From Nakamurella leprariae (GTDB lineage Bacteria; Actinomycetota; Actinomycetes; Mycobacteriales; Nakamurellaceae): a DNA stretch of 64,000 nucleotides. Below, in pieces: positions 1 through 64,000 of the stretch; position 1 is the stretch's first letter, and each line of letters starts with the position of its first letter. The notes beneath the pieces are model-generated. The model was given only the letters and a program-made list of their open reading frames with translations. It ran no database searches and had not been told where the DNA came from. A program made the translations under genes and the position numbers. The stretch spans positions 186,001-250,000 of the forward strand of contig NZ_JAERWK010000005.1 of NCBI RefSeq assembly GCF_016918035.1, given 5' to 3'.

Positions 1-173
1 TCGACGGCGTTGGCGGCCAGCTCGGTGAGCACCCGCCCGGCGTAGCCGCCGACGGCCAGCGCCTCCTCGGCGTTGGCGTCCTCCCGGAACCGGGCCGGGG
101 AAGCGGCCCACGCCTGCAGCACGGCACGGCGGATCGCGCCGGTGTCGAACGGGTCCGGATCGTCCGGGGTCAC
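1..173 (-). CDS. HSP90-like (sacsin N-terminal-type) ATPase, N-terminal fragment cut by window edge
   Basis: Only the first 57 or so codons are inside the window; the gene continues off the left edge. The translation from the GTG at 171-173 carries DPFDTGAIRRAVLQAW, then SPARFREDANAEE, and ends with ELAANAVD. That last piece looks like the Glu...Asn N-box of GHKL ATPases. As I recall, actinobacterial 'sacsin N-terminal ATP-binding-like' proteins start this way and are often encoded directly after DUF3027, as here. The start lies 17 bases past the DUF3027 stop codon, so the two genes are probably co-transcribed. The start choice is tentative because no clear ribosome site is visible. The catalytic parts cannot be checked. 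Confidence 0.6.
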   Translation of the reverse strand, partial: MTPDDPDPFDTGAIRRAVLQAWAASPARFREDANAEEALAVGGYAGRVLTELAANAV

Positions 174-189
174 GCGCAGCGGATCCGGC

Positions 190-1422
190 TCACTCGGCGG
201 ACGGACCGGTGGAGTCCTCCTCGGACGGATCGGCGTCCGACCCGGCCGCGGCGGCCGCCTCGGCCTCGGACCCCGGCACCTCGGACCCGCCCTCGACCTC
301 AGGCGCGTCGATCTCGGTCACCAGCGCGACCGGCTCGTCGACCGTGGCGTCCGGCGCGGACTCGCCGTCACCCGGCACGGTGACCTCCGCCGCCGCCTCC
401 ACCGCGGCGATGACCGCCTCGACCTCGGCGGCCGGCGCCTCGTCGACCGGCCCCTCGTCGACCGACGGCTCGGCCGGCCTGTCGTCCTCGGTCACTTCGA
501 CGTGGGTTCCGTCGGTGACCGTCACCTCGGCCGGCACGGCCTCGTCGGCCACCGCCAACTCGGCGGTGCTCTCGTCCCGGGGCCCGGCCGTATCAGCGTC
601 GTCCGCCGGCGCCGGCGGCCGCGGCTCCACGTCCATGAGCAGTTCGTCGACCACCGCCGCGGTCGTCGTGGCCAGACCGGCCGGTTCCACCTCGGTCTCC
701 GAATGCGCGCCGCACCCGAAGCCGACCGAGACGACCGACAGTTGCGCCGGCGAATACTCGTTGCCGCAGGCGCCGAACCCGGCGCCCAGCGCCCCGGCCA
801 GCGGCAGGTAGAAGCCGCAGCTCCCGCACGGCCCCGGGGCCTGCCGAGCCGCGGGGCTGTCCGGACCGAACGGCCCGGTGGCCCAGCGCTCGGCCGTCTC
901 CTCGCGGCCCAGCCGGCTCAGCACGTGCACGCGACCGACGCCGAGCTCGTGGGCGACCTCCTCGACCGCGGGGTCGTCGGATTCCAGGTAGGACGGGACC
1001 AGCCGCGGGTCGTCCGGCGGCGGCGGCAACAGGTCGCCGGGTCCGACGTCGCCGGCCCGGATCCGCTGCGACCACGGCAGCCAGGCCGGCGCGAGCAGCG
1101 CGTCCGGCCCGGGCAACAGCACGACCTCGCTGACCGTCGGCGGCGTCTCCTCCAGCACGGCCAGAGTGACCGCCCAGCGCCAGCCGTGGTAACCGCGGTT
1201 GGTGCTGGCGAAGAAGACGGTGACGGCCACGGTGTCCTCGGCGACGGCCCCGGCCAGGTCACCGACCTCGGCGGCCGCGCCGGCGTCCTGCTCGGCGGCC
1301 AGCCGCGCCACCGCGACCAGGTCGGGCGACGGGTCGATCGGGCGGCTGACCGGCGGCTCGGTGAGGACGTCGGATCCGCCGGCGGACGGGTCGGGGTCGC
1401 TGACCGCGGTGGAGAGCGTCAC
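190..1422 (-). CDS. DUF3027 domain protein
   Basis: About 410 residues. The first 230 residues form the conserved DUF3027 core, with GYHGWRWAVTLAVLEE, LLPGPDALLAPAWLPWSQRI, a Cys pair in PCGSCGFYLPLAG, and GACGNEYSPAQ followed by GFGCGAHSE. The cysteines could bind a metal, but this is not known. The rest is a long acidic Ala/Glu/Val/Pro-rich tail, probably disordered. Start: GTG at 1422 is preceded six bases upstream by a CATCAT hexamer, close to the leaderless TAnnnT pattern seen at other genes here; an earlier in-frame GTG at about 1440 is possible. It is divergent from the MFS gene. The family has no established function; a homologue sits beside the same MFS/DUF2771/cspB genes in mycobacteria. 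Confidence 0.8.
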   Translation of the reverse strand: MTLSTAVSDPDPSAGGSDVLTEPPVSRPIDPSPDLVAVARLAAEQDAGAAAEVGDLAGAVAEDTVAVTVFFASTNRGYHGWRWAVTLAVLEETPPTVSEVVLLPGPDALLAPAWLPWSQRIRAGDVGPGDLLPPPPDDPRLVPSYLESDDPAVEEVAHELGVGRVHVLSRLGREETAERWATGPFGPDSPAARQAPGPCGSCGFYLPLAGALGAGFGACGNEYSPAQLSVVSVGFGCGAHSETEVEPAGLATTTAAVVDELLMDVEPRPPAPADDADTAGPRDESTAELAVADEAVPAEVTVTDGTHVEVTEDDRPAEPSVDEGPVDEAPAAEVEAVIAAVEAAAEVTVPGDGESAPDATVDEPVALVTEIDAPEVEGGSEVPGSEAEAAAAAGSDADPSEEDSTGPSAE

Positions 1423-1525
1423 CCGGCCATGATGCCGCACCGGGACACCCGTTCCGACCTGGCCGATCCCGGGAGTTCGGGTCGGCGGGCGGCGCGACGC
1501 CGCGGGCCGGGTGCCGTGCGGCAGG

Positions 1526-3616
1526 ATGGACGACGTGCAGCGCGGGGAGCCAGACCAGGACGGTGTCGGCGGTCGTCCCGTCGGCGACCGTCCTGATCGG
1601 GGCGCTGATCGGGCCCCGGACGACGCCGCCTGGGACCAGCCCTGGGAACCGGCGCCGTGGGAGCGCGACCGTTCCCCGCAGCGCGGTCGGTCCGATCCCG
1701 CTGGGGGCTGGGCCCCGGAGCAGCCGACCACGGCGCTGCCGCGGGACACCGCCCGATGGGCGCCCCCGCCGACCGACCAGCCGACCACCGACCTGCCCCG
1801 CCGGCCGGCCACCCCGCCGCGATCCTGGTCGCCCACCGGCGGTCGCCTCCCGGCCGGACCGCCGAGCACCACGCCTCCGCCGCCCCCACCGCCCCCGCCG
1901 CGCAGACCCGCTCCCCGCGGGAGCGCGCTGCCGCCGTACACCAACCGCTGGGAGCAGCCCGCACCGTCGACATCCCCGACCGACCGGCCCCGACCGCCGG
2001 CCCCGCGGCGGGAACCCGCCGCCGGCCGTGCCCAGGACCACCGGCCCGATCAGGACCCGCACGGCGCCGGATCCGACCGTGCCGATGCGCCGACCACGGC
2101 GGGCGCGAACCCGTACGGGCTGCGCAAGGTCACCGTGACCCGGGTTGCCGCCATGCGCAGTCGCGAACTGACCACCCGCGGCGTCCAGCTGTTCCACAAG
2201 GCCGCCACCGCCGACGGGGCCGACCGGTCAGGACTGACCGCGCTGACGTACGCGGTGATGGGCAACTATGCGGTCGACGCGGCACTGGCCGTGGCCCTGG
2301 CCAACACCCTGTTCTTCGCGGCCGCCACCGCCGAGAGCACCGGCAAGGTGCTGCTCTACCTGCTCATCACGGTGGCGCCGTTCGCGGTGATCGCCCCGCT
2401 CATCGGACCCGCGCTGGACCGGCTGCAGCACGGCCGACGCATCGCGCTGGCCGCGTCGTCGATGGCGCGCGCGGTGCTGGCGATCATCCTGATCTTCCAG
2501 TTCGAGACGTGGGTGCTCTACCCGTGCGCCCTCGGCATGCTGGTGCTGTCCAAGTCGTTCGGTGTGCTCAAGGCCGCCCTCACCCCGCGGGTGCTGCCGC
2601 CGGACATGACCCTGGTCAAGACCAACTCCCGGCTCACCGTCTTCGGACTGCTGGCCGGCGGCGCCGCCGGTGCGATCGCGGCCGGGTTGGGCGCGGTGTT
2701 CGGCTCCCCCGGCGCCATGGTCTTCACGGCGCTGTGCGCGGCGGGCGGCGCCGTGCTGTGCCTGCGCATCCCGGCCTGGGTGGAGTCGACCGAGGGTGAG
2801 GTGCCGGTCGCGCTGCCCGGCAGCACCAGCGGCCGCCCGCAGTTGCCCGTCTCGGTCCGCACCACGCTGTGGCTGAACACCACGGTGCGCATCGAGACCG
2901 GCTTCCTCATGCTGTTCATCGCCTTCGTGGTCAAGAGCGAGTACGCCGACGAGAGCGCGTTCACCCAACTGCTGCTGCTCGGCATCGTCGGTGCCGCCGC
3001 CGGCCTGGGCGGGTTCGTGGGCAACGCGCTCGGCGCCCGGCTGCCGCTCACCGCCCCCGAACTGACCTCGCTCATCGCGGTGGCCTGCGTCGCGGTGAGC
3101 ACGCTCATCGCCGTGCTGGCCCCCGGGCTGGTCATGGCCGCGGTGGTCGGCCTGGTCGGCTCGACCGCGTCGTCGCTGGCCAAGGTCTGCCTGGACGCGA
3201 CCATCCAGGAACACCTGCCCGAGGTCAGCCGGGCCTCCGCGTTCGGTCGCAGCGAGACCGCCCTGCAGCTCGGCTGGGTGTTCGGCGGGGTGATCGGCCT
3301 GCTCATCGGCGGGGTCTGGTCCTTCGGGCACGACCAGGTCTACCCGATCGGCTTCGGGGTGATCACCGTGCTGCTGATCCTGGGGCTGGTGCAGAGCCGA
3401 CTGGTGCAGTCCGGCCGCTCGATGGTCCCGGCCGTCCGGCTGCCCCGCCCCCGCCGGCGGAGCCGGAAGGCCGGAGCCGCCGGGGACGCCACCGCCCCGC
3501 TCACCGATCCGGCCGCGCCCGCCGCATCGCCGTCCACCACCCTCACCGACTTCGGCGCTGGCTCCCGTCCGGACGCCGATGGGCCGAGCCGGCCCGACCT
3601 CCGGAAGGACACCTGA
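1526..3616 (+). CDS. MFS transporter with long proline-rich N-terminal region
   Basis: About 696 residues. Residues 1-190 are Pro/Arg/Asp-rich low-complexity sequence, probably cytoplasmic and disordered. Hydrophobic segments then run from about residue 245 to 630 in an MFS-like pattern, with a conserved loop IGPALDRLQHGRR after the second helix, where MFS motif A sits. The C-terminal 70 residues are again polar. The substrate is unknown. It resembles the Rv0876c-type mycobacterial membrane protein, which has the same DUF2771 and CspB neighbours. ATG 1526 is preferred; GTG 1511 is an in-frame alternative. The downstream lipoprotein gene starts 7 bases after the stop, so the two are likely one operon. 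Confidence 0.85.
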   Translation: MDDVQRGEPDQDGVGGRPVGDRPDRGADRAPDDAAWDQPWEPAPWERDRSPQRGRSDPAGGWAPEQPTTALPRDTARWAPPPTDQPTTDLPRRPATPPRSWSPTGGRLPAGPPSTTPPPPPPPPPRRPAPRGSALPPYTNRWEQPAPSTSPTDRPRPPAPRREPAAGRAQDHRPDQDPHGAGSDRADAPTTAGANPYGLRKVTVTRVAAMRSRELTTRGVQLFHKAATADGADRSGLTALTYAVMGNYAVDAALAVALANTLFFAAATAESTGKVLLYLLITVAPFAVIAPLIGPALDRLQHGRRIALAASSMARAVLAIILIFQFETWVLYPCALGMLVLSKSFGVLKAALTPRVLPPDMTLVKTNSRLTVFGLLAGGAAGAIAAGLGAVFGSPGAMVFTALCAAGGAVLCLRIPAWVESTEGEVPVALPGSTSGRPQLPVSVRTTLWLNTTVRIETGFLMLFIAFVVKSEYADESAFTQLLLLGIVGAAAGLGGFVGNALGARLPLTAPELTSLIAVACVAVSTLIAVLAPGLVMAAVVGLVGSTASSLAKVCLDATIQEHLPEVSRASAFGRSETALQLGWVFGGVIGLLIGGVWSFGHDQVYPIGFGVITVLLILGLVQSRLVQSGRSMVPAVRLPRPRRRSRKAGAAGDATAPLTDPAAPAASPSTTLTDFGAGSRPDADGPSRPDLRKDT

Positions 3617-3623
3617 TCCCCTC

Positions 3624-4220
3624 ATGACCATCGCGACCACCCCGACCACCCCGACCCGATCGCGCCGCAGGCGGATCGCCGGGGTCGCCGCCCTGGCCGC
3701 TTCACTGGCCGTGCTGGCCGGCTGCACCGCGCCCCACCCGGACGTGACCTTCTACAGCAATCGGACCGCGGTCGAGATCGGGCCCGCGCTGTGGTGCAAC
3801 GCGGACATGTCGCAGGCGCTGACCTTGGAACAGCGCTGCGGCGAGTACGACGGGTCCGATGCCGACCGCTTCGCGCGCCTGGAGGTGCGGCCGGGTGATC
3901 CGGTCCAGATCAACGTGCCGACCGAGGTCGCCGAGCAGCCATGGAGCGTCTACTTCCGATACGTCGACGCCGACGGTCAGCTCGGTGACGGGGCCACGGA
4001 ACTCTTCGACGACGGCCGCTTGGCCTACACCCTGCGGCCGTTCGCCGACACCGACCGGTTCGTCCTGGTTGCGGTGAGATCCGGGTTCACCGTCGTGCCG
4101 AACGACGGCAGCGTCACCGACTCGACCGGTGTCGGATTCGTCGAGACGCAGGGCTGGGGCCTGTTCATGAGCGAGGCGCCTGCCCCCGACCCGACCGGCG
4201 AGGCCGACGGCCAACCCTGA
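3624..4220 (+). CDS. DUF2771-type lipoprotein
   Basis: 198 residues. A lipoprotein signal is clear: a basic stretch (RSRRRR), a hydrophobic segment and the lipobox LAGC at about residues 30-33, so the mature protein should be lipid-anchored outside the membrane. The remainder (HPDVTFYSNRTAVEIGPALWC onward) matches the DUF2771 pattern, including the paired cysteines around LWC...QRCGEY. It follows the MFS gene by 7 bases, and an AAGGA-like ribosome site lies at 3603-3609. The function is unknown; conserved pairing with the MFS protein suggests a shared envelope role. A strong terminator follows. Confidence 0.8.
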   Translation: MTIATTPTTPTRSRRRRIAGVAALAASLAVLAGCTAPHPDVTFYSNRTAVEIGPALWCNADMSQALTLEQRCGEYDGSDADRFARLEVRPGDPVQINVPTEVAEQPWSVYFRYVDADGQLGDGATELFDDGRLAYTLRPFADTDRFVLVAVRSGFTVVPNDGSVTDSTGVGFVETQGWGLFMSEAPAPDPTGEADGQP

Positions 4221-4240
4221 CCGTCCTGCCCACACGCAGC

Positions 4241-4273
4241 AGGGGCGCCGACGGCTGAGCCGTCGGCGCCCCT
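4241..4273. terminator. Bidirectional hairpin terminator between DUF2771 and cold-shock genes
   Basis: A perfect 15-bp inverted repeat (4241-4255 with 4259-4273) closes on a three-base loop. It sits between two convergent genes, 20 bases after the DUF2771 stop and 28 before the end of the cold-shock gene. There is no U-tract, which is normal for high-GC actinobacterial terminators. Confidence 0.8.
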
Positions 4274-4301
4274 GGTGCGTCGTTCCGAGCTGCGCGCTGC
4301 G

Positions 4302-4697
4302 TCAGGCGTCCAGCTCCGCCGCCACCGCGCGCAGCACCGTCGCGATCCGCGAACCCATGGCACGGTCCGGGTAGCGACCGCGACGCAGATCGGGCAGGGC
4401 CTTGGACTCCAGCAGCTTGATCATGTCGTCGACCAGCCCGTGCAGCTCCTCGGCGGGCCGGCGGGTCGCGGCCACCACCGACGGCGGCGCCTCGAGCACC
4501 GTCACCGACAGCGCCTGCGGACCGCGGCGGCCGTCGGCCAGGCCGAACTCGACCTTCTGCCCGGGCTTGAGGCTGGTGATGCCCGAGGGCAGCGCGGAGG
4601 AGCGGACGTGCACGTCGGCCCCGCCCTCCTGGGCGATGAACCCGAAGCCCTTGTCCGCGTCGTACCACTTCACCTTGCCGCTGGGCACCCCACTCAC
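4302..4697 (-). CDS. Cold-shock protein with C-terminal extension (CspB/Rv0871-like)
   Basis: 131 residues from GTG 4697; GTG 4688 is an equally plausible start. Residues 5-70 form a cold-shock OB fold with the RNP1-type motif KGFGFI and a diverged RNP2-type DVHVRSSAL, expected to bind single-stranded nucleic acid. Residues 70-131 are an extra helical tail ([29 protein letters not shown]) that ordinary 67-residue Csp proteins lack. As I recall, this tail is characteristic of the mycobacterial CspB type, and the DUF2771/MFS neighbours fit that identity. It is transcribed alone, towards the terminator shared with DUF2771. Confidence 0.88.
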
Positions 4698-4998
4698 CTG
4701 TTCTCTCGTCCGGGGGTCGTGCGTGGATCCGGGATCCCCGGACCACCTGTCTCGTCGCATCCGGCACTCCACCCCGGCCCCGGATGCGGGCAGGCCGACG
4801 ATCGGCCGAGGGAACGACCGACCACCTGGAGGGATTCGCCGCGGGGTGACCGTGTGCCGGCCAGGTCCCCGACGTGCGGATGTGCCTGATCCAGCCTACT
4901 GGCGTTCCCACCCGGCCGACTCCGCCCGGCCGGACCGCACGGTGCGCGGCCCCGGCCGACGGTCCGGGACACCCGGGCGACCCGCCTATGCTGGTCGG
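4698..4998. other. Divergent intergenic region, no gene seen
   Basis: 301 bases between the cold-shock gene (leftward) and a small membrane-protein gene (rightward). Apart from the TATGCT hexamer just before the rightward gene, I see no RNA gene, repeat or coding frame with convincing features. A long 5' leader for the cold-shock mRNA is possible but cannot be shown. Confidence 0.5.
4987..4998 (+). promoter_or_regulatory. Putative leaderless -10 element
   Basis: TATGCT at 4987-4992 is followed by six bases and then the GTG start at 4999. This matches the TAnnnT plus 6-7 base spacing seen at ten other starts in the window and supports that start codon. Confidence 0.5.
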
Positions 4999-5313
4999 GT
5001 GTCCTCACCGGCCGAGCGCGGAGGCAGCGCGCCTGAACAGTCGACCCCGAACGTGTCTACCCGGATACCGCGAGTGGACCGCGCCACCCGGCGCACGTCG
5101 TCCCCACTGATCAAGGCGGGCATGATCATCTTCGGCGTCGGCCTGGTGGCCATCTTCGTGATCATGATCCTGTTCGCCACCGGCCGGCGCGACCTGCCGT
5201 GGTGGCTGAACGTGCTCGCCGCGGGAGCCGTCGGTGTCGGATTCGCCCTCGGCCTCGTCGCGGTCTTCGTCGAGGCCAGGCGCAGCCGGAGCGCTGCTTC
5301 CGCCAACCGCTGA
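4999..5313 (+). CDS. Small two-helix membrane protein of unknown function
   Basis: 104 residues. The first 40 are polar (Ser/Thr/Arg-rich). Two hydrophobic helices follow, around residues 40-60 (AGMIIFGVGLVAIFVIMILF) and 68-92 (WWLNVLAAGAVGVGFALGLV), separated by a short GRRDLPWW loop, with a basic C-terminus. I do not recognise the family with certainty. GTG 4999 is chosen because a TATGCT hexamer sits six bases upstream, suggesting leaderless expression. It is convergent with the HAD hydrolase gene. Confidence 0.6.
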   Translation: MSSPAERGGSAPEQSTPNVSTRIPRVDRATRRTSSPLIKAGMIIFGVGLVAIFVIMILFATGRRDLPWWLNVLAAGAVGVGFALGLVAVFVEARRSRSAASANR

Positions 5314-5352
5314 CCCTCTGTCCGCCGGACCCAGCGGTCACGGCCCCCGGCG

Positions 5353-5973
5353 TCAGTGCACCGTGGCCAGCAGGTAGGTGTCCAACCAGGCCGGGAACCC
5401 GGTCAGGTCCTCGAGCACCACGTCGGCCCCGGCCGACCGCAGGTCGTCCGCGCTGATCGGTCCGGTCGCCACCGCCACGGCCAGCGCGTCCGCGACCCGG
5501 GCCCCGGTGATGTCACCCAGGTGATCGCCGACGTAGACCTCCGCGTCGTGCTGTTGCAGCGCCACGGCCTTGCCGGCACTCCACAGATCACCGACCACCG
5601 CACTGGCGTCGATGCCGAGCCGGTCCAGGTGGGCCTCGGCGTTCGGTCCGAACTTGGCGGTCACCACGACGGCCCGGCCGCCGCGGGCGGTCACCGCCCG
5701 GACCGCGTCCAGCGCCCCGGGCAGGGCCACGGTCTGCGGCAGCACCACGTCCTGGTAGCGAGCCCGGTACCGGTCGACCAGCGCGGTGATGGTGTCGTCG
5801 TCCAGCCCGTAGCGGGCGAACTCGTGCGAGAGCGGTGGGCCGAGCCGGGTGACCCAGGCACGCCCGTCGAGGGGGATCCCGGTCTCGGCGGCCAGTTCGT
5901 CGAACAACGCGATCATCCCGGCGCGCGGGTCGATCAACGTCATGTCGAGGTCGAAGCCGACGGTGAAACTCAC
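5353..5973 (-). CDS. HAD-family hydrolase (phosphoglycolate phosphatase-like)
   Basis: 206 residues. HAD motif I is GFDLDMTLIDPR (nucleophile Asp at about residue 8), motif II lies near VVVTAKFG, and motif IV is YVGDHLGDITGA with acidic Mg-binding residues. A helical cap lies between residues 17 and 85. The family dephosphorylates small metabolites; the substrate cannot be read from sequence. The start is GTG 5973, with TACGCT seven bases upstream, so expression is probably leaderless. It is divergent from the VanZ-like gene. Confidence 0.85.
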   Translation of the reverse strand: MSFTVGFDLDMTLIDPRAGMIALFDELAAETGIPLDGRAWVTRLGPPLSHEFARYGLDDDTITALVDRYRARYQDVVLPQTVALPGALDAVRAVTARGGRAVVVTAKFGPNAEAHLDRLGIDASAVVGDLWSAGKAVALQQHDAEVYVGDHLGDITGARVADALAVAVATGPISADDLRSAGADVVLEDLTGFPAWLDTYLLATVH

Positions 5974-5986
5974 GGCAGGCAGCGTA
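5974..5986 (-). promoter_or_regulatory. Putative leaderless -10 element of HAD gene
   Basis: On the minus strand TACGCT (5981-5986) is followed by seven bases and the GTG start at 5973, matching the TAnnnT pattern of other genes in the window. Confidence 0.45.
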
Positions 5987-6184
5987 CGGCCGGTGATCGG
6001 GGGTCCGTGGCGGTGCGAGCACCCCGGCGCCGATCGGTGATCCAGCCGTTATCAACTCATCGACGGACGGTGACCTGGGCCGTGATGCATCGAACAGGTG
6101 ACGAGAGCCGGACGACACCACGGTCCGCAGTCGGCCGGTCCCGCCGGTGCGGACATCTCGCGCGGTGGACACTCGATCAGCCCT

Positions 6185-6196
6185 TACCATCGGCTG
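6185..6196 (+). promoter_or_regulatory. Putative leaderless -10 element of VanZ-like gene
   Basis: TACCAT at 6185-6190 is followed by six bases and then GTG 6197. Confidence 0.45.
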
Positions 6197-6808
6197 GTGC
6201 CCGTCGCTCCGCTGACGTCGACGCCCAGGCAGCGTCGAGCGGCCATGGGCTGGCTGGTGCTGTTCCTGGCCGTGGTGGCCGCGATCGTCTTCTGGCCCGA
6301 GCCACCGGCCGGGGACTCGCAGCAGTGGCTGGCCACGACGCTCCGCCGACTGCACGCCGAAGGGGTCCTGCCGGGCTTCGTCAGCTTCGGGCTCATCGAG
6401 TCGGCCGCCAACGTGGTGATGTTCGTGCCCATCGGTTTCTTCGGCGCACTGGCCATGCGGGCCCGGGTGTGCTGGCTCATCGTGCCGACCGCCGCCCTGC
6501 TGTCGACCGGGGTGGAGTTCGTGCAGCAGGCGCTGCTGCCGGACCGGTTCGCCGACCCTCGGGACGTGGCGGCCAACACGGCCGGGGCGGCCCTGGGCCT
6601 GCTCGTCGCGTGGTGGGTGCTGCGCCGCCGCACCCGGCGGGTGGACCGGCTCAGTGGCGGGCGAACGGATCGGCCGTCCGGCCCACCAGGTCGGCGATCG
6701 AGTCCACCACCAGGGTCGGCCGGAACGGGTAGCGCTCGATCGACGCCCGGTCCGCGATCCCGGACATCACCAGGATCGTCGCCAGCCCCGCCTCCATCCC
6801 GGCGATGA
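6197..6808 (+). CDS. VanZ-like membrane protein
   Basis: 203 residues from GTG 6197. Four hydrophobic segments lie between residues 16 and 145: AMGWLVLFLAVVAAIVFW, then the VanZ-like ANVVMFVPIGFFGAL, then VEFVQQALLPDRFADPRDVAANTAGAALGLLVAW. The last segment is diagnostic of VanZ/RDD-related proteins (family knowledge). The reading frame stays open for about 55 further residues of Arg/Pro/Ser-rich sequence that overlaps the 3' end of the convergent HAD-IIA gene by 158 bases. That tail looks non-native, so a lost stop codon is possible. VanZ relatives are linked to glycopeptide tolerance, but this role is not shown here. Confidence 0.75.
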   Translation: MPVAPLTSTPRQRRAAMGWLVLFLAVVAAIVFWPEPPAGDSQQWLATTLRRLHAEGVLPGFVSFGLIESAANVVMFVPIGFFGALAMRARVCWLIVPTAALLSTGVEFVQQALLPDRFADPRDVAANTAGAALGLLVAWWVLRRRTRRVDRLSGGRTDRPSGPPGRRSSPPPGSAGTGSARSTPGPRSRTSPGSSPAPPPSRR

Positions 6809-7481
6809 CGTCGGTGTCCATCCGGTCGCCGATCATGATCGTGGACTCGGAGTGAGCGCCGATGGACCGCAGCGCGGACCGCATCATCAACGGGTTCGGC
6901 TTGCCGATGAAGTACGGCTGCTTGCCGGTGGCCTCACGGATCAACGCGGCCACCGCGCCCACCGCCGGCAGCACGCCGTTGCGGCTGGGACCGGTGGCGT
7001 CCGGGTTGGTGGCCACGAACCGCGCCCCGCTGTTGATCAGCCGGATGGCCGTCGTGATCTGCTCGAACGAGTAGTTGCGGGTCTCGCCGAGCACCACGTA
7101 GTCCGGGTTCTGGTCGGTGAGCACGAACCCGGCCTCGTGCAGGGCGGTGGTCAGCCCGACCTCGCCGATGACGAACGCCGACCCGCCCGGGCGCTGCCCG
7201 GCCAGGAACTGCGCGGTGGCCAGGGCGGAGGTCCAGATCCGGTCCTCGGGGATGTCCAGACCGCTGTTGAGCAGCCGGACCCGCAGATCGCGCCGGGTGA
7301 ACATCGGGTTGTTCGTGACCACCACGAAGTTGACGTCGGCCGCGCGCAACTCGGCCAGGAACTCGTCCGCCCCGGGCACCATGTGCTCCTCGTGCACCAG
7401 CACGCCGTCCATGTCGGACAGGTAGGACCACTGCGCCGGCTGCGACTGCTCGCCGCTCTCCTGGGTGTCACTCACCGGCAC
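6651..7481 (-). CDS. HAD-IIA family sugar-phosphate phosphatase (NagD-like)
   Basis: 276 residues. Motif I is SDMDGVLVHEE (DxD nucleophile pair), motif II is VVVTNNP, the C2-type cap spans roughly residues 85-190, then IGKPNPLMM carries the conserved Lys, and motif IV is IMIGDRMDTDVIAGMEAGL. This order is typical of the NagD/HAD-IIA group, which acts on nucleotide or sugar monophosphates. The ATG start at 7481 is followed by a short polar leader. The 3' end overlaps the convergent VanZ-like frame. Confidence 0.88.
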   Translation of the reverse strand: MPVSDTQESGEQSQPAQWSYLSDMDGVLVHEEHMVPGADEFLAELRAADVNFVVVTNNPMFTRRDLRVRLLNSGLDIPEDRIWTSALATAQFLAGQRPGGSAFVIGEVGLTTALHEAGFVLTDQNPDYVVLGETRNYSFEQITTAIRLINSGARFVATNPDATGPSRNGVLPAVGAVAALIREATGKQPYFIGKPNPLMMRSALRSIGAHSESTIMIGDRMDTDVIAGMEAGLATILVMSGIADRASIERYPFRPTLVVDSIADLVGRTADPFARH

Positions 7482-7530
7482 ATCCTCCCCGATCGGGGGG
7501 TCGCGGCCGGCATCCGCGCGACGACGCCCG

Positions 7531-9045
7531 TCACGCCCCCGGCGTCCGCCGCCCCATCACCTCGGGACCGGTGACCGGACAGTGCACGTGGGCCGGCTCC
7601 GGTCCACGATCATCCGGAGCCGCCGGGCTGTGTCCCGCCACGGTGGTCCAGGCCAGGACCGCCCCGACCACCAGCAGGCCCGCTCCCACCCACAGCACGA
7701 CGGTGAAGCCGGCGGCGAAGGCCGCCGGGTCGGAGAGCGCCGCGCCGGTGAGCCCACCGATGACCGGGAACGCGGCGACGGCCAGCAGGTTGGCCGCCCG
7801 GGCCACGGCGTTGTTCACCCCGGAGGCGATGCCGGCGTGCTCGTCGGCCACCGCGCCCAGCACGGCCGAGGTGAGCGGGGCGACCAGGACGGACAGGCCC
7901 AGGCCGAGGACGACCACCGCCGGCAGCACGTCCGTGAGGTACCCGGCCCCGGGCCCGATGCGCAGCATCAGCAGCACCGAGGCCGCACACAGCAGCGGGC
8001 CGACGGTCATCGGCAGCCGGGCGCCGATGCGCTGGGCCAGCCCGCCGGACCAGGCCGACAGCAGCAGCATCAGGACCGTCACCGGCATCGTGGCCAGCCC
8101 GGCGGCGAGCGGGGTGAAGCCGACGACCACCTGCAACTGCAGGGTGAGCAGGAAGAACACCCCGCCGAAGACGGCGTAGACCACGAAGGTGACCGCGTTG
8201 GTGGCGGTGAACTGCCGACTGGCGAAGATCGACAGCGGCAGCATGGGCGCCCGGGCCTGCCGCTCCCGCACCACGAAGGCGACGGCGGCGAGCACGCCGG
8301 TGCTCGCCGGGACGAGCACCGGGGCCGCGCCGATCCCGTCATCGGGCACCGCGATGACGGCCGCGGTCACACCGGCCAGGGCCACCACGCTCAGCGCGCC
8401 GCCGAGCAGGTCGAGCCGCCGCGGTGCATCCGGGTCGCGCGTCTCCGGCACGTGCCGGAGCCCGATCAGCACGACCGCGGCGGCCAGCGGCAGATTGATC
8501 AGGAAGACCAGCCGCCAGGACACCGCCTCGACGAGCCAGCCGCCGAGGAACGGACCGGCGGCGGTGGCCACCCCGCCGAAGGCGGACCAGACCCCGATCG
8601 CCTTCGGCCGGTCGTCCCGGCGGAACGACGCCTGGATCATGGCCAGGCTGCCGGGCGTGAGCAGCGCCGCCCCGACGCCCTGCACGGCTCGGGCGAGGAT
8701 CAGCACGGGGGCGTTCGGGGCCAGGCCGCAGGCCAACGAGGCGACCGCGAACCAGACCACGCCGACCAGGAAGACCCGGCGCCGCCCGAACCGGTCCCCC
8801 ATCGATCCGCCGAGCAGGATGAGCGAGGCCAGGGTCAGCGTGTAGCCGGTGATCGTCCACTGCAGGGCGCCGAACTCGGCGTCCAGGTCCCGACCGATGG
8901 CCGGCAGCGCCACGTTGACCACCGTGGCGTCGATCCCGGCCAACGCCGAGCCCAGCACCGCGGCCACCAGCAGCCAGCGCCCGGCCGGCGAGGCCAGTCG
9001 CAGGTCCGGGGCGCCGGGTCGGGCCCGCATCTCGCCGTCGTCCAT
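7531..9045 (-). CDS. DHA2-family MFS drug exporter (EmrB/QacA type)
   Basis: 504 residues with about 14 hydrophobic segments. Diagnostic features are DATVVNVALPAIGRDL in the first helix, LILLGGSMGDRFGRRRVF (MFS motif A), and PGSLAMIQASFRRDDRPKAIGVWSAFGGVATAAGP (motif C region). These are the marks of proton-driven 14-helix multidrug exporters. ATG 9045 is preferred over GTG 9069 because a GGGGG ribosome site stands ten bases before it. It lies downstream of the DinB gene on the same strand (46-base gap) and may be co-transcribed. The substrate is unknown. Confidence 0.9.
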   Translation of the reverse strand: MDDGEMRARPGAPDLRLASPAGRWLLVAAVLGSALAGIDATVVNVALPAIGRDLDAEFGALQWTITGYTLTLASLILLGGSMGDRFGRRRVFLVGVVWFAVASLACGLAPNAPVLILARAVQGVGAALLTPGSLAMIQASFRRDDRPKAIGVWSAFGGVATAAGPFLGGWLVEAVSWRLVFLINLPLAAAVVLIGLRHVPETRDPDAPRRLDLLGGALSVVALAGVTAAVIAVPDDGIGAAPVLVPASTGVLAAVAFVVRERQARAPMLPLSIFASRQFTATNAVTFVVYAVFGGVFFLLTLQLQVVVGFTPLAAGLATMPVTVLMLLLSAWSGGLAQRIGARLPMTVGPLLCAASVLLMLRIGPGAGYLTDVLPAVVVLGLGLSVLVAPLTSAVLGAVADEHAGIASGVNNAVARAANLLAVAAFPVIGGLTGAALSDPAAFAAGFTVVLWVGAGLLVVGAVLAWTTVAGHSPAAPDDRGPEPAHVHCPVTGPEVMGRRTPGA

Positions 9046-9090
9046 CCGGTCACTGTCCCCCGCGTCCACGGACGACCCGACCCGGGATGT

Positions 9091-9615
9091 TCAGCCCATC
9101 GACTTCCGGCCGTCGATCGTCTCCCGGAGGAGGTCGGCGTGGCCGGCGTGCTGCGCGGTCTCGGCGACGATGTGGACGAACACCCGGCGGGCCGACCACC
9201 GGACACCGGGCGGGTACCACGGTGCCTCCGGCAGCGGGTGGCCGGCGTCCAGGTCGGGCAGGTCCCGGACGAGCGCGTCGGTGCGCGCGGCGACCTGCCG
9301 GTAGCGCTCCAGGATCCCGGCCAGGGTGTCGTCCCCCATCATGCGGAAGCCCTCCGCGTGCGCGCGGTAGGTCGCCTCGTCCGGCGGACCGGACGAGGTG
9401 TCACCGTGCTCGATGAAGTCGTCCCACGAGGCCTCGGTGATGGCGACGTGCTTGATGATGCCGCCGAGGCAGAGCGCGCTGGCCGTGGGCCGCGCGGCCG
9501 CCTGCTCGTCGGTGAGGCCGTCGACGGTGCCGATGAGCAGCCATCGGTGTTTCGCCAGCGCATCGAGCAGGTCGGCCCGCTCCCCCGTCGCGATTGATCG
9601 GGCCTGATCGGTCAT
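9091..9615 (-). CDS. DinB / DUF664 family protein
   Basis: 174 residues of a DinB-like four-helix bundle. Visible signatures include LLDALAKHRWLLIGTVDGLTDEQAAARPTAS near the start, LGGIIKHVAITEASWDDFI with a conserved His, and FVHIVAETAQHAGHADLLRETIDG near the end. The His residues (IKHVA, AQHAGHAD) form the usual metal site. Many such actinobacterial proteins are mycothiol-dependent or of unknown activity. A GGAGG ribosome site precedes ATG 9615. Confidence 0.85.
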   Translation of the reverse strand: MTDQARSIATGERADLLDALAKHRWLLIGTVDGLTDEQAAARPTASALCLGGIIKHVAITEASWDDFIEHGDTSSGPPDEATYRAHAEGFRMMGDDTLAGILERYRQVAARTDALVRDLPDLDAGHPLPEAPWYPPGVRWSARRVFVHIVAETAQHAGHADLLRETIDGRKSMG

Positions 9616-9735
9616 CGGATGCCTCCAGGAGTCGCCGGTGTGGGCGGTGCCGGGACCAGTACCGCACACACCACCGACAGCCGGCCTGCCGGGCGCGGCG
9701 AGAGTCCGGGCCGCCGCCGGGCAGACTGGGCTCCC

Positions 9736-11007
9736 GTGTCGACCGCGCGCACCGACCGAGTTCTGGATCCGGCCGTGATGACCGGGTTCCCGCCACCCCC
9801 TGAGCAGCGCTGGACCCTGGCCACCTGGCAGCAGCCGCCGGTGAACCGCTGGTCGTTCAACCACCTCCGGGAGGTGCTGCGCACCGCGCGGGTCGGCCGG
9901 GGATCCGGACCCGTCCGGTCGCTGCGGCCGGGCGAGGCGCTGGATCTGTCGGCGATCACCTGGCAGCGGGGCCGGCACACCGGGACGGTCGCCGGCCTGC
10001 TCGGCGTCGCCACCGAACCGGAGCCGGACGATCCCGGCACCGACGCGTTCGTGGTCCTGCACGACGGCGCCGTGGTCGCCGGAGGATCGCCCGGCCCGTT
10101 CGCCGCGGCCGACCGGCCACACCTGCTGATGTCCTGCGGCAAGGCGATGATCGGTGCGCTGGTCGGGATCCTGGTGGATCGCGGTGCGCTCCGGCTGGAC
10201 GTGCCGGTGCAGTCCTGGATCCCGGAACTGACCGACACCGGGTACGCGGACGCCACCGTGCGGCATCTGCTCGACATGCGTTCGGGCATCCGGTTCGTCG
10301 ACACCGGCGGCGCCGGCAGCCCGGCCCGTCGGCTGCGGGAGGCGATCGGCTGGACGCCACCCACGCACCCGGACCTGCCCACCTCGATGTACGACCTGCT
10401 GGCCACCCTGTCCGCGGACCGGCCGCACGGCGGAGCGTTCCAGTACCGCTCCAGCGAGACCGACCTGCTCGGCTGGCTGTGCGAACGGGCCACCGGGGTG
10501 CGGATGCCCGACCTGCTGGGCGAGCTCCTCTGGGCGCCGCTCGGCGCGGCCCAGGACCTCGACGCGGTGGTCGATCCGGCCGGCGCGGTCGTCGTGGACG
10601 GTGGCTTCGCCTGCACCATCGGCGATCTGGCCCGGTTCGGCCAGCTGCTGTGCGACGACGGGGCGGTCGGCGACCGTCAGGTGGTACCCGCGGCCTGGCT
10701 GGCCGACGCGCGCGCCGGGGGCGGTGACCCGACCACCGCCGTCGACGTCGCGGCCGCGTTCGCGGCGTCCCAGAGCGCCGCCCTGTTCCCCGGCGGCGCG
10801 TACCGCAGTCACCACTGGCTGCCCCGGGCCGACCGCGGGGTGCTCATGTCGATGGGCATCCACGGGCAACTGCTGTGGGTCGAGCCGGACCGTCGGCTGG
10901 TCGTGGCCGTGCTCTCGTCCTGGGCCCGACCGCAACCGATGTCCGCCCTGCACGCCACGTTCGCCGCCGTCGACGCGATCGGCACCGCGGTGGCCCAGCG
11001 GTCCTAG
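9736..11007 (+). CDS. Serine hydrolase, beta-lactamase/NylB-like
   Basis: 423 residues from GTG 9736 (ATG 9778 is an in-frame alternative). The S-x-x-K catalytic pair is in LLMSCGKAMIGALVG, a Tyr-x-Ser triad element is in AFQYRSSETDLLGWL, and VRHLLDMRSGIRF is typical of the class C beta-lactamase/6-aminohexanoate-dimer hydrolase fold. No signal peptide is evident, so it is probably cytoplasmic and acts on small esters or amides. The gene converges on aztA: the shared tetramer CTAG at 11004-11007 supplies the stop codon for both. Confidence 0.85.
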   Translation: MSTARTDRVLDPAVMTGFPPPPEQRWTLATWQQPPVNRWSFNHLREVLRTARVGRGSGPVRSLRPGEALDLSAITWQRGRHTGTVAGLLGVATEPEPDDPGTDAFVVLHDGAVVAGGSPGPFAAADRPHLLMSCGKAMIGALVGILVDRGALRLDVPVQSWIPELTDTGYADATVRHLLDMRSGIRFVDTGGAGSPARRLREAIGWTPPTHPDLPTSMYDLLATLSADRPHGGAFQYRSSETDLLGWLCERATGVRMPDLLGELLWAPLGAAQDLDAVVDPAGAVVVDGGFACTIGDLARFGQLLCDDGAVGDRQVVPAAWLADARAGGGDPTTAVDVAAAFAASQSAALFPGGAYRSHHWLPRADRGVLMSMGIHGQLLWVEPDRRLVVAVLSSWARPQPMSALHATFAAVDAIGTAVAQRS

Positions 11008-11648
11008 CGGCCTCCCAGCGGTTCCGCCACTCGCCCGGCCGCCAGGTGCAGCCGGTGGTCCGCCCGCCGGACCTGATCGGCGTCATGGGTGACGTGCACG
11101 ACGACCACCCCGCGCCGGGCCTCGGCCGCCATCGCGTCCTCGATCCACCGCCGCGCCGTCTCGTCGACCCCGGCGGTGGGCTCGTCGAGCAACAGCACCG
11201 GAGCCCGCTGGGCGAGCGCCTGGGCGACCAGGGCCCGCTGGCGCTGGCCACCGGAGAGGGCGTCGAGCGGCCGGCGCGCCAGGTCCGCGAGTCCCAGCTG
11301 CGTCATCGCCTCGGTGACCAGGGTGCGATCGTCCGCCCGGAGCCGGGCCCACGGGCCCCGGTCACGCCACCGTCCCATCGCGACGGCGGACCGGACGGTC
11401 AGCGGCAGCGGGCGTTCCGCGCTCCACGACTGCCGGACGAAGGCGACGCCACCGGCCGGCCGCAGCACCCGTCCGGCGGCCGCCTGATGCACCCCCGCGA
11501 CCACGGCCAGCATCGTGGACTTGCCGGATCCGTTCCCACCGGTGACGACGGTCACCGTCCCCGGAGCGAACACCGCGTCGACCGCATCGACGGCGAGAAC
11601 GGTTCCGTGGTACGCGGTCACGCGCTCCACCTGGACGAGATCGGTCAT
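11004..11648 (-). CDS. aztA: Zinc ABC transporter ATP-binding protein AztA
   Basis: 214 residues with Walker A GGNGSGKST, Q-loop VRQSW, ABC signature LSGGQRQRA, Walker B VLLLDEPTAGVD and the switch His in HVTHDAD. It is a short metal-type ABC ATPase. Identification as AztA rests on its context: it is divergent from a metal-type permease and followed there by AztD-like and AztC-like genes. It should power zinc uptake with that permease. The start lies 14 bases from a GAACGATTC box, so a Zur-type regulator could control both directions. Confidence 0.85.
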   Translation of the reverse strand: MTDLVQVERVTAYHGTVLAVDAVDAVFAPGTVTVVTGGNGSGKSTMLAVVAGVHQAAAGRVLRPAGGVAFVRQSWSAERPLPLTVRSAVAMGRWRDRGPWARLRADDRTLVTEAMTQLGLADLARRPLDALSGGQRQRALVAQALAQRAPVLLLDEPTAGVDETARRWIEDAMAAEARRGVVVVHVTHDADQVRRADHRLHLAAGRVAEPLGGR

Positions 11649-11662
11649 GCAAGGATCGTATC

Positions 11663-11681
11663 GAACGATTCCGATTCTCAT
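11663..11681. promoter_or_regulatory. Putative Zur-type operator between aztA and aztB
   Basis: GAACGATTC at 11663-11671 followed by CGATTCTCAT forms an imperfect Fur/Zur-like box in the 46-base gap between the divergent zinc genes. It resembles the GAATGATTC box before the second aztD gene. The core is an inverted GAA/TTC repeat. Assignment to Zur is inference. Confidence 0.5.
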
Positions 11682-11682
11682 G

Positions 11683-11694
11683 TACGGTGACCCG
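11683..11694 (+). promoter_or_regulatory. Putative leaderless -10 element of aztB
   Basis: TACGGT at 11683-11688 stands six bases before GTG 11695 and immediately after the Zur-like box, which would therefore cover the -35/-10 region. Confidence 0.45.
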
Positions 11695-12558
11695 GTGCTG
11701 TGGCTCCTCGACCCGTTCTCCGCCGGCTTCATGGCTCGCGCTCTGATCGGCGGCGTCCTGGTCGCGGTGATCTGCGGCGTCGCCGGGACCTGGGTGGTGA
11801 TCCGGGGATCCGCGTTCCTGGGCGAGGCGCTCGCGCACGGCATGGTCCCCGGGGTCGCCCTGGCTGCACTGCTCGGCGTGCCCACCGTGCTGGGGGCGGC
11901 GGTCAGCGCCGCCGCGATGGCCACCGGGGTCGGCCTGCTGACCCGGCGCCGCCGGCTGTCCGACGACACCGCCATCGCCCTGCTCTTCGTCGGCATGCTC
12001 GCCCTCGGCGTGCTCATCGTCTCCCGGTCCCGGTCGTTCGCCACCGACCTCACCGCCATCCTGTTCGGTGACGTGCTGGCCATCCGGACCGGCGACGTCG
12101 TGCAGTTGGCGGTCGCGGTGGTCCTGACCCTGCTGGTCGCGGCGGTCGGGCACCGCGCGTTCGTCGCGCTGACCTTCGACCCGGTCAAGGCGGCCACCCT
12201 GGGCCTGCGGCCGGGCGCCGCCCGTGTCGCGCTGACCGTGCTGGTCACGCTGGCGGTGGTGAGCTCCTACCAGGCGGTGGGCAGCCTGCTGGTGGTCGGG
12301 CTGCTGGTGGCGCCGGCCGCCGCGGCCCGGCCGTGGACCACCGGCATCGTGTCCACCATGTCCCTTGCCGCCGCGATCGGGGCGGTCGCCGTCACGGTCG
12401 GGCTGCTGGTCTCCTGGCACGCCGGCACGGCCGCCGGCGCCTCGATCGCCCTGGTCGCGGTGGCCGCGTACCCGGTGTCGACGCTGCTCCGCACCCTCAC
12501 CGCCCGGCTCGGGGCACCGCGGAGTGCCCACCGCCCCGAGGTCGCGACCGCGCGCTGA
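11695..12558 (+). CDS. aztB: Zinc ABC transporter permease AztB
   Basis: 287 residues and about eight hydrophobic helices of the metal-permease (ZnuB/MntB) type. Conserved blocks include LLDPFSAGFMARALIGGVLVAV, RGSAFLGEALAHGMVPGVA, and VVSSYQAVGSLLVVGLLVAPAAAA. GTG 11695 is chosen because a TACGGT hexamer lies six bases upstream; ATG 11680 would add five residues. It is the first gene of a rightward zinc operon and divergent from its ATPase gene aztA. Confidence 0.87.
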   Translation: MLWLLDPFSAGFMARALIGGVLVAVICGVAGTWVVIRGSAFLGEALAHGMVPGVALAALLGVPTVLGAAVSAAAMATGVGLLTRRRRLSDDTAIALLFVGMLALGVLIVSRSRSFATDLTAILFGDVLAIRTGDVVQLAVAVVLTLLVAAVGHRAFVALTFDPVKAATLGLRPGAARVALTVLVTLAVVSSYQAVGSLLVVGLLVAPAAAARPWTTGIVSTMSLAAAIGAVAVTVGLLVSWHAGTAAGASIALVAVAAYPVSTLLRTLTARLGAPRSAHRPEVATAR

Positions 12559-12603
12559 CCGTTCCTGCCTCCGATCCGGCACCACCCACCAGAAGGGCCT
12601 CCT

Positions 12604-13887
12604 GTGCTGACCCCTGCGCGCCGCACCGCGCCCCTGCTCCCTCTGGGCCTGGTCGCCCTCGGGCTGACCGTCGCCGCCTGCTCCGGTGGCTCGCCGTCCG
12701 GACCGACGAGCAGCTCACCCGCCGCGTCCGCGCCCAGCACCGCAGCCGATGGGGCGGGGGACGGCTTCGGCGACGGCTACGGCGCGTCGGCCGGTGCGGC
12801 CGAGATGACCGAGGCGCAGCTGCGTCTCGCCGTGGTGGCCCCGGACGGCCGGACCACCGGCATCGACCTGCTCACCGGTGGTCCGCTCGAGCTGCCCGAC
12901 CTGCCGGCACCCGACACGGTCAGCACCGACGGCCGCTACCTGTTCGCCACCGCACCCGACGGCCTGACCGTGCTGGACACCGGAGCGTGGACCGTGCCGC
13001 ACGGCGACCACTCGCACTACTACCTGGCCGAACCCCGCCTGATGGGCCCGATCCCGGCCGGCACCGACACCCGGGCCGCGTCCGCGATCGCCACGGTGGC
13101 GCTGCTCGATCCGGCCACCGGTCACGGCACCGTACTCGACGGTGCCGCGCTCGGTGACGGCGAGATCACCTCCACCGCCACGGACGTCGAGGCCGCCGGC
13201 GTGCTGGTCCCGCTGGGCGAGCAGTTGATCGCCGGCACGGCCGCGGCCGACGCCGTCCGGGTGCTGGACGCCACCGGGACCCCGGTGCCCGGCGCGGAGG
13301 TCGGCTGCCCGGATCTGGCCGGCACCATCACCAGCCGGGTCGGCGTGGTCGTCGGGTGCGCGGACGGCGCCGTGCTCGCCACCGCCGGGGCGACCGCCGA
13401 CGACCCGGTCACCCTGGACCACATCGCCTACCCGGAGCCGGTCGCCGCCGCCGAACGGGCTCGGGAGTTCGCCGCCCGCAAGGACCGTCCGTCCGTGGCG
13501 GCGCTCGCGGGCGAACGCGGCGCGTGGGTGCTGGACACCCGGAACCGGGCCTGGTCGCTGCTCGAGACACCGGTCCCACTGCTCGCGGTCACCGCGGTCG
13601 ACGACCGGGACCACACCGTCGTCGCCGTCGATCGGGACGGGCGGATCCTCACCCTCGACGCCGAGACCGGCGCCGTCACCGGGAGCAGTGAGCCACTGCT
13701 GGCCGACTCGGTGGCCGATCCCGTCCTCCGCGAGGCCGTCACCATCGAGGTGGACGCCAACCGTGCCTACGTCAACGACCCGGCCGGACGGCGCGTCCTG
13801 GAGATCGATCACGGGGATGCGGCCCGGATCTCGCGCGAGTTCGCCACCCCCGACGTGCCGCTGTTCCTGGCCGAGTCGGGCCGATGA
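12604..13887 (+). CDS. AztD-like secreted metallochaperone (lipoprotein), first paralogue
   Basis: 427 residues. A lipobox, VAAC, follows a hydrophobic signal, then an Ala/Ser/Gly-rich linker, then a beta-propeller-like repeat domain from about residue 75. The motif VPHGDHSHYY supplies clustered His and Asp residues that could bind zinc. Compared with the second paralogue it lacks the PGHVVRH, PHHGVA and VHGEG motifs. A GAAGGG ribosome site precedes GTG 12604. Its stop overlaps the aztC start as ATGA, so translation is coupled. The role in handing zinc to AztC is inferred from context. Confidence 0.7.
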   Translation: MLTPARRTAPLLPLGLVALGLTVAACSGGSPSGPTSSSPAASAPSTAADGAGDGFGDGYGASAGAAEMTEAQLRLAVVAPDGRTTGIDLLTGGPLELPDLPAPDTVSTDGRYLFATAPDGLTVLDTGAWTVPHGDHSHYYLAEPRLMGPIPAGTDTRAASAIATVALLDPATGHGTVLDGAALGDGEITSTATDVEAAGVLVPLGEQLIAGTAAADAVRVLDATGTPVPGAEVGCPDLAGTITSRVGVVVGCADGAVLATAGATADDPVTLDHIAYPEPVAAAERAREFAARKDRPSVAALAGERGAWVLDTRNRAWSLLETPVPLLAVTAVDDRDHTVVAVDRDGRILTLDAETGAVTGSSEPLLADSVADPVLREAVTIEVDANRAYVNDPAGRRVLEIDHGDAARISREFATPDVPLFLAESGR

Positions 13888-14849
13888 GCCGCCGCCTGCG
13901 CGCCGGCCTGGCCGTGCTCGCCGTCGTCCTCATCGGTCTGCTGCCGGCCTGCGCGGCCGGCGGCAACGGCGGGTCGGGTCGACCGCTCGTCGCGGTGAGC
14001 ACCAACATCCTGGGCGATGTCGTGCGGGCCGTCGTCGGCGACCAGGCCGACGTCCTGGTGCTCATGCCGGCGGGTTCCGACCCGCACTCGTTCGAGATCT
14101 CGGCCCAGGAGGCGGCCCGGGTGCGCCAGGCAGACCTGTTGGTCGCCAACGGTCTCGGCCTCGAGGAGGGCGTTCAGCACCATCTCGACGCGGCCGCCGC
14201 CGACGGCGTCCCGCAGTTCGTGGCCGGCGAGGCCATCGAGCCGATCCCCTACGGCACCGGGGACGTCGCACCGGCCGGTCCCGACGACGAGCGGGGGGCA
14301 CCCGGACTCGGCCCGGACCCGCACCTGTGGACCGATCCGCAGCGGATGGTCCAGGTCATCGACGCCCTGGAACCGGCGCTCGCCCAGCACGTCCCCGCCC
14401 TGGACACCGAGACGCTGGCCAGCTCGGCCGCGGCCTACCGCCAGCAGCTGCAGGAGCTGGACACCGAGCTCGGGATCCTCTTCGCGACCATCCCGCCGGA
14501 GCGGCGCGCGCTGGTCACCAACCACAACGTCTTCGGCTACCTGGCCCAGCGGTACGGGTTCTCCGTCGTCGGCACCGTCCTGCCCGGCGGGAGCACGCTC
14601 GCCGCGCCGAGTGCGAGCGACTTCGACGACCTGGTCGCCGATCTCGAGGCGGCCGGCGTGACGACCGTGTTCGCCGACGCCGCCCGGCCGGAGCGGCTGA
14701 TGCAGGTGCTGGCCGACGAGGTCGACCTCGACGTCCAAGTCGTCCCGCTCCACACCGAGTCGCTCAGCCCGCCCGGCGGGGACGCGGCGACCTACCTGCA
14801 GATGATGCGCACCAACGCCGACCGGATCGCCGCCGGGCTGACCCGGTGA
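13884..14849 (+). CDS. aztC: Zinc ABC transporter substrate-binding lipoprotein AztC
   Basis: 321 residues. The N-terminal lipobox is LPAC. This is a cluster A-I metal-binding protein with the expected His ligands in SDPHSFE (about H68), DPHLWTDP (about H147) and TNHNVFGYLA (about H214). The fourth ligand position, often Asp, appears to be Glu in HTESLSPPGGDAATY. The loop between the first and second ligands is short and not His-rich, which suits AztC-type proteins loaded by AztD. It is coupled to the previous gene by ATGA. Confidence 0.87.
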   Translation: MSRRLRAGLAVLAVVLIGLLPACAAGGNGGSGRPLVAVSTNILGDVVRAVVGDQADVLVLMPAGSDPHSFEISAQEAARVRQADLLVANGLGLEEGVQHHLDAAAADGVPQFVAGEAIEPIPYGTGDVAPAGPDDERGAPGLGPDPHLWTDPQRMVQVIDALEPALAQHVPALDTETLASSAAAYRQQLQELDTELGILFATIPPERRALVTNHNVFGYLAQRYGFSVVGTVLPGGSTLAAPSASDFDDLVADLEAAGVTTVFADAARPERLMQVLADEVDLDVQVVPLHTESLSPPGGDAATYLQMMRTNADRIAAGLTR

Positions 14850-14885
14850 CCGGCAGTCGACACAGAACTCCAGACCCTTCGTTAG

Positions 14886-14904
14886 TTGAGAATGATTCTT
14901 GATA
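14886..14904. promoter_or_regulatory. Zur-type box before second aztD gene
   Basis: TTGAGAATGATTCTTGATA contains the palindrome AGAATGATTCT, typical of Fur/Zur operators. It lies 12 bases before ATG 14916, in the 66-base gap after aztC, so this paralogue may have its own zinc-repressed promoter. Confidence 0.6.
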
Positions 14905-14915
14905 GGATGCACACC

Positions 14916-16184
14916 ATGAGAACCTCCCGTCCGACCCGCTCGCTCGCGCTGGTGGCCGGCGCCGGCCTGTTGCTCGCCGCCTGTGGCTCCGGTGAGTCGA
15001 ACGACACGTCCGCGAGCTCAACGTCTTCCGAGTCAGCGTCGTCCTCGTCGTCCGCCGCATCGAGTGCTTCGTCGTCCGTCGCCGCCGCCGACGGCTCGCG
15101 CGTCACCCTGACCTACGACGGCGGTCTGCTGGTGCTCGACGGCGAGACCCTCGACTTGGTCGCCGATCTCCCGCTGGCCGGCTTCAACCGCGTCAACCCG
15201 GCCGGCGACGGCCGCACCGTGATGGTCTCCACGTCCGAGGGCTTCCAGGTGCTCGACACCGGAACCGCGGTCGGCGGTGACGAGACCGAGCCCACCCTGA
15301 CCGACGTCGTCTTCACCGCCCCGAAGCCGGGTCACGTCGTCCGGCACGCGGGGAAGACAGTGCTGTTCTCCGACGGCACCGGTGACATCACCGTCATGGA
15401 CACCGAGGACCTGACCGGGGCCACCGAGCCGCCCGAGACCCAGGTCATCGCATCCGAGGCGCCCCACCACGGCGTGGCCATCCAGCTCGAGGACGGCACG
15501 GTGCTGTCCACCCTGGGCACCTCCGAGTCGCGCAGCGGGGTCCGCGTGCTCGACGCCTCCGGCACCGAGGTCGCCCGCAACGAGGAGTGCCCGTCGGTGC
15601 ACGGCGAGGGCACTCTGTCCGGCGAGGTCGCCGTCTTCGGCTGCAGCGACGGCGTCCTGGTCTACCGGGACGGGGCCTTCACCAAGTTCCAGGCGCCCGA
15701 CGAGTACGGCCGGATGGGCAACGCCTACGTCAGCGAGACCTCCCCGATCCTGGTCGGCGACTACAACTCCGACCCGGACAGCGAGGGCTCCCTGCTCTCC
15801 GAGCTGGTGCTGCTGGACACCAGCACCGACCAGCTGCAGGTCGTCGACCTGCCCCAGGGCGTCCGGTACACCTGGCGGGACGTCGGCCGCGGGCCGGCCG
15901 ACGAGATCGTCCTGCTCAGCACCGACGGCACGTTGAACTCCCTGGACCCGGCCACCGGCGAGATCCAGCGGTCGTGGGACGTCATCGCTCCGTGGGAGGG
16001 CCCGGCCGAGTGGCAGGATCCGCACCCGGCCCTGGTCGTGCACGGCGACATCGCCTTCATCACCGAGCCGGCGCAGCAGCGCATCCTCGCCGTCGACCTG
16101 ACCAGCGGCGAGGTCCTGGCCGAGGGCGAGCTGCCGGCCACGCCGAACGAGATCGCCGTCGCCACAGGCATCGCCGCCTCCTGA
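14916..16184 (+). CDS. aztD: Zinc metallochaperone AztD, second paralogue
   Basis: 422 residues. It has a lipobox LAAC, a very Ser-rich linker (residues 27-60), then a beta-propeller-like domain. Candidate zinc ligands are PGHVVRH, PHHGVA, CPSVHGEG with a paired Cys in FGCSDG, and DPHPALVVHGD. This set fits AztD as I know it, which binds zinc in the periplasm and passes it to AztC. AGGA at 14904-14907 provides a ribosome site with suitable spacing to ATG 14916. A Zur-like box lies just upstream and a strong terminator follows. Two AztD-type genes in one cluster is notable. Confidence 0.78.
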   Translation: MRTSRPTRSLALVAGAGLLLAACGSGESNDTSASSTSSESASSSSSAASSASSSVAAADGSRVTLTYDGGLLVLDGETLDLVADLPLAGFNRVNPAGDGRTVMVSTSEGFQVLDTGTAVGGDETEPTLTDVVFTAPKPGHVVRHAGKTVLFSDGTGDITVMDTEDLTGATEPPETQVIASEAPHHGVAIQLEDGTVLSTLGTSESRSGVRVLDASGTEVARNEECPSVHGEGTLSGEVAVFGCSDGVLVYRDGAFTKFQAPDEYGRMGNAYVSETSPILVGDYNSDPDSEGSLLSELVLLDTSTDQLQVVDLPQGVRYTWRDVGRGPADEIVLLSTDGTLNSLDPATGEIQRSWDVIAPWEGPAEWQDPHPALVVHGDIAFITEPAQQRILAVDLTSGEVLAEGELPATPNEIAVATGIAAS

Positions 16185-16202
16185 CACCAGGACCGGCCGC
16201 CG

Positions 16203-16244
16203 GTTCCCGCGGGTCGGGAGGAGCATGCCCCGACCCGCGGGAAC
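16203..16244. terminator. Hairpin terminator after aztD
   Basis: A perfect 16-bp inverted repeat (16203-16218 with 16229-16244) with a ten-base loop, 19 bases after the aztD stop, closes the zinc operon. Confidence 0.8.
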
Positions 16245-16304
16245 ACCCCGCCCACGCGCCGACCGAGCCCGAACCCCGCTCCCGGAGCGCCGCGGGCCCC
16301 GACC

Positions 16305-16317
16305 TACGCTGCAGGCC
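16305..16317 (+). promoter_or_regulatory. Putative leaderless -10 element of LLM gene
   Basis: TACGCT at 16305-16310 with a seven-base gap before ATG 16318. Confidence 0.45.
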
Positions 16318-17322
16318 ATGACCGCATCCCCCCGCATGCGTTTCGGACTGTTCATCCCCCAGGGCTGGCGGATGGACCTCGCCGGCATCGAGCCGAGCGA
16401 ACACTGGGCCACCATGTCGACCCTCGCGGCCCGCGCCGACGCGGGCCCGTGGGAGTCGATCTGGGTCTACGACCACTTCCACACCGTCCCCGAGCCGACC
16501 GACGACGCCACCCATGAGGCGTGGACGCTGATGGCCGCCTTCGCCGCCAGCACCCAGCGGGTCCGGCTGGGCCAGATGTGCACCTGCATGAGCTACCGGA
16601 ACCCGGCCTACCTGGCCAAGGTCGCCGCCACCGTGGACATCGTCTCCGGCGGGCGCACCGAGATGGGCATCGGCGGCGGCTGGTACGAGCACGAGTGGCG
16701 GGCCTACGGCTACGGCTTCCCGCCGGCGCGGGACCGCCTGGGCATGCTCGACGAGGGCGTGCAGATCATGCGCCAGGCCTGGACCACCGGGAAGGCCACG
16801 CTCGACGGCAAGCACTACCAGGTCGACGGGGCCATCGTCCGGCCCACGCCGCTGCAGCCCGGCGGCATCCCGCTGTGGATCGCCGGTGGCGGCGAGAAGG
16901 TGACCCTCAAGATCGCCGCCAAGTACGCGCAGTACACCAACTTCCTCGGCACCCTCGACGAGTTCAAGGCCAAGTCGGCGATCCTGGCCGACCACTGCCG
17001 CACCGTGGGCACCGACTTCGACGCGATCACCCGGTCGGCCAACTACAACATCGCCGTCGGCACCACCCAGGACGAGGTCGACAACCGGATCACCTGGTAC
17101 GAGGATCACATGAACCGGTACGTCAGCCCGGACAAGGCCCAGCAGCAGGTCAACTCGGTGCGTGGCATGCCGGGCATGGGCACGCCCGAGCAGCTCGTCG
17201 AGCGGTTCACCGCGCTGCGCGACGCCGGGATGACCTACGCCATCTGCTACTTCCCCGAACTGGCCTACGACACCTCCGGCCTGGAGCTGTTCGAGCGCGA
17301 GGTCATCCCCGCGCTGATCTGA
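16318..17322 (+). CDS. LLM-class F420-dependent oxidoreductase
   Basis: 334 residues with a luciferase-like TIM-barrel pattern: FGLFIPQGW at the start, WESIWVYDHFH, RLGQMCTCMSYRNPAYLAKVAATVD, GGRTEMGIGGGWYEHEWRAYG, and PLWIAGGGEKVTLKIAAKYA. These are signatures of actinobacterial flavin/F420-dependent members. The preference for F420 is a family inference. The substrate is unknown. Expression is probably leaderless from TACGCT. It is convergent with a DUF202 gene. Confidence 0.85.
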   Translation: MTASPRMRFGLFIPQGWRMDLAGIEPSEHWATMSTLAARADAGPWESIWVYDHFHTVPEPTDDATHEAWTLMAAFAASTQRVRLGQMCTCMSYRNPAYLAKVAATVDIVSGGRTEMGIGGGWYEHEWRAYGYGFPPARDRLGMLDEGVQIMRQAWTTGKATLDGKHYQVDGAIVRPTPLQPGGIPLWIAGGGEKVTLKIAAKYAQYTNFLGTLDEFKAKSAILADHCRTVGTDFDAITRSANYNIAVGTTQDEVDNRITWYEDHMNRYVSPDKAQQQVNSVRGMPGMGTPEQLVERFTALRDAGMTYAICYFPELAYDTSGLELFEREVIPALI

Positions 17323-17338
17323 GTCCGTCCGGATCCGT

Positions 17339-17704
17339 TCACCGGCCGAGCGCGCGGGTCAGCGACGCCACGCCGGCCACCGCCCCCAGCACGGCCAGCA
17401 GCACACTGAGCGCCGCCGTCCCGGCCAGCAGGACGGCGGCGCTCAGTCGTGCCGGGCGGTCGCCGCGACCGGCCGGGATGACCCACACGGTCATCACCGC
17501 GACCCCCACCGCGAGCACCGCCCCGGCCACACCCAGCACCACCAGGTCGAGCCGGGCACCGACGAAGGCGACGGCCAGCGCGCCGGTCGCCGCCACCGCC
17601 CCGGTCCGCTGCCAGGCCTGCGCCGTCCGCTGCGGCTGCAGGCCGGGGTCGTCGGCCAGTGCGACCACCCGGGGATCGGGACGCCGACCGGGTCGCGCAC
17701 TCAC
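17339..17704 (-). CDS. DUF202 membrane protein (second of pair)
   Basis: 121 residues. A short polar start (RPDPRVVALADDPGLQPQRTAQAWQRTG) matches the DUF202 entry pattern, followed by three hydrophobic helices. The start GTG at 17704 overlaps the stop of the previous gene (GTGA), so translation is coupled. DUF202 proteins often occur as adjacent pairs, as here; their function is unknown. Confidence 0.75.
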   Translation of the reverse strand: MSARPGRRPDPRVVALADDPGLQPQRTAQAWQRTGAVAATGALAVAFVGARLDLVVLGVAGAVLAVGVAVMTVWVIPAGRGDRPARLSAAVLLAGTAALSVLLAVLGAVAGVASLTRALGR

Positions 17705-18162
17705 GCGCCGGCCACCCGGCTGATCGCGTACCCGGCCATCACCAGCGCCAGCACCGCGACCGCGACCACCAGCACCCGCAGCACGATGGGCGGCGGCAGC
17801 GGCCGCCCGGCCCGGATGGCCCGCTCGGTGCGCTGCCAGGACAGCCACGACGCCACCGCGACCGCGGCGCCGATCAGGCACACCAGTACTGCGACGACGT
17901 CCAGGAACGCCGGCAGGTCGGCCAGGGAGGCCAGCGACGTGACCGCCACCCCACCGGCGACCAGGGCCAGCGAGGTGCGCACCCAGGCCAGGGCGGTGCG
18001 CTCGTTGGCCAGGCTGAACCGCGGGTCCGGCTCGGTGCCGACGCCGTAGACGCTGCGCGGCCGACGGGTGTCGGGCTGGTCGGGTCCCCCGTCGACCCCG
18101 GACGGCTCGTCGCCCACGGCACCGGTCTCCGTCCCGGCCGACGGTCGCGGCCCCGCCGTCAC
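17701..18162 (-). CDS. DUF202 membrane protein (YidH-like, first of pair)
   Basis: 153 residues. A polar N-terminal 45 residues is followed by DPRFSLANERTALAWVRTSLAL, the hallmark DUF202 motif, and then three helices between residues 63 and 150. It sits upstream of, and overlaps, a second DUF202 gene. The start is GTG 18162. No function is established; the pair probably forms a membrane complex (inference). Confidence 0.85.
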   Translation of the reverse strand: MTAGPRPSAGTETGAVGDEPSGVDGGPDQPDTRRPRSVYGVGTEPDPRFSLANERTALAWVRTSLALVAGGVAVTSLASLADLPAFLDVVAVLVCLIGAAVAVASWLSWQRTERAIRAGRPLPPPIVLRVLVVAVAVLALVMAGYAISRVAGA

Positions 18163-18238
18163 CCTGCCACGACGGCGCCCGCGATCTGTGCCGGATGGTC
18201 GGAGCCCGCGCTCGCTCGTCCCTGGCTCGCACGACTCC

Positions 18239-18592
18239 TCAGTCCGCGTGCCCGACGATGTTCACCACCACGCCGTGCGACTCCTTGACCAGGAAGCGGC
18301 GCACGCCCCAGGACTCGTGGGTCAGCGGCCGGACGATCTCGTAGCCCCGCCGCTGCGCGTCCGCCCAGGCGGCGTCCACGTCGGCGACCTGGACGGTCAG
18401 CGACGAGTCCTCCGGCGAGGTGGCGTCGCCGGCGACCAGGCTGACCTGCAGGCTCGGGTTGGCCGGCGACCGGAAACTGGTCACCCAGCCGAGGCTGAAC
18501 TCTTGCCGCAGCCCGAGGAAGTCCTCCCAGAACTCGTGCCCGGTGGTGGCATCGTCGACGGTGAGGTTGGGCACGATGCGCCGCAGTTCCAT
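18239..18592 (-). CDS. VOC/glyoxalase-fold protein
   Basis: 117 residues with the two beta-alpha-beta-beta-beta halves of the vicinal-oxygen-chelate fold: RRIVPNLTVDDATTGHEFWEDFLGL at the start, then VQVADVDAAWADAQRRGYEIVRPLTHESWGVRRFLVKESHG. Such proteins act as glyoxalases, dioxygenases or antibiotic-binding proteins, and which one applies here is unclear. The single gene ends 77 bases past the DUF202 start and is divergent from moaA. Confidence 0.8.
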   Translation of the reverse strand: MELRRIVPNLTVDDATTGHEFWEDFLGLRQEFSLGWVTSFRSPANPSLQVSLVAGDATSPEDSSLTVQVADVDAAWADAQRRGYEIVRPLTHESWGVRRFLVKESHGVVVNIVGHAD

Positions 18593-18659
18593 GGCTCGAT
18601 CCTGCTCGTCGTGGGCGTCGACCGCCCGGTGGGGGCGCGATCCGGGCCGCCGCCCTGGT

Positions 18660-18671
18660 TACCCTGACGGG
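18660..18671 (+). promoter_or_regulatory. Putative leaderless -10 element of moaA
   Basis: TACCCT at 18660-18665 with six bases before ATG 18672. Confidence 0.45.
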
Positions 18672-19754
18672 ATGACGAGCGTGGCGTTGGGACTGCCGAG
18701 CCTGTTGCGGCGCCCCCCCACTCCCGCTGACCTGGCCGCCCGACCGGCCGTTCCCGGGCTCGTCGACCGCTACGGCCGCCAGGCGCACGACCTGCGGGTC
18801 TCGCTCACCGACCGCTGCAACCTGCGCTGCACCTACTGCATGCCGGCCGAGGGCCTGGACTGGATGCCCGGCGACGAGCTGCTGTCCGACGACGAGCTGC
18901 TGCGGCTGATCCGGGTGGCGGTCGAGCAGCTCGGGGTGCGGGAGATCCGGTTCACCGGCGGCGAGCCGCTGTTGCGCCGCGGCCTGGAGGACCTGGTCGC
19001 CGGGGCGGCCGCCCTGACTTCCCGCCCCGAGCTTTCCTTGACCACCAACGGCATCGGCTTGGCCCGCCGAGCCGAGCGGTTGGTCGCGGCGGGGCTGGAC
19101 CGGATCAACGTCTCGCTCGACACGCTCGACGCGGACACCTTCCTGCGGCTGACCCGGCGCCCACGGCTGCCCGACGTGCTGGCCGGACTCCGCGCCGCGG
19201 CCGACGCCGGGCTCACCCCGGTCAAGGTCAACGCCGTGCTGGTCCGGGACGTCAACGACGACCAGGCGCCCGAGCTGCTCGCGTACTGCCTCGAGCAGGG
19301 CTACCAGCTGCGGTTCATCGAGCAGATGCCGTTGGACGCCGGCCACGTGTGGAGCCGGCAGCGGATGATCACCGCCGAGGAGATCCTCGACCGGCTGCAG
19401 GCCCGGTTCACGCTCACGCCCCATGCCGCCCCCCGGGACGGTGCCCCGGCCGAGTTGTTCGACGTGTCCGACAGCACCGGGACGACCCTCGGCACGGTCG
19501 GCGTGATCGCGTCGGTGACCCGGCCGTTCTGCGGCGACTGCGACCGGACCCGGCTCACCGCGGACGGGCGGGTCCGCACCTGCCTGTTCTCCCGCACCGA
19601 GACCGACCTGCGCGAGCTGCTCCGTTCCGGTCTGGACGACGCGACACTGGCCGACACCTGGCGGACGGCGATGTGGGGCAAGTTGCCCGGCCACGACATC
19701 GACGATCCGTCGTTCCTGCAGCCGGACCGGCCGATGAGCGCCATCGGCGGCTGA
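18672..19754 (+). CDS. moaA: GTP 3',8-cyclase MoaA
   Basis: 360 residues. It is a radical-SAM enzyme starting molybdopterin synthesis, converting GTP to 3',8-cyclo-GTP. The first 4Fe-4S motif is CNLRCTYC (Cys 49, 53, 56); the second cluster cysteines are in FCGDCDRTRL and VRTCLF. SAM-binding FTGGEPLLRR follows the first motif, and the functionally important C-terminal Gly-Gly is present (SAIGG). moaD follows one base after the stop. The likely leaderless start is supported by TACCCT upstream. Confidence 0.95.
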   Translation: MTSVALGLPSLLRRPPTPADLAARPAVPGLVDRYGRQAHDLRVSLTDRCNLRCTYCMPAEGLDWMPGDELLSDDELLRLIRVAVEQLGVREIRFTGGEPLLRRGLEDLVAGAAALTSRPELSLTTNGIGLARRAERLVAAGLDRINVSLDTLDADTFLRLTRRPRLPDVLAGLRAAADAGLTPVKVNAVLVRDVNDDQAPELLAYCLEQGYQLRFIEQMPLDAGHVWSRQRMITAEEILDRLQARFTLTPHAAPRDGAPAELFDVSDSTGTTLGTVGVIASVTRPFCGDCDRTRLTADGRVRTCLFSRTETDLRELLRSGLDDATLADTWRTAMWGKLPGHDIDDPSFLQPDRPMSAIGG

Positions 19755-19755
19755 C

Positions 19756-20046
19756 GTGTCGACCCCGCCCGCGACCATCACCGCCGCCGCTCCGGTGACG
19801 GTCACCGTCCGCTACTTCGCCGCGGCCCGGGCGGCCACCCGTCTCGATCAGGAGACGCTGACCCTGGACGCGCCCGCCACCGTCCAGCACGCCGCGGCGG
19901 TCGCCGTGCAGCGGCACGGCCGCGCCCTGGCCTCGGTGCTCACCCGGTGCAGTTTCCTGCTCGACGAGGTGGCCGTGCACGGGCTCGACCAGCCGGTGTC
20001 CGATGGTGCCGTGATCGACGTGCTGCCGCCCTTCGCGGGCGGCTGA
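19756..20046 (+). CDS. moaD: Molybdopterin synthase small subunit MoaD
   Basis: 96 residues. It is a ubiquitin-like sulfur carrier with the required C-terminal diglycine (PPFAGG), where thiocarboxylate forms before transfer by the MoaE subunit. The core [14 protein letters not shown]...[28 protein letters not shown] is characteristic. An Ala/Thr/Pro-rich leader of about 14 residues precedes the fold. The start GTG 19756 follows the moaA stop by one base, so translation is coupled. Its partner moaE is at 32.4-32.9 kb. Confidence 0.92.
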
Positions 20047-20219
20047 CCGCACCGGCGTATCAGCGCCCCCGCTGGGGCATCAGTACGTCAGACCGGCGCC
20101 CGCAACCCGAACGGACGCGCCGCTCCGTTCGTGTGTGTCCACTGTCCGTGGTCGCCTACGGCCGCTAAGTTCATTCTCGGGCGTCCGCCCGTTGACGGGT
20201 GTCGCCGTTCCACACGACC

Positions 20220-20230
20220 AGGAGGTCGCC
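20220..20230 (+). promoter_or_regulatory. Strong Shine-Dalgarno deciding the start at 20231
   Basis: AGGAGG at 20220-20225, five bases before GTG 20231, fixes that start over upstream in-frame options. Confidence 0.75.
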
Positions 20231-21235
20231 GTGTCACAGCCCCCGGCGGGGAGTTCCCCGTCTTCCGGTCAGCCCGACGAGCCCGCGGGCGGTTGGCAGC
20301 CCCCGACCGACCCGGGCTCGGCTCCTGACTTCAGCAAGGCCGCGCCCACACCACCCGGCCCGCCGCCGTCCTCCGGCCCGCCCGGCCAGTACGGCGCGCC
20401 GGCCCAGGGCGGTCAGTGGGGTCCCCCGCCCGGTGGCCAGCAGGGTGGTCAGCCCGGCGGCCCGCAGGCCGGCTACGCCCCGCCGGCCGGCACCCCCGGC
20501 TACGCCCCGCCCGGCAGCTACCCGCCGCCTCCCGGCTACCAGCCCGGCGGCCAGCAGGGTGGCTACCCACAGCCCGGTCCCGGCCAGCCCGGTGCGTACC
20601 CGCCCCAGGGCGGCTACCCCGGCCCCGGTCAGTACCAGCAGCCCGGCTACGCCCCGCAGCCCGGGTACGGCCCGCAGCCCGGGTACGGCCCGCCGCCCGC
20701 GCCGGGTGGCTGGGGACCCGGTGGCCAGCCCGGACCGCACGGCTACGCCCAGCCGAACAACGTCGACTTCTCGAAGCTGTCGGTGTCGACCTGGGGGGTA
20801 CTCGGCGCGGCCGTGCTGACCCTGGTGTTCAGCTTCTTCCCGTTCTACTCGATCCGGATCAGCGGCATCGGGTTCAGCGGCGCCAGCGTCAGTGGCTGGA
20901 CCTCGTGGTGGTGGATCCCCACCCTGATCGTGGTGGCGGTCCTGGTCATCTTCCTGCTGCAGCTGTACAAGGTGATCTCGCCGGCCCAGGTCCAGCCGGT
21001 GTGGCTGGTCTACGCCTCAGCGCTGTCGTTCCTGCTCTACATCGGCGTGCTCATCCACGCCTTCGCCAACGGCGGCAGCGACGGCGACGAGGAGTTCGGG
21101 ATCTCGGCCTCGGCCGGACCCAGCTTCGGCATCTGGGCCTGCCTGGTCACCAGCCTGGCCCTGACCTACTTCGCCATGCTGAACGCCCAGAAGCGCGGCG
21201 TGAAGCTGCCGTTCACGGTGCCCGGCCCCGCCTGA
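20231..21235 (+). CDS. Pro/Gly/Gln/Tyr-rich membrane protein, four helices
   Basis: 334 residues. Residues 1-170 are low-complexity and built of repeated PGYxP, QPGYG and GGQ units, presumably an extended cytoplasmic or surface domain. Residues 185-325 hold four hydrophobic helices: [56 protein letters not shown] and [19 protein letters not shown]. Similar proteins are common in actinobacteria and some concern cell division or envelope organisation, but no function can be assigned here. A strong AGGAGG sets the start; a strong terminator follows. Confidence 0.75.
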
Positions 21236-21260
21236 TCACCGCCTGATCGGCGCGACCACG

Positions 21261-21304
21261 ACAGCGCCGCGGTTCCCACTCTGGGGTGGGAACCGCGGCG
21301 CTGT
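21261..21304. terminator. Bidirectional terminator between membrane-protein gene and rtcB
   Basis: A perfect 19-bp stem (21261-21279 with 21286-21304) with a six-base loop sits between convergent genes. Confidence 0.85.
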
Positions 21305-21317
21305 CCGCGTGCTGGAC

Positions 21318-22484
21318 TCAGTCGCCCTTGACGTTCACGATCTGCCGCAGCGTGTGCCGGATCTCGACCAGATCGGCGGCGTCGGCCATGACCTGGTCGA
21401 TGTCCTTGTACGCGGCCGGGATCTCGTCCAGGAATGCCTCGGTGTCCCGGTACTCGATGCCGACCATGGCCTTCCGCAGGTCCGCCAGGCTGAACGACCG
21501 CCGGGCCGCGTTCCGGGACAGCCGCCGCCCCGCGCCGTGCGGCGAGGAGTGCAGCGACAGCTCGTTGCCCAGCCCGCTCACCACGTACGACGCGGTGCCC
21601 ATCGACCCGGGGATGAGGCCTGGCTGCCCGAGCCGCGCCTCGATGGCACCCTTGCGGGACACCCACAACCGCTCACCGAAGTGCTCCTCGAGCTCGGTGA
21701 AGTTGTGGTGGCAGTTGATCCGCTCCGCCTCGGCCACCGGCGCGCCGATCCAGTCCTGCACGCAGCCGATCAGCCGGTCCATCATCTCCTCCCGGTTGAG
21801 CAGCGCGTACCGCTGCGCCCACCGGAGCTCGGCGATGTAGGCGTCGAACTCGGCCGTGCCCTCCTGCAACCAGGCGAGATCCCGGTCGGGCAACCGGTCC
21901 CCCCGGGCCGCGCTCTGCTGCTGCGCGACGAGGATGTGCCGCTGCGCGATCCGGTTCCCGACGCCCCGGGAGCCCGAGTGCAGGAACAGCCACACCCGAC
22001 CCAGTTCGTCCCGGGTCACCTCGATGAAGTGGTTCCCCGACCCGAGGGTGCCCAGCTGCAGCGCCCACTCCCGCTTGGCGTGCGCCGGATTGAAGCCGGC
22101 CGCGTCCGCCGCCTCGGCCAGCTCCGCGATCCGCGGCTCGGCGGTCGGCAGGATCGTCCGGTTGGCCACGCCGGCCGACAGCGGGATGGCCCGCTCGATG
22201 GACGTCCGCAGCCGGGCCAGGTCACCGGTGAACTCGTCGACGGTGAAGCCGGTGCGGACGGCGATCATGCCGCAGCCGATGTCCACCCCGACCGCGGCCG
22301 GGATGATCGCCTCGGACGTCGGGATGACCGAACCGACGGTCGCCCCCTTGCCCAGGTGCGCGTCCGGCATCAGGGCCAGGTGCGGGCGGATGAACGGCAT
22401 GGACACGGTGCGCAGCGCCTGCTCGCGGGTCGCCGGCTCCAGCACGGACGCCCAGTTCAGCAGCCTGTCGTTGATGCGCTCCAC
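21318..22484 (-). CDS. rtcB: RtcB-family RNA ligase
   Basis: 388 residues. Signatures of RtcB (GTP- and Mn-dependent 3'-phosphate RNA ligase) are MPDAHLGKGATVGSV, VGVDIGCGMIAV, LGSGNHFIEV, LHSGSRGVGN, NCHHNF, and GSMGTASYVVSG followed by SSPHGAGRRLSR, where the guanylated His and metal ligands lie. The shorter length is common in actinobacterial RtcB. No archease or RtcA gene lies nearby. GTG 22484 is preceded by GGAGAG. It is divergent from tldD. Whether it repairs tRNA or other RNA cannot be told. Confidence 0.9.
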   Translation of the reverse strand: MERINDRLLNWASVLEPATREQALRTVSMPFIRPHLALMPDAHLGKGATVGSVIPTSEAIIPAAVGVDIGCGMIAVRTGFTVDEFTGDLARLRTSIERAIPLSAGVANRTILPTAEPRIAELAEAADAAGFNPAHAKREWALQLGTLGSGNHFIEVTRDELGRVWLFLHSGSRGVGNRIAQRHILVAQQQSAARGDRLPDRDLAWLQEGTAEFDAYIAELRWAQRYALLNREEMMDRLIGCVQDWIGAPVAEAERINCHHNFTELEEHFGERLWVSRKGAIEARLGQPGLIPGSMGTASYVVSGLGNELSLHSSPHGAGRRLSRNAARRSFSLADLRKAMVGIEYRDTEAFLDEIPAAYKDIDQVMADAADLVEIRHTLRQIVNVKGD

Positions 22485-22573
22485 GGTGGTGCCCGCTCTC
22501 CCTGTCCTGCCGCCGGGCGGTTCCCGACGGCCTGACCATCGTCCCGACGACCGCCAGTGGATTTCCGCGTGCC

Positions 22574-22586
22574 TAAGCTTGGCCGG
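22574..22586 (+). promoter_or_regulatory. Putative leaderless -10 element of tldD
   Basis: TAAGCT at 22574-22579 with seven bases before GTG 22587. Confidence 0.45.
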
Positions 22587-24110
22587 GTGACCGGCTCGAT
22601 CTCCTGTCCCGACGTGGACGCCGACTTCCTGGCCCTGCCGCTGACCGCACTGGCCGACGCGGCCCTGGCCGCTGCGACGGCCGCCGGCGCCGAGCACGCC
22701 GACTTCCGCTTCGAACGCATCCGCGGCGCCGACATCATGGTCCGCGACCACGCCCTGCAGCGCTCCAGCGAGGCGGTGACCAGCGGGTACGCGGTCCGCG
22801 TGATCGCCGGCGGCAGTTGGGGCTTCGCCGCCTCCGACGAACCGACGGCCGACGCGGCCGCTCGGACGGCGCGCCAGGCGGTGGCGGTGGCCCGGGCGGT
22901 GGCCGCGCTGGGCGGCGAGCGGGTGGAGCGGGCGGACGAGCCGGTGCACGCAGGCGCCCGCTGGTGCAGCGATTACCGGATCGATCCGTTCGCGGTGCCG
23001 GTGGCCGACCGGATCGGCCTGCTGCTCGACCGCTCGGAGCGGCTGCTGGCCGGCGACGGCGTCGACCACACCGCGATCGGCGTCGAGCTGGTCAAGGAGC
23101 AGAAGTTCTACGCCGACACGGCCGGCAGCACCATCTGGCAGCAGCGGGTCCGGATGCAGCCCGAGTTCACCGCGATCACCGTCGACACCGCCGCCGGATC
23201 GTTCGAGGACATGACCAGCCTGGCCCCGCCGGTCGGCCGCGGCTGGGAGTACCTGACCGACGGGACGTGGGACTTCGACGGCGAACTGGCCCGGATGCCG
23301 GGGCAACTGGCCGAGAAGCTCAAGGCCCCGTCGATCGAGCCGGGCCGGTACGACCTCGTCATCGACCCGACCAACCTGTGGCTGACCATCCACGAGTCCA
23401 TCGGCCACGCGACCGAGTACGACCGCGCCATCGGCTACGAGGCGGCCTACGCGGGCACCTCCTTCGCCACCCCGGACGGGCTGGGCACGCTCAAGTACGG
23501 GTCGCCGGTCATGCACGTCACCGGCGACCGGACCGTGCCGCACGGCCTGGCCACCGTCGGGTACGACGACGACGGGGTCGCCGCTCAGCGCTGGGACCTG
23601 GTCAGCGGCGGCATCCTCACCGGCTACCAGCTCGACCGGGTGTTCGCCCACCGGCTCGGTCTGGAGCGGTCCAACGGCTGCGCCTTCGCCGATTCCCCGT
23701 CCAACGTGCCGATCCAGCGCATGGCCAACGTGAGCCTGCAACCGGATCCGGCCGGCGGGACGCTGGACGACCTGGTCGCCGACGTCGAGGACGGCATCTA
23801 CGTCGTCGGCGACAAGTCGTGGTCGATCGACATGCAGCGCTACAACTTCCAGTTCACCGGTCAACGGTTCCACCGCATCCGCAACGGCCGCATCGAGGGC
23901 CAGGTGCGGGATGTCGCCTACCAGGCGACCACCACGGACTTCTGGGGTGCGATGGACGCGGTCGGCAACCCGAGCACCTACCTGCTGGGCGGGGCGTTCA
24001 ACTGCGGCAAGGGCCAGCCCGGGCAGACGGCGGCCGTCTCGCACGGCTGCCCGGTGGCCCGGTTCCGCGGCATCTCGGTGCTCAACACGGTCCGGGAGGC
24101 CGGCGCATGA
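22587..24110 (+). CDS. tldD: TldD metalloprotease subunit
   Basis: 507 residues. The zinc motif HESIGH (about residues 269-274) within TIHESIGHATEYDRAIGYE is the TldD active-site HExxxH. The N-terminal domain starts AALAAATAAGAEHADFRFER, and the C-terminal part contains GKGQPGQTAAVSHGCP, also typical. TldD pairs with TldE to cleave unfolded or modified peptides and can process RiPP precursors or antitoxins. Its stop overlaps tldE as ATGA. Confidence 0.93.
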   Translation: MTGSISCPDVDADFLALPLTALADAALAAATAAGAEHADFRFERIRGADIMVRDHALQRSSEAVTSGYAVRVIAGGSWGFAASDEPTADAAARTARQAVAVARAVAALGGERVERADEPVHAGARWCSDYRIDPFAVPVADRIGLLLDRSERLLAGDGVDHTAIGVELVKEQKFYADTAGSTIWQQRVRMQPEFTAITVDTAAGSFEDMTSLAPPVGRGWEYLTDGTWDFDGELARMPGQLAEKLKAPSIEPGRYDLVIDPTNLWLTIHESIGHATEYDRAIGYEAAYAGTSFATPDGLGTLKYGSPVMHVTGDRTVPHGLATVGYDDDGVAAQRWDLVSGGILTGYQLDRVFAHRLGLERSNGCAFADSPSNVPIQRMANVSLQPDPAGGTLDDLVADVEDGIYVVGDKSWSIDMQRYNFQFTGQRFHRIRNGRIEGQVRDVAYQATTTDFWGAMDAVGNPSTYLLGGAFNCGKGQPGQTAAVSHGCPVARFRGISVLNTVREAGA

Positions 24111-25519
24111 GCCACATCTCGACGCCCCAGCAGCTGGTCGAGGCTGCGCTGGCCGCGGCCGCGACCGAGCCCGGCGAGTGCATCGTCGTCGTGCAGCCGT
24201 CCAGCCAGGCCAACCTGCGCTGGGCCAACAACACGGCCACCACCAACGGCATGTCCACCGCACTGGACTGGTGGGTGGTCGCCGTCGTGGACGGCGCCGT
24301 CGGCACCGTGGCCGCGGCGCGCGACGCGGCCGGCGCCTCCGACTCGGTCACCGAGGTGGTCGTGGCCACGCACCGGGCCGCCCGGGACGCCGCCGGATCC
24401 GGCCGCGCCCGCGACGAGCAGCCGCTCATCCGACCCGAGGACGCCGCCGGCGCACAGGATTTCGACCTCCCGCCGGAGCACACGTCGTTCGACGCGTTCA
24501 CCGGACTCCTGCCCACCCTGCGCCAAGCGTTCGACACGGCCCGCAGGGCCGACCGGATCCTCTACGGCTTCGCCCGGCACGAGCAACACACCGTGTACCT
24601 GGGCACCTCCACCGGCGTGCGGGTCCGCTGGGTGCAGCCCACCGGCACCGTCGAACTGAACGCCAAGTCAGCCGATCTGACCCGCTCGTCCTGGGCCGGC
24701 GTGTCCGCGCCGGAGATGACCGGCATCGACATCGCCGCCATGGCGGTCGATCTGGACCGTCGCCTGGAGTGGGCTCGGCGCACGGTCGACCTGCCCGCCG
24801 GCCGCTACGACACCGCCCTACCACCGACCGCGGTGGCCGACTTCCTCATCCTGCTGGCCTGGGGCGCCGGCGCCCGGGCCGCACACGAGGGCCGGTCGGC
24901 GTTCTCGGCGCAAGGTGGCGCCACCCGGCTCGGCGAGCGCCTCACCGGGCTGCCGCTCACGCTGGCCGCGGACCCGGCCGACCCGACACACCCGACCGCG
25001 CCGTTCCTCACCGCCACCGCCTCCTCGGACGACGTCTCGGTGTTCGACAACGGCGCCCCGATCGGTCGTCTGGAGTTCCTGCGCGACGGTGTGCTCTCCG
25101 GACTGATCCGCTCCCGGGCCGACGCGGCCGAGTTCGGCGGTGCGGCCAGCCCGTTCGCCGGCAACCTGGCCCTCACCGGCGGCCAGGACGGCCGCGACGT
25201 GCTCGACCTGGTCGCCGGGATGGACCGCGGCCTGCTGGTCACCAGTCAGTGGTACCTGCGCGAGGTCGACCCGCAGACCATGCTGACCACCGGCGTCACC
25301 CGGGACGGCGTGTTCCTGGTCGAGGGCGGCGAGGTGGTCGGCGCGACCCCGAACTACCGGTTCAACATGTCACCGCTGGACGTGTTGCGGCAGGCCGAGG
25401 CGGTCGGCGCCACCGTGCCGACCCTCTCGCGCGAATGGTCGGACTGGTTCACCCGCACCGCCATGCCGCCGATGCTCGTCCGCGACTTCAACATGTCGTC
25501 GGTGTCCCAGGCCCAGTGA
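24107..25519 (+). CDS. tldE: TldE/PmbA-family metalloprotease partner
   Basis: 470 residues. It is homologous in layout to TldD but lacks the HExxxH motif, as expected for the non-catalytic TldE/PmbA partner. Characteristic segments are ANLRWANNTATTNG near the start, FSAQGGATRLGERL, DNGAPIGRLEFLRDGVLSG, and the C-terminal PNYRFNMSPLDVL. Translation is coupled to tldD by ATGA. The two form a heterodimeric cytosolic protease. No RiPP precursor gene is recognisable next to them. Confidence 0.9.
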   Translation: MSHISTPQQLVEAALAAAATEPGECIVVVQPSSQANLRWANNTATTNGMSTALDWWVVAVVDGAVGTVAAARDAAGASDSVTEVVVATHRAARDAAGSGRARDEQPLIRPEDAAGAQDFDLPPEHTSFDAFTGLLPTLRQAFDTARRADRILYGFARHEQHTVYLGTSTGVRVRWVQPTGTVELNAKSADLTRSSWAGVSAPEMTGIDIAAMAVDLDRRLEWARRTVDLPAGRYDTALPPTAVADFLILLAWGAGARAAHEGRSAFSAQGGATRLGERLTGLPLTLAADPADPTHPTAPFLTATASSDDVSVFDNGAPIGRLEFLRDGVLSGLIRSRADAAEFGGAASPFAGNLALTGGQDGRDVLDLVAGMDRGLLVTSQWYLREVDPQTMLTTGVTRDGVFLVEGGEVVGATPNYRFNMSPLDVLRQAEAVGATVPTLSREWSDWFTRTAMPPMLVRDFNMSSVSQAQ

Positions 25520-25558
25520 CCCCTGCTGTCCCGTCCACACGGAAGGACCGACAAATAG

Positions 25559-25585
25559 GTTGTGCGCAACTGAATTGTGTGCAAC
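25559..25585. promoter_or_regulatory. Tandem OhrR operator half-sites
   Basis: Two near-identical inverted repeats, GTTGTGCGCAAC (25559-25570) and ATTGTGTGCAAC (25574-25585), lie just before ohrR. The spacing of 15 bases and TTG...CAA ends fit OhrR binding sites, consistent with autorepression. Confidence 0.65.
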
Positions 25586-25594
25586 TCTTCATCT

Positions 25595-26041
25595 GTGTCC
25601 GACGCCCTGCTCGATCACCAGCTCTGTGTCGCGGTGTACCGCGCCGCCCACGCCTTCACCGGCGCCTACCGGTCGATGCTCCAGCCGCACGGGCTGACCT
25701 ACCCGCAGTACGTGTTGCTGATGGCGCTGTGGGACCGGTCGCCGCAGACGGTGTCCGACCTCGGCGGCGTGCTCGATCTCGACTCCGGCACCCTGAGCCC
25801 GCTGCTCCGCCGACTGCAGGACGCCGGCCTGGTCATCCGCAGCCGGTCCGCGCGGGACGGACGGGTCGTCGAGGTCGCGCTCACCGAGCAGGGCCGGGCC
25901 ATGCGGGCCGAGACCGAGCACGTGCGGCGGGAGATCGTCGCGTGTACCCGACTGACCGTCGACGACGGCATGGCCCTGCTGTCCGGGCTGCACTCCCTGA
26001 CCCACAACCTGCGCCGGTCACCCGAACCGGCGTCCGCCTGA
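25595..26041 (+). CDS. ohrR: OhrR-type MarR-family peroxide-sensing repressor
   Basis: 148 residues. The start GTG 25595 gives VSDALLDHQLCVAVYRAAHA, where Cys11 matches the peroxide-sensing Cys of OhrR. A winged helix follows (LTYPQYVLLMALWDRSPQTVSDLGGVLDLDSGTLSPLLRRLQDAGLV, then the wing RSRSARDGRVVEVALTEQG). It should repress ohr until the Cys is oxidised by organic peroxides. It is 28 bases upstream of ohr. The earlier in-frame GTG 25577 falls inside the operator and is not preferred. Confidence 0.9.
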   Translation: MSDALLDHQLCVAVYRAAHAFTGAYRSMLQPHGLTYPQYVLLMALWDRSPQTVSDLGGVLDLDSGTLSPLLRRLQDAGLVIRSRSARDGRVVEVALTEQGRAMRAETEHVRREIVACTRLTVDDGMALLSGLHSLTHNLRRSPEPASA

Positions 26042-26069
26042 GCTGCCCCGAACTCACGAGGAGACCTTG

Positions 26070-26483
26070 ATGGACACCTTCTACACCGCCTCCGCCACCG
26101 CGACCGGCGACGGCCGCAACGGCCACGGCCGCAGCTCGGACGGCGTGCTGGACGTCGATCTGGCCAGCCCCGGCTCCAACCGGCCCGGCACCAACCCGGA
26201 GCAGCTGTTCGCCGTCGGCTACGCCGCCTGCTTCCACAGCGCGCTCAAGCACGTCGCCTCGGCCCATAAGGCCCCCGTCGCCGACACCGCGGTGACCGCG
26301 GACGTCAGCATCGGCACCCTGCCGACGGGCGGCTTCGGCCTCGCGGTGGCCCTGCACGTGGAGATGAGCGGCGTCGACCAGGAGACCGCCGACACGCTGG
26401 TGGCCAAGGCCCACGAGGTCTGCCCCTACTCCAACGCCACCCGCGGCAACATCGAGGTCGAGCTCGACACCGTGGTGGCCTGA
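26070..26483 (+). CDS. ohr: Organic hydroperoxide resistance protein Ohr
   Basis: 137 residues, the usual Ohr length. The two catalytic cysteines are Cys54 in AACFHSALK and Cys118 in EVCPYSNATRGNIEVEL. They reduce organic hydroperoxides using dihydrolipoyl proteins. A GAGGAG ribosome site precedes ATG 26070, and ohrR lies immediately upstream, so this is a classic ohrR-ohr operon. Confidence 0.95.
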   Translation: MDTFYTASATATGDGRNGHGRSSDGVLDVDLASPGSNRPGTNPEQLFAVGYAACFHSALKHVASAHKAPVADTAVTADVSIGTLPTGGFGLAVALHVEMSGVDQETADTLVAKAHEVCPYSNATRGNIEVELDTVVA

Positions 26484-26513
26484 CGGATCGCCTGTCCGTC
26501 TCCAGTCCCGGGC

Positions 26514-26542
26514 CCCCGCCGACGTCCAGCCACCCGGCGGGG
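26514..26542. terminator. Possible terminator between ohr and reverse transcriptase
   Basis: CCCCGCCG (26514-26521) can pair with CGGCGGGG (26535-26542) across a 13-base loop, between two convergent genes. The short stem makes this tentative. Confidence 0.4.
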
Positions 26543-26572
26543 TTCGGTCATGTCCGGGCCACGATCGACGCG

Positions 26573-27907
26573 TCAGTTCCAGTCGATCCGGTCGGCCAGT
26601 GCTCGCAGCCGCTCGCCCCGGCGCGCGTCCGTGGACGCCACCCAGGCGATCCGCCCGAGCAGGTGCGCGCGGAAGTCCTGGACGCCGGAACGGTTCTGGC
26701 TCACCGGGCCGAACCGGACGCAGTTGAACAGGGTCGCCCGCAGCGCGTCGACCTCGTCCCGGGCCACCGCCGGACGATCGTTGACGACCACTCCGGTGAC
26801 GCGTTGCCGCTGCCACGCCCGCCGGACCCGGGTCTTGGCCGGATTGATCGAGAAGCCCTCGGCGGTGGCAATTCTGGCGACCGTCCCGATCAGCCGGTCC
26901 GCGGCCCGTCCCAGTGAAGGCGCCCCGGAGAAGGTCAGGTCGTCCGCGTACCGCGTGTAGTCGGCGCCGAACCGGCGCGCCAGCGCGGTGAGCCGCCGGT
27001 CCATCCCGAACGCGGCCAGATTGGCCAGGTGTGGCGACGTCGGGGCACCCTGCGGCAGGTGCGGCGCGGCCAGCCGACGCCGCAACCGGAACCGCTCACC
27101 GCCCGCCTCGGCGCCGGGCATGGCCCGCAGCACGGCCATCGGCACGGTGGAGCAGACCAGCGTGGTGAGCGCCCAGCTCACCGCCTCCGGGTAGCCGGCC
27201 GATCGCAGCACCCCGGCCACCCGGGACGCGGTCAGCCCGGCGAAGAACTGCTCCAGGTCCAGGGTGATCACCGTGTCCCGCCCGGCGTGCACGGCGGCGC
27301 CGGTGAGCACCGATCGCCCGGCCACGAACCCGTGCACGGCCGGGTGCACCGCCACCGGCGCGAGCAGTTCGTCGAGCACCTGGCGCTGCAGGGCCTTGAG
27401 CCGCGGGCGCGGTGCCTCCAGCAGCCGCGGTGTCCGGCCCGGACGGCTCAGCCAGCGGAACCGGTAGTGCTGCAGCACGCTCCGCGGCTCCCGGCGCTGC
27501 CAGCCACGCCGGTCGCCGAACCAGTCGAGCTCGCCCACCGTGAGCCCGAGGCGCTCGGCCAGCGCCGCCACGTCGTCGACCCGCGGCAGCGGGAACCGGC
27601 TGCCGACCATCGAGGTGGTGAACAGCAACCGGCGGACCACCCGGATCCGCGGGGTCGGTAGGAGCGGTGCCCCCTCGGCGACCACCGGCACCGGCGCGCT
27701 GAGCGGGAGGCCGAGCAGCAGGTGCTGCAACGAGCGCGGCGCGTCCACCGGCGGCGTGGGATGGGCGGCGAGCACCACGTCCACGACGTGCGCCAGTTCC
27801 ACCGGCACCGGCGCGAACACCAGCCGAGCGCGCGCAACCATCCGGCCGGCGTCCCACGGGCCGGTCAGCAGCGCGTCCGCCAGCGCGACAGCATGCTCGC
27901 TCCGCAT
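26573..27907 (-). CDS. Retron-like reverse transcriptase, orphan
   Basis: 444 residues. The RT fold has catalytic Asp217 in VITLDLEQFF, LPQGAPTSPHLANL (284 onward), the active site YTRYADDLTFSG with YADD at 320-323, NPAKTR, and RQRVTGVVVN whose VTG (370-372) marks retron-type RTs. The NAxxH retron element appears as GAAVH (203-207), so its Asn is lost. Residues 1-150 form an N-terminal extension of unknown role. GGAGG precedes ATG 27907. Only 92 bases separate it from the upstream ABC gene, too little for a typical msr-msd, and no effector gene adjoins it. It is either an incomplete retron or a stand-alone RT. Confidence 0.85.
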   Translation of the reverse strand: MRSEHAVALADALLTGPWDAGRMVARARLVFAPVPVELAHVVDVVLAAHPTPPVDAPRSLQHLLLGLPLSAPVPVVAEGAPLLPTPRIRVVRRLLFTTSMVGSRFPLPRVDDVAALAERLGLTVGELDWFGDRRGWQRREPRSVLQHYRFRWLSRPGRTPRLLEAPRPRLKALQRQVLDELLAPVAVHPAVHGFVAGRSVLTGAAVHAGRDTVITLDLEQFFAGLTASRVAGVLRSAGYPEAVSWALTTLVCSTVPMAVLRAMPGAEAGGERFRLRRRLAAPHLPQGAPTSPHLANLAAFGMDRRLTALARRFGADYTRYADDLTFSGAPSLGRAADRLIGTVARIATAEGFSINPAKTRVRRAWQRQRVTGVVVNDRPAVARDEVDALRATLFNCVRFGPVSQNRSGVQDFRAHLLGRIAWVASTDARRGERLRALADRIDWN

Positions 27908-27999
27908 CGCGCCTCCGCCTCGTCGCACGGCTGAAGATGATCAGCGGCAGGCTAACGGCTCACCACGATCGCCGTCACCACCGTGATCACCACCCAGCC

Positions 28000-29799
28000 T
28001 CAGGCCAGCAACTGATGCTCGGCCAGCTGCCGGTAGAGCTCGGACGTGGCCAGCAGCTCGGCGTGCCGTCCGGCGGCGACCACCCGCCCGGCGTCCATCA
28101 CCACGATCTGGTCGGCCTCGATCACGGTGGCCAACCGGTGGGCCACGATCATCACCGTTCGCCGCGAGCTCACGGAATGGATGGCCGCGGTGAGCGCCTG
28201 TTCGGTCACCGAGTCCAGGCTGGCCGTGGGTTCGTCGAGCAGCAGCAGCGGGGCGTCGGTGACCAGCGCCCGGGCGATGGCCAGCCGTTGGCGCTCCCCG
28301 CCGGAGAGCCCGGCTCCGGCGTCGCCGAGGACGGCATCGAGTCCGTCGGGGTGGGCGTCGACCCGGTGCAGCAGGTCGACCGCCGCGAGCACCTCACGGC
28401 ACCGCGCGTCGCCCACGTCCGGCGCGGCCAGGACCACGTTGTCGCGGATGGTCCCGGCCAGCACCGGGGCGTCCTGCTCGACGTAGCCGATCCGGGACCG
28501 CACCACGCTGCGCGGCAGGTCGCGGACGTCGACGCCGTCCAGCCGGATCGCCCCGCCCGTCGGCTCGTAGAACCGCTCGATGAGCGCCAGCACGGTGGAC
28601 TTCCCGGCGCCGGACGGACCCACCACCGCCGTGGTCGACCCGGGCGGCACCGCGAACGACACCCCGGCGAGGACGGGCCGGTCCGGTCGGTAGGCGAACT
28701 CGACATCCCGGAACTCGACGCCGATGCCGCCGCCACCCGGGGCGGGCCGAGGGTCGGCGCGCCGGGCCGGGTCGCGGTCCGCCTCCGGTGCGACCGCCAG
28801 GATCTCGTCGATCCGGGCCAGCGCACCGAGCGCGGCGCGCACCGTGGTGATCGCGGCGAAGAACTGCCCGAGCGGCATCACCATCATGAACAGGAACAGG
28901 ATGAAGGTGATCAGGTCGGCGACGCTCAGCGAGCCGTTGGCGACCCGGTAGCCGCCGACGCCCAGGACGGCCAGGAACGAGCCCTGGACGGCGAGACCGC
29001 TGATCGGCCACAGGATCGCGCCGATGCGGGCCACGCGGACGCCGAACCCATAGGCGTCCTGCGCCTCGTTCGAGAGCCGGTCCACCTCCCGGTCGGTGGC
29101 CCCGGCGGCCCGGATCGTCCGGACGGCCGACACCGCCCGTTCCACCCCGGAGGCCAACCGCCCGACCGCGTCCTGCGCCGACCGGCTCAGCCGCTGGATC
29201 CGCCCCGAGGCCACGATGACGCTCACCGCGGCGATGCTCACCACGCCCAGGGTGATGCCCAGCAGCACCGGGTCGATGAGCACCATGGCCACCAGCGACC
29301 CGACGAAGACCAGTGCGCCACCGAGGGCGTCGACCAGACCGCCGGTCAACGCGGTGCGGACCATGGTGGTGTCCGACCCGACCCGGGACACCAGATCGCC
29401 GGCCCGCCGAGTGTCGTACACCCGGATCGGCAGCCGCAGCAGATGGGTGACCAGCCGTCGACGGGCGGACAGCACCAGCCCCTCGGCGGTCCGCTCCAGC
29501 AGGAACTGCTGCACCGCCCCGACCACCGAGGAGGCCAGCACCACGGCGATGAGCAGGGTCGCGGCCGCGGCCAGCGAACCTTCGCCGCCCACCGACGCGA
29601 TGATCCGGTTGATCATGAGTGGTTGCAGCAGCGTCAGTCCCGCGCCGATCAACGACAGCAGCACGACGACGACCAGCACCCGGCGGTGCTCGCCCAGGAA
29701 GCCGATCAGACTGCGCAGCGGCGCCGGCTCGAGCTGCGGTTCGGTGGAGCCGGTCTCGTCCGGCGACGTGGTCTTCGGGTCGGACACGGTGTCAGTCAC
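28000..29799 (-). CDS. ABC exporter, fused membrane and ATPase domains
   Basis: 599 residues. A six-helix transmembrane domain (residues 30-320) precedes an ATPase domain with Walker A GPSGAGKST, Q-loop YVEQDAPVLAGTI, signature LSGGERQRLAIARA, Walker B LLLLDEPTASLD and His switch IVAHRLAT. It is a half-transporter of the multidrug/lipid exporter type and probably a homodimer. The start GTG 29799 overlaps the stop of the small HTH gene upstream, so that regulator likely controls it. Confidence 0.9.
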   Translation of the reverse strand: MTDTVSDPKTTSPDETGSTEPQLEPAPLRSLIGFLGEHRRVLVVVVLLSLIGAGLTLLQPLMINRIIASVGGEGSLAAAATLLIAVVLASSVVGAVQQFLLERTAEGLVLSARRRLVTHLLRLPIRVYDTRRAGDLVSRVGSDTTMVRTALTGGLVDALGGALVFVGSLVAMVLIDPVLLGITLGVVSIAAVSVIVASGRIQRLSRSAQDAVGRLASGVERAVSAVRTIRAAGATDREVDRLSNEAQDAYGFGVRVARIGAILWPISGLAVQGSFLAVLGVGGYRVANGSLSVADLITFILFLFMMVMPLGQFFAAITTVRAALGALARIDEILAVAPEADRDPARRADPRPAPGGGGIGVEFRDVEFAYRPDRPVLAGVSFAVPPGSTTAVVGPSGAGKSTVLALIERFYEPTGGAIRLDGVDVRDLPRSVVRSRIGYVEQDAPVLAGTIRDNVVLAAPDVGDARCREVLAAVDLLHRVDAHPDGLDAVLGDAGAGLSGGERQRLAIARALVTDAPLLLLDEPTASLDSVTEQALTAAIHSVSSRRTVMIVAHRLATVIEADQIVVMDAGRVVAAGRHAELLATSELYRQLAEHQLLA

Positions 29800-30022
29800 G
29801 GGAGAACCTCGACCCACCGTGCTTGCGGTGCACGGCCTGTCGGGTGACGCCGAGGGCGTCGGCGATCCCCGCCCACGGCAGGCCCGCGGTCCGGGCCCGC
29901 CGCACCGCCACCGCCTCCAACCGCGACAACTCCACGTGGATCAATCGGATGGCCCGCAACGCGGTCACCGGGTCGTCACTCATGGCGTCGACGGCGAGGT
30001 CGTCCAGCGGTCTGACGCTCAT
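29792..30022 (-). CDS. Small helix-turn-helix regulator of ABC exporter
   Basis: 76 residues. The C-terminal half has a homeodomain-like HTH, LPWAGIADALGVTRQAVHRKHGG; the N-terminal half has heptad-like helices (DPVTALRAIRLIHVELSRLEAVAVRRAR) that may dimerise. A GGGAGG ribosome site fixes ATG 30022. Its stop overlaps the exporter start by 8 bases. Two GTCAAC-N4-GTTGAC palindromes sit immediately upstream over the likely promoter, suggesting self-repression and control of the exporter. The inducer is unknown. Confidence 0.8.
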   Translation of the reverse strand: MSVRPLDDLAVDAMSDDPVTALRAIRLIHVELSRLEAVAVRRARTAGLPWAGIADALGVTRQAVHRKHGGSRFSRD

Positions 30023-30038
30023 CGGCGCCTCCCTCGGT

Positions 30039-30070
30039 CCGTGGTTGTCAACCAGTGTTGACAACCACGG
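30039..30070. promoter_or_regulatory. Perfect 14-bp inverted-repeat operator (O1)
   Basis: CCGTGGTTGTCAAC at 30039-30052 and its exact complement at 30057-30070 flank CAGT. The core is GTCAAC-N4-GTTGAC. On the minus strand it lies just downstream of, and touches, the predicted -10, so a bound regulator would block transcription. Confidence 0.75.
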
Positions 30071-30096
30071 TACCCAGGCGTCGACGGGCGCGTCAA
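30067..30096 (-). promoter_or_regulatory. Predicted promoter of HTH-ABC operon
   Basis: On the minus strand TTGACG (30091-30096) and TACCGT (30067-30072) are separated by 18 bases, close to the sigma-A consensus. The -35 lies in operator O2 and the -10 in operator O1. Confidence 0.55.
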
Positions 30097-30108
30097 CACA
30101 AGTTGACA
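30091..30108. promoter_or_regulatory. Second operator (O2) with the same core
   Basis: CGTCAAC, four bases, GTTGACA repeats the GTCAAC-N4-GTTGAC core of O1, 39 to 52 bases away from it, and overlaps the predicted -35 box. Confidence 0.65.
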
Positions 30109-30138
30109 CGCGTCAGCTCACGGGAATCCCGATCTCGG

Positions 30139-30212
30139 GTCAGCGGCGACGACGACCTGCTCGCCTGTGCGGGCCGCGACAGAGGTGGAGCCTGTCGTCC
30201 GGCCTGCGGTGC
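30139..30212. repeat. 74-bp direct repeat, copy 1 (flanks TAC islet)
   Basis: Identical over 74 bases to 31808-31881, in the same orientation, bracketing the toxin-antitoxin-chaperone genes. The sequence contains GACGACGACCTGCTCGCCTG and the same high GC as the host background. It could be an attachment or duplication scar, or a dispersed repeat. Confidence 0.9.
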
Positions 30213-30337
30213 TCGCCCTGTCGGCCCAAGGCTGCCTTGAGTCGCCGCCCGCGGCAGTCTTACGCGGGCCTGAATCGTTTCGTCACCCAGCGAGTCAGTG
30301 CAATTCCGCAACGCGCCTACTGGACCGCTTAACTTGA

Positions 30338-30838
30338 CTAATCTACGTCGATCTCGACTTCGCCCGAGCCGCCGTCGATGCTATGCAGAATATCCATCGT
30401 AAACGGCGGGAATCCAAGGCGTCCAACCGTTGACTGGACGGTTTCCCGCGCGTAGGGATGGAGGGCCATCGCCCCCACCAAGACGGCGAAGCAGGTCAGA
30501 TCTGCACTGTCGAGCAAAGCTGAATTTCCGCCCCGGCGCCCCCAAGTGCCGACCATCTCAAGCTCCACTCGCCAAGCTACAGGTCGCGCCTCCTCGATGG
30601 AGTCGTCATCTTGGACCGACCTAGCCTGCACCACATACTTTGAGAAGACGTACACCTCTCGCGCCGAGTCCTCAGCCGGAGACCGAACGCTGAGGGCCGT
30701 GGAGACCTCGAAAGGGCCAAAGTCGATCGGTTGTTCGGCTTCGCAGCTCATGGACACGAGTCGTACGTCAGTCATGTCTTGCAGTTGGTCCAAGACAGCG
30801 GATGCCCGGCTACGGAGTTCGGCGACGGTCAGCTTCAT
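30338..30838 (-). CDS. SecB-like chaperone of a TAC toxin-antitoxin module
   Basis: 166 residues. The C-terminal half carries SecB-type motifs: LHPYARETVQSTVGRLGFPP (about 126-145) followed by FTMDIL, matching the conserved 'PYARE...FPPLxLxPInF' block of SecB. Upstream, EVYVFSKYVVQARS and VAWRVELEMVGTWG give the expected beta-strands. Its start overlaps the antitoxin stop as ATGA. In M. tuberculosis a SecB-like protein (Rv1957) protects an unstable antitoxin from degradation; the same role is inferred here. GC is visibly lower than in the neighbours. Confidence 0.8.
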   Translation of the reverse strand: MKLTVAELRSRASAVLDQLQDMTDVRLVSMSCEAEQPIDFGPFEVSTALSVRSPAEDSAREVYVFSKYVVQARSVQDDDSIEEARPVAWRVELEMVGTWGRRGGNSALLDSADLTCFAVLVGAMALHPYARETVQSTVGRLGFPPFTMDILHSIDGGSGEVEIDVD

Positions 30839-31236
30839 GAGGCGCGTGCGTCACTCAGTTGATGGACTCCAACCTTCGTCAATTCGCGAGATCGATACGC
30901 CTGATCGGCCGGCATCGGCCAATCTAGGCGCCGCTGCTGAGGCCGCAAAGACTGCACTTGGGCTGTGAACGAGGGGCGATGTGTCACAAGATGCGCACTG
31001 AGTTCGTACCCGAGAGCGTGCAACATTGCGGCGAACGACTTAATGGATAAGTTCCTCTTCCCGCTGAGTCGCTGCGATACTTCGGAGGCAGAGACGTTGA
31101 GTCTGCGCGCGAGCGCAGCTTGACTCACGCCCGACCGCGCCATGGCCTCAGAGATTAGCTCCACGGCACCCAAGGCCATCCGCTCCTCAGCGAGAAGCGA
31201 TTCAGATCGAGGGGTGCCCCGGAACCAGTCAGCCAT
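30835..31236 (-). CDS. HigA-like XRE antitoxin with chaperone-addiction-type tail
   Basis: 133 residues from ATG 31236, which has GGAG upstream; a TTG at 31251 is less likely. Residues 21-82 form a Cro/C1-type HTH (GVSQAALARRLNVSASEVSQRLSGKRNLSIKSFAAMLHALGYELS). Residues 84-133 are a polar tail (VQSLRPQQRRLDWPMPADQ...) without a known fold, in the position of the chaperone-addiction region of TAC antitoxins. It should bind and neutralise the upstream toxin, repress the operon, and depend on the SecB-like protein. It overlaps both neighbours. Confidence 0.83.
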   Translation of the reverse strand: MADWFRGTPRSESLLAEERMALGAVELISEAMARSGVSQAALARRLNVSASEVSQRLSGKRNLSIKSFAAMLHALGYELSAHLVTHRPSFTAQVQSLRPQQRRLDWPMPADQAYRSRELTKVGVHQLSDARAS

Positions 31237-31630
31237 TGATCCACTCTCCAAATATGGTGCGCGCGAGCTCGACTTGCTTTGGAACTTGCTTGTCCTTCGG
31301 CTTCCTAGCCCCGTGTGTCGCGACCCAACGCCGCTCCGCGGAGGCGGCTGGCGCAGCGATTAGGTACAGCCTCCAGCCCGGACCGTGCGGAGCCTTTACT
31401 TCCCAGACAACTGGAACCCCCGAAACAAGAAGTCGTCGAAACTGCTCAGGTGTTCGTAGGAACCCCTTATCAACCAGCAACTCGAGTCGGGCGCGGAACT
31501 GTGCCTGAGGCCGATCATCGAGTCGCTCCAAGAAATCCAGCGCAGGGCAGCTGCCATCTGTTCTCCTAGCGCCAAGGACCCTGCCGGCATCGCCGACAGC
31601 AAGCTCTACGACCTCGTCGTCGTTAGCCAT
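31229..31630 (-). CDS. HigB/RelE-family toxin (Gp49-like) of TAC module
   Basis: 133 residues. The RelE/HigB-like core is residues 30-130: ALDFLERLDDRPQAQFRARLELL, VPVVWEVKAPHGPGWRLYLI, RRWVATHGARKPKDKQVPKQ, VELARTIFGEW. The 'W-R-L-Y ... H-G-x-x-K-K/P-K ... ELA' order matches HigB mRNA-cleaving toxins acting at the ribosome. It is the first gene of three and its stop overlaps the antitoxin start by 8 bases. The toxin-antitoxin-chaperone order is the same as in the M. tuberculosis HigB1-HigA1-Rv1957 system. Catalysis is inferred from family. Confidence 0.82.
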   Translation of the reverse strand: MANDDEVVELAVGDAGRVLGARRTDGSCPALDFLERLDDRPQAQFRARLELLVDKGFLRTPEQFRRLLVSGVPVVWEVKAPHGPGWRLYLIAAPAASAERRWVATHGARKPKDKQVPKQVELARTIFGEWING

Positions 31631-31807
31631 AACTTAAGCTCGTCACCGCCACTGTCGCAAGCTGTATGCCTCTAACGTGATCTGCGACTCTACTTCGCCC
31701 AACGGCAAGCACAGGCTCGTCACGGCTAGATAGGCCCATCGGGTGATCGCCTTCGCCCATTTGCGCAGGTCGAAGCCGGGACTCGACACGACCTAGTCGC
31801 CCGCGGA

Positions 31808-31881
31808 GTCAGCGGCGACGACGACCTGCTCGCCTGTGCGGGCCGCGACAGAGGTGGAGCCTGTCGTCCGGCCTGCGGTGC
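31808..31881. repeat. 74-bp direct repeat, copy 2 (flanks TAC islet)
   Basis: Identical over all 74 bases to 30139-30212 and in the same orientation. The distance between copies is 1669 bases and exactly spans the three TAC genes. Beyond it, TGCTCG and a few further bases also match copy 1 after an inserted GCTGCGG-like duplication. Confidence 0.9.
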
Positions 31882-32039
31882 GCTGCGGTGCTCGACCTGC
31901 TGGCCCCGGGGTTGCCCCGGAGGCTCCGGCATCGGCCCGGCGGACCGGGCCGGCCCGGCGTCCTCGCCGCCGCCGCTGACCCGATCACCCTGACACGAAC
32001 CGCCCCGCCCCGACCAGGCCCGGTGTCGGTACCGCTGCC

Positions 32040-32051
32040 TACCCTGCCCGC
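32040..32051 (+). promoter_or_regulatory. Putative leaderless -10 element of VOC gene
   Basis: TACCCT at 32040-32045 with six bases before ATG 32052. Confidence 0.45.
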
Positions 32052-32441
32052 ATGACCGACTCCCCCACGATCACGCTCGGCGCCGTCAACCTGGACGCGG
32101 ACGATCCGGTGGCCCTGGCCGGGTTCTGGCAGGCGGCCGTGGGCGGCGAGGTCTCGCCCGGCCCGGCGGGCACCGCCTTCCTGCAGGGCCGGCCCGGCGG
32201 CTTCTCCATGTTCTTCCAGCCGCGCAGCGAGCCGCGGCCGGAGCACCAGGCCCAGCACCTCGACCTGGACGTGCCGTGGGGCAGCCGGACCCGGGAGGTG
32301 GAGCGGTTGATCAAGATGGGCGCGACCCATCGCTGGGACGTGCTCGGGGAGGTCCCGTGGGTGCGGTGGACCACGCTGGCCGACCCGGAGGGCAACCTGT
32401 TCTGCGTGGCCGAGCACCCGCCGGCGGAGCCGCCGGCCTGA
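32052..32441 (+). CDS. VOC/glyoxalase-like protein
   Basis: 129 residues of the glyoxalase-like type common in actinobacteria: LGAVNLDADDPVALAGFWQAAVGGEV, then HQAQHLDLDVPWGSRTREVERLIKMGATH and ADPEGNLFCVAEHP. Metal-binding and catalytic roles are not established for this subgroup. The end lies 3 bases from the convergent moaE gene. The start is supported by an upstream TACCCT hexamer. Confidence 0.85.
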   Translation: MTDSPTITLGAVNLDADDPVALAGFWQAAVGGEVSPGPAGTAFLQGRPGGFSMFFQPRSEPRPEHQAQHLDLDVPWGSRTREVERLIKMGATHRWDVLGEVPWVRWTTLADPEGNLFCVAEHPPAEPPA

Positions 32442-32444
32442 ACC

Positions 32445-32867
32445 TCAGGCCGACCCGACCCACTCGTCGCTGCCGTCGGTGAAGACCTGGCGCTTCCACA
32501 CCGGGAGCCGGCGCTTCACCTCGTCGACCAGGTCGCTGCAGGCGGCGAACGCCTCGGCCCGGTGCGCGGACGACACGGCCGCGGCCAGCGCGACGTCACC
32601 GATGCGCAGCGTGCCCACCCGGTGCGAGACGGCGACCGCGACGATGCCGGGCCGGTCGGCGATCTCGGCCGCCACCTCCGCCACCACGGCCGCGGCGGTG
32701 GGATGCGACTCGTAGTCCAGTTCGGTCACCGACCGGCCGTCGTCGTGGTCCCGCACCACGCCCAGGAACGACACCACCGCGCCGGCGGTCGCGTCCTGCA
32801 CGGCGGCCACGTGCGCGGCCGCATCCAGCAACTCGGACCCGACCCCGGTGAGCACGACGCGGCCCAT
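32445..32867 (-). CDS. moaE: Molybdopterin synthase large subunit MoaE
   Basis: 140 residues. MoaE signatures are GAVVSFLGVVRDHDDGRSVTELDYE, VAVSHRVGTLRIGDVALAAAVSSAHRAEAF with the active-site basic residues, and LPVWKRQVFTDGSDEWVGSA at the C-terminus with the catalytic Lys pair region. It joins sulfur from MoaD thiocarboxylate to cPMP. The start ATG 32867 overlaps the stop of mog; GTG 32870 is an alternative. It is the last gene of a four-gene operon. Confidence 0.93.
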   Translation of the reverse strand: MGRVVLTGVGSELLDAAAHVAAVQDATAGAVVSFLGVVRDHDDGRSVTELDYESHPTAAAVVAEVAAEIADRPGIVAVAVSHRVGTLRIGDVALAAAVSSAHRAEAFAACSDLVDEVKRRLPVWKRQVFTDGSDEWVGSA

Positions 32868-33388
32868 CACACGCCCCCACCGGGACGGTGGTCGCCGCCG
32901 CCGGCCAGCTGGTCCAGCGCGTGGTCCAGCACGCCGTCGAGCACGCCCAGCCCGTCGCGCACCCCTCCGGTGGATCCCGGCAGGTTCAGCACCAGCGTGC
33001 GGCCGGCCACCCCGGCCAGGCCGCGGGAGAGGACCGCGGTCGGGACCGTGTCCGAGCCGGCCCGGCGGACGGCGTCGGCCAGGCCAGGGATCTCGTGGTC
33101 CAGCAACGGCGCGGTCAGCTGCGGGGTCACGTCGGTCGGCGACAGCCCCGTCCCACCGGAGGTCAGCACCAGCTGCACACCCGAGACGAGCGCGCCGGTC
33201 AGCGCCTCCCCCAGTTCCGGCCCGTCCGGCACCACCACCGGCTCGTCGACCACGAACCCGCGCTCGCGCAGCCAGGCCACCATCACCGGCCCGGTCCGGT
33301 CCGGGTAGACCCCGGTCGCCGCGCGGGTCGAGGCGATGATCACCACCGCGGTCCGGGCGGTCACGGCTTCCGGTTCCGGCGCGCTCAT
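32867..33388 (-). CDS. mog: Molybdopterin adenylyltransferase, MogA/MoaB family
   Basis: 173 residues. The MoCF-binding fold is clear: AVVIIASTRAATGVYPDRTGP, QLVLTSGGTGLSPTDVTPQ, and LNLPGSTGGVRDGLGVL. This enzyme adenylates molybdopterin before Mo insertion. Its start overlaps the moaC stop as ATGA and its stop overlaps moaE, so all three are translationally coupled. Confidence 0.9.
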   Translation of the reverse strand: MSAPEPEAVTARTAVVIIASTRAATGVYPDRTGPVMVAWLRERGFVVDEPVVVPDGPELGEALTGALVSGVQLVLTSGGTGLSPTDVTPQLTAPLLDHEIPGLADAVRRAGSDTVPTAVLSRGLAGVAGRTLVLNLPGSTGGVRDGLGVLDGVLDHALDQLAGGGDHRPGGGV

Positions 33389-33875
33389 CGGTCCACCGGC
33401 CGCGTCCAGGTCCCCGTCTTGCCGCCGTCCTTGGATTCCACCCGGACCGCGTCGAGCACCGCGGCCGGGTCGACCGCCTTGATCATGTCGTGCAGGGTGA
33501 GGCCGGCCACCGCGGCGGCGGTGAGCGCCTCCATCTCCACCCCGGTCCGGTCACTGGTCTTCACCGTCGCCCGGATGGCCACCGTGTCGAGGCCCGGCTC
33601 GAGATCGATCGTCACGCCGGACACCGCGATCGGGTGGCAGAGCGGGATCAGGTCCGGGGTGCGCTTGGCGGCCATGATGCCGGCGATCCGGGCCGTGGCC
33701 AGGGCGTCACCCTTGGGCAGGCCGTCCCGACGCAGCAGGTCGACCACCTCGGCGGTGGTGCGCACCACCGCCGAGGCGACCGCCCGCCGGTCGGTGACCG
33801 CCTTGCCCCCCACGTCGACCATGCGGGCCGCACCCGCCGCGTCGACGTGCGTGAGCTCCGGATCGCCGGCCACGC

Positions 33876-33879
<4 letters not shown>
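33385..33879 (-). CDS. moaC: Cyclic pyranopterin monophosphate synthase MoaC
   Basis: 164 residues. The MoaC blocks are all visible: ARMVDVGGKAVTDRRAVA, GLPKGDALATARIAGIMAAKRT, LIPLCHPIAVSGV with the catalytic region, DRTGVEMEALTAAAVAGLTLHDMIKAVD, and the C-terminal ESKDGGKTG. It converts 3',8-cyclo-GTP, made by MoaA, into cPMP. GTG 33879 overlaps the malic enzyme stop. Confidence 0.95.
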
Positions 33880-35354
<1,475 letters not shown>

Positions 35355-35476
35355 TGCCCACCACTCCTCGCCTCGTCCGCGGCGCCCGGGCGCGAGCCCG
35401 AGGGCCCGTCACCACGTGCGGGCGAGCCGACGAACCGTCACCGGTTCCGCGCGCCTTTGCCGCAGCAGACGATAGT

Positions 35477-35522
35477 CGCGCGTTCCCGCCGGGCGGGTCG
35501 ACCGCCCGGTCGGGAACGCGCG
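35477..35522. terminator. Long hairpin terminator after Baeyer-Villiger gene
   Basis: A 12-bp outer stem (35477-35488 with 35511-35522) surrounds an 8-bp inner stem around GTCGA. It sits 24 bases beyond the monooxygenase stop and separates it from malic enzyme on the same strand. Confidence 0.75.
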
Positions 35523-35545
35523 GGGACGAGGGTGACGCCGGACGG

Positions 35546-37192
35546 TCAGGAGTGCACGAACCCCTGGTAGCCCGAGTCGGCGATCTTCTGGCAGTGCACC
35601 CGGTAGTTGCCGACACCGCCGACGTACGGCATGAAGATGCGCGGCTTGCCGGGGATGTTGGCGCCGCGGTACCAGGACGCCGCCTTGTTCATCAGGGTCA
35701 CCGACGCCACGTCGTTGACGTGCTGCACCCAGTCGTCCTCGGCCGGGACTTCGGCCTCGGACCGCTGCAGGTCGTGGTCCCGCAGGTGGTTCAGGTGGTC
35801 GGAGATCCACTCCACGTGCTGCTCGATCGAGACCAGCATGTTGGACAGCACCGACGGGCTGCCCGGGCCGGTGATCATGAACAGGTTCGGGAACCCGGCA
35901 GTGGACACCCCCAGGTAGGTGCGCGGCCCGGCCGCCCACTTGTCCTTGAGCGCCACGCCGTCGACGCCGCGGATGTCGATCTTCAGCAGCGGTCCGGTCA
36001 TCGCGTCGAATCCGGTAGCGAAGACGATGGCGTCGAACTCCATCTCCTCGTCCCCGGCCCGGATGCCGGTCGCGGTGATCTCCTCGATCGGCTGCGAGCG
36101 CAGGTCGACCAGCCGGACGTGGTCACGGTTGAACGTGTCGTAGTAACCGGTGTCCACGCAGAGCCGCTTGGCGCCGATCGGGTAGTCCTTCGGGCTCAGC
36201 AGATCGGCGGTCTGCGGGTCCTTGACGATGTCGCGGATCCGCTCCCGCACGTACTCGGCCGCGATGGCGTTGGCGGTCTCGTCCACCGAGGTGTCGGTGA
36301 AGCCACCCAGGAAGGTCAGACCACCCTCGGCCCAGCGCGAGTCGAACTCCTGCCGGCGTTCGTCCTCGGGGGTCTCGAGCGCCGCCTTGGTCGGCGGGTT
36401 CTTGACGATCATGCCGCCGGCGGTCAGCCGGAGCTCGGCGCGGATCGACGGGTAGTCGGCCTTGACCCGGGCGACCTCGGCCGGGTCCAGCGTCCGGTTG
36501 TGCGCCGGGATGCTGAAGTTCGGGGTCCGCTGGAACACGGTCAGCTGGGACGCCTGCTCGGCGATGAGCGGGATCGACTGGATGCCGGACGATCCGGTGC
36601 CGATCACCGCGACCCGCTGGCCGGTGAAGTCCACGCCCTCGTGCGGCCACTTGCTGGTGTGGTACTGCTTGCCCTGGTAGTGCTCCAGGCCCGGGAAGTC
36701 CGGGACCCGGGCCGCCGACAGGCATCCCACCGCGGTGACCAGGTAGCGGCTGCGGATGACGTCACCGCCGTTGGTCTCGAGCACCCACTCGGTGGCGTCC
36801 TCGTCCCACACCGCGTGCTCCACGGTGGTGTTGAACGAGATGTCCCGGCGCAGGTCGAGCCGGTCGGCCACCCAACCGGCGTACTGCAGCAGCTCGGGCT
36901 GCGGCGCGTACTTCTCCGACCACTCCCAGGTCTGCTGGATCTCCTCGTCGAACGAGTAGCTGTAGTACAGGCTCTCGATGTCGCAGCGGGCACCCGGGTA
37001 CCGGTTCCAGTACCAGGTGCCGCCGACGTCGTCGCCGGTCTCGTAGACATGGACGTTCCAGCCCTGCTGACGCAGGGTGTGCAGCATGTACATGCCGGCG
37101 AAACCGGCGCCCAGCACGGCCACGTCGTAGCGCGCGGTGGGCTCCTCGCCGGCGTGCTCGTGCTGGCCGGGCAGGTTCAAGGTCTGGGTCAT
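35546..37192 (-). CDS. Baeyer-Villiger-type flavin monooxygenase
   Basis: 548 residues. FAD-binding GAGFAG (28-33), the BVMO fingerprint as YQGKQYHTSKWP (172-183; Tyr replaces the usual first Phe), and NADPH-binding GTGSSG (198-203). The sequence also shows WYWNRYPGARCDIES and FDAIVFATGFDAMTGPL, typical of cyclohexanone/ketone monooxygenases. It inserts oxygen next to a carbonyl to give an ester or lactone. It is followed by a terminator and preceded, 33 bases upstream, by an HSL-type esterase gene that could hydrolyse the product. The actual substrate is unknown. Confidence 0.9.
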   Translation of the reverse strand: MTQTLNLPGQHEHAGEEPTARYDVAVLGAGFAGMYMLHTLRQQGWNVHVYETGDDVGGTWYWNRYPGARCDIESLYYSYSFDEEIQQTWEWSEKYAPQPELLQYAGWVADRLDLRRDISFNTTVEHAVWDEDATEWVLETNGGDVIRSRYLVTAVGCLSAARVPDFPGLEHYQGKQYHTSKWPHEGVDFTGQRVAVIGTGSSGIQSIPLIAEQASQLTVFQRTPNFSIPAHNRTLDPAEVARVKADYPSIRAELRLTAGGMIVKNPPTKAALETPEDERRQEFDSRWAEGGLTFLGGFTDTSVDETANAIAAEYVRERIRDIVKDPQTADLLSPKDYPIGAKRLCVDTGYYDTFNRDHVRLVDLRSQPIEEITATGIRAGDEEMEFDAIVFATGFDAMTGPLLKIDIRGVDGVALKDKWAAGPRTYLGVSTAGFPNLFMITGPGSPSVLSNMLVSIEQHVEWISDHLNHLRDHDLQRSEAEVPAEDDWVQHVNDVASVTLMNKAASWYRGANIPGKPRIFMPYVGGVGNYRVHCQKIADSGYQGFVHS

Positions 37193-37225
37193 CGTCGATC
37201 CGTCCTGGAAGTCAGTGGGGCGCGC

Positions 37226-38191
37226 TCAGCCGGCCGACGCGGCGGCGGTCGGGGCGGTGGTGGAGTCGGGGGTCCGGCCGAGGTGACGGTTGACGCCGTC
37301 GACGACGTACTGCATGCCGGCACCGGCGCCGGGCAGCACGTCGACCATCTGGAAGAAGCCGTGCATCTGGCCCTCGAACATGCGGTGCTCGACGGTCACG
37401 CCGGCCGCCTCGAGCGCGGCGGCATAGGCCTCGCCCTCGGACCGCAGCACGTCGTGCTCGGCGACCAGGCTGATGGTCGGCGGCAGCCCGGCCAGGGACT
37501 CGGCCCGCAGCGGCGCGGCGTCCAGGCTGAACCGCTGGGTGGTGTCGGCGTAGTGGTCCCAGAACCAGATCATCGTCTCCTTGGAGAGCATCAGCTGGTT
37601 CTGCGGGTCGAGGTAGGACGCGGTGTCCAGATCGGCATCGGTCACCGGGTAGATCAGCACCTGCAGGTCGATCTGCGGACCGCCGGCGTCCCGGGCCCGC
37701 AGCGTCATGACCGCGCTGAGGTTCCCGCCGGCGCTGTCGCCGCCGACGATCAGCGGGACCTGCCGACCGGCGATCCGCTCCATCGAGTCGGCGGCCCAGC
37801 GCAGCGCCTGCCAGCTGTCCTCGACCGCCGCCGGGAACGGCGCCTCCGGGGCCTTGCGGTAGTCGACCATCACCACCGCACAGTTGGTGCCGGCGGCGAG
37901 TCGGCGGCCGACGGTGTCGTACCGGTCGATGTCGCCGAGCACCCAGCCGCCGCCGTGGATGTAGACGAAGATCCCGGCCGGGGACTCGGTGGGCACCAGG
38001 GTGCGGACCCGGAACGAACTGCCGTCGGCGGTGGGCAGGGTGTCCTGCTCGACGCGGACCATCTCCGGCCCGGCGGGCCCGGGAGGCACGGGCATCGCCC
38101 GCGCCTCGGCCGGCTGCATCTGGTGCAGCGGCTGCCCACCGAGCGCAGCCATCTGGGCCAGCAGGGCGGTCGTCGCTTCGTCCAACGCCAT
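37226..38191 (-). CDS. Alpha/beta hydrolase, HSL-family esterase/lipase
   Basis: 321 residues. The oxyanion-hole motif HGGG is at 79-82, nucleophile Ser153 is in GDSAGG, and Asp247 (AEHDVLR) and His277 (GQMHGFF) complete the triad. This is the hormone-sensitive-lipase group, which cleaves short-chain esters and lactones. AGGAGG ten or so bases before ATG 38191 sets the start. It is in operon order with the BVMO gene downstream, suggesting it opens the BVMO product. Confidence 0.88.
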   Translation of the reverse strand: MALDEATTALLAQMAALGGQPLHQMQPAEARAMPVPPGPAGPEMVRVEQDTLPTADGSSFRVRTLVPTESPAGIFVYIHGGGWVLGDIDRYDTVGRRLAAGTNCAVVMVDYRKAPEAPFPAAVEDSWQALRWAADSMERIAGRQVPLIVGGDSAGGNLSAVMTLRARDAGGPQIDLQVLIYPVTDADLDTASYLDPQNQLMLSKETMIWFWDHYADTTQRFSLDAAPLRAESLAGLPPTISLVAEHDVLRSEGEAYAAALEAAGVTVEHRMFEGQMHGFFQMVDVLPGAGAGMQYVVDGVNRHLGRTPDSTTAPTAAASAG

Positions 38192-38369
38192 CGGTGGAGT
38201 CCTCCTGATCCGGCAACGGTGCCGTGCGTGCGTGCAGGCGGTCGCCAGGTGGCGCGACCGACCGTTCATCAGGGTGCGACGACCTGTGAGCGCAGTCACG
38301 GTGCAGCTGGCGCAGACTCAGCGGTGCTGGTCGCCAATTGCCCAATGCACTGGTCGAACGAACGGGCGG

Positions 38370-39533
38370 TCAGCCGGAGCTGTCCGCCTCGCCCTCGGAG
38401 AAGTCCCGCAGGCGCTGCATGACCAGCGCGAGCATCAGCCGGAACCGGCCGTACGGCGTGTTCACCGAGAAGCCGAGCAGGCGCTCCGCCCGCGCCGTGC
38501 GGTGACCGACCGAGTTGTGGTGCAGGTGCAGGTGCGCGGCGGCCCGGCGGAACGACTCGGTGGCCGCAACCACCTCGAGCGTGCGCAGCATGGCGCGGCC
38601 CTCGGTCTCGGCGGCGAGCCGGTCCAGCACCTGTACCTCCGGGACCCGGTTGATCGCGTCGGCGGTCAGTTGCTCGGCCAGCAGCTGGAACCCGCCGCCC
38701 ATCGCCGCGGCGTCCACCGCGACCGCCTCGTCGGCGGTGTACGGGCCGCGCGGCCGCGGACTGGGCAACGAGTAGCGCATGCCCAGCCGAGCCTGCCGGG
38801 CCGCCGCGGCCAACGCGGACGCCGGGAACGGCGCACTGAAGCCGAGTCGGGCGCCGATCGGGACCCCCAGGTCGGGCGGCAGCTCTCCGGGCGTCACCAC
38901 CAACCACGCCCGCGCCTCACGGCCGACCCGCACCCCGGCGCTGCTGCCCCCGAGCTGACGGACGACCTCGTCGACCGCCGCCGCCGGCCCGAGCATGGCC
39001 AGCACCCGGAACGACGACGCCGCCGGTAGCCGCAGCGCGCGCAGCGCGGCCGCCCGGAAGGTGGCGTCCTGCCCGTCGGTCAGGATGGCGGCCACCAGCG
39101 CGGCCTCGTCCTGGTCGTCGACCCGGCGGGCCAGGTCGTCCAGCACGATGCTGCAGGTCACGGCCAGCCGGTCCAGCACCACGGCGACCGGCAGCCCGGC
39201 CGACGCCTCGGGGCGGTCGAGCATCCAGACCTCGTCGCCCGAGGCGGTGGTGACCACGGTCGCCCCGGCCGGTGGATCACCGTCCTCGGGGGGCCGCCCG
39301 GGCTCGCACCACCGGCGCACGCGCCGCGATGCCGAGCGGATCCCGACCGGTCCGCCGGCGATCCGCGCGCCGCGGACCAGCACGGCGTCGAGCCGCGGCG
39401 ACTCGTGCAGGACGCGGTCGAAGGCGTGCACCACGGTCAACACCTGATCGGCGGTCGGCGGCACGGCTCCGCCCTCGAGGGCCCCTGCGGCCGCACCGCC
39501 GTCGTTGGCGGTGCTGGTGGCGACGTCGCTCAC
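38370..39533 (-). CDS. PucR/CdaR-type transcriptional regulator
   Basis: 387 residues. The C-terminal HTH typical of PucR proteins is AHLHLHHNSVGHRTARAERLLGF (about 340-365). The central part (residues 170-300) resembles the GGDEF-like/CdaR dimerisation region, and the N-terminal third is a variable sensor. It is divergent from the CoA-transferase gene and flanked by the BVMO/esterase genes, so it may control the whole catabolic cluster. GTG 39533 follows a TACCCT hexamer (plus strand AGGGTA at 39541-39546) by seven bases, a leaderless arrangement. Confidence 0.82.
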   Translation of the reverse strand: MSDVATSTANDGGAAAGALEGGAVPPTADQVLTVVHAFDRVLHESPRLDAVLVRGARIAGGPVGIRSASRRVRRWCEPGRPPEDGDPPAGATVVTTASGDEVWMLDRPEASAGLPVAVVLDRLAVTCSIVLDDLARRVDDQDEAALVAAILTDGQDATFRAAALRALRLPAASSFRVLAMLGPAAAVDEVVRQLGGSSAGVRVGREARAWLVVTPGELPPDLGVPIGARLGFSAPFPASALAAAARQARLGMRYSLPSPRPRGPYTADEAVAVDAAAMGGGFQLLAEQLTADAINRVPEVQVLDRLAAETEGRAMLRTLEVVAATESFRRAAAHLHLHHNSVGHRTARAERLLGFSVNTPYGRFRLMLALVMQRLRDFSEGEADSSG

Positions 39534-39546
39534 CCGGCGAAGGGTA
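39534..39546 (-). promoter_or_regulatory. Putative leaderless -10 element of PucR gene
   Basis: On the minus strand TACCCT (39541-39546), seven bases, then GTG 39533. Confidence 0.45.
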
Positions 39547-39714
39547 CGCGGAGTTGCGGATCTTGCCGTGCGGCCGGGTCGGCACGGACGACCCCCGCCG
39601 TCCTCCGCCCCGCCCACCCACTTCCGGACGCCTGGCGTCGGGAAGTAGCGTGTCCTCGGGCGCCTCCGGGTGCCGCAGTTCGTTCGTGGCCGATGCCGTC
39701 CACAGGAGGATGCG

Positions 39715-42159
39715 ATGACGCAGCCGCCCAGCGCCGACCGTGCTGCCCCGCGCGGCGGCCCCGACCTGCCGTTGACCGGCCTGCGGATCGTCGACGCGGT
39801 CGACGGCCCGTTGCAGGGCGCCACCCGGATCCTGGCCGACCTCGGCGCCGAGGTGATCCGCATCGAGCCCCCGGCCGGGTCCTCCGCCCGCGGCACCGGG
39901 ATGGTCGTCGACGGCCACGACGTGACCTTCGCGCTCCGCAACGCCAACAAGGTCGGCGGTACGGCCGATCTGGACGACCCCGCCGACCTGGCCCGGCTGC
40001 ACCAGGTGCTGGCCACGGCCGATGTCTTCGTCCACGACGATCCACCGGCAGCGGCCCACGCACGCGGACTCGACCCGGACTCACTCCGGGCCCTGAACGC
40101 CGAGCTGGTCACCGTGTCGCTGCGCGACTTCGGCGCGGCCGGGCCGCGTTCCGGCTGGCTCGGGACCGCGGACGTGCACGCGGCCCTGAGCACGGTGCTC
40201 TCGAGATCCGGCCTGCCCGAGGTGCCCAGCCCGTTGCTGCCGCCGGAGTTCCTGGCCTACCAGGCCGCCTCGGCCCAGGCGGCCTGGGTGATCATGCTGG
40301 CGTTCTGGCACGCCGCCCGCACCGGGCAGGGCGACTTCGCTGACTTCTCGGTGTCCGAGGCACTGATCCAGATCCTCGATCCCGGCCTCGGTTCCGCCGG
40401 CAGCGCCCGGGCCGGACGGCCGGGCCTGGACCTGCCGCGGGGCCGGCCCGACGCCAGGCACCTCTACCCGATCTTCCCGGCGGCCGACGGGTGGGTCCGC
40501 TTCTGCGTGCTGTCCGCCCGGCAGTGGCGGGGGATGTTCCGCTGGCTGGGCGAACCCGCCGAGTTCGCCGACCCCAAGTACGACAACGGCGTGATCCGGT
40601 TCGGTGCCGCCGACCGGCTCTACCCGCTGATCGGCGCGATGGTCGCCCCACTCACCCGGGCCGAGGCGGTGGAGCAGGGTCAGGCGTTCGGCGTGCCCAC
40701 CGCCGCGCTGCTGTCGGTGCAGGAGGTGCTGGAGACCGACGCCTACCGCGAGTCCGGCTCGTTCACGACCACCGAGCTGGAGCCGGGCCTGACGGTGACC
40801 GCACCGACCGGCCTGTACGAGCTCGACGGCGTCCACCTCGACATCCGCCGCCCGGCACCCACGGTCGGCACGCCGCTCCCGTCGCCGGACCGGGCCACCC
40901 GGCTCACCGCCCCGGCGGCGACCGCCGGTACCCGGCCGTTCGAGGGGCTCCGGGTGCTCGACCTGGGGGTCATCGTGGTGGGCGCCGAACTGGGCCGGCT
41001 GTTCGCCGACCACGGCGCCGACGTCATCAAGATCGAGAGCACCGCGTTCCCGGACGGCAGCCGACAGGCCCATGACGGCTCACAGATGACCCACGGCTTC
41101 GCCTGGGGCCACCGCAACAAGCGCAGCCTCGGCCTGGACCTGCGCTCCGAACGGGGCCGCGCCCTGTTCACCCGGCTGGTCGAGCAGGCCGACGTGGTGC
41201 TCACCAACTTCAAGCCGGGCACCCTGGCCAAGCTGGGCTTCGACCTGGAGGCGCTGACCGCCATCAACCCGCGGATCGTGCTGTCCGAGAGCAGCGCGTT
41301 CGGCAACGTCGGGCCGTGGAGCCGCCGGATGGGCTACGGCCCGCTGGTCCGGGCCAGCGCCGGGCTGAGCCTGCAGTGGCGTTACCCGGACATCGAGGGT
41401 TCGTTCAGCGACGCCATCACGATCTTCCCCGACCATGTGGTGGGCCGGCTCAACGCGATCGCGGTCACCGCGCTGCTGCTGCGGCGGGAACGCACCGGCC
41501 GCGGCGGCCAGGTCGGGACCGCCCAGGTCGACGCCATCTTCAACGCCATGGGCGACCGGCTGGTCGCCGAGTCGGTGCAGCCCGGGACCATCCGGGCCGA
41601 GGGCAACGACCGGCTGCTGGACGCGCCGCGCGGCATCGTCCCTGCCGCCGGGGACGACGACTGGGTGGTCGTCGACGTCCGGGGCGACGACCAGTTCGCC
41701 GCGGTGGCCCGGACCATCGGTCGCCCCGAGTGGCTCACCGACCCCTCTCTGGCCACCGCGGCCGGGCGGGTGCAGGCCCGGGACCGACTGCGGGCGGAGC
41801 TGGCGGCCTGGACCGCCACTCGCCCGGCCGTCGAGGCGGCCGAGATCCTGCAGACGGCAGGGATTCCCGCCGGCAATCTGGTCCGGGTCCCGGACCTGCT
41901 CACCGACGACCATCTGGCCGTCCGGCAGGCGTTCGACCGGCTCCCGCAACCCCAGTTCGCCGATCCCCTACCCACCCACGGCGCCGAGGCCCGCTTCCGC
42001 GAGGTGCCCGTCCCGGAGTGGCGCGCCGCTCCGGTGCAGGGCGAGCACACCCGCGAGATCGCCACCGACCTGCTCGGCCTCGGCGACGACGAGATCGACA
42101 CCCTGCTCACCGACGGCACGCTCGAGGAGTCGTTCATCCAGCCGGTGGCCGCCCGATGA
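39715..42159 (+). CDS. CaiB/BaiF-family CoA-transferase, two tandem domains fused
   Basis: 814 residues, about twice the length of a single family III CoA-transferase. The first unit (residues 15-395) starts GLRIVDAVDGPLQGATRILADLGAEVIRIEPP; the second (410-810) starts GLRVLDLGVIVVGAELGRLFADHGADVIKIES and includes FAWGHRNKRSLGLDLRSERGR. The first unit has lost some conserved positions (for example NANKVGGTADLDD in place of NRNKRSLxLDL), so only the second may be fully active. AGGAGG at 39705 fits ATG 39715. It likely activates an acid as CoA thioester. Confidence 0.88.
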   Translation: MTQPPSADRAAPRGGPDLPLTGLRIVDAVDGPLQGATRILADLGAEVIRIEPPAGSSARGTGMVVDGHDVTFALRNANKVGGTADLDDPADLARLHQVLATADVFVHDDPPAAAHARGLDPDSLRALNAELVTVSLRDFGAAGPRSGWLGTADVHAALSTVLSRSGLPEVPSPLLPPEFLAYQAASAQAAWVIMLAFWHAARTGQGDFADFSVSEALIQILDPGLGSAGSARAGRPGLDLPRGRPDARHLYPIFPAADGWVRFCVLSARQWRGMFRWLGEPAEFADPKYDNGVIRFGAADRLYPLIGAMVAPLTRAEAVEQGQAFGVPTAALLSVQEVLETDAYRESGSFTTTELEPGLTVTAPTGLYELDGVHLDIRRPAPTVGTPLPSPDRATRLTAPAATAGTRPFEGLRVLDLGVIVVGAELGRLFADHGADVIKIESTAFPDGSRQAHDGSQMTHGFAWGHRNKRSLGLDLRSERGRALFTRLVEQADVVLTNFKPGTLAKLGFDLEALTAINPRIVLSESSAFGNVGPWSRRMGYGPLVRASAGLSLQWRYPDIEGSFSDAITIFPDHVVGRLNAIAVTALLLRRERTGRGGQVGTAQVDAIFNAMGDRLVAESVQPGTIRAEGNDRLLDAPRGIVPAAGDDDWVVVDVRGDDQFAAVARTIGRPEWLTDPSLATAAGRVQARDRLRAELAAWTATRPAVEAAEILQTAGIPAGNLVRVPDLLTDDHLAVRQAFDRLPQPQFADPLPTHGAEARFREVPVPEWRAAPVQGEHTREIATDLLGLGDDEIDTLLTDGTLEESFIQPVAAR

Positions 42160-42298
42160 CCGAGCCTGCGGGTCGCCCGGCGGATCGATCGCACCCCACG
42201 TACGGTGGGCCCAGGATTCCTGACGGACAGAGTCGGCAAGTCCGATCCCGTCCGACACCGACCAGCACCAGCACCAGCACCAGGAAGGCGCCCCTGTC

Positions 42299-43165
42299 AT
42301 GAGCGAAGTCCTCGACCCCGCCGAGCCCGGCGCCTGCAACGGCTCGGCGCACGCCGACGGAACGGTGGCGGTGGGCGGCAACGGTACCGTGCTGGCCGAA
42401 CGACGCGGCCACGTGCTGATCGTGACGCTGCACCGGCCCGAGGCCCGCAACGCGGTCAACACCGATCTGACCGTCGGCGTCGGTGAGGCACTGGATCTGG
42501 CCGAGGCGGACCCGTCGATCTGGGTGGTGGTGATCACCGGCGCCGGCGACAAGGCGTTCTGCGCCGGCGCCGACCTCAAGGAGGCCGCGCGCGGCCGGCA
42601 GGGCCCGGTCGATCCGCGGATGGAGCGCTGGGGCTTCGCCGGCTACGTCAAGCACATGATCTCCAAGCCGACCATCGCGGCCGTGAACGGCTTCGCCCTC
42701 GGCGGCGGCACCGAGATCGTGCTGGCCAGCGACCTGGCCGTGGCCGCCGACACCGCGACGTTCGGCCTGCCCGAGGTCAAGCGGGGCATCTTCGCCGGCG
42801 CCGGCGGGGCGTTCCGGCTGGCCCGGCAGATCCCACCGAAGATCGCCATGGAGCACCTGCTCGCCGGCGATCCGCTGCCCGCCGCGCGGGCGTTCGAGCT
42901 CGGCCTGGTCAACGCCGTGGTGCCGTTGCCCGAGCTGCTGGACACAGCTCTGGCGCTGGCCGAACGCATCTGCGTGAACGCCCCGCTGTCGGTGCAGGCC
43001 AGCAAGCGGCTCGCCCGCGGCATCGTCGACGGTGTCGCGGTGGACGAAGCCGACGACTGGGACCGGACGGCCGAGGAGGGCCGCACCCTGATGCGCAGCG
43101 CGGACGCCATGGAGGGCATGACCGCCTTCGCCGAGAAGCGCGCGCCGCGCTGGCAAGGGCGCTGA
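42299..43165 (+). CDS. Enoyl-CoA hydratase/isomerase (crotonase) family
   Basis: 288 residues. After a 30-residue variable leader the crotonase fold begins: VLIVTLHRPEARNAVNTDL, the oxyanion-hole segments GDKAFCAGADLKEA and FALGGGTEIVLASDLAVAAD, then FGLPEVKRGIFAGAGGAFRLAR with the usual catalytic Glu. It hydrates or isomerises a CoA thioester. It is 139 bases after the CoA-transferase and 5 bases before the thiolase-like gene. Confidence 0.9.
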   Translation: MSEVLDPAEPGACNGSAHADGTVAVGGNGTVLAERRGHVLIVTLHRPEARNAVNTDLTVGVGEALDLAEADPSIWVVVITGAGDKAFCAGADLKEAARGRQGPVDPRMERWGFAGYVKHMISKPTIAAVNGFALGGGTEIVLASDLAVAADTATFGLPEVKRGIFAGAGGAFRLARQIPPKIAMEHLLAGDPLPAARAFELGLVNAVVPLPELLDTALALAERICVNAPLSVQASKRLARGIVDGVAVDEADDWDRTAEEGRTLMRSADAMEGMTAFAEKRAPRWQGR

Positions 43166-43170
43166 ACGCC

Positions 43171-44355
43171 ATGACTGACAGCACGACCGACTCCGCTTTC
43201 CGTCCGAACACCGCCATCGCCGGTCTCGGCATGACCGAGCTGGGCAAGGTCTACGGCCGGACCGCCCGGCAGTTCGCCGTCGAGGCCGTGCAGCGCGCGG
43301 CCGCGGACGCCGGTATCGGCGTGGGCGACATCGACGGCCTGCTGGTGTCCACCGGCATCAGCCCCGGGTACGGGATCGATCTGCAGGGCGATCTGGGCCT
43401 CACCGACCTGGGGCTGCTGTCCTCCGTGCAGGGCTACGGCTCCACCGCGACGCAGATGGTCCAGTACGCGTCGATGGCCATCGCCTCGGGCATGGTCGAC
43501 ACCGTCGCCTGCGTCTGGGCCGACGATCCGCTCAAGGAGAAGACGGCCACCAGCGCGGCCTACCGGGCGGCCGGGTCGCTGCCCACCGGGTGGCGGGCGC
43601 TGACCGGGACGGCGAACATCCTGACGCCGAACACCTTGTACGCGTTGGCCGCTCGCCGCCACATGCTCGCCTACGGCACCACGCAGGACCAGTTCGGCGC
43701 GATCGCCGTGGCCCAGCGGGAGTGGGCGACGATGAACCCGCTGGCCCAGTTCCGCACGCCGCTGACGCTCGAGGAGTACCACGCCTCGCGGTGGATCGCC
43801 GAGCCGTTCCACCTGTTCGACTGCTGCCTGGTGTCCAACGGCGGCATCGCGGTCATCGTGACCTCGGCCGAGCGGGCGGCCGACCTGGCCCAGCCGGTGG
43901 TGCAGGTGCTCGGCTGGGGGCAGAGCCACCCGGGCCGCAGCGGGCGCCGCAACGACGACTTCGGCCTGGTCACCGGGGCCGCGCAGTCCGGCCCGCGGGC
44001 GCTGCAGATGGCCCGGACCACGCTGGACGAGATCGACGTCGTCGAGCTGTACGACTGCTACACGTACACGGCGCTGGTCTCCCTCGAGGACTACGGGTTC
44101 TGCGCCAAGGGCGAGGGCGGGGACTTCGTCTCGACCCCCGGCATGCTCGGCCCGAACGGCAAGCTCAAGGTGAACACCGGTGGCGGACAACTGTCCTCGT
44201 ACTACATGTGGGGCATGACGCCGTTGTCCGAGGCGATCATCCAGGCCCGCGGCCAGGCCGGCGAACGCCAGGTCGACGCGCACCACCGGGTCCTGGTGTC
44301 CGGCAACGGCGGGATCCTCGACCACCACGGCACGCTCGTGCTCGGCACCGACTGA
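43171..44355 (+). CDS. Thiolase-superfamily protein, SCP2/Ltp2-like, lacking the active-site Cys
   Basis: 394 residues with thiolase/SCP2-thiolase layout: FRPNTAIAGLGMTELGKVYGRTARQFAVEAVQRAA..., a mid loop DFGLVTGAAQSG, DVVELYDCYTYTALVSLEDYGFCAKGEGGDFV, and NTGGGQLSSYYMWGMTPLSEA. The nucleophilic Cys expected near residue 89 is absent; the segment reads SVQGYGSTAT. The His of the GHPxG motif is also replaced by Tyr. Such losses occur in Ltp2-like aldolases that work with DUF35 partners, and a DUF35-like gene follows 38 bases downstream. I infer a retro-aldol or condensing role rather than a thiolytic one. Confidence 0.8.
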   Translation: MTDSTTDSAFRPNTAIAGLGMTELGKVYGRTARQFAVEAVQRAAADAGIGVGDIDGLLVSTGISPGYGIDLQGDLGLTDLGLLSSVQGYGSTATQMVQYASMAIASGMVDTVACVWADDPLKEKTATSAAYRAAGSLPTGWRALTGTANILTPNTLYALAARRHMLAYGTTQDQFGAIAVAQREWATMNPLAQFRTPLTLEEYHASRWIAEPFHLFDCCLVSNGGIAVIVTSAERAADLAQPVVQVLGWGQSHPGRSGRRNDDFGLVTGAAQSGPRALQMARTTLDEIDVVELYDCYTYTALVSLEDYGFCAKGEGGDFVSTPGMLGPNGKLKVNTGGGQLSSYYMWGMTPLSEAIIQARGQAGERQVDAHHRVLVSGNGGILDHHGTLVLGTD

Positions 44356-44393
44356 CGAGTCCGCCTGATGACACGAACTGATCAGGAGATCTG

Positions 44394-44783
44394 ATGCCGC
44401 TCTTCCCCGTCCACCGCGACCCCGCCACCGCCGCCTTCTTCGACGGCACCGCCCGAGGCGAGTTCCTGCTCGCCCGGGACACCACCACCGGGGCCTGGCT
44501 GGCCCCGCAGACCGACGTCGACAGCCGTGACGAGCTGGAACGCGTCCCCGCGGCCGGGACCGGGTCCGTCGTGTCCTGGGCCGTCGTGCCCGGCCGCGGC
44601 GAGCGGACCGAGCCGACCGTGGTCGCCATCGTCCAGCTCGACGAGGGCCCCTGGTGGTGGACCGAACTCGTCGACGTCGACCCGCACGGCGACCTCGCCG
44701 ACCTCCGGGTGCAGGCCCAATTCATGCCGTCCGGTCCGGGCGAGCACGACGAGCAGGTGCCGGTCTTCGCCCCGGTCGGCTGA
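44394..44783 (+). CDS. DUF35-like OB-fold protein lacking zinc-ribbon cysteines
   Basis: 129 residues. The N-terminal helix PATAAFFDGTARGEFLLAR matches the entry of DUF35/ChsH2-type proteins, where CxxC normally follows; here the place is filled by DTTTGAWLAPQTDVDS and no Cys is present. The OB-fold part includes VPAAGTGSVVSWAVV, TVVAIVQLDEGPWWWTELVDV. These proteins partner thiolase-like or acyl-CoA hydratase enzymes, consistent with the gene immediately upstream. GGAGAT lies just before ATG 44394. Confidence 0.72.
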   Translation: MPLFPVHRDPATAAFFDGTARGEFLLARDTTTGAWLAPQTDVDSRDELERVPAAGTGSVVSWAVVPGRGERTEPTVVAIVQLDEGPWWWTELVDVDPHGDLADLRVQAQFMPSGPGEHDEQVPVFAPVG

Positions 44784-44786
44784 CCT

Positions 44787-44824
44787 GGGTCAGCGGTCCC
44801 GGGTCAGCGGTCCCGGGTCAGCGG
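44787..44824. repeat. 14-bp tandem repeat, about 2.7 copies
   Basis: GGGTCAGCGGTCCC occurs at 44787-44800 and 44801-44814, then a 10-base partial copy. It lies between the convergent DUF35-like and lipoprotein genes and includes the lipoprotein's stop codon. Confidence 0.8.
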
Positions 44825-45451
44825 CCACCCGGTCTCGTCGGGACGGGTGGACAGGTCCGAACAGTGGTCCAGGTAGCTCACCCACGGCCACGCCCCGGCG
44901 CGGATACGGGTGATGGTCCCGTCGAGCGAGGTGTCGAACGCGAGCATCCGCGTGCCGCGGACCGGTTCCTGCCCCGGCGCCGGGTCGACGACCACCAGCG
45001 GTCCGCCGCTCTGCGACGTCGCCTGGACGGCGTGCACCGCGTCGGGATCGTGGACCGAGGCCAGGCGGTCGACCGGGTCGCCGACACCGATGCCCTCGCC
45101 GGTGCGGATCGACGGGTTGCCGGTGACGACCGCGACGACGGCCTGGTCCTGGTCCACGACCAGCGCGAGCTGGGCCGCGCGGTCGGTGGCCAGCGCACAG
45201 TTCTCGGTCTGCGGGACCGTGTCGAAGGCCTGACCGCCCTGTTCGAGGTGCCACGGTGCGACGTCCGCGGGCGTGACGTCGCCGACGGTGAACGGCCCGA
45301 GGCCCTCCGCTCGGATCGTCGTGGCGGTGTACGGAGCGACTTCGGCCCCGGCCTGGGGCGCCGGCTCGCCGGCCGAGCACGCACCCATCGCCAGCCCGGC
45401 GACGACGAGCGCGGCCGGCCAGGACCGGCGTCGAGCGGTGGTCCTCATCAT
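44804..45451 (-). CDS. Lipoprotein of unknown function
   Basis: 215 residues. MMRTTARRRSWPAALVVAGLAMGAC is a lipoprotein signal with lipobox MGAC, so it should be anchored outside the membrane. The body has repeated beta-rich stretches (GLGPFTVGDVTPADV, ALVVDQDQAVVAVVTG, GEGIGVGDPVDRLASVHDP) and two Cys (NCALA, DHCSD) that could form a disulfide. I do not recognise a family. The start overlaps the MobA-like gene's stop (ATGA). Its last codons lie in the tandem repeat. Confidence 0.7.
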   Translation of the reverse strand: MMRTTARRRSWPAALVVAGLAMGACSAGEPAPQAGAEVAPYTATTIRAEGLGPFTVGDVTPADVAPWHLEQGGQAFDTVPQTENCALATDRAAQLALVVDQDQAVVAVVTGNPSIRTGEGIGVGDPVDRLASVHDPDAVHAVQATSQSGGPLVVVDPAPGQEPVRGTRMLAFDTSLDGTITRIRAGAWPWVSYLDHCSDLSTRPDETGWPLTRDR

Positions 45452-46017
45452 CGGGGCCGATCCACGTCGGTGCCGTCGGCCAGATCACTGCACTCGATCA
45501 GCGTCACGTCACGGCCGGCCAGGAAGTCCCGGGCGCCCCGGTCCCCACCCGAGGACGCCATCACCGCGGCCAGGTGGTCCCGGCCGAACACCACCGGATG
45601 ACCGGGCACGCCGGCGTACGCAGCCCGCACCACCGACGTGCGCGGCGCGGCCTGGGCCCGGACGTCCGCCAGGACCCGGTCGATGACGTCCGCACCGACG
45701 TCCGGCAGGTCGACCAGCATGACCAGCACGGCGTCGACGGCGCCTGCGTGGTCGTCCTCGAGCACCCCGCGCAGCCCGGTGACCAGGCTGGTTCCCATGC
45801 CCGCCTCGTGCTCGGCGTTCACCACCGTCCGGACGTCCGCGGGCACCAGCGCCGCCACGTCCTCGGCGGCCGCCCCGATCACCACGCACCGCCGATCACA
45901 GCCGGCCATCGCGGCCAGGCTGGTCCGCACCCACGGCCCGTGACCGGAGTCCACCAGGGCCTTCGGCCGCCCGTACCGACGGCCCGACCCGGCCGCGAGC
46001 AGCAGCCCCGCGATCAC
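45448..46017 (-). CDS. MobA/MocA-like nucleotidyltransferase for molybdenum cofactor
   Basis: 189 residues. The nucleotidyltransferase signature is GLLLAAGSGRRYGRPKAL at residues 4-21, followed by acidic metal-binding VLVMLVDLPDVG, and VPGHPVVFGRDH. These fit the MobA/MocA group that attaches GMP or CMP to molybdopterin. Substrate choice (GTP or CTP) is undecided; the GHPVVF block leans to MocA. GTG 46017 is the start. Confidence 0.82.
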   Translation of the reverse strand: MIAGLLLAAGSGRRYGRPKALVDSGHGPWVRTSLAAMAGCDRRCVVIGAAAEDVAALVPADVRTVVNAEHEAGMGTSLVTGLRGVLEDDHAGAVDAVLVMLVDLPDVGADVIDRVLADVRAQAAPRTSVVRAAYAGVPGHPVVFGRDHLAAVMASSGGDRGARDFLAGRDVTLIECSDLADGTDVDRPR

Positions 46018-46033
46018 ACGCCGGGGACGGGGG

Positions 46034-46225
46034 TCAGCGATTGATCTCGGTGTGCGGGTGGTGGTACGGGAGGTTGCTCGGATCGACCGGGAACTCGATC
46101 GTGCCGAACGGGGAGTGCGCGCCCTGGGTCTCGCTGATCAGCTCGCTGACCGCGTGCTGACCGTCCTTCTCCTCAGGCCAGGTCGGGTCGACACCCTTGC
46201 GCCGCTTGCCGCCGTGGTCCGCCAC
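46034..46225 (-). CDS. Small conserved actinobacterial protein
   Basis: 63 residues from GTG 46225, preceded by GAGGAG. The sequence VADHGGKRRKGVDPTWPEEK...GAHSPFGTIEFPVDPSNLPYHHP has constrained, non-repetitive composition unlike a spurious frame. I recall similar small proteins in other actinobacteria but no function. It is encoded 17 bases upstream of the MobA-like gene and may be in that operon. Confidence 0.6.
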   Translation of the reverse strand: MADHGGKRRKGVDPTWPEEKDGQHAVSELISETQGAHSPFGTIEFPVDPSNLPYHHPHTEINR

Positions 46226-46389
46226 CGGTAGCTCCTCTCCACCCGGGGCCGGCCGCGCCGCACCCCGCCGGCCCGGGTCGGTTCCCGCGCCGCTCGCTCT
46301 GGGCGCCATTGTCCAGGACGGGGCGCCCGGCACCCAACCGGCGTCCCGGAACGGGTCGGGCGCGTCGCGGGCGCCGCCGGGGCGCGCAC

Positions 46390-46402
46390 TACCGTGGACC
46401 TG
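46390..46402 (+). promoter_or_regulatory. Putative leaderless -10 element of helicase-associated gene
   Basis: TACCGT at 46390-46395 with seven bases before ATG 46403, which favours that start over GTG 46394. Confidence 0.45.
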
Positions 46403-48664
46403 ATGGTCTCGACCCTGGAGTGGCTGCGCAGCCGGGACGACGCGGCGCTGCGCGCGCTCCTGCGCGCCCGTCCGGACCTGCTGGTGCCGACCCCGGCGGA
46501 CCTGACCGTGCTGGCCGGTCGGCTGAACACCGGACCGTCCGTGTGGCGGGCCCTGGAACAGCTGGACCGGTTCCACCTGCAGGTGGTGCAGGCCGCCGTC
46601 CTGGCCCAGATCCCCGACGCCGACCCGGTGCCACGGGCCAGGGTCGCCGATCTGGTCGGGACGACCGTCCCGGCCGAGGCGCTGGACGCGGCGCTGCTGC
46701 ACCTGGAGTCGGTCGGCCTGGTCCGCGGCACCGATCCGGTCACCGTGCCATCGGCGGTGACGGCAGCCCTCGGCCAGTACCCCGCCGGTCTGGGGCCGCC
46801 CGGCCCGCTGTCCGCCGCCACGGCCCGGCGAGCGCTGGACTCCGTCTCGGCCGAGGCCCGGTCCGTCCTGGAACGGCTCGACCGCGGGCTGCCCCGGGGC
46901 AGCGGCGAGTTCGTCGGGGCGGTGGGCGCCGCGGTCGACGAACTGCTGGCCGCCAAGCTGCTCACCCGCATCGATCCGGTCACGGTGGAGATGCCGCGGC
47001 AGACCGCGCTGGCGTTGCGGGGCGACACTCCGCTCGGTCGCGTGGACGTCACCGTGCCCCCCGGCGAGCAGCGGCCGCAACGCGCCGACAGCATCGACGC
47101 CACCGCCGCGCTGCAGAGCCTGGCCGCCGTCGACCAGGCCCGCGCCCTGGTCGAGCTGTTCGGCCAGGCACCACCGCCGTTGCTGCGCAGCGGTGGGCTG
47201 GGCATCCGCGAACTGCGTCGGCTCGGCCGCGACCTGGGCACCGACGACCAGCTCACCGCGCTGTTCGTCGAGCTGCTGGCCGCCACCGGGATGATCTTCG
47301 TGTCCGACGCGGCCTTCCAGCGCAGCAACCGGCTGCCGCCGTCCTGGGTGCCCACGGGCACCGCCGACCTGTTCCTCGAGGAGGACGTCGAGGACGCCTG
47401 GGTCCGGCTCGCCACCGGGTGGCTGGACCTGCGGCGGGACGCGCAGCGGGTGGGCCGCCGCGACGGGCCGGACCAGAGCGACAAGAACGCCAAGGTCATC
47501 AACGCGCTCACCCCCGAGGCGGCCTGGGCCCGGGGCCCGGGTGAGCGCCGGTTCGTGCTGCGGGAACTGGCCGCCCTGCCGTCCGGTACCGGCCTGACCG
47601 AGTCGTCCTGGGTGGACCGGCTGGCCTGGCGGGCGCCGCTGCGTGCCCGCGACGGTCACGCCGCCCTGCTGGCCGGGGTGCGCGCCGAGGCGACGGCCCT
47701 CGGCGTCATCGCGTTCGACGCGCTGAGCACGGCGGGCCGCGCCGTCCTCGACGGCGATGCCGACACCGCCCGCGCCGCGCTGACCACCGCACTGCCGCCG
47801 GCCGGGACCAGTTTCCTGGTCCAGGCTGACCTGACCGTGGTGGCGCCGGGCCGGCTGGAACGGGAGGTCGCCGCGCAGCTGGCCCGGGTGGCCGACGTGG
47901 AGTCGGCCGGCGGCGGCACCGTCTACCGGGTCACCGCGGCCAGCCTGCGCCGGGCCTTCGATTCCGGGATGTCGGCCGCCGACGTGCAGCGACTGTTCAC
48001 CGAGCATTCCGCCACCGGGGTCCCGCAGGGACTGTCGTACCTGATCGACGACGTGGGCCGGTCGTACGGGGTGCTGCGGCTGGGGGCGGCCAGCGCGTAC
48101 CTGCGCAGCGACGATCCCGCGCTGCTCGACCAGGCCGAGGCCCACGCGGCCGCGACCGGGGTGGCGTTGCGGCGGTTGGCGCCGACGGTGGCCGTCTCAC
48201 CGCTGGAGTCGCACGAGCTGCTCGCGGTGCTGCGCGGCGCCGGGCTGGTGGCCGCGGCCGAGGACGAGACCGGCGCGGTGGTGGACCTGCGCCCGCGTCC
48301 CGCGCGGGGCAGTGCGGGGCTGGACGGGATCACCGGCCCGAAGCCGTGGCGGGAGCCACCGGTGGCCACCGACGAGCAGCTGCAGAAGGTCGTCGACCGG
48401 ATGCGCACCGCCGACCGGTCGGGGCCGCGGCTGGCTCAGCAGAGCGGCGAGATCGTCGATCTGGTCCGCGGCGCCGCCGCCGACCGGCGGCCGCTGTGGA
48501 TCGGCTACGTCGACACCGAGGGCAGCGCCACCCACCGGGTCATCGATCCGGTCGCGGTGAGCGGCGGGGCCGTCGTCGCGTTCGACCACCTGCGCGGCGC
48601 GATCCGCACGCTGGCGCTGCACCGCATCACCGACGCCCGACTGGCCGGGCCGGACGACGACTGA
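46403..48664 (+). CDS. Helicase-associated protein with C-terminal WYL-like domain (Rv0862c-like)
   Basis: 753 residues. The N-terminus STLEWLRSRDDAALRALLRARPDL matches the Rv0862c-type 'helicase-associated' family. Several winged-helix-like segments fill the middle, and the C-terminal 70 residues (RPLWIGYVDTEGSATHRVIDPVAVSGGAVVAFDHLRGAIRTLALHRI) look like a WYL domain. In mycobacteria, as I recall, it is next to the XPB-like helicase gene and may assist DNA repair; here no such helicase adjoins it. ATG 46403 has TACCGT upstream. Confidence 0.82.
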   Translation: MVSTLEWLRSRDDAALRALLRARPDLLVPTPADLTVLAGRLNTGPSVWRALEQLDRFHLQVVQAAVLAQIPDADPVPRARVADLVGTTVPAEALDAALLHLESVGLVRGTDPVTVPSAVTAALGQYPAGLGPPGPLSAATARRALDSVSAEARSVLERLDRGLPRGSGEFVGAVGAAVDELLAAKLLTRIDPVTVEMPRQTALALRGDTPLGRVDVTVPPGEQRPQRADSIDATAALQSLAAVDQARALVELFGQAPPPLLRSGGLGIRELRRLGRDLGTDDQLTALFVELLAATGMIFVSDAAFQRSNRLPPSWVPTGTADLFLEEDVEDAWVRLATGWLDLRRDAQRVGRRDGPDQSDKNAKVINALTPEAAWARGPGERRFVLRELAALPSGTGLTESSWVDRLAWRAPLRARDGHAALLAGVRAEATALGVIAFDALSTAGRAVLDGDADTARAALTTALPPAGTSFLVQADLTVVAPGRLEREVAAQLARVADVESAGGGTVYRVTAASLRRAFDSGMSAADVQRLFTEHSATGVPQGLSYLIDDVGRSYGVLRLGAASAYLRSDDPALLDQAEAHAAATGVALRRLAPTVAVSPLESHELLAVLRGAGLVAAAEDETGAVVDLRPRPARGSAGLDGITGPKPWREPPVATDEQLQKVVDRMRTADRSGPRLAQQSGEIVDLVRGAAADRRPLWIGYVDTEGSATHRVIDPVAVSGGAVVAFDHLRGAIRTLALHRITDARLAGPDDD

Positions 48665-48695
48665 CTCCCCGAGCCGTCGCGTCCGGCCCGCCGGG

Positions 48696-49085
48696 TCAGA
48701 CCGCGGTGGCGAACTTGGCCGTGTCGAAGTAGGTGGCGAACCGGGACACCCGGCCGTCCGACGCGAAGTCGACCAGGCTCACCCCGCGGTAGGAGATGTC
48801 GCCGCCGCCGGCCAGCCGACCGGTGCTCTGCCACTCGAGCACCCCCAGCCCATCGCCCTCGGCGACCCGGCTGAACTCCGAGCGGATCACCCGGAACTGG
48901 GCCAGGTACTGCTGCCAGTAGTCCCGAGCGCCGTCACGGCCGGCGAGCTGCTGGCCGGTCTCCGGCCGGACCAGCTCGGCGTCGTCCGCGAACAGGTCGA
49001 CGAAGGTGCCGAGGTCGCCGCTGGACTCGAGTCGGACGACGGCGTCGGCGAACGCCTGGGCGCGGTCCTGGGACGCTCCGTGCAT
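48696..49085 (-). CDS. NTF2-like/SnoaL-fold protein
   Basis: 129 residues. The helix-and-cone NTF2 fold is suggested by FADAVVRLESSGDLGTFVDLFADDAELVRPE, GARDYWQQYLAQF and the strands VLEWQSTGRL, ISYRGVSLVDFASDGRVSRFATYFD. Members bind small ligands or act as isomerases or hydrolases; no specific activity is inferable. Confidence 0.82.
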   Translation of the reverse strand: MHGASQDRAQAFADAVVRLESSGDLGTFVDLFADDAELVRPETGQQLAGRDGARDYWQQYLAQFRVIRSEFSRVAEGDGLGVLEWQSTGRLAGGGDISYRGVSLVDFASDGRVSRFATYFDTAKFATAV

Positions 49086-49190
49086 CGATGCTCCTGGGGT
49101 CGGTGACGGTTTCCGCAGGGATACCGCCGGACCGTCCGGGCCGGATGCCGTCCCGCTGCGGGTACCCGCCGGCCTCCGACCGGAACCCGA

Positions 49191-50036
49191 TCAGGTGTGC
49201 CGGGCGCCGACCATGTCGGTCCGTGCGGCCGTGCCCGACTCCGGTGTGCGGCTGCCCGCCCGGCGCGCCACCACGGCCGCGCCCAGCACCACCACTCCGG
49301 TCGCGACCGCCGCCACCGCGGTCACCGTGGACTCCGGACCGGCACCCAGCCGGCCGACCGCGATCCAAGCCAGCCCCCACGCCATGGCCAGGGCCACGGC
49401 CACGTTCCGCGTCCGGACCTGCACGACGACGCCGACCAGCGCGACCACCGCGAGCACCAGCACGGCCAGCGTCTCGGCGCTGCCGCCGGTCGGATCCCAG
49501 GCCGAGGTGCGCAGCGCCGCGGTCACGTTGGCGCACACCGCGACCGACACCCAGCCGAGGTAGAGCCCGAGCATGCCGTCCACCAGGACCGTGTCCACCC
49601 GGCCGGTCGCCGGCTCGGTCACCACCCGCTGCACCAGCACGCCCAGCAGGACGACCAGTCCGGCGATCACCAGCACGCTGAACCAGATGAGGCCGCCGCG
49701 CACCACCAGCAGCCAGAGCGCGTTCAGCAGCATCGAACCGGCCACCAGCCAGCCGATGCGCCGGTGCCGGGTGTCGGTCCGCTGACCGGGCAGCCACTGC
49801 CACACGGTGTAGGCCGCGAGCCCCAGGTAGATCACCGTCCAGATGGAGAACGCCTGGGTGGCGGGCGCCAGCAGCGTGGCGTCGGCCGCCAGCGCACCGC
49901 CCGCGGCCTCCGCCACCGGGGGCCCGCCGAACACGCCGACACCGAGCAGGGTGCCCAGGACGCACAGCACCTCGCTGACGGTGACGGTGAACAGCCGGGC
50001 CCGGTCGAGCGCGGTGATCGTCGGAGTGGTGGCCAT
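49191..50036 (-). CDS. TspO/MBR-related membrane protein
   Basis: 281 residues with about eight hydrophobic segments. ATQAFSIWTVIYLGLAAYTVWQWLP and MLLNALWLLVVRGGLIWFSVLVI resemble tryptophan-rich sensory proteins. The protein is longer than classical TspO and resembles actinobacterial 'tryptophan-rich sensory protein' homologues. Ligand and role are unknown. A TAGCGT hexamer lies six bases before ATG 50036, suggesting leaderless expression. Confidence 0.72.
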   Translation of the reverse strand: MATTPTITALDRARLFTVTVSEVLCVLGTLLGVGVFGGPPVAEAAGGALAADATLLAPATQAFSIWTVIYLGLAAYTVWQWLPGQRTDTRHRRIGWLVAGSMLLNALWLLVVRGGLIWFSVLVIAGLVVLLGVLVQRVVTEPATGRVDTVLVDGMLGLYLGWVSVAVCANVTAALRTSAWDPTGGSAETLAVLVLAVVALVGVVVQVRTRNVAVALAMAWGLAWIAVGRLGAGPESTVTAVAAVATGVVVLGAAVVARRAGSRTPESGTAARTDMVGARHT

Positions 50037-50048
50037 GACCCCACGCTA
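50037..50048 (-). promoter_or_regulatory. Putative leaderless -10 element of TspO-like gene
   Basis: On the minus strand TAGCGT (50043-50048), six bases, then ATG 50036. Confidence 0.4.
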
Positions 50049-50136
50049 CGACCGGTGCCCGGGCTGACCGATTCCGGTGAATCGAGCCACATCCCCGGTC
50101 ACGATCCCGCCACGAACCGGTGACGATCGAGACGCG

Positions 50137-50811
50137 TCACGGCCCGGACGTCCAGGTGCTGTCCCGGAAGCCCTGCCGGCCGATGAGCGGAACGAACATC
50201 ACCTCGCCGAGCGACTCCTCGGTGAAGTCGTCCGCGCCGCGCCGGGTGACCCGGACGAGCACCTGGCGGTCGGCCGGACCGACCGGGATGACCAGCCGGC
50301 CGCCGACGGTCAGCTGGTCCTTCAGCGCCGGTGGGACCACCGGCCCGCCGGCCGAGACCACGATCGCGTCGAACGGCGCCCGTTCGGGGACGCCGAGCGT
50401 GCCGTCGCCGATCCGGATCTCGACGTTGTCGGAGTGCAGGTCTCGCAGTCGCCGGCGGGCGGCGGCGGCGAGCCCGACGTGGCGCTCCACGGCCACCACC
50501 TCACCGGCGATCCGCCCGGCCACCGCGGCGGCGTACCCGGAGCCGGCGCCGACCTCGAGCATCCGGTCGCCCGCCGACAGCGCGACCGCCTGCAGCATCG
50601 CCGCGACGATGTACGGCTGGGAGATGGTCTGGCCCTGACCGATCGGCAGCGGCGTGTCCTCATAGGCGCGGCCGGCTGCGGACTCGTCCACGAAGCGCTC
50701 CCGGGGCACCGTTCCCATGGCCGCCAGCACCTGGTCGTCCCGGATGCCCCGCCGGACGAGCTGGCGCTGCACCATCCGGTGGCGATCGTGGGCGAAGGTC
50801 CCCGTGCGCAT
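50137..50811 (-). CDS. pcm: Protein-L-isoaspartate O-methyltransferase
   Basis: 224 residues. The Pcm signature is LPIGQGQTISQPYIVAAMLQ followed by the SAM-binding loop MLEVGAGSGYAAAVAG; VVSAGGPVVPPALKDQLTVGG follows. It methylates isoaspartyl residues in damaged proteins. ATG 50811 has GGGGGTGA upstream; ATG 50829 is an alternative. About 230 bases of unassigned sequence separate it from the amylase operon's end on the same strand. Confidence 0.88.
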   Translation of the reverse strand: MRTGTFAHDRHRMVQRQLVRRGIRDDQVLAAMGTVPRERFVDESAAGRAYEDTPLPIGQGQTISQPYIVAAMLQAVALSAGDRMLEVGAGSGYAAAVAGRIAGEVVAVERHVGLAAAARRRLRDLHSDNVEIRIGDGTLGVPERAPFDAIVVSAGGPVVPPALKDQLTVGGRLVIPVGPADRQVLVRVTRRGADDFTEESLGEVMFVPLIGRQGFRDSTWTSGP

Positions 50812-51042
50812 CCGGTCACCCCCGACCATCGGGACGTCCTGGCGCCCGAGCAGTACCCGCCCGGTCCCGGCGTCAACCAGTCCCCGGCTCGACCAGCAGC
50901 CAGCCGGTCGCCACCGACCGAGCACACCGCTGCGGGTCGTCACCCAGGTGGAGCAGGCGAACCTCTCCGTGGCCGGCTGGACGCCGGACAAGTCCGTGGC
51001 GCTCGGTGAGGGCGTGCAGCGCACGTCGCACACGACCGGCGG

Positions 51043-52890
51043 CTACGCCAGCCGCCACACGGCTGCGATCGGCCCGTCGCCCGGCACCTCGACGGCGGCG
51101 TCGGTGATCGTCAGATCGACGCCGCCGTGGAGCGTCTCGGCGACCCCGTCCGGGGCCAGCGTCCGAGGCAACCGGGCGCCGGACCACGGGGCCCGGGCCG
51201 CGCCCACCAGCAGTCGCTCGTCGGCCGTCTCGCGCAGGAAGGCGATGGCGTCGGCCTGCCGCACCACCCAGCGCAGGCCTCCGCGGCACAGCGCCGGGTG
51301 CCGGCGCCGCAACGCGATGAGCTCCTGGTGGAGCCGCAGCGTCTCGTCGTCCCAGCGGTCCGGACGGTCCCACGGCATCGGCCGCCGGCCGTCCTCCCCG
51401 TTGCGCCCCTGCAGCCCGAGCTCGTCCCCGGCGTAGACCATCGGGGTCCCGAGGTAGGTCATCAGCATCACGGCCGCGAGCCGCGACGCCTCGCCCGATC
51501 CGGTGACCGTCCGGATCCGGGCGGTGTCGTGCGAACTGATCAGGTTCCAGTGCCGCGCGGCGACGGCCCACGGCACCGCTGCCGCGAAGTCGCGCATGGT
51601 GTCGACGTTCTCGGTGCCCGGACGGCGGACGATCCGCGAGCCGACGCCCAGCAGACTCTCCTCGTACTCCGGGCCCACCAGCCAGGACCACACCGGTCGG
51701 CCGAACCCGGCGTAGTTCATCGATCCCTGCCAGCCGTCACCGCGCAGGTCGGCGGTGAAGTCGTTGGTGTACTCGGCGATGAGCACCGAGTCGGGTCGCA
51801 CCGCGGCGAGCGTCCCGCGGATCAGCCTGGCCACGGCGGCCCCGTGGTCGTGCGCGCCGTGCCGGCCGGTCATGTTGGCCACGTCGATGCGCCACCCGTC
51901 CAGGTCGTACGGCTCTCGCAGCCACCGGGCGACGACGGAGTCGCCCGGGCCGAACATCCGGTCCCGCAGCTCCAGCGACTCCAGGTCGAACTTGGGCAGC
52001 GAGCGGTGGCCGAGCCAGCTGGCGTAATCGTCGCGGTCGCCGAAGTAGTAGAAGGAGCGTTCCGGCGCCATCGGGTCGGCGAGTGCGGCCCGGAACCAGG
52101 CGTGGTCGTCCCCGGAGTGATTGGTGGTCAGGTCGCCGACGATGCGCAGGCCGGCGTCGTGGCAGGCGCCGGCCAGCCGGGCCAGGGCGGCGTCGCCGCC
52201 GAGCAACGGGTCGACGGTCTCGAACGTGGTGGCGTTGTAGCGGTGGTTGGACCGGGCCGGGAAGATCGGCGTCAGGTACAGGGTGGTGATCCCGAGCTGC
52301 TGCAGGTGGGACAGCCGCTCCCGGATGCCGTCCAGGTCGCCGCCGTAGAACTGCTCGGAGACGCCGGGCCCGGACGGGATGACCGGGTCGTCCCAGTCCG
52401 CCGGGATGGCCCAGGCCGGGACCGGGCGCTCTGCCCCCGACCGCGCGAACCGGTCCGGGAACACCTGGTAGACGACCGCGTCCAGCGCCCAGTCGGGACC
52501 GGGATCGAACGTGGTGAGCCGGAAGTCGGCCAGATCGGTGATGTCCCGCGCGTGTTCGCCGGTGCCGTTGAGCCAGCTGTAGCCGGACCGGCCGCGGTCC
52601 AGGTGCACCCGGTAGCTGGTCACCGGGTTGTGGATGGGCACCTCCGCGGTGAACCACCGCTCACCGGCGTCCGCCCCGTCCGGCGTGGCGTCCACCCACG
52701 TCGGCTCGGCATCCTGCAGCACCCGCAGGCTCACGGACCGGACGCCGCCGCGCGCCGGCACCCGCACCCGCACCGGGACGCGGTCGCCGAGCGCCGGACG
52801 GGCGGTCCCGACGTAGAGCGCCGACCCGTCGTGGTGCGGTCCGACGCGCACCACCGCGGGGCGACCGGACGGCCGGCTCGGGCCGGTCAC
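51043..52890 (-). CDS. GH13 amylase (neopullulanase/maltogenic amylase-like)
   Basis: 615 residues. An N-terminal beta-domain (1-130) precedes the GH13 barrel with DLTTNHSGDDH (region I), GWRIDVANM (region II, nucleophile Asp), LIAEYTND (region III, acid Glu) and SSHDTARI (region IV). The N-terminal domain and AIPADWDDPVIPSG loop resemble neopullulanases that degrade maltodextrins. Its GTG start overlaps the stop of the upstream GH13 gene, so the pair is coupled and likely cytosolic. Confidence 0.9.
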   Translation of the reverse strand: MTGPSRPSGRPAVVRVGPHHDGSALYVGTARPALGDRVPVRVRVPARGGVRSVSLRVLQDAEPTWVDATPDGADAGERWFTAEVPIHNPVTSYRVHLDRGRSGYSWLNGTGEHARDITDLADFRLTTFDPGPDWALDAVVYQVFPDRFARSGAERPVPAWAIPADWDDPVIPSGPGVSEQFYGGDLDGIRERLSHLQQLGITTLYLTPIFPARSNHRYNATTFETVDPLLGGDAALARLAGACHDAGLRIVGDLTTNHSGDDHAWFRAALADPMAPERSFYYFGDRDDYASWLGHRSLPKFDLESLELRDRMFGPGDSVVARWLREPYDLDGWRIDVANMTGRHGAHDHGAAVARLIRGTLAAVRPDSVLIAEYTNDFTADLRGDGWQGSMNYAGFGRPVWSWLVGPEYEESLLGVGSRIVRRPGTENVDTMRDFAAAVPWAVAARHWNLISSHDTARIRTVTGSGEASRLAAVMLMTYLGTPMVYAGDELGLQGRNGEDGRRPMPWDRPDRWDDETLRLHQELIALRRRHPALCRGGLRWVVRQADAIAFLRETADERLLVGAARAPWSGARLPRTLAPDGVAETLHGGVDLTITDAAVEVPGDGPIAAVWRLA

Positions 52891-54203
52891 GCGGGCCGGA
52901 CCAGCACCCGGTAGGACCACGGTCCCATCGCGAGCTCGGCGTCGCCGTCGATGTCCATCGGCTCGTCGGTGGTGAAGTCGACGTAGTGCCCGTGGCACAG
53001 CGACTGGGCGAACCGCACCCGGGTGGTGCTGGGCGCCAGGTTGAAGACCGCGAACACCTTGTCGCGGTCGTTGGCCCGCACGAAGCTCAGCACGTGCATG
53101 CTCGCCGAGTTGGGCACCTCCACCATGCGGGAGGCCCAGTGCGCGTTCCACAGCGCGGTGTTCGTCCGCTTCAGCGCGAACAGCTTCCGGTACAGCTCAC
53201 CCATCGGGTGCTCGCGCCAGACGATGGGGTCCCGCTCGAAGAACTCCAGCCGCTTGTCGTTGCCGGCCTCCTGCCCGTTGTAGATGAGCGGCATCCCGTC
53301 GCCGACGGCGGACAGCACCACAGCCGCGTCCAGGGCGTCGGCGAACTGCTCGTACTCCGTGCCCTCCCAGGCGTTCTTGTCATGGTTGCTGACGAACGTC
53401 ATCCGCATGCAGTCGGCCGGGTACGACTTCTCGTTCCAGGCGTAGTAGACGCGCAGCTGTTCGAGATCGGCTTCGCCCTGGGCGATCCGGTGCATGGCGT
53501 CGTTCCAGCTCCAGGCGTAGGTCATGTCGAAGGCACCGGCGTGCAGGTCGCGCGCCTCCCACTCGGCCAGCATGAACACCGGCTTGATCGCGTCCAGCTC
53601 GGCCCGCACCGTGTCCCAGAAGTCGGTGGGCACCAGACCGGCGGTGTCGCACCGGTACCCGTCGATGTCGGTCTCGGTCACCCAGTACCGCATCGCCAGG
53701 GTCATGTACTGCCGGAGTTCGGGTACGTCGTAGTCGAGATCGATGATGTCGTCCCAGTCGAACCACGGGGTGGGCCGGAACCCGCCGCGCCAGTCCCGGG
53801 CGTACCAGTTCGGGTGCTCGGTGACCAGGTTGCAGTCCCAAGCGGTGTGGTTGGCCACCCAGTCCAGGATCACGTACATCCCGAGGTCATGCGCGGAACG
53901 GACGAAGTGCGTGAGGTCCTCGGTGGTACCGAGCGCCGGTTCCAGCGCGTAGTAGTCACTGATCGCGTACGGGCTGCCCAGGGTGCCCTTGCGGCGCTCG
54001 CGACCGATCTGCTGCACCGGCATCAGCCAGAGGATGACCGCGCCCAACTGCTGCAGCCGCGGCAGGTGCGCCTCTGCGGCCCGCAGCGTGCCCTCGGGCG
54101 TGAACTGCCGGGTGTTGATCTGGTAGATGGTGGCGTTCTTGCTCCACTCGGGATGCGTGATGCGCACCGCCGGCGTCGGTCGGTAGCGGTCCGGGACCGT
54201 CAT
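52887..54203 (-). CDS. GH13-family alpha-glucan-active enzyme
   Basis: 438 residues. GH13 regions: LDWVANHTAWD (I), GYRCDTAGLVP (II, nucleophile Asp), FMLAEWEARD (III, acid Glu) and FVSNHDKNAWEG (IV). No signal peptide is present, so it is cytosolic. It is probably an alpha-amylase or alpha-glucosidase-like enzyme acting on imported maltodextrins. AGGAG ten bases before ATG 54203 is preferred over GTG 54212. It sits between the ABC ATPase and the second GH13 gene. Confidence 0.88.
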   Translation of the reverse strand: MTVPDRYRPTPAVRITHPEWSKNATIYQINTRQFTPEGTLRAAEAHLPRLQQLGAVILWLMPVQQIGRERRKGTLGSPYAISDYYALEPALGTTEDLTHFVRSAHDLGMYVILDWVANHTAWDCNLVTEHPNWYARDWRGGFRPTPWFDWDDIIDLDYDVPELRQYMTLAMRYWVTETDIDGYRCDTAGLVPTDFWDTVRAELDAIKPVFMLAEWEARDLHAGAFDMTYAWSWNDAMHRIAQGEADLEQLRVYYAWNEKSYPADCMRMTFVSNHDKNAWEGTEYEQFADALDAAVVLSAVGDGMPLIYNGQEAGNDKRLEFFERDPIVWREHPMGELYRKLFALKRTNTALWNAHWASRMVEVPNSASMHVLSFVRANDRDKVFAVFNLAPSTTRVRFAQSLCHGHYVDFTTDEPMDIDGDAELAMGPWSYRVLVRPA

Positions 54204-54239
54204 GGACGCCACGCTCCTGCTGGTCGGGAGACGCCGGAC

Positions 54240-55436
54240 TCAGCCCTTGAGCGTGAGTCCGCTGTCCGGGTCAAAGAAGTGCAGCCGGGCGACGTCCACC
54301 ACCACCTCGATCTGGTCGCCGATCCGGACCCGGGAGCGGGGCGCGAACGAGGCGACGAAGCGGGTGCCGTTCGAGCGGAGGCCGGTGTCGTCGGCGCCGG
54401 AGTCCTCGGCCAGGGCCCGGGTCTCCTCGTTCTCCACCGGCGGGACGTCCAGGTCGAAGTGCACGACGATCTCCGAGCCGAGGGCCTCGGTGAGCCCGAC
54501 CGTGGCGACCAGTGTGGAGTCGGGGGCCGCGGCCTCCCGCAGCACGCCGGCGTCCTCCATGTCCTCGCTGCGGATCCCGACCGCGACCGGCCGGTCGACC
54601 CACTGGCCCAGGCTCGGGTGGTCGGTCAGCACACTGCCCGTCAGGGCCAGCGTCCGCGATCCGAACCGCAGGCCCAGGCCCTCGCCGTGCCGGATGATCC
54701 GGCCCATCCCCATGTTCATCGGCGGCGACCCGATGAAGCCGGCGACGAAGAGGTTGGCCGGGTTGTCGTACAGGTACTGGGGTGCGCCGACCTGCTGCAG
54801 GATCCCCGACTTGATGACGGCGACCCGGTCCCCCATGGTCATCGCCTCGATCTGGTCGTGCGTCACGTACAGCGTGGTGACGTTGAGGTCGTGCTGGATC
54901 TGGCCGATCTCGGCACGCATCTGCACCCGCAGTTTGGCGTCCAGGTTCGACAGGGGCTCGTCCATCAGGAACACCTGCGGTTCGCGCACGATGGCCCGGC
55001 CCATCGCGACCCGTTGCCGTTGTCCACCGGAGAGTTGCTTGGGCTTGCGGTCCAGCATCGGCCCGAGTTCGAGCATCTCGGCGGCCCGCTCCACCCGGCG
55101 GCGGATCTCGGTCTTGTCCATGCGGCGGATCTTCAGGCCGTACCCGATGTTCTCGGCCACCGTCATGTGCGGGTACAGCGCGTAGGACTGGAACACCATG
55201 GCGATGTCCCGCTCCCGGGGCGAGAGCGTGTTGACCACCCGGTCGCCGATCTTCATCACCCCGGTGCTGATGTCCTCCAACCCGGCGACCATCCGCAGCG
55301 CGGTCGATTTCCCACACCCGGACGGCCCGACCAGGACCAGGAACTCGCCGTCGGCGATCTCCAGGTCCAGGTCGTGCACCGCGTGGTAGCCGTTCTCGTA
55401 CTGTTTGTTGACCTTGTCCAGCGTGACGGTGGCCAT
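54240..55436 (-). CDS. Sugar ABC transporter ATP-binding protein (MsmK/UgpC type)
   Basis: 398 residues. Walker [10 protein letters not shown], signature [16 protein letters not shown], Walker [13 protein letters not shown] and [15 protein letters not shown] lie in the first 220 residues; the C-terminal 170 form the regulatory OB-type domain of MalK/MsmK ATPases. It should energise the MalF/MalG permeases encoded directly upstream. The gap to the permease gene is 44 bases. Confidence 0.93.
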
Positions 55437-55480
55437 CGGGACGTCCTTCCAGGATCGGGATGTCGAAGCAGTGGCCGGGG

Positions 55481-56416
55481 TCAGCCCTTGACCGCGCCGG
55501 CGGTGATGCCGCCGACGATGTAGCGCTGCAGGAACTGGAACAGCACGACGATCGGGATCGCGACGATGAGCGCACCGGCCGCGAAGACGCCGAAGTTGGC
55601 GTTGCGCTGGGCCGAGATGAGTCCGTACAGCCCGACGGCGGCGGTCTTGGCCGAGTCCTCGGTGAGGAAGACGCTGGAGATGATGAACTCGCTCATCGTG
55701 CTGATGAACGACAGCAGGCCGGTGATGGCCAGGATCGGTGTCACCAGCGGCAGGATGATGCCGAAGTAGATCTGCGCGTGGGTGGCCCCGTCGACCTTGG
55801 CCGACTCGTCCAGGTCCTTGGGGATGGTGTCGAAGAAGCCCTTCATCAGCCAGGTGTTCACCCCGAGCGCGCCACCCAGGAACAGCAGGATGAGCGACCA
55901 CGGGGTGTTGAAGCCGATCGCCGGGTACAGCTCGCTGATCTCCACGAAGATCAGGTAGATGGCCACGATGGCCAGGAACTGCGGGAACATCTGGACCAGC
56001 AGGATGAACAGCATCCCGGCGCGACGACCTCGGAAGCGGTACCGGGAGAACGCGTAGGCCGCCGCGGCCGAGATGAACAACGACAGGGCCGCGGACAGCA
56101 GCGAGATGAGCAGCGAGTTGGCGAACCACCGCCAGAAACTGGTCTCACTGAACAGCGTGTCGAAGTTGGCGAAGCTCGCGTCCCGTGGGATCAGCGTGGA
56201 CGAGCTCAGCGTGCCCTGCGGGTTGAAGGCGGCAGAGACCACGAACAGGATCGGGAAGATCGCGAAGAACAGCGCGATCACGCCGACGACGTGCCGCCAG
56301 CCGACCCGCCGGAACCAGTTGCCGCGGGCGCTGCCCAGGCGCACCACGTGGCCGGACTGCCCGCTTCCGTGCGAGGTGTCCCGCAGTTCCGACGCCAGCA
56401 TCGCTTCCGTGCTCAT
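55481..56416 (-). CDS. malG: Maltose/maltodextrin ABC permease, MalG-like
   Basis: 311 residues and six helices. The permease EAA loop is [27 protein letters not shown], typical of binding-protein-dependent sugar permeases. An N-terminal cytoplasmic stretch of 45 residues precedes the first helix. Start and malF stop share one base (TGATG), so translation is coupled. Confidence 0.9.
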
Positions 56417-58032
56417 CAGTTGACCTCCTCCAGCACCCGGGTCCGGCGGAAGCCGATGATCGAGATGACCGCCACGATCAGGAAGATCAGCACCGAGATG
56501 GCCGCAGCGAAGCCGTAGTCCGCACCCTGACCGCCGAAGGCCAGCCGGTAGGTGTAGCTGATCAGCAGGTCCGTCGCGCCGGCCGTCGGGTTGTCGGCCG
56601 GGAACGGCCCACCGCCGGTGGTCAGGTAGATCGCGTTGAAGTTGTTGAAGTTGAACGCGAACGTGGTGATCAGCAGCGGGCCGGTGGCCACCAGCAACAA
56701 TGGGAAGGTGATGGTCCGGAAGGCGTAGCCGGGTCTGGCGCCGTCCACCCCGGCTGCCTCGACCAGGTCGGACGGGATCGACTGCAGCGCGCCGGTGCAG
56801 ACCAGGAACATGTACGGGAAGCCCATCCAGAGCTGGATGATGAGCACGGCCAGCCGTGCGGTCCACTCCCCACCGAGCCAGTCGACCGACAGCCCGAACA
56901 GGTTGTTGATCAGGCCGAAGTCGGCGTTGAACATGTCGCGCCAGACCAGCAGCATCGCGAAACCCGGCATGGCGTACGGCAGGATCAGCAGCGACCGGTA
57001 GATCCGGCGGCCGCGCAACTCCTCGCTGTTGAACAGCATGGCCAGTGCCAGCCCGAGCGCGAAGGTGAGCACCGGGACGAGCAGGGCGAAGGCGAAGTTC
57101 CAGAGCAGGATCTTGAAGAACGACCCGGCGATGGTCGGGTTGGTCAGCGCGTCGGTGAAGTTCTCGAACCCGACACCGACCTTCCAGCCCTGGGCCAGTG
57201 CGTTGCCGTTGGGGTCGACGAAGCTGCCGATGTCGTTGTCCGCCGTGAAGACGGTGCCCGTGTTGATGTCGGTGATGCAGTCGCAGTCGGCCTGGTAGTT
57301 CTGCCCGGCGATGCCTTCGAATGCGGTGGACAGGCCCTGGCTGCGGATGGCGCCGTCGTCGGTCGGCACCGAGAACTCGGCGATCTCGGCACCCCGGGCG
57401 GACGCCTCACCGACGTTCAGCACGGTGAAGCCCTCGGCCTCGGTGATCTTGCCGGTGGCTCCGGCACTGAAGGTGCCCGGCACCAGCGGTTCCAGCCCGG
57501 CTGCGGTGCCGGCGAACGCCGCGCCCTGGGCGTCGGTGAGCAGGAAGACCAGGTCACCGTCCGGCTCGGTCCCGATGGACAGTGCGTAGACCTCCGACCC
57601 CGGCGCCTGGGTGATCGAAGCGCTCTCGATCGCGGCGATGGCCTCGTCCTTGCTGCCTCGGTGCCCGTCGCCGAAGTTCGTGAACGCGGTGGTGAGGGTG
57701 TAGATGATGGGCGCGACCTGGAAGCCGAGCAGGAACAGCGTGCCGATGACCAGGTACTTGGCCGGGATCATCCGGGGCGACAGGTAGATCACGAAGATGG
57801 CGATCGTCGCCACGATGACGATGGCCAGGCCGATCCAGTTGCCGGCGTCGATCAACGGGATCGCGGCCCAGACGGCGATCGCGGCCGCGACCGCCAGCAG
57901 CAGCAGCTTGAGGATCAGGCCCAGCGGCCGGCCACCGGGGCCGGCCAGGCGCATGAGCCCACCCGGCGGCGGCGGGCCGCCGGCCGCCGCGGGGGCGCCT
58001 GACTCACGGACGTGCTCGACAGGACTGGCCAC
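56416..58032 (-). CDS. malF: Maltose/maltodextrin ABC permease, MalF-like with large extracytoplasmic loop
   Basis: 538 residues. The first helices (LILKLLLLAVAAAIAVWAAIP..., IGLAIVIVATIAIFVIYL, YLVIGTLFLLGFQVAPIIY) are followed by a soluble loop of about 150 residues (130-280), as in E. coli MalF P2, then five more helices with EAA motif VEAAGVDGARPGYAFRTITFPLLL. The loop, with a CDC pair, probably contacts the binding protein. GGAGGAG precedes GTG 58032. It is 97 bases downstream of the binding-protein gene. Confidence 0.9.
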   Translation of the reverse strand: MASPVEHVRESGAPAAAGGPPPPGGLMRLAGPGGRPLGLILKLLLLAVAAAIAVWAAIPLIDAGNWIGLAIVIVATIAIFVIYLSPRMIPAKYLVIGTLFLLGFQVAPIIYTLTTAFTNFGDGHRGSKDEAIAAIESASITQAPGSEVYALSIGTEPDGDLVFLLTDAQGAAFAGTAAGLEPLVPGTFSAGATGKITEAEGFTVLNVGEASARGAEIAEFSVPTDDGAIRSQGLSTAFEGIAGQNYQADCDCITDINTGTVFTADNDIGSFVDPNGNALAQGWKVGVGFENFTDALTNPTIAGSFFKILLWNFAFALLVPVLTFALGLALAMLFNSEELRGRRIYRSLLILPYAMPGFAMLLVWRDMFNADFGLINNLFGLSVDWLGGEWTARLAVLIIQLWMGFPYMFLVCTGALQSIPSDLVEAAGVDGARPGYAFRTITFPLLLVATGPLLITTFAFNFNNFNAIYLTTGGGPFPADNPTAGATDLLISYTYRLAFGGQGADYGFAAAISVLIFLIVAVISIIGFRRTRVLEEVN

Positions 58033-58129
58033 GACACTCCTCCAGGGTCCGTGGTGCTGCGATCGGGGGCGACGCGCAGGTGGTGGGGATCCGCCGGGCC
58101 CGGACCGGTCCGTCCGGGCCCGGCGGACG

Positions 58130-59473
58130 TCACCCGCCGATGAGCCCGTCGATGGTGGTGGCCAGGTCGCGGGTGGTCTGGGCCGGATCGGCGCCGCCGA
58201 CGATCGCGACGATGGCCTTGCCCCAGGGATCGAAGATCCCGGCCATCTCGGTGAAGGACGGCAACGGGTCGCCCTCGGCACCGGCCTCGTTGAAGGCGGC
58301 GATGTCCGGGTTCTCGGCGGCCACCGACTCGTAGGTCTCCAGCAGGGCCGGCGGCCGCGGTTGGGCGTCGTAGAGCCCCTGCGCCACCTCGGGCTGGATG
58401 AAGTAGTTGGTCGCGAACTCCTGAGCCAGGGCCTTGTTCTGGCCCTTGCTGGCCACGTACACCGCCTGCACTCCCAGGAACGGCCGCGCCGGCGGACCGC
58501 CGGCGAACGACGGGATGTCGGAGATCGCGTAGTTGATGCCGGCCGCCTCGATGTCCGGCAGGGTCCAGGGGCCGCTGACCATGAACGCCGTCTTCTGATC
58601 GGTGAAGATCGACGCCAGGTTCTCCGAGCCGATGGACGTCTTGAGCAGCCCCTGCTGGGCCATCTGCGACATCCTGGTGTTCGCGGCGATGCTGGCGTCC
58701 GAGCCCATCTCCATCTGGTTGATGTCGTAACTGCCGTCCGGGCTCTCGCCGAACAGCGTGCCGCCGCCCGCGGTGAAGATCGGGTACGTGTGGTACGGCG
58801 CCGGGGCACCGTCGGTGCCGATCGGCAGGGCCAGCAGCTCGGTGACCCTGCCCTGCTGCTGCAGCGACGTGGCCGCGGCGGTGAGATCCTCCCAGGTCGC
58901 CGGGGCCTCGGGCGCCAGATCGGTGTTCCGGTAGAGCGCGAGGTTCTCGACCGCGTAGGGGATCCCGTAGACCTGGCCGTTGAAAGTCACCGCCTGGATG
59001 GCGGCGGGGTTGAACAGGTCCTTGGTGGCGTCGGTCATCGGGACGGGATCGATGGCGCCGTTCTGCACCAGCTGGCCGATCCAGTCGTTCGCGCCCAGCA
59101 CCAGGTCGGGTCCGGTGCCCGCCTGCGAGGCGGTGAGGAACTGTGTGCGGGTCTCGTTGACCGCCTGGACGTTCACCGTGACGCCGTTCTCGGCAGCGAA
59201 CGCGTCGGCCGCCTCCTTCACCGGCGGGGCGTACAGCGCGTCGGTCCAGATCGTCAGCGTCCCGGCCGCGCTGCCCGCCGGGGCGCCGCCGCCGGTCGTG
59301 GCCGGCGACTCCTCGGCCGTGGTGCCGGTGGCCGCACTGGTGGCCGTCCCCGCCCCGGCCGCGGAGGTGGCCGCGGTGGTCCCACCACCCCCGTCGTCGG
59401 AGCCGCCGCAGGCGGCCACCAGGAGGGCGACGATCCCACCGAGCGCGATGAGTCGTGCGTGTCGTGATCGCAT
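58130..59473 (-). CDS. malE: Maltose/maltodextrin-binding lipoprotein
   Basis: 447 residues. Lipobox VAAC (about residues 19-22) precedes a Gly/Thr/Ala/Ser-rich linker and an extracellular solute-binding domain: LTIWTDALYAPPVKEAADAFAAENGVTVNVQAV..., FMVSGPWTLPDIEAAGINYAISDIPSF, and NFIQPEVAQGLYDAQPRP-like helices. This is the MalE/GanO cluster. It is the first gene of the maltodextrin operon and divergent from lacI. The sugar is inferred from the GH13 genes. Confidence 0.9.
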   Translation of the reverse strand: MRSRHARLIALGGIVALLVAACGGSDDGGGGTTAATSAAGAGTATSAATGTTAEESPATTGGGAPAGSAAGTLTIWTDALYAPPVKEAADAFAAENGVTVNVQAVNETRTQFLTASQAGTGPDLVLGANDWIGQLVQNGAIDPVPMTDATKDLFNPAAIQAVTFNGQVYGIPYAVENLALYRNTDLAPEAPATWEDLTAAATSLQQQGRVTELLALPIGTDGAPAPYHTYPIFTAGGGTLFGESPDGSYDINQMEMGSDASIAANTRMSQMAQQGLLKTSIGSENLASIFTDQKTAFMVSGPWTLPDIEAAGINYAISDIPSFAGGPPARPFLGVQAVYVASKGQNKALAQEFATNYFIQPEVAQGLYDAQPRPPALLETYESVAAENPDIAAFNEAGAEGDPLPSFTEMAGIFDPWGKAIVAIVGGADPAQTTRDLATTIDGLIGG

Positions 59474-59801
59474 GTCGGGCTCCTCAGCACAGCTCTGGGC
59501 ATCGGGTCTCGCGCGTCGCACACGGGTGGCCCGACCTGGGCTCCGGGGCTGTCACCGGCGCCGTCGGTCGGACGAAATGCTTGTGTGCGGCATCACACTC
59601 CTGGTCGGGCGATCGCGCAAGGCGAGACGTGGATGGCCTTCCGATCGTTGTGTTCCAACGCATCTGCCGGGCTGATCCGGCTGAACCGGTTCAGCACCGC
59701 ATCCGGCCAACCGTCCGGCCTGATCCGATTCACCATGGGGGACCGCAGTGGCGCGTGCGACGATCGGGGATCAGCACGGCTCGGGCGGAGGCGGGGAGGC
59801 G
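59474..59801. other. Divergent regulatory region between malE and lacI
   Basis: 328 bases with no gene. It contains the 16-bp palindrome at 59680-59695 and probably both promoters, which I cannot place with confidence. Confidence 0.6.
59680..59695. promoter_or_regulatory. LacI-family operator palindrome
   Basis: GCTGAACCGGTTCAGC is a perfect 16-bp palindrome with central CG, as in LacI/MalR-family operators. It is about 110 bases from the repressor start and 207 from the malE start. Confidence 0.7.
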
Positions 59802-60909
59802 ATGGCGTCACCAGGCCGATCGACCACGCCGCCGCGGGTCAGGCTCCGGGACGTCGCCGAACGGGCGGGCGTCTCCCAGACCACGGCGTCGTACGTGCTG
59901 GCCGGACGCCGCGACATGGGCATCTCCGCGACGACCGAGCAGCGCGTCCGGCACGCCGCCCGCGAGATGGACTACCGGCCGAACCTGATGTCCCGTGGGC
60001 TGCGGACCCGCGGGTCGGACACCATCGGGCTGCTGTCGGACGTCATCGCCTCGGAGGCGTTCGCGGGCGACATCGTGCGCGGCACGCTGGCCACCGCCGT
60101 GCTGCACGGGCACCAACTGTTCATCGGCGAGAGCGAGGGGTCCGTCGCGGTGGAGCGGACGCTGGTGCACAGCATGGCCGACCGTGGCGTGAAGGGCTTC
60201 GTCTACGCGTCGATGTACACACGCCGGGCGACCATCAGCAAGGTGCTGCGGGAGCACCCCGTCGTGCTGCTCAACTGCGTGAGCACCGGCCGCGCCCTGC
60301 CGGCGGTGGTGCCCGCCGAACGAGAGGCCGGACGCGCGGTGGCCCGCGTCCTGGTCGACCACGGCCACCGCCGGATCGCCCTGGTCGGGGAACCGGCGCC
60401 GCACACCATGGCCGCGGCGGAACGACTGGCCGGGATCGACGACGTGCTCGCCCCCCCAGGGGCTGGAGCTGACCGATCTCATCGACACCATCTGGTGGCC
60501 GGAGCCGGCCCACGCGGCAGTCAGCCGGTACTTCGCGGAGGGCCACCGACCGACCGCGCTGATCTGCCTGAACGACCGGATCGCCCTGGGCGCGTACCAG
60601 GCCGCCGCAGAGGCGAGGTTGTCCATCCCGGACGACCTCTCGGTGATCTCCTTCGACGACTCGGACCTGGCCGGATGGCTGCGCCCCGGACTGACCAGCG
60701 CCGCGATCCCCCACTTCGAGCTGGGCCGCCGCGCGGTGGAGCGACTGCTGGAACCGTCGCTGTCCCCCGGCATCGAGCGGGTGCTCATGCCGCTGTCCGA
60801 ACGCGAGTCGGTGGCGCCGGCCCCGATCAGCCGAACGGCCCGACCTCGAGCACGCGCAGCACCGGCTCCCCCGCCTCGTCCGCCGCGGCCACGTCGATCT
60901 CCGCGGTGA
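59802..60909 (+). pseudogene. LacI-family maltose-operon repressor broken by a +1 frameshift
   Basis: The start ATG 59802 (after GGGGAGG) gives VRLRDVAERAGVSQTTASYVLAGRRDMG, a complete LacI HTH, and a ligand-binding domain to about residue 218 (60450). The frame then runs wrong through the C7 run at 60451-60457. Reading six Cs instead restores the family sequence: QGLELTDLIDTIWWPEPAH, ALICLNDRIALGAYQAAAEA, SIPDDLSVISFDDSDLAG. As given, the protein would be truncated and have a foreign tail. Sequencing error is possible. It is divergent from malE. Without repressor the operon may be expressed constitutively. Confidence 0.82.
60451..60457 (+). other. Homopolymer C7 frameshift site in lacI
   Basis: Seven Cs at this point; one fewer would join the two LacI halves in frame. 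This could be a true slip mutation, phase-variable site or assembly error. Confidence 0.75.
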
Positions 60910-63454
60910 TCCCCCAGTCCCGGTCGCCCTGCGGGTCGTCGAACACCTGCCGCACCGACCATGCCTGCGGTCCGGGCCGGACGGTGATCAGCGCGGCGCT
61001 GCGGGCATCGGCGCCCACGGCCAGGTCGTCGTACTCGGCCCAGTAGCCGTCCATCGCCTCGGCCCAGGCCTGCTCGGTCCACACCGACGCCCCGACGGCG
61101 TCTTCCGGGGCCAGGTCGCGCAGCTCGCCCAGGTCGGCGTACGCCCGGCGGGACAGCAGCTCGACCCGCCGGAACAGCGCGTTGCGGACCATGACGGTGA
61201 ATCCGCGGACGTTGGCGGTGACACCGCGGCCGGCGTCGGCGCTGGGCGGGCGCACCCCGGGCAGGCCGGTCTCCTCCTCGTCCGGATGCGCCAGCGCCTC
61301 CCACTCGTCCAGCAGCGACGAATCCACGCCGCGGACGAGTTCGCCCAGCCACGAGACGATGTCGGTGAGCTCTTCGGTCCGCGCGTCCAACGGTACGGTG
61401 CGCCGCATGGCCCGGTAGGCGTCGGCGAAGTAGCGCAGCACCACCCCCTCGGACCGGCTCAGACCGTAGAAGGCGACGTACTCGGAGAACGTCATGGCGC
61501 GTTCGAACATGTCCCGCACGATGGACTTCGGGTCGGGGGTGTACTCGGCCACCCACGGATGGCCGCGCCGGTAGGTCTCGTAGGCGACCTCGATGAGATC
61601 GGCCAGCGGCTTCGGGTGCTCGACCTCCTCGAGCAGTTCCATCCGCTCCTCGTACTCGAGCCCGTCGGCCTTCATCGCGGCGACCGCGTCGCCGCGGGCC
61701 TTGTACCGCTGCGCGGCCAGGATGGTGCCCGGCCCCTCGAGCGTCGCCTCGATGAGCGAGACCACGTCCAGCGGATAGCCGTCCGACTCGCGGTCCAGCA
61801 TCTCGAGCGCGGCCAGCGCCAGCGGCGAGAGCGGCTGGTCGAGCGCGAAGTCCAGCTGCAAGTCCTCGGTCAGCCGGTACCGCCGCCCGGTCGCGTCCGG
61901 GACGTCGAGCCGCTCGATGATGCCGGCGGTGAGCAGGGCCTTGGTGACGGCGATGGCGCGCAACGCATGTCGCAGCTGCCGGTCGCGCGGCTCGTGGCTG
62001 CCCTCGATGAGCCGGCGCATGGCGGTGAACGCGTCGCCGGGGCGGGCGATGACGCCCAGCACCATGGCGTGCGACACCCGGAAGTGCGACCGCAGCGACT
62101 CCGGTCCACCCTCGACCAGCTTGTCGAACGTCTTCTCGGTCCAGTTGACGAAGCCCTCGGGCGGCTTGCGCCGCACCACCTTCCGCTTCTTGGCCGGGTC
62201 GTCCCCGGCTTTGGCCAGTGCACGCTCGTTCTCGATCACGTGCTCCGGCGCGAGCACGACCACGTCGCCGGCGGTGTCGTACCCGGCCCGGCCGGTGCGT
62301 CCGGCGATCTGGTGGAACTCGCGGACCGACAGCAGCCGGGTGCGCCGTCCGTCGTACTTGCTCAGGCCGGTGAGCAGCACGGTCCGGATCGGCACGTTGA
62401 TGCCCACGCCGAGGGTGTCCGTGCCACAGATGACCTTGAGCAGCCCGGACTGGGCCAGCTTCTCGACCAGCCGCCGGTACTTGGGCAGCATCCCGGCGTG
62501 GTGCACGCCGATGCCCTGCCGCACCAGCCGGGACAGCGTCCGGCCGAACCCGGCCGAGAAGCGGAAATCGCCGATGGTCTCGGCGATCTGGTCCCGCTCG
62601 GCCCGGGTCGCCACGGCCAGGCTGGACAGTGCCTGCGCGCGCTCGAGGGCCGCAGCCTGGGTGAAGTGCACCAAGTACACCGGAGCCCGTCCGGTGCTGA
62701 TCAGTTCCTGCAGCGTCTCGGTCAGCGGCACCAGCGTGTACTCGAAGTGCAGCGGCACCGGCCGCTGCACGCCGGTGATGAGGCTGGTCTCCCGGCCGGT
62801 CCGCGCGGTCAGGTCCTCGGCGAAGAAGGAGACGTCGCCGAGCGTCGCGGACATCAGCACGAACTGGGCGCGCGGCAGTTCGAGCAGCGGCACCTGCCAG
62901 GCCCAGCCCCGCTGCGGGTCGCCGTAGTAGTGGAACTCGTCCATCACCACGACGCCCGGGTCGGCGTCGGCCCCGCCGCGGAGCGCGATGCCGGCCAGGA
63001 TCTCGGCCGTGCAGCAGATGATCGGGGCGGTGGCGTTCACCGCCGAGTCGCCGGTGATCATGCCGACCGCGTCGGCCCCGAAGATGTCGACCAGGTCGAA
63101 GAACTTCTCGGAGACCAGGGCCTTGATCGGCGCGGTGTAGTAGGCCCGGCGGGAGCCGCCGGCCTGCTGGGCGGTCAGCCCGGCGAAGAGCGCGGCGGTG
63201 GCGATCATGCTCTTGCCCGACCCGGTCGGCGTCGCCACGATCACGTTGTTCTCGGCGACGATCTCCAGCAGCGCCTCCTCCTGGTGCGAGTAGAGGCTCA
63301 GACCGCGCTGCTGCGCCCAGCCGGTGAAGGCGTCGTAGACGGTGTCCGGGTCGGGTTCCCCGTCGACCAGGCCGGAGTGGTCCGGGCCGCCGAGGCGCTC
63401 CCGCCAGGCCTGCGGGTTCTCCCCGGCGGGGACGAGGTCGGCCACGGTCGTCAT
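60827..63454 (-). CDS. Ski2-like DEAD/DEAH helicase with DUF3516 C-terminus
   Basis: 875 residues. Helicase motifs are YSHQEEALLEI (Q-like), ATPTGSGKSMIA (Walker A, about 74-86), YYTAPIKALVSEK (Ia), VVVMDEFHYYGD (DEFH box, as in Ski2-like DEVH helicases), MSATLGD (III), GVHHAGMLPKYR, FHQIAGRTGRAGYD (VI). The C-terminal half is the DUF3516 region seen in actinobacteria. It is probably a 3'-5' RNA or DNA helicase with an unknown target. Its 3' end overlaps the tail of the broken lacI frame by 83 bases. Confidence 0.9.
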   Translation of the reverse strand: MTTVADLVPAGENPQAWRERLGGPDHSGLVDGEPDPDTVYDAFTGWAQQRGLSLYSHQEEALLEIVAENNVIVATPTGSGKSMIATAALFAGLTAQQAGGSRRAYYTAPIKALVSEKFFDLVDIFGADAVGMITGDSAVNATAPIICCTAEILAGIALRGGADADPGVVVMDEFHYYGDPQRGWAWQVPLLELPRAQFVLMSATLGDVSFFAEDLTARTGRETSLITGVQRPVPLHFEYTLVPLTETLQELISTGRAPVYLVHFTQAAALERAQALSSLAVATRAERDQIAETIGDFRFSAGFGRTLSRLVRQGIGVHHAGMLPKYRRLVEKLAQSGLLKVICGTDTLGVGINVPIRTVLLTGLSKYDGRRTRLLSVREFHQIAGRTGRAGYDTAGDVVVLAPEHVIENERALAKAGDDPAKKRKVVRRKPPEGFVNWTEKTFDKLVEGGPESLRSHFRVSHAMVLGVIARPGDAFTAMRRLIEGSHEPRDRQLRHALRAIAVTKALLTAGIIERLDVPDATGRRYRLTEDLQLDFALDQPLSPLALAALEMLDRESDGYPLDVVSLIEATLEGPGTILAAQRYKARGDAVAAMKADGLEYEERMELLEEVEHPKPLADLIEVAYETYRRGHPWVAEYTPDPKSIVRDMFERAMTFSEYVAFYGLSRSEGVVLRYFADAYRAMRRTVPLDARTEELTDIVSWLGELVRGVDSSLLDEWEALAHPDEEETGLPGVRPPSADAGRGVTANVRGFTVMVRNALFRRVELLSRRAYADLGELRDLAPEDAVGASVWTEQAWAEAMDGYWAEYDDLAVGADARSAALITVRPGPQAWSVRQVFDDPQGDRDWGITAEIDVAAADEAGEPVLRVLEVGPFG

Positions 63455-63567
63455 GCCGTCCAGCCTCGCACGGCCGGGGTCGCCGGCTTGACGGCCGACG
63501 ACGTTGGGTACAGATCACCCGCCCGCGTCCGATCGGGCGTGGCGCACGAGGAGTCAGCACAGAGCCA

Positions 63568-63666
63568 GTGGATGCCAGGATCCGGCGGGTGGCGACCGAG
63601 GTGTTCGGGTGGCCGTCCCTGCGTCCCGGTCAGCTCGAGGCCATGCGCTCCGTCGTCGACGGTGTT
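63568..63666 (+). pseudogene. Truncated recQ helicase remnant
   Basis: Reading from GTG 63568, the frame gives RRVATEVFGWPSLRPGQLEA and then MRSVVDG. This is the usual N-terminus of actinobacterial RecQ helicases just before the Walker A block. The expected DVLAVMPTGAGKS never follows; homology stops at about 63666 and a hairpin begins at 63681. The gene is divergent from the DUF3516 helicase. This is probably a deletion or insertion remnant; a strained frame stays open to the right edge but shows no RecQ motifs. Confidence 0.65.
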
Positions 63667-63680
63667 CAGCCGACCACTGC

Positions 63681-63712
63681 TGACGCGTCGACGGCAAGCC
63701 GCCGACGCGTCA
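63681..63712. terminator. Near-perfect hairpin at end of recQ remnant
   Basis: TGACGCGTCG (63681-63690) pairs with CGACGCGTCA (63703-63712); CGGC and GCCG inside also pair across AA, with one mismatch between. It could be a terminator or a junction scar. Confidence 0.6.
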
Positions 63713-63716
63713 GGTC

Positions 63717-63977
63717 TTGGCTGCCGGCCGGCAGCGCGCACAGGGTCTGCTCGTCCGGTCACTCCCCGACGAGGACACGGACTTCGCGTGGTTGCGCCCA
63801 GTCGCTGACGTCATCGAATTCCTCGTCGTGCTGTGGCCGGAGATCCGTGTCACCGACTTCGACGGGGCGGGCAGTGGCACCGGCGTCCTGGTGTGGTGCG
63901 GGTGGGTGGTGCTCGGGCTCGCGCTCGTCGCCGTCGCGCAGCTGCGCAGAACTCGAGGCACCGTCACGGCGCACTGA
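63717..63977 (+). CDS. Possible small membrane protein
   Basis: 86 residues if the TTG at 63717 is used; no good ribosome site is evident. The second half has a clear hydrophobic helix (GVLVWCGWVVLGLALVAVAQ) before a basic end, and an acidic DEDTDFAWLRPV segment precedes it. G/C third-position bias is good on this strand, while the opposite frame is Ser/Thr-rich as expected for an antisense shadow. The protein is unidentified and could be the 3' part of a truncated gene. Confidence 0.35.
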   Translation: MAAGRQRAQGLLVRSLPDEDTDFAWLRPVADVIEFLVVLWPEIRVTDFDGAGSGTGVLVWCGWVVLGLALVAVAQLRRTRGTVTAH

Positions 63978-64000
63978 TCATCGGCGGCGTCACTGCCGCA

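Follow-up and report, generated by a model that had tools for sequence, protein, structure and literature searches.

The operon described here, from the genome of Nakamurella leprariae (4.47 Mb in 39 contigs), is a genuine HigBA-type toxin-antitoxin-chaperone (TAC) system of known kind, and among the matches found its nearest relatives are the TACs of Gordonia phages and of two viral contigs. It lies in the window, by which we mean the whole stretch of 64,000 nucleotides that was analysed, and is a minimal repeat-bounded cassette without a mobility gene, apparently acquired horizontally from outside. By analogy with characterised systems, we consider it very probable that this acquired TAC relies on a chaperone which would hold the antitoxin tail via Trp and Tyr pockets of the Rv1957 type and so silence the HigB-fold toxin; its chaperone dependence, toxicity, regulation and trigger are what we infer.

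The operon and the folds of its products

The preliminary description had placed three overlapping minus-strand genes at 30338-31630 and had read them as toxin, XRE antitoxin and SecB-like chaperone. Reading of the open frames recovers them at exactly these coordinates and in this order, as a co-directional operon:

31229..31630, minus strand, HigB/RelE-fold toxin, 133 aa (AlphaFold model and Foldseek, alignment)
30835..31236, minus strand, XRE antitoxin, 133 aa from ATG, HTH at residues 30-79 (Pfam HTH_3)
30835..30999, minus strand, C-terminal extension of the antitoxin, putative chaperone-addiction region, residues 80-133 plus stop, containing RLDWPMPADQAYRSR
30338..30838, minus strand, SecB-like chaperone, 166 aa (phmmer, profile, Foldseek)

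All three reading frames are open. The toxin and antitoxin genes overlap by 8 nt and the antitoxin and chaperone genes by 4 nt (ATGA), and an alternative TTG start is possible 15 nt upstream of the antitoxin ATG. A consensus scan found no promoter or terminator. The identification as a TAC is supported by the gene order together with the evidence for a SecB fold and a HigB fold.

The third protein contains both motifs that had been quoted for it, LHPYARE and GFPP. It does not reach the curated SecB family scores (Pfam SecB, E 0.00063 and 20.1 bits, under the cut-off of 26 bits; NCBIfam secB, 16.9 bits against the 102.8 required). When it was searched alone against solved structures with phmmer, the single match up to E 10 was Rv1957 in 5mtw (E 1.4e-6). 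A profile of three phage-type chaperones finds Rv1957 at E 4.9e-12, and a profile of nine TAC chaperones finds it at E 1.8e-38 and canonical SecB at 4.9e-4; among solved TAC chaperones, this nine-member profile matched Rv1957, bound to its ChAD peptide, and no other. The E-values for the protein alone and for this larger profile place the match to Rv1957 beyond chance. In the AlphaFold2 model (pLDDT 77.9), four long strands are accompanied by a long helix at the C-terminus. The best Foldseek matches of this model are the four 5mtw chains, at E 6e-8 (best 6.2e-8) to 1.5e-7 (TMt 0.75-0.89), the next match being the SecB of H. influenzae (1fx3); identity to Rv1957 in the structural alignment is 19-21%. 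A structure search able to show the lack of a SecB fold thus returned Rv1957 and then SecB, and the predicted model supports a SecB fold for the third protein.

The HigB/RelE-like nature claimed for the first protein is likewise supported by its predicted fold and by alignment. At the sequence level the toxin falls under the cut-off of Pfam Gp49 (E 0.017); alone it has no convincing match among PDB sequences (best E 0.99), and a three-member profile of the toxin and two phage-type relatives has none. Profile-profile comparison with hhalign relates the phage-type toxins to the M. tuberculosis-like TAC toxins (probability 69%, E 4.4e-5). The AlphaFold model (pLDDT 85.7) gives four Foldseek matches at E < 0.001, all of them chains of the S. 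pneumoniae HigBA module 6af3/6af4 (6af4 at E 4.8e-4; chain A of 6af3 is named HigB), and it also matches the ribosome-bound HigB1 of 7nbu (E 6.9e-3, TMq 0.63), so that the search gave no sign of a missing RelE/HigB fold. The model is not independent of the HigB1-like toxins, because three of the five sequences in its input alignment come from that branch. Residues E77, R87 and K110 are invariant in all nine aligned toxins (alignment A6), and E77, K79, R87, K110 and K114 align, in a mapping made by eye, with E66, R68, R77, K95 and K99 of HigB-TAC, which surround the mRNA according to PMC9098466; no counterpart of HigB-TAC N73 is kept. A HigB/RelE fold with basic active-site residues is supported for the modelled toxin.

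Phage relatives and the recognition code

In the phage search, the window chaperone was 36% identical over 98% (E 1e-19) and the toxin 41.5% identical over 79% (E 4e-17) to proteins of Gordonia phages Floral and Pollux, with the same matches in both. Full-length identities to Floral and to the viral contig L080 are 36 and 34% for the chaperone, 38 and 40% for the antitoxin, and 42 and 43% for the toxin. The Floral set (genes 41-40-39, the chaperone being annotated as hypothetical) has the immunity repressor on one side and a metalloprotease on the other, with a tyrosine integrase two genes away. Complete toxin-antitoxin-chaperone sets are also present on the viral contigs L080 and L093, and this T-A-C order is found in all three phage-type relatives read, with a 4-nt overlap in two and direct abutment in L093. 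The chaperone tree groups the window with L074, L080 and L093 with modest support (74/69), in agreement with the low identity (11-22%) of the window toxin and antitoxin to those of six other actinobacterial TACs. This phage-type subfamily links actinobacterial TACs to phages.

Such systems are sparsely distributed. The TAC chaperone profile matches 9 of the 397 genomes of the order, own genome included, and two of the 17 of the genus, the second (G015) through a different, MqsA-type set. Single-protein searches gave relatives in 2 of 101 genomes and in 5 of 396 of the phylum, four of these five being weak and the own genome counting in both; a Pfam SecB search matched 8 of 396. Single-sequence scans of genome contigs and viral contigs confirmed no relative, whereas alignment-based searches did find relatives, and the plasmid search gave no match for chaperone or toxin. 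The presence of secB-like genes in certain phages and plasmids is already mentioned in a 2014 review (PMC4257090). Our literature search for TACs in actinophages brought up work on antitoxin cross-interactions and on an unrelated podovirus, which does not prove the phage sets undescribed.

Several loci met on the way deserve mention in their own right. The phage-type TACs at L074 2478-5237 and L093 2755-6045 are flanked by a repressor or HTH gene on one side and by a gene for a small metalloprotease (with HELVH in L093) on the other, and are possibly part of a phage immunity switch. L089, from G015 of the same genus, is a second and different SecB-associated set: its antitoxin is of the MqsA type, its first gene (170 aa) matches nothing in Pfam, and the set lies in 3.2 kb of DNA with 34% GC. 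The TAC of G061, from the same order (L004 158-1450), directly adjoins a gene that by eye resembles a tyrosine integrase.

Pfam HTH_3 occupies residues 30-79 of the antitoxin (E 9e-9, over the cut-off) and leaves a tail of 54 residues, in line with the XRE antitoxin and tail of about 50 residues first described. Two further statements about this tail, that it has no visible match to a known chaperone-addiction sequence and that the recognition code may be new, did not hold up. The tail DW-PMPADQA-YR resembles the solved peptide TWHRLSSYRG and the chaperone keeps D24/R26; with a W..YR core and a D/R pocket that resemble HigA1/Rv1957, a new code is unsupported for this tail. According to PMC6377645, the main contacts of the HigA1 ChAD peptide EVPTWHRLSSYRG are W108, R110 and Y114; D27, R29 and L108 of Rv1957 contact W108, and Y49, I77 and L154-L157 contact Y114. 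The window tail shows W106-x7-Y114-R115 against W108-x5-Y114-R115 in HigA1, the W-Y spacing being 7 and not 5, and has no counterpart of R110 (Met at W+2). In the chaperone, D24/R26 align with the Trp-pocket residues D27/R29 and F143-P-P-F146 with L154-P-P-L157, but a Val stands at the position of Y49 (alignment A4), and the Tyr pocket is therefore not fully kept.

Other actinobacterial tails read DWVSPASRAYR (Amycolatopsis), DWVSQGMTTYGKG (Lentzea), DWVQPVAKYHE (an Intrasporangiaceae MAG) and AWTARGCFPYEGR (G061). The pattern W-x(4-8)-Y, chosen after the tails were seen, occurs in five of nine tails against 1.2 expected from shuffles, and at least five of nine are reached in 9 of 20,000 shuffled sets; for the window tail alone, W..Y arises in 15% of shuffles and is not significant. 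Tail and pocket were then counted together in 20 TACs whose chaperone gene directly follows that of a HigA-like antitoxin. Among actinobacterial and phage TACs, the D27/R29 pair is present in 6/6 with a W..Y tail vs 2/9 without (n=15; one-sided Fisher p 0.0056); with five distant members added the association is weaker (6/8 vs 2/12; n=20; p 0.015), and in the first ten TACs alone p is 0.083. These co-occurrences are not independent events, because the sequences are related. The count excludes, by a choice made from the ORF lists, L088 and L089, whose antitoxins are not HigA-like, L064, L066 and L067, which have no such antitoxin upstream, L073, where no TAC was seen, L042, in which the antitoxin was not identified, and the weak matches L041, L043 and L044; L083, L084 and L092 were omitted as the same places as L004, the window and L080.

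Unlike the window TAC, those of Floral, L080 and L093 have tails devoid of Trp and chaperones devoid of the pocket Asp (A/R, G/F and L/R, respectively, at the Trp-pocket positions), and it is in this phage branch that another recognition code may lie. Because one member of this subfamily has the tail Trp and its pocket and three lack them, the recognition code can be put to the test here. A broader reading, speculative and in our view rather unlikely, is that TAC tails and chaperone pockets co-evolve as lock and key, an Asp/Arg pocket tending to pair with a W-x(5-7)-Y tail, and that the phage-borne branch, having lost the two, relies on a different code, in which case phage and host TACs would exert no cross-control. 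The window TAC would then be alone, among the phage-branch members found, in having the host code, and it would be moved in trans as a 1.67-kb cassette that is bounded by repeats and carries no mobility gene.

The repeat-bounded cassette

The surroundings of the operon hold features that the preliminary description overlooked, as it did the phage relatives: a GC island and a pair of 74-bp direct repeats.

30139..30212, no strand, copy A of the 74-bp direct repeat, located downstream of the operon, 100% identity with copy B
31808..31881, no strand, copy B of the 74-bp direct repeat, located upstream of the operon, with a 10-bp tandem duplication after it
30213..31807, no strand, inserted cassette, 1595 bp from repeat to repeat, present once in the genome

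The repeats are spaced by 1669 and lie just 125 and 177 bp from the operon. GC content is 60.6% between them vs 72.9% in the rest of the window, and the lowest-GC stretch of 1293 bp in the window (30270-31562, 59.9%) falls on the operon, the lowest outside 30000-32000 being 64.9%. Most other TACs are likewise lower in GC than their flanks (six of seven loci), L075 being the exception. After the 10-bp duplication at copy B, 12 of 15 nt equal those beyond copy A, and the arrangement looks, as far as the sequence can tell, like an insertion with end duplication. CIME-like elements end in attachment sites but lack an integrase of their own, and the direct repeats expected at both ends of such an element are present here. 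The locus exemplifies a TAC in the form of a minimal cassette bounded by repeats.

The repeats could nevertheless be unrelated to the mobility of the operon and reflect a local duplication or an assembly error, a reading that we find less probable than mobility and still take seriously. No syntenic empty site was found among the genus genomes examined: the neighbouring VOC gene lies within 1.5 kb beside MoaE in none of the 16 others, and G014 has the ABC-HTH pair in common, but other DNA beyond it. No recombinase adjoins a repeat, and the six recombinases found in a genome search for the tyrosine type are all on other contigs and none is linked. Nor does the repeat fold better than shuffles, as DNA or as RNA, which also led us to reject a structured element. 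Against this reading stand the perfect identity over 74 bp, the close bracketing of the GC island and the lack of a third full copy in the genome.

Other explanations of the repeat were tried and rejected. A dispersed repeat family is at odds with only two genome matches at E ≤ 0.001; in the genus genomes, dozens of short matches at E ≤ 1 are mostly GC-rich or low-complexity, and the best (G004, 44 bp, E 4.7e-6) lies in other sequence. As an attachment site of a known phage or plasmid, the repeat has short matches to only one phage record and three plasmid records (E 0.02-0.07), and its exact 21-base core is absent from the viral contigs. No tRNA or Rfam RNA was found in it, a mir-185 match far under the cut-off being taken as chance. 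Repeat bounding is not a general rule for TACs either: no bracketing pair was found in the stretches searched of L074, L075-L079, L004 (covered up to 43 bp beyond the toxin) and L093, and L080 alone is bracketed, by two nested direct pairs (2213-2966, 4565-4809), one of 44 nt, terminator-like (84% alike, spacing 1642), and one of 67 nt (76% alike, spacing 2530). The 74-bp pair itself is absent from Floral, L080 and L093, unlike in the window.

We think it improbable that the locus is a decaying TAC, its genes intact and its toxicity or chaperone dependence lost, in a prophage remnant whose repeats are old attachment sites. Viral closest relatives, a position two genes from integrases in Floral and the absence of any other phage gene between the repeats are compatible with such decay. 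The three open frames with tight overlaps, the aligned active-site and pocket residues, the short distances from operon to repeats, the location of all six tyrosine recombinases on other contigs and a repeat that matches only 1 of 50,697 phage records (36 bp, E 0.07) count against it.

Two neighbouring features were noted. A perfect inverted repeat of 14 bp around a 4-nt loop (CCGTGGTTGTCAAC) at 30039-30070, just upstream of a small HTH gene (29792-30022), is perhaps the operator of this gene. About 2.4 kb from the TAC, at 26573-27928 on the minus strand, lies a gene whose 451-aa product is a retron-like reverse transcriptase by its matches to PADLOC RT_other (6e-167) and RT_outgroup (7e-158) and to Pfam RVT_1; the search for retron RNA consisted of the Rfam scan.

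Proposed mechanism and comparison with known systems

In the mechanism that we favour, the SecB-like chaperone would bind the XRE antitoxin at its C-terminal extension, with the same Trp and Tyr pockets that Rv1957 uses. The bound chaperone would keep the antitoxin soluble and intact, so that the predicted HigB-fold ribosome-dependent mRNA endonuclease stays silent, and the antitoxin, with the chaperone, probably also represses the operon. Were the chaperone diverted, the antitoxin would be degraded and the toxin would cleave translated mRNA and stop translation. Since the nearest kin are actinophage TACs, and since the lambda major tail protein activates the HigBAC system of E. coli C496 (PMC11980606) and a capsid protein triggers CmdTAC (PMC11618068), the likeliest trigger would by analogy be a phage protein competing for the chaperone.

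That the operon is instead a two-gene HigBA, with an antitoxin independent of a SecB-like protein that serves as a general export or folding chaperone, we hold to be very improbable: the TAC chaperones tested in PMC5105189 made up for the lack of SecB in a cold-sensitive E. coli secB mutant by suppressing this sensitivity, and the operon chaperone is the only Pfam SecB match in the host genome at E ≤ 0.01 (none at 0.001), but the tail has a ChAD-like core and the chaperone a matching pocket, the T-A-C order recurs in 3/3 phage-type relatives, and 15 of the 17 genus genomes have no chaperone match, so that the genus does not depend on a SecB-like chaperone.

The chaperone-controlled TAC that we prefer shares with the M. 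tuberculosis system the HigB1-HigA1-Rv1957 gene order, as had been proposed, together with the HigB fold, an XRE antitoxin with a putative addiction tail, the SecB-like fold, the Trp-pocket residues, a PP-containing Tyr pocket and the W..YR core of the tail. It differs in the longer W-Y spacing, in the lack of an R110 counterpart and in the toxin motifs, GPG(W/Y)RL and THGxxKPK against NNH(Y/F)R and FYKNQQKTP in the M. tuberculosis-like branch. The TACs of Amycolatopsis, Lentzea, the Intrasporangiaceae MAG, Corynebacterium glaucum, C. bouchesdurhonense and G061 have the same T-A-C order as the window, with a W..Y tail in 4/6 and a D/R pocket in 6/6, but their toxins and antitoxins belong to the M. 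tuberculosis-like branch. E. coli HigBAC and CmdTAC provide the model for how the system would work, a phage protein diverting the chaperone so that the antitoxin is lost and the toxin acts, whereas the window TAC is tied to phages by kinship; the toxin of CmdTAC, CmdT, is an mRNA ADP-ribosyltransferase and not a HigB as in the window.
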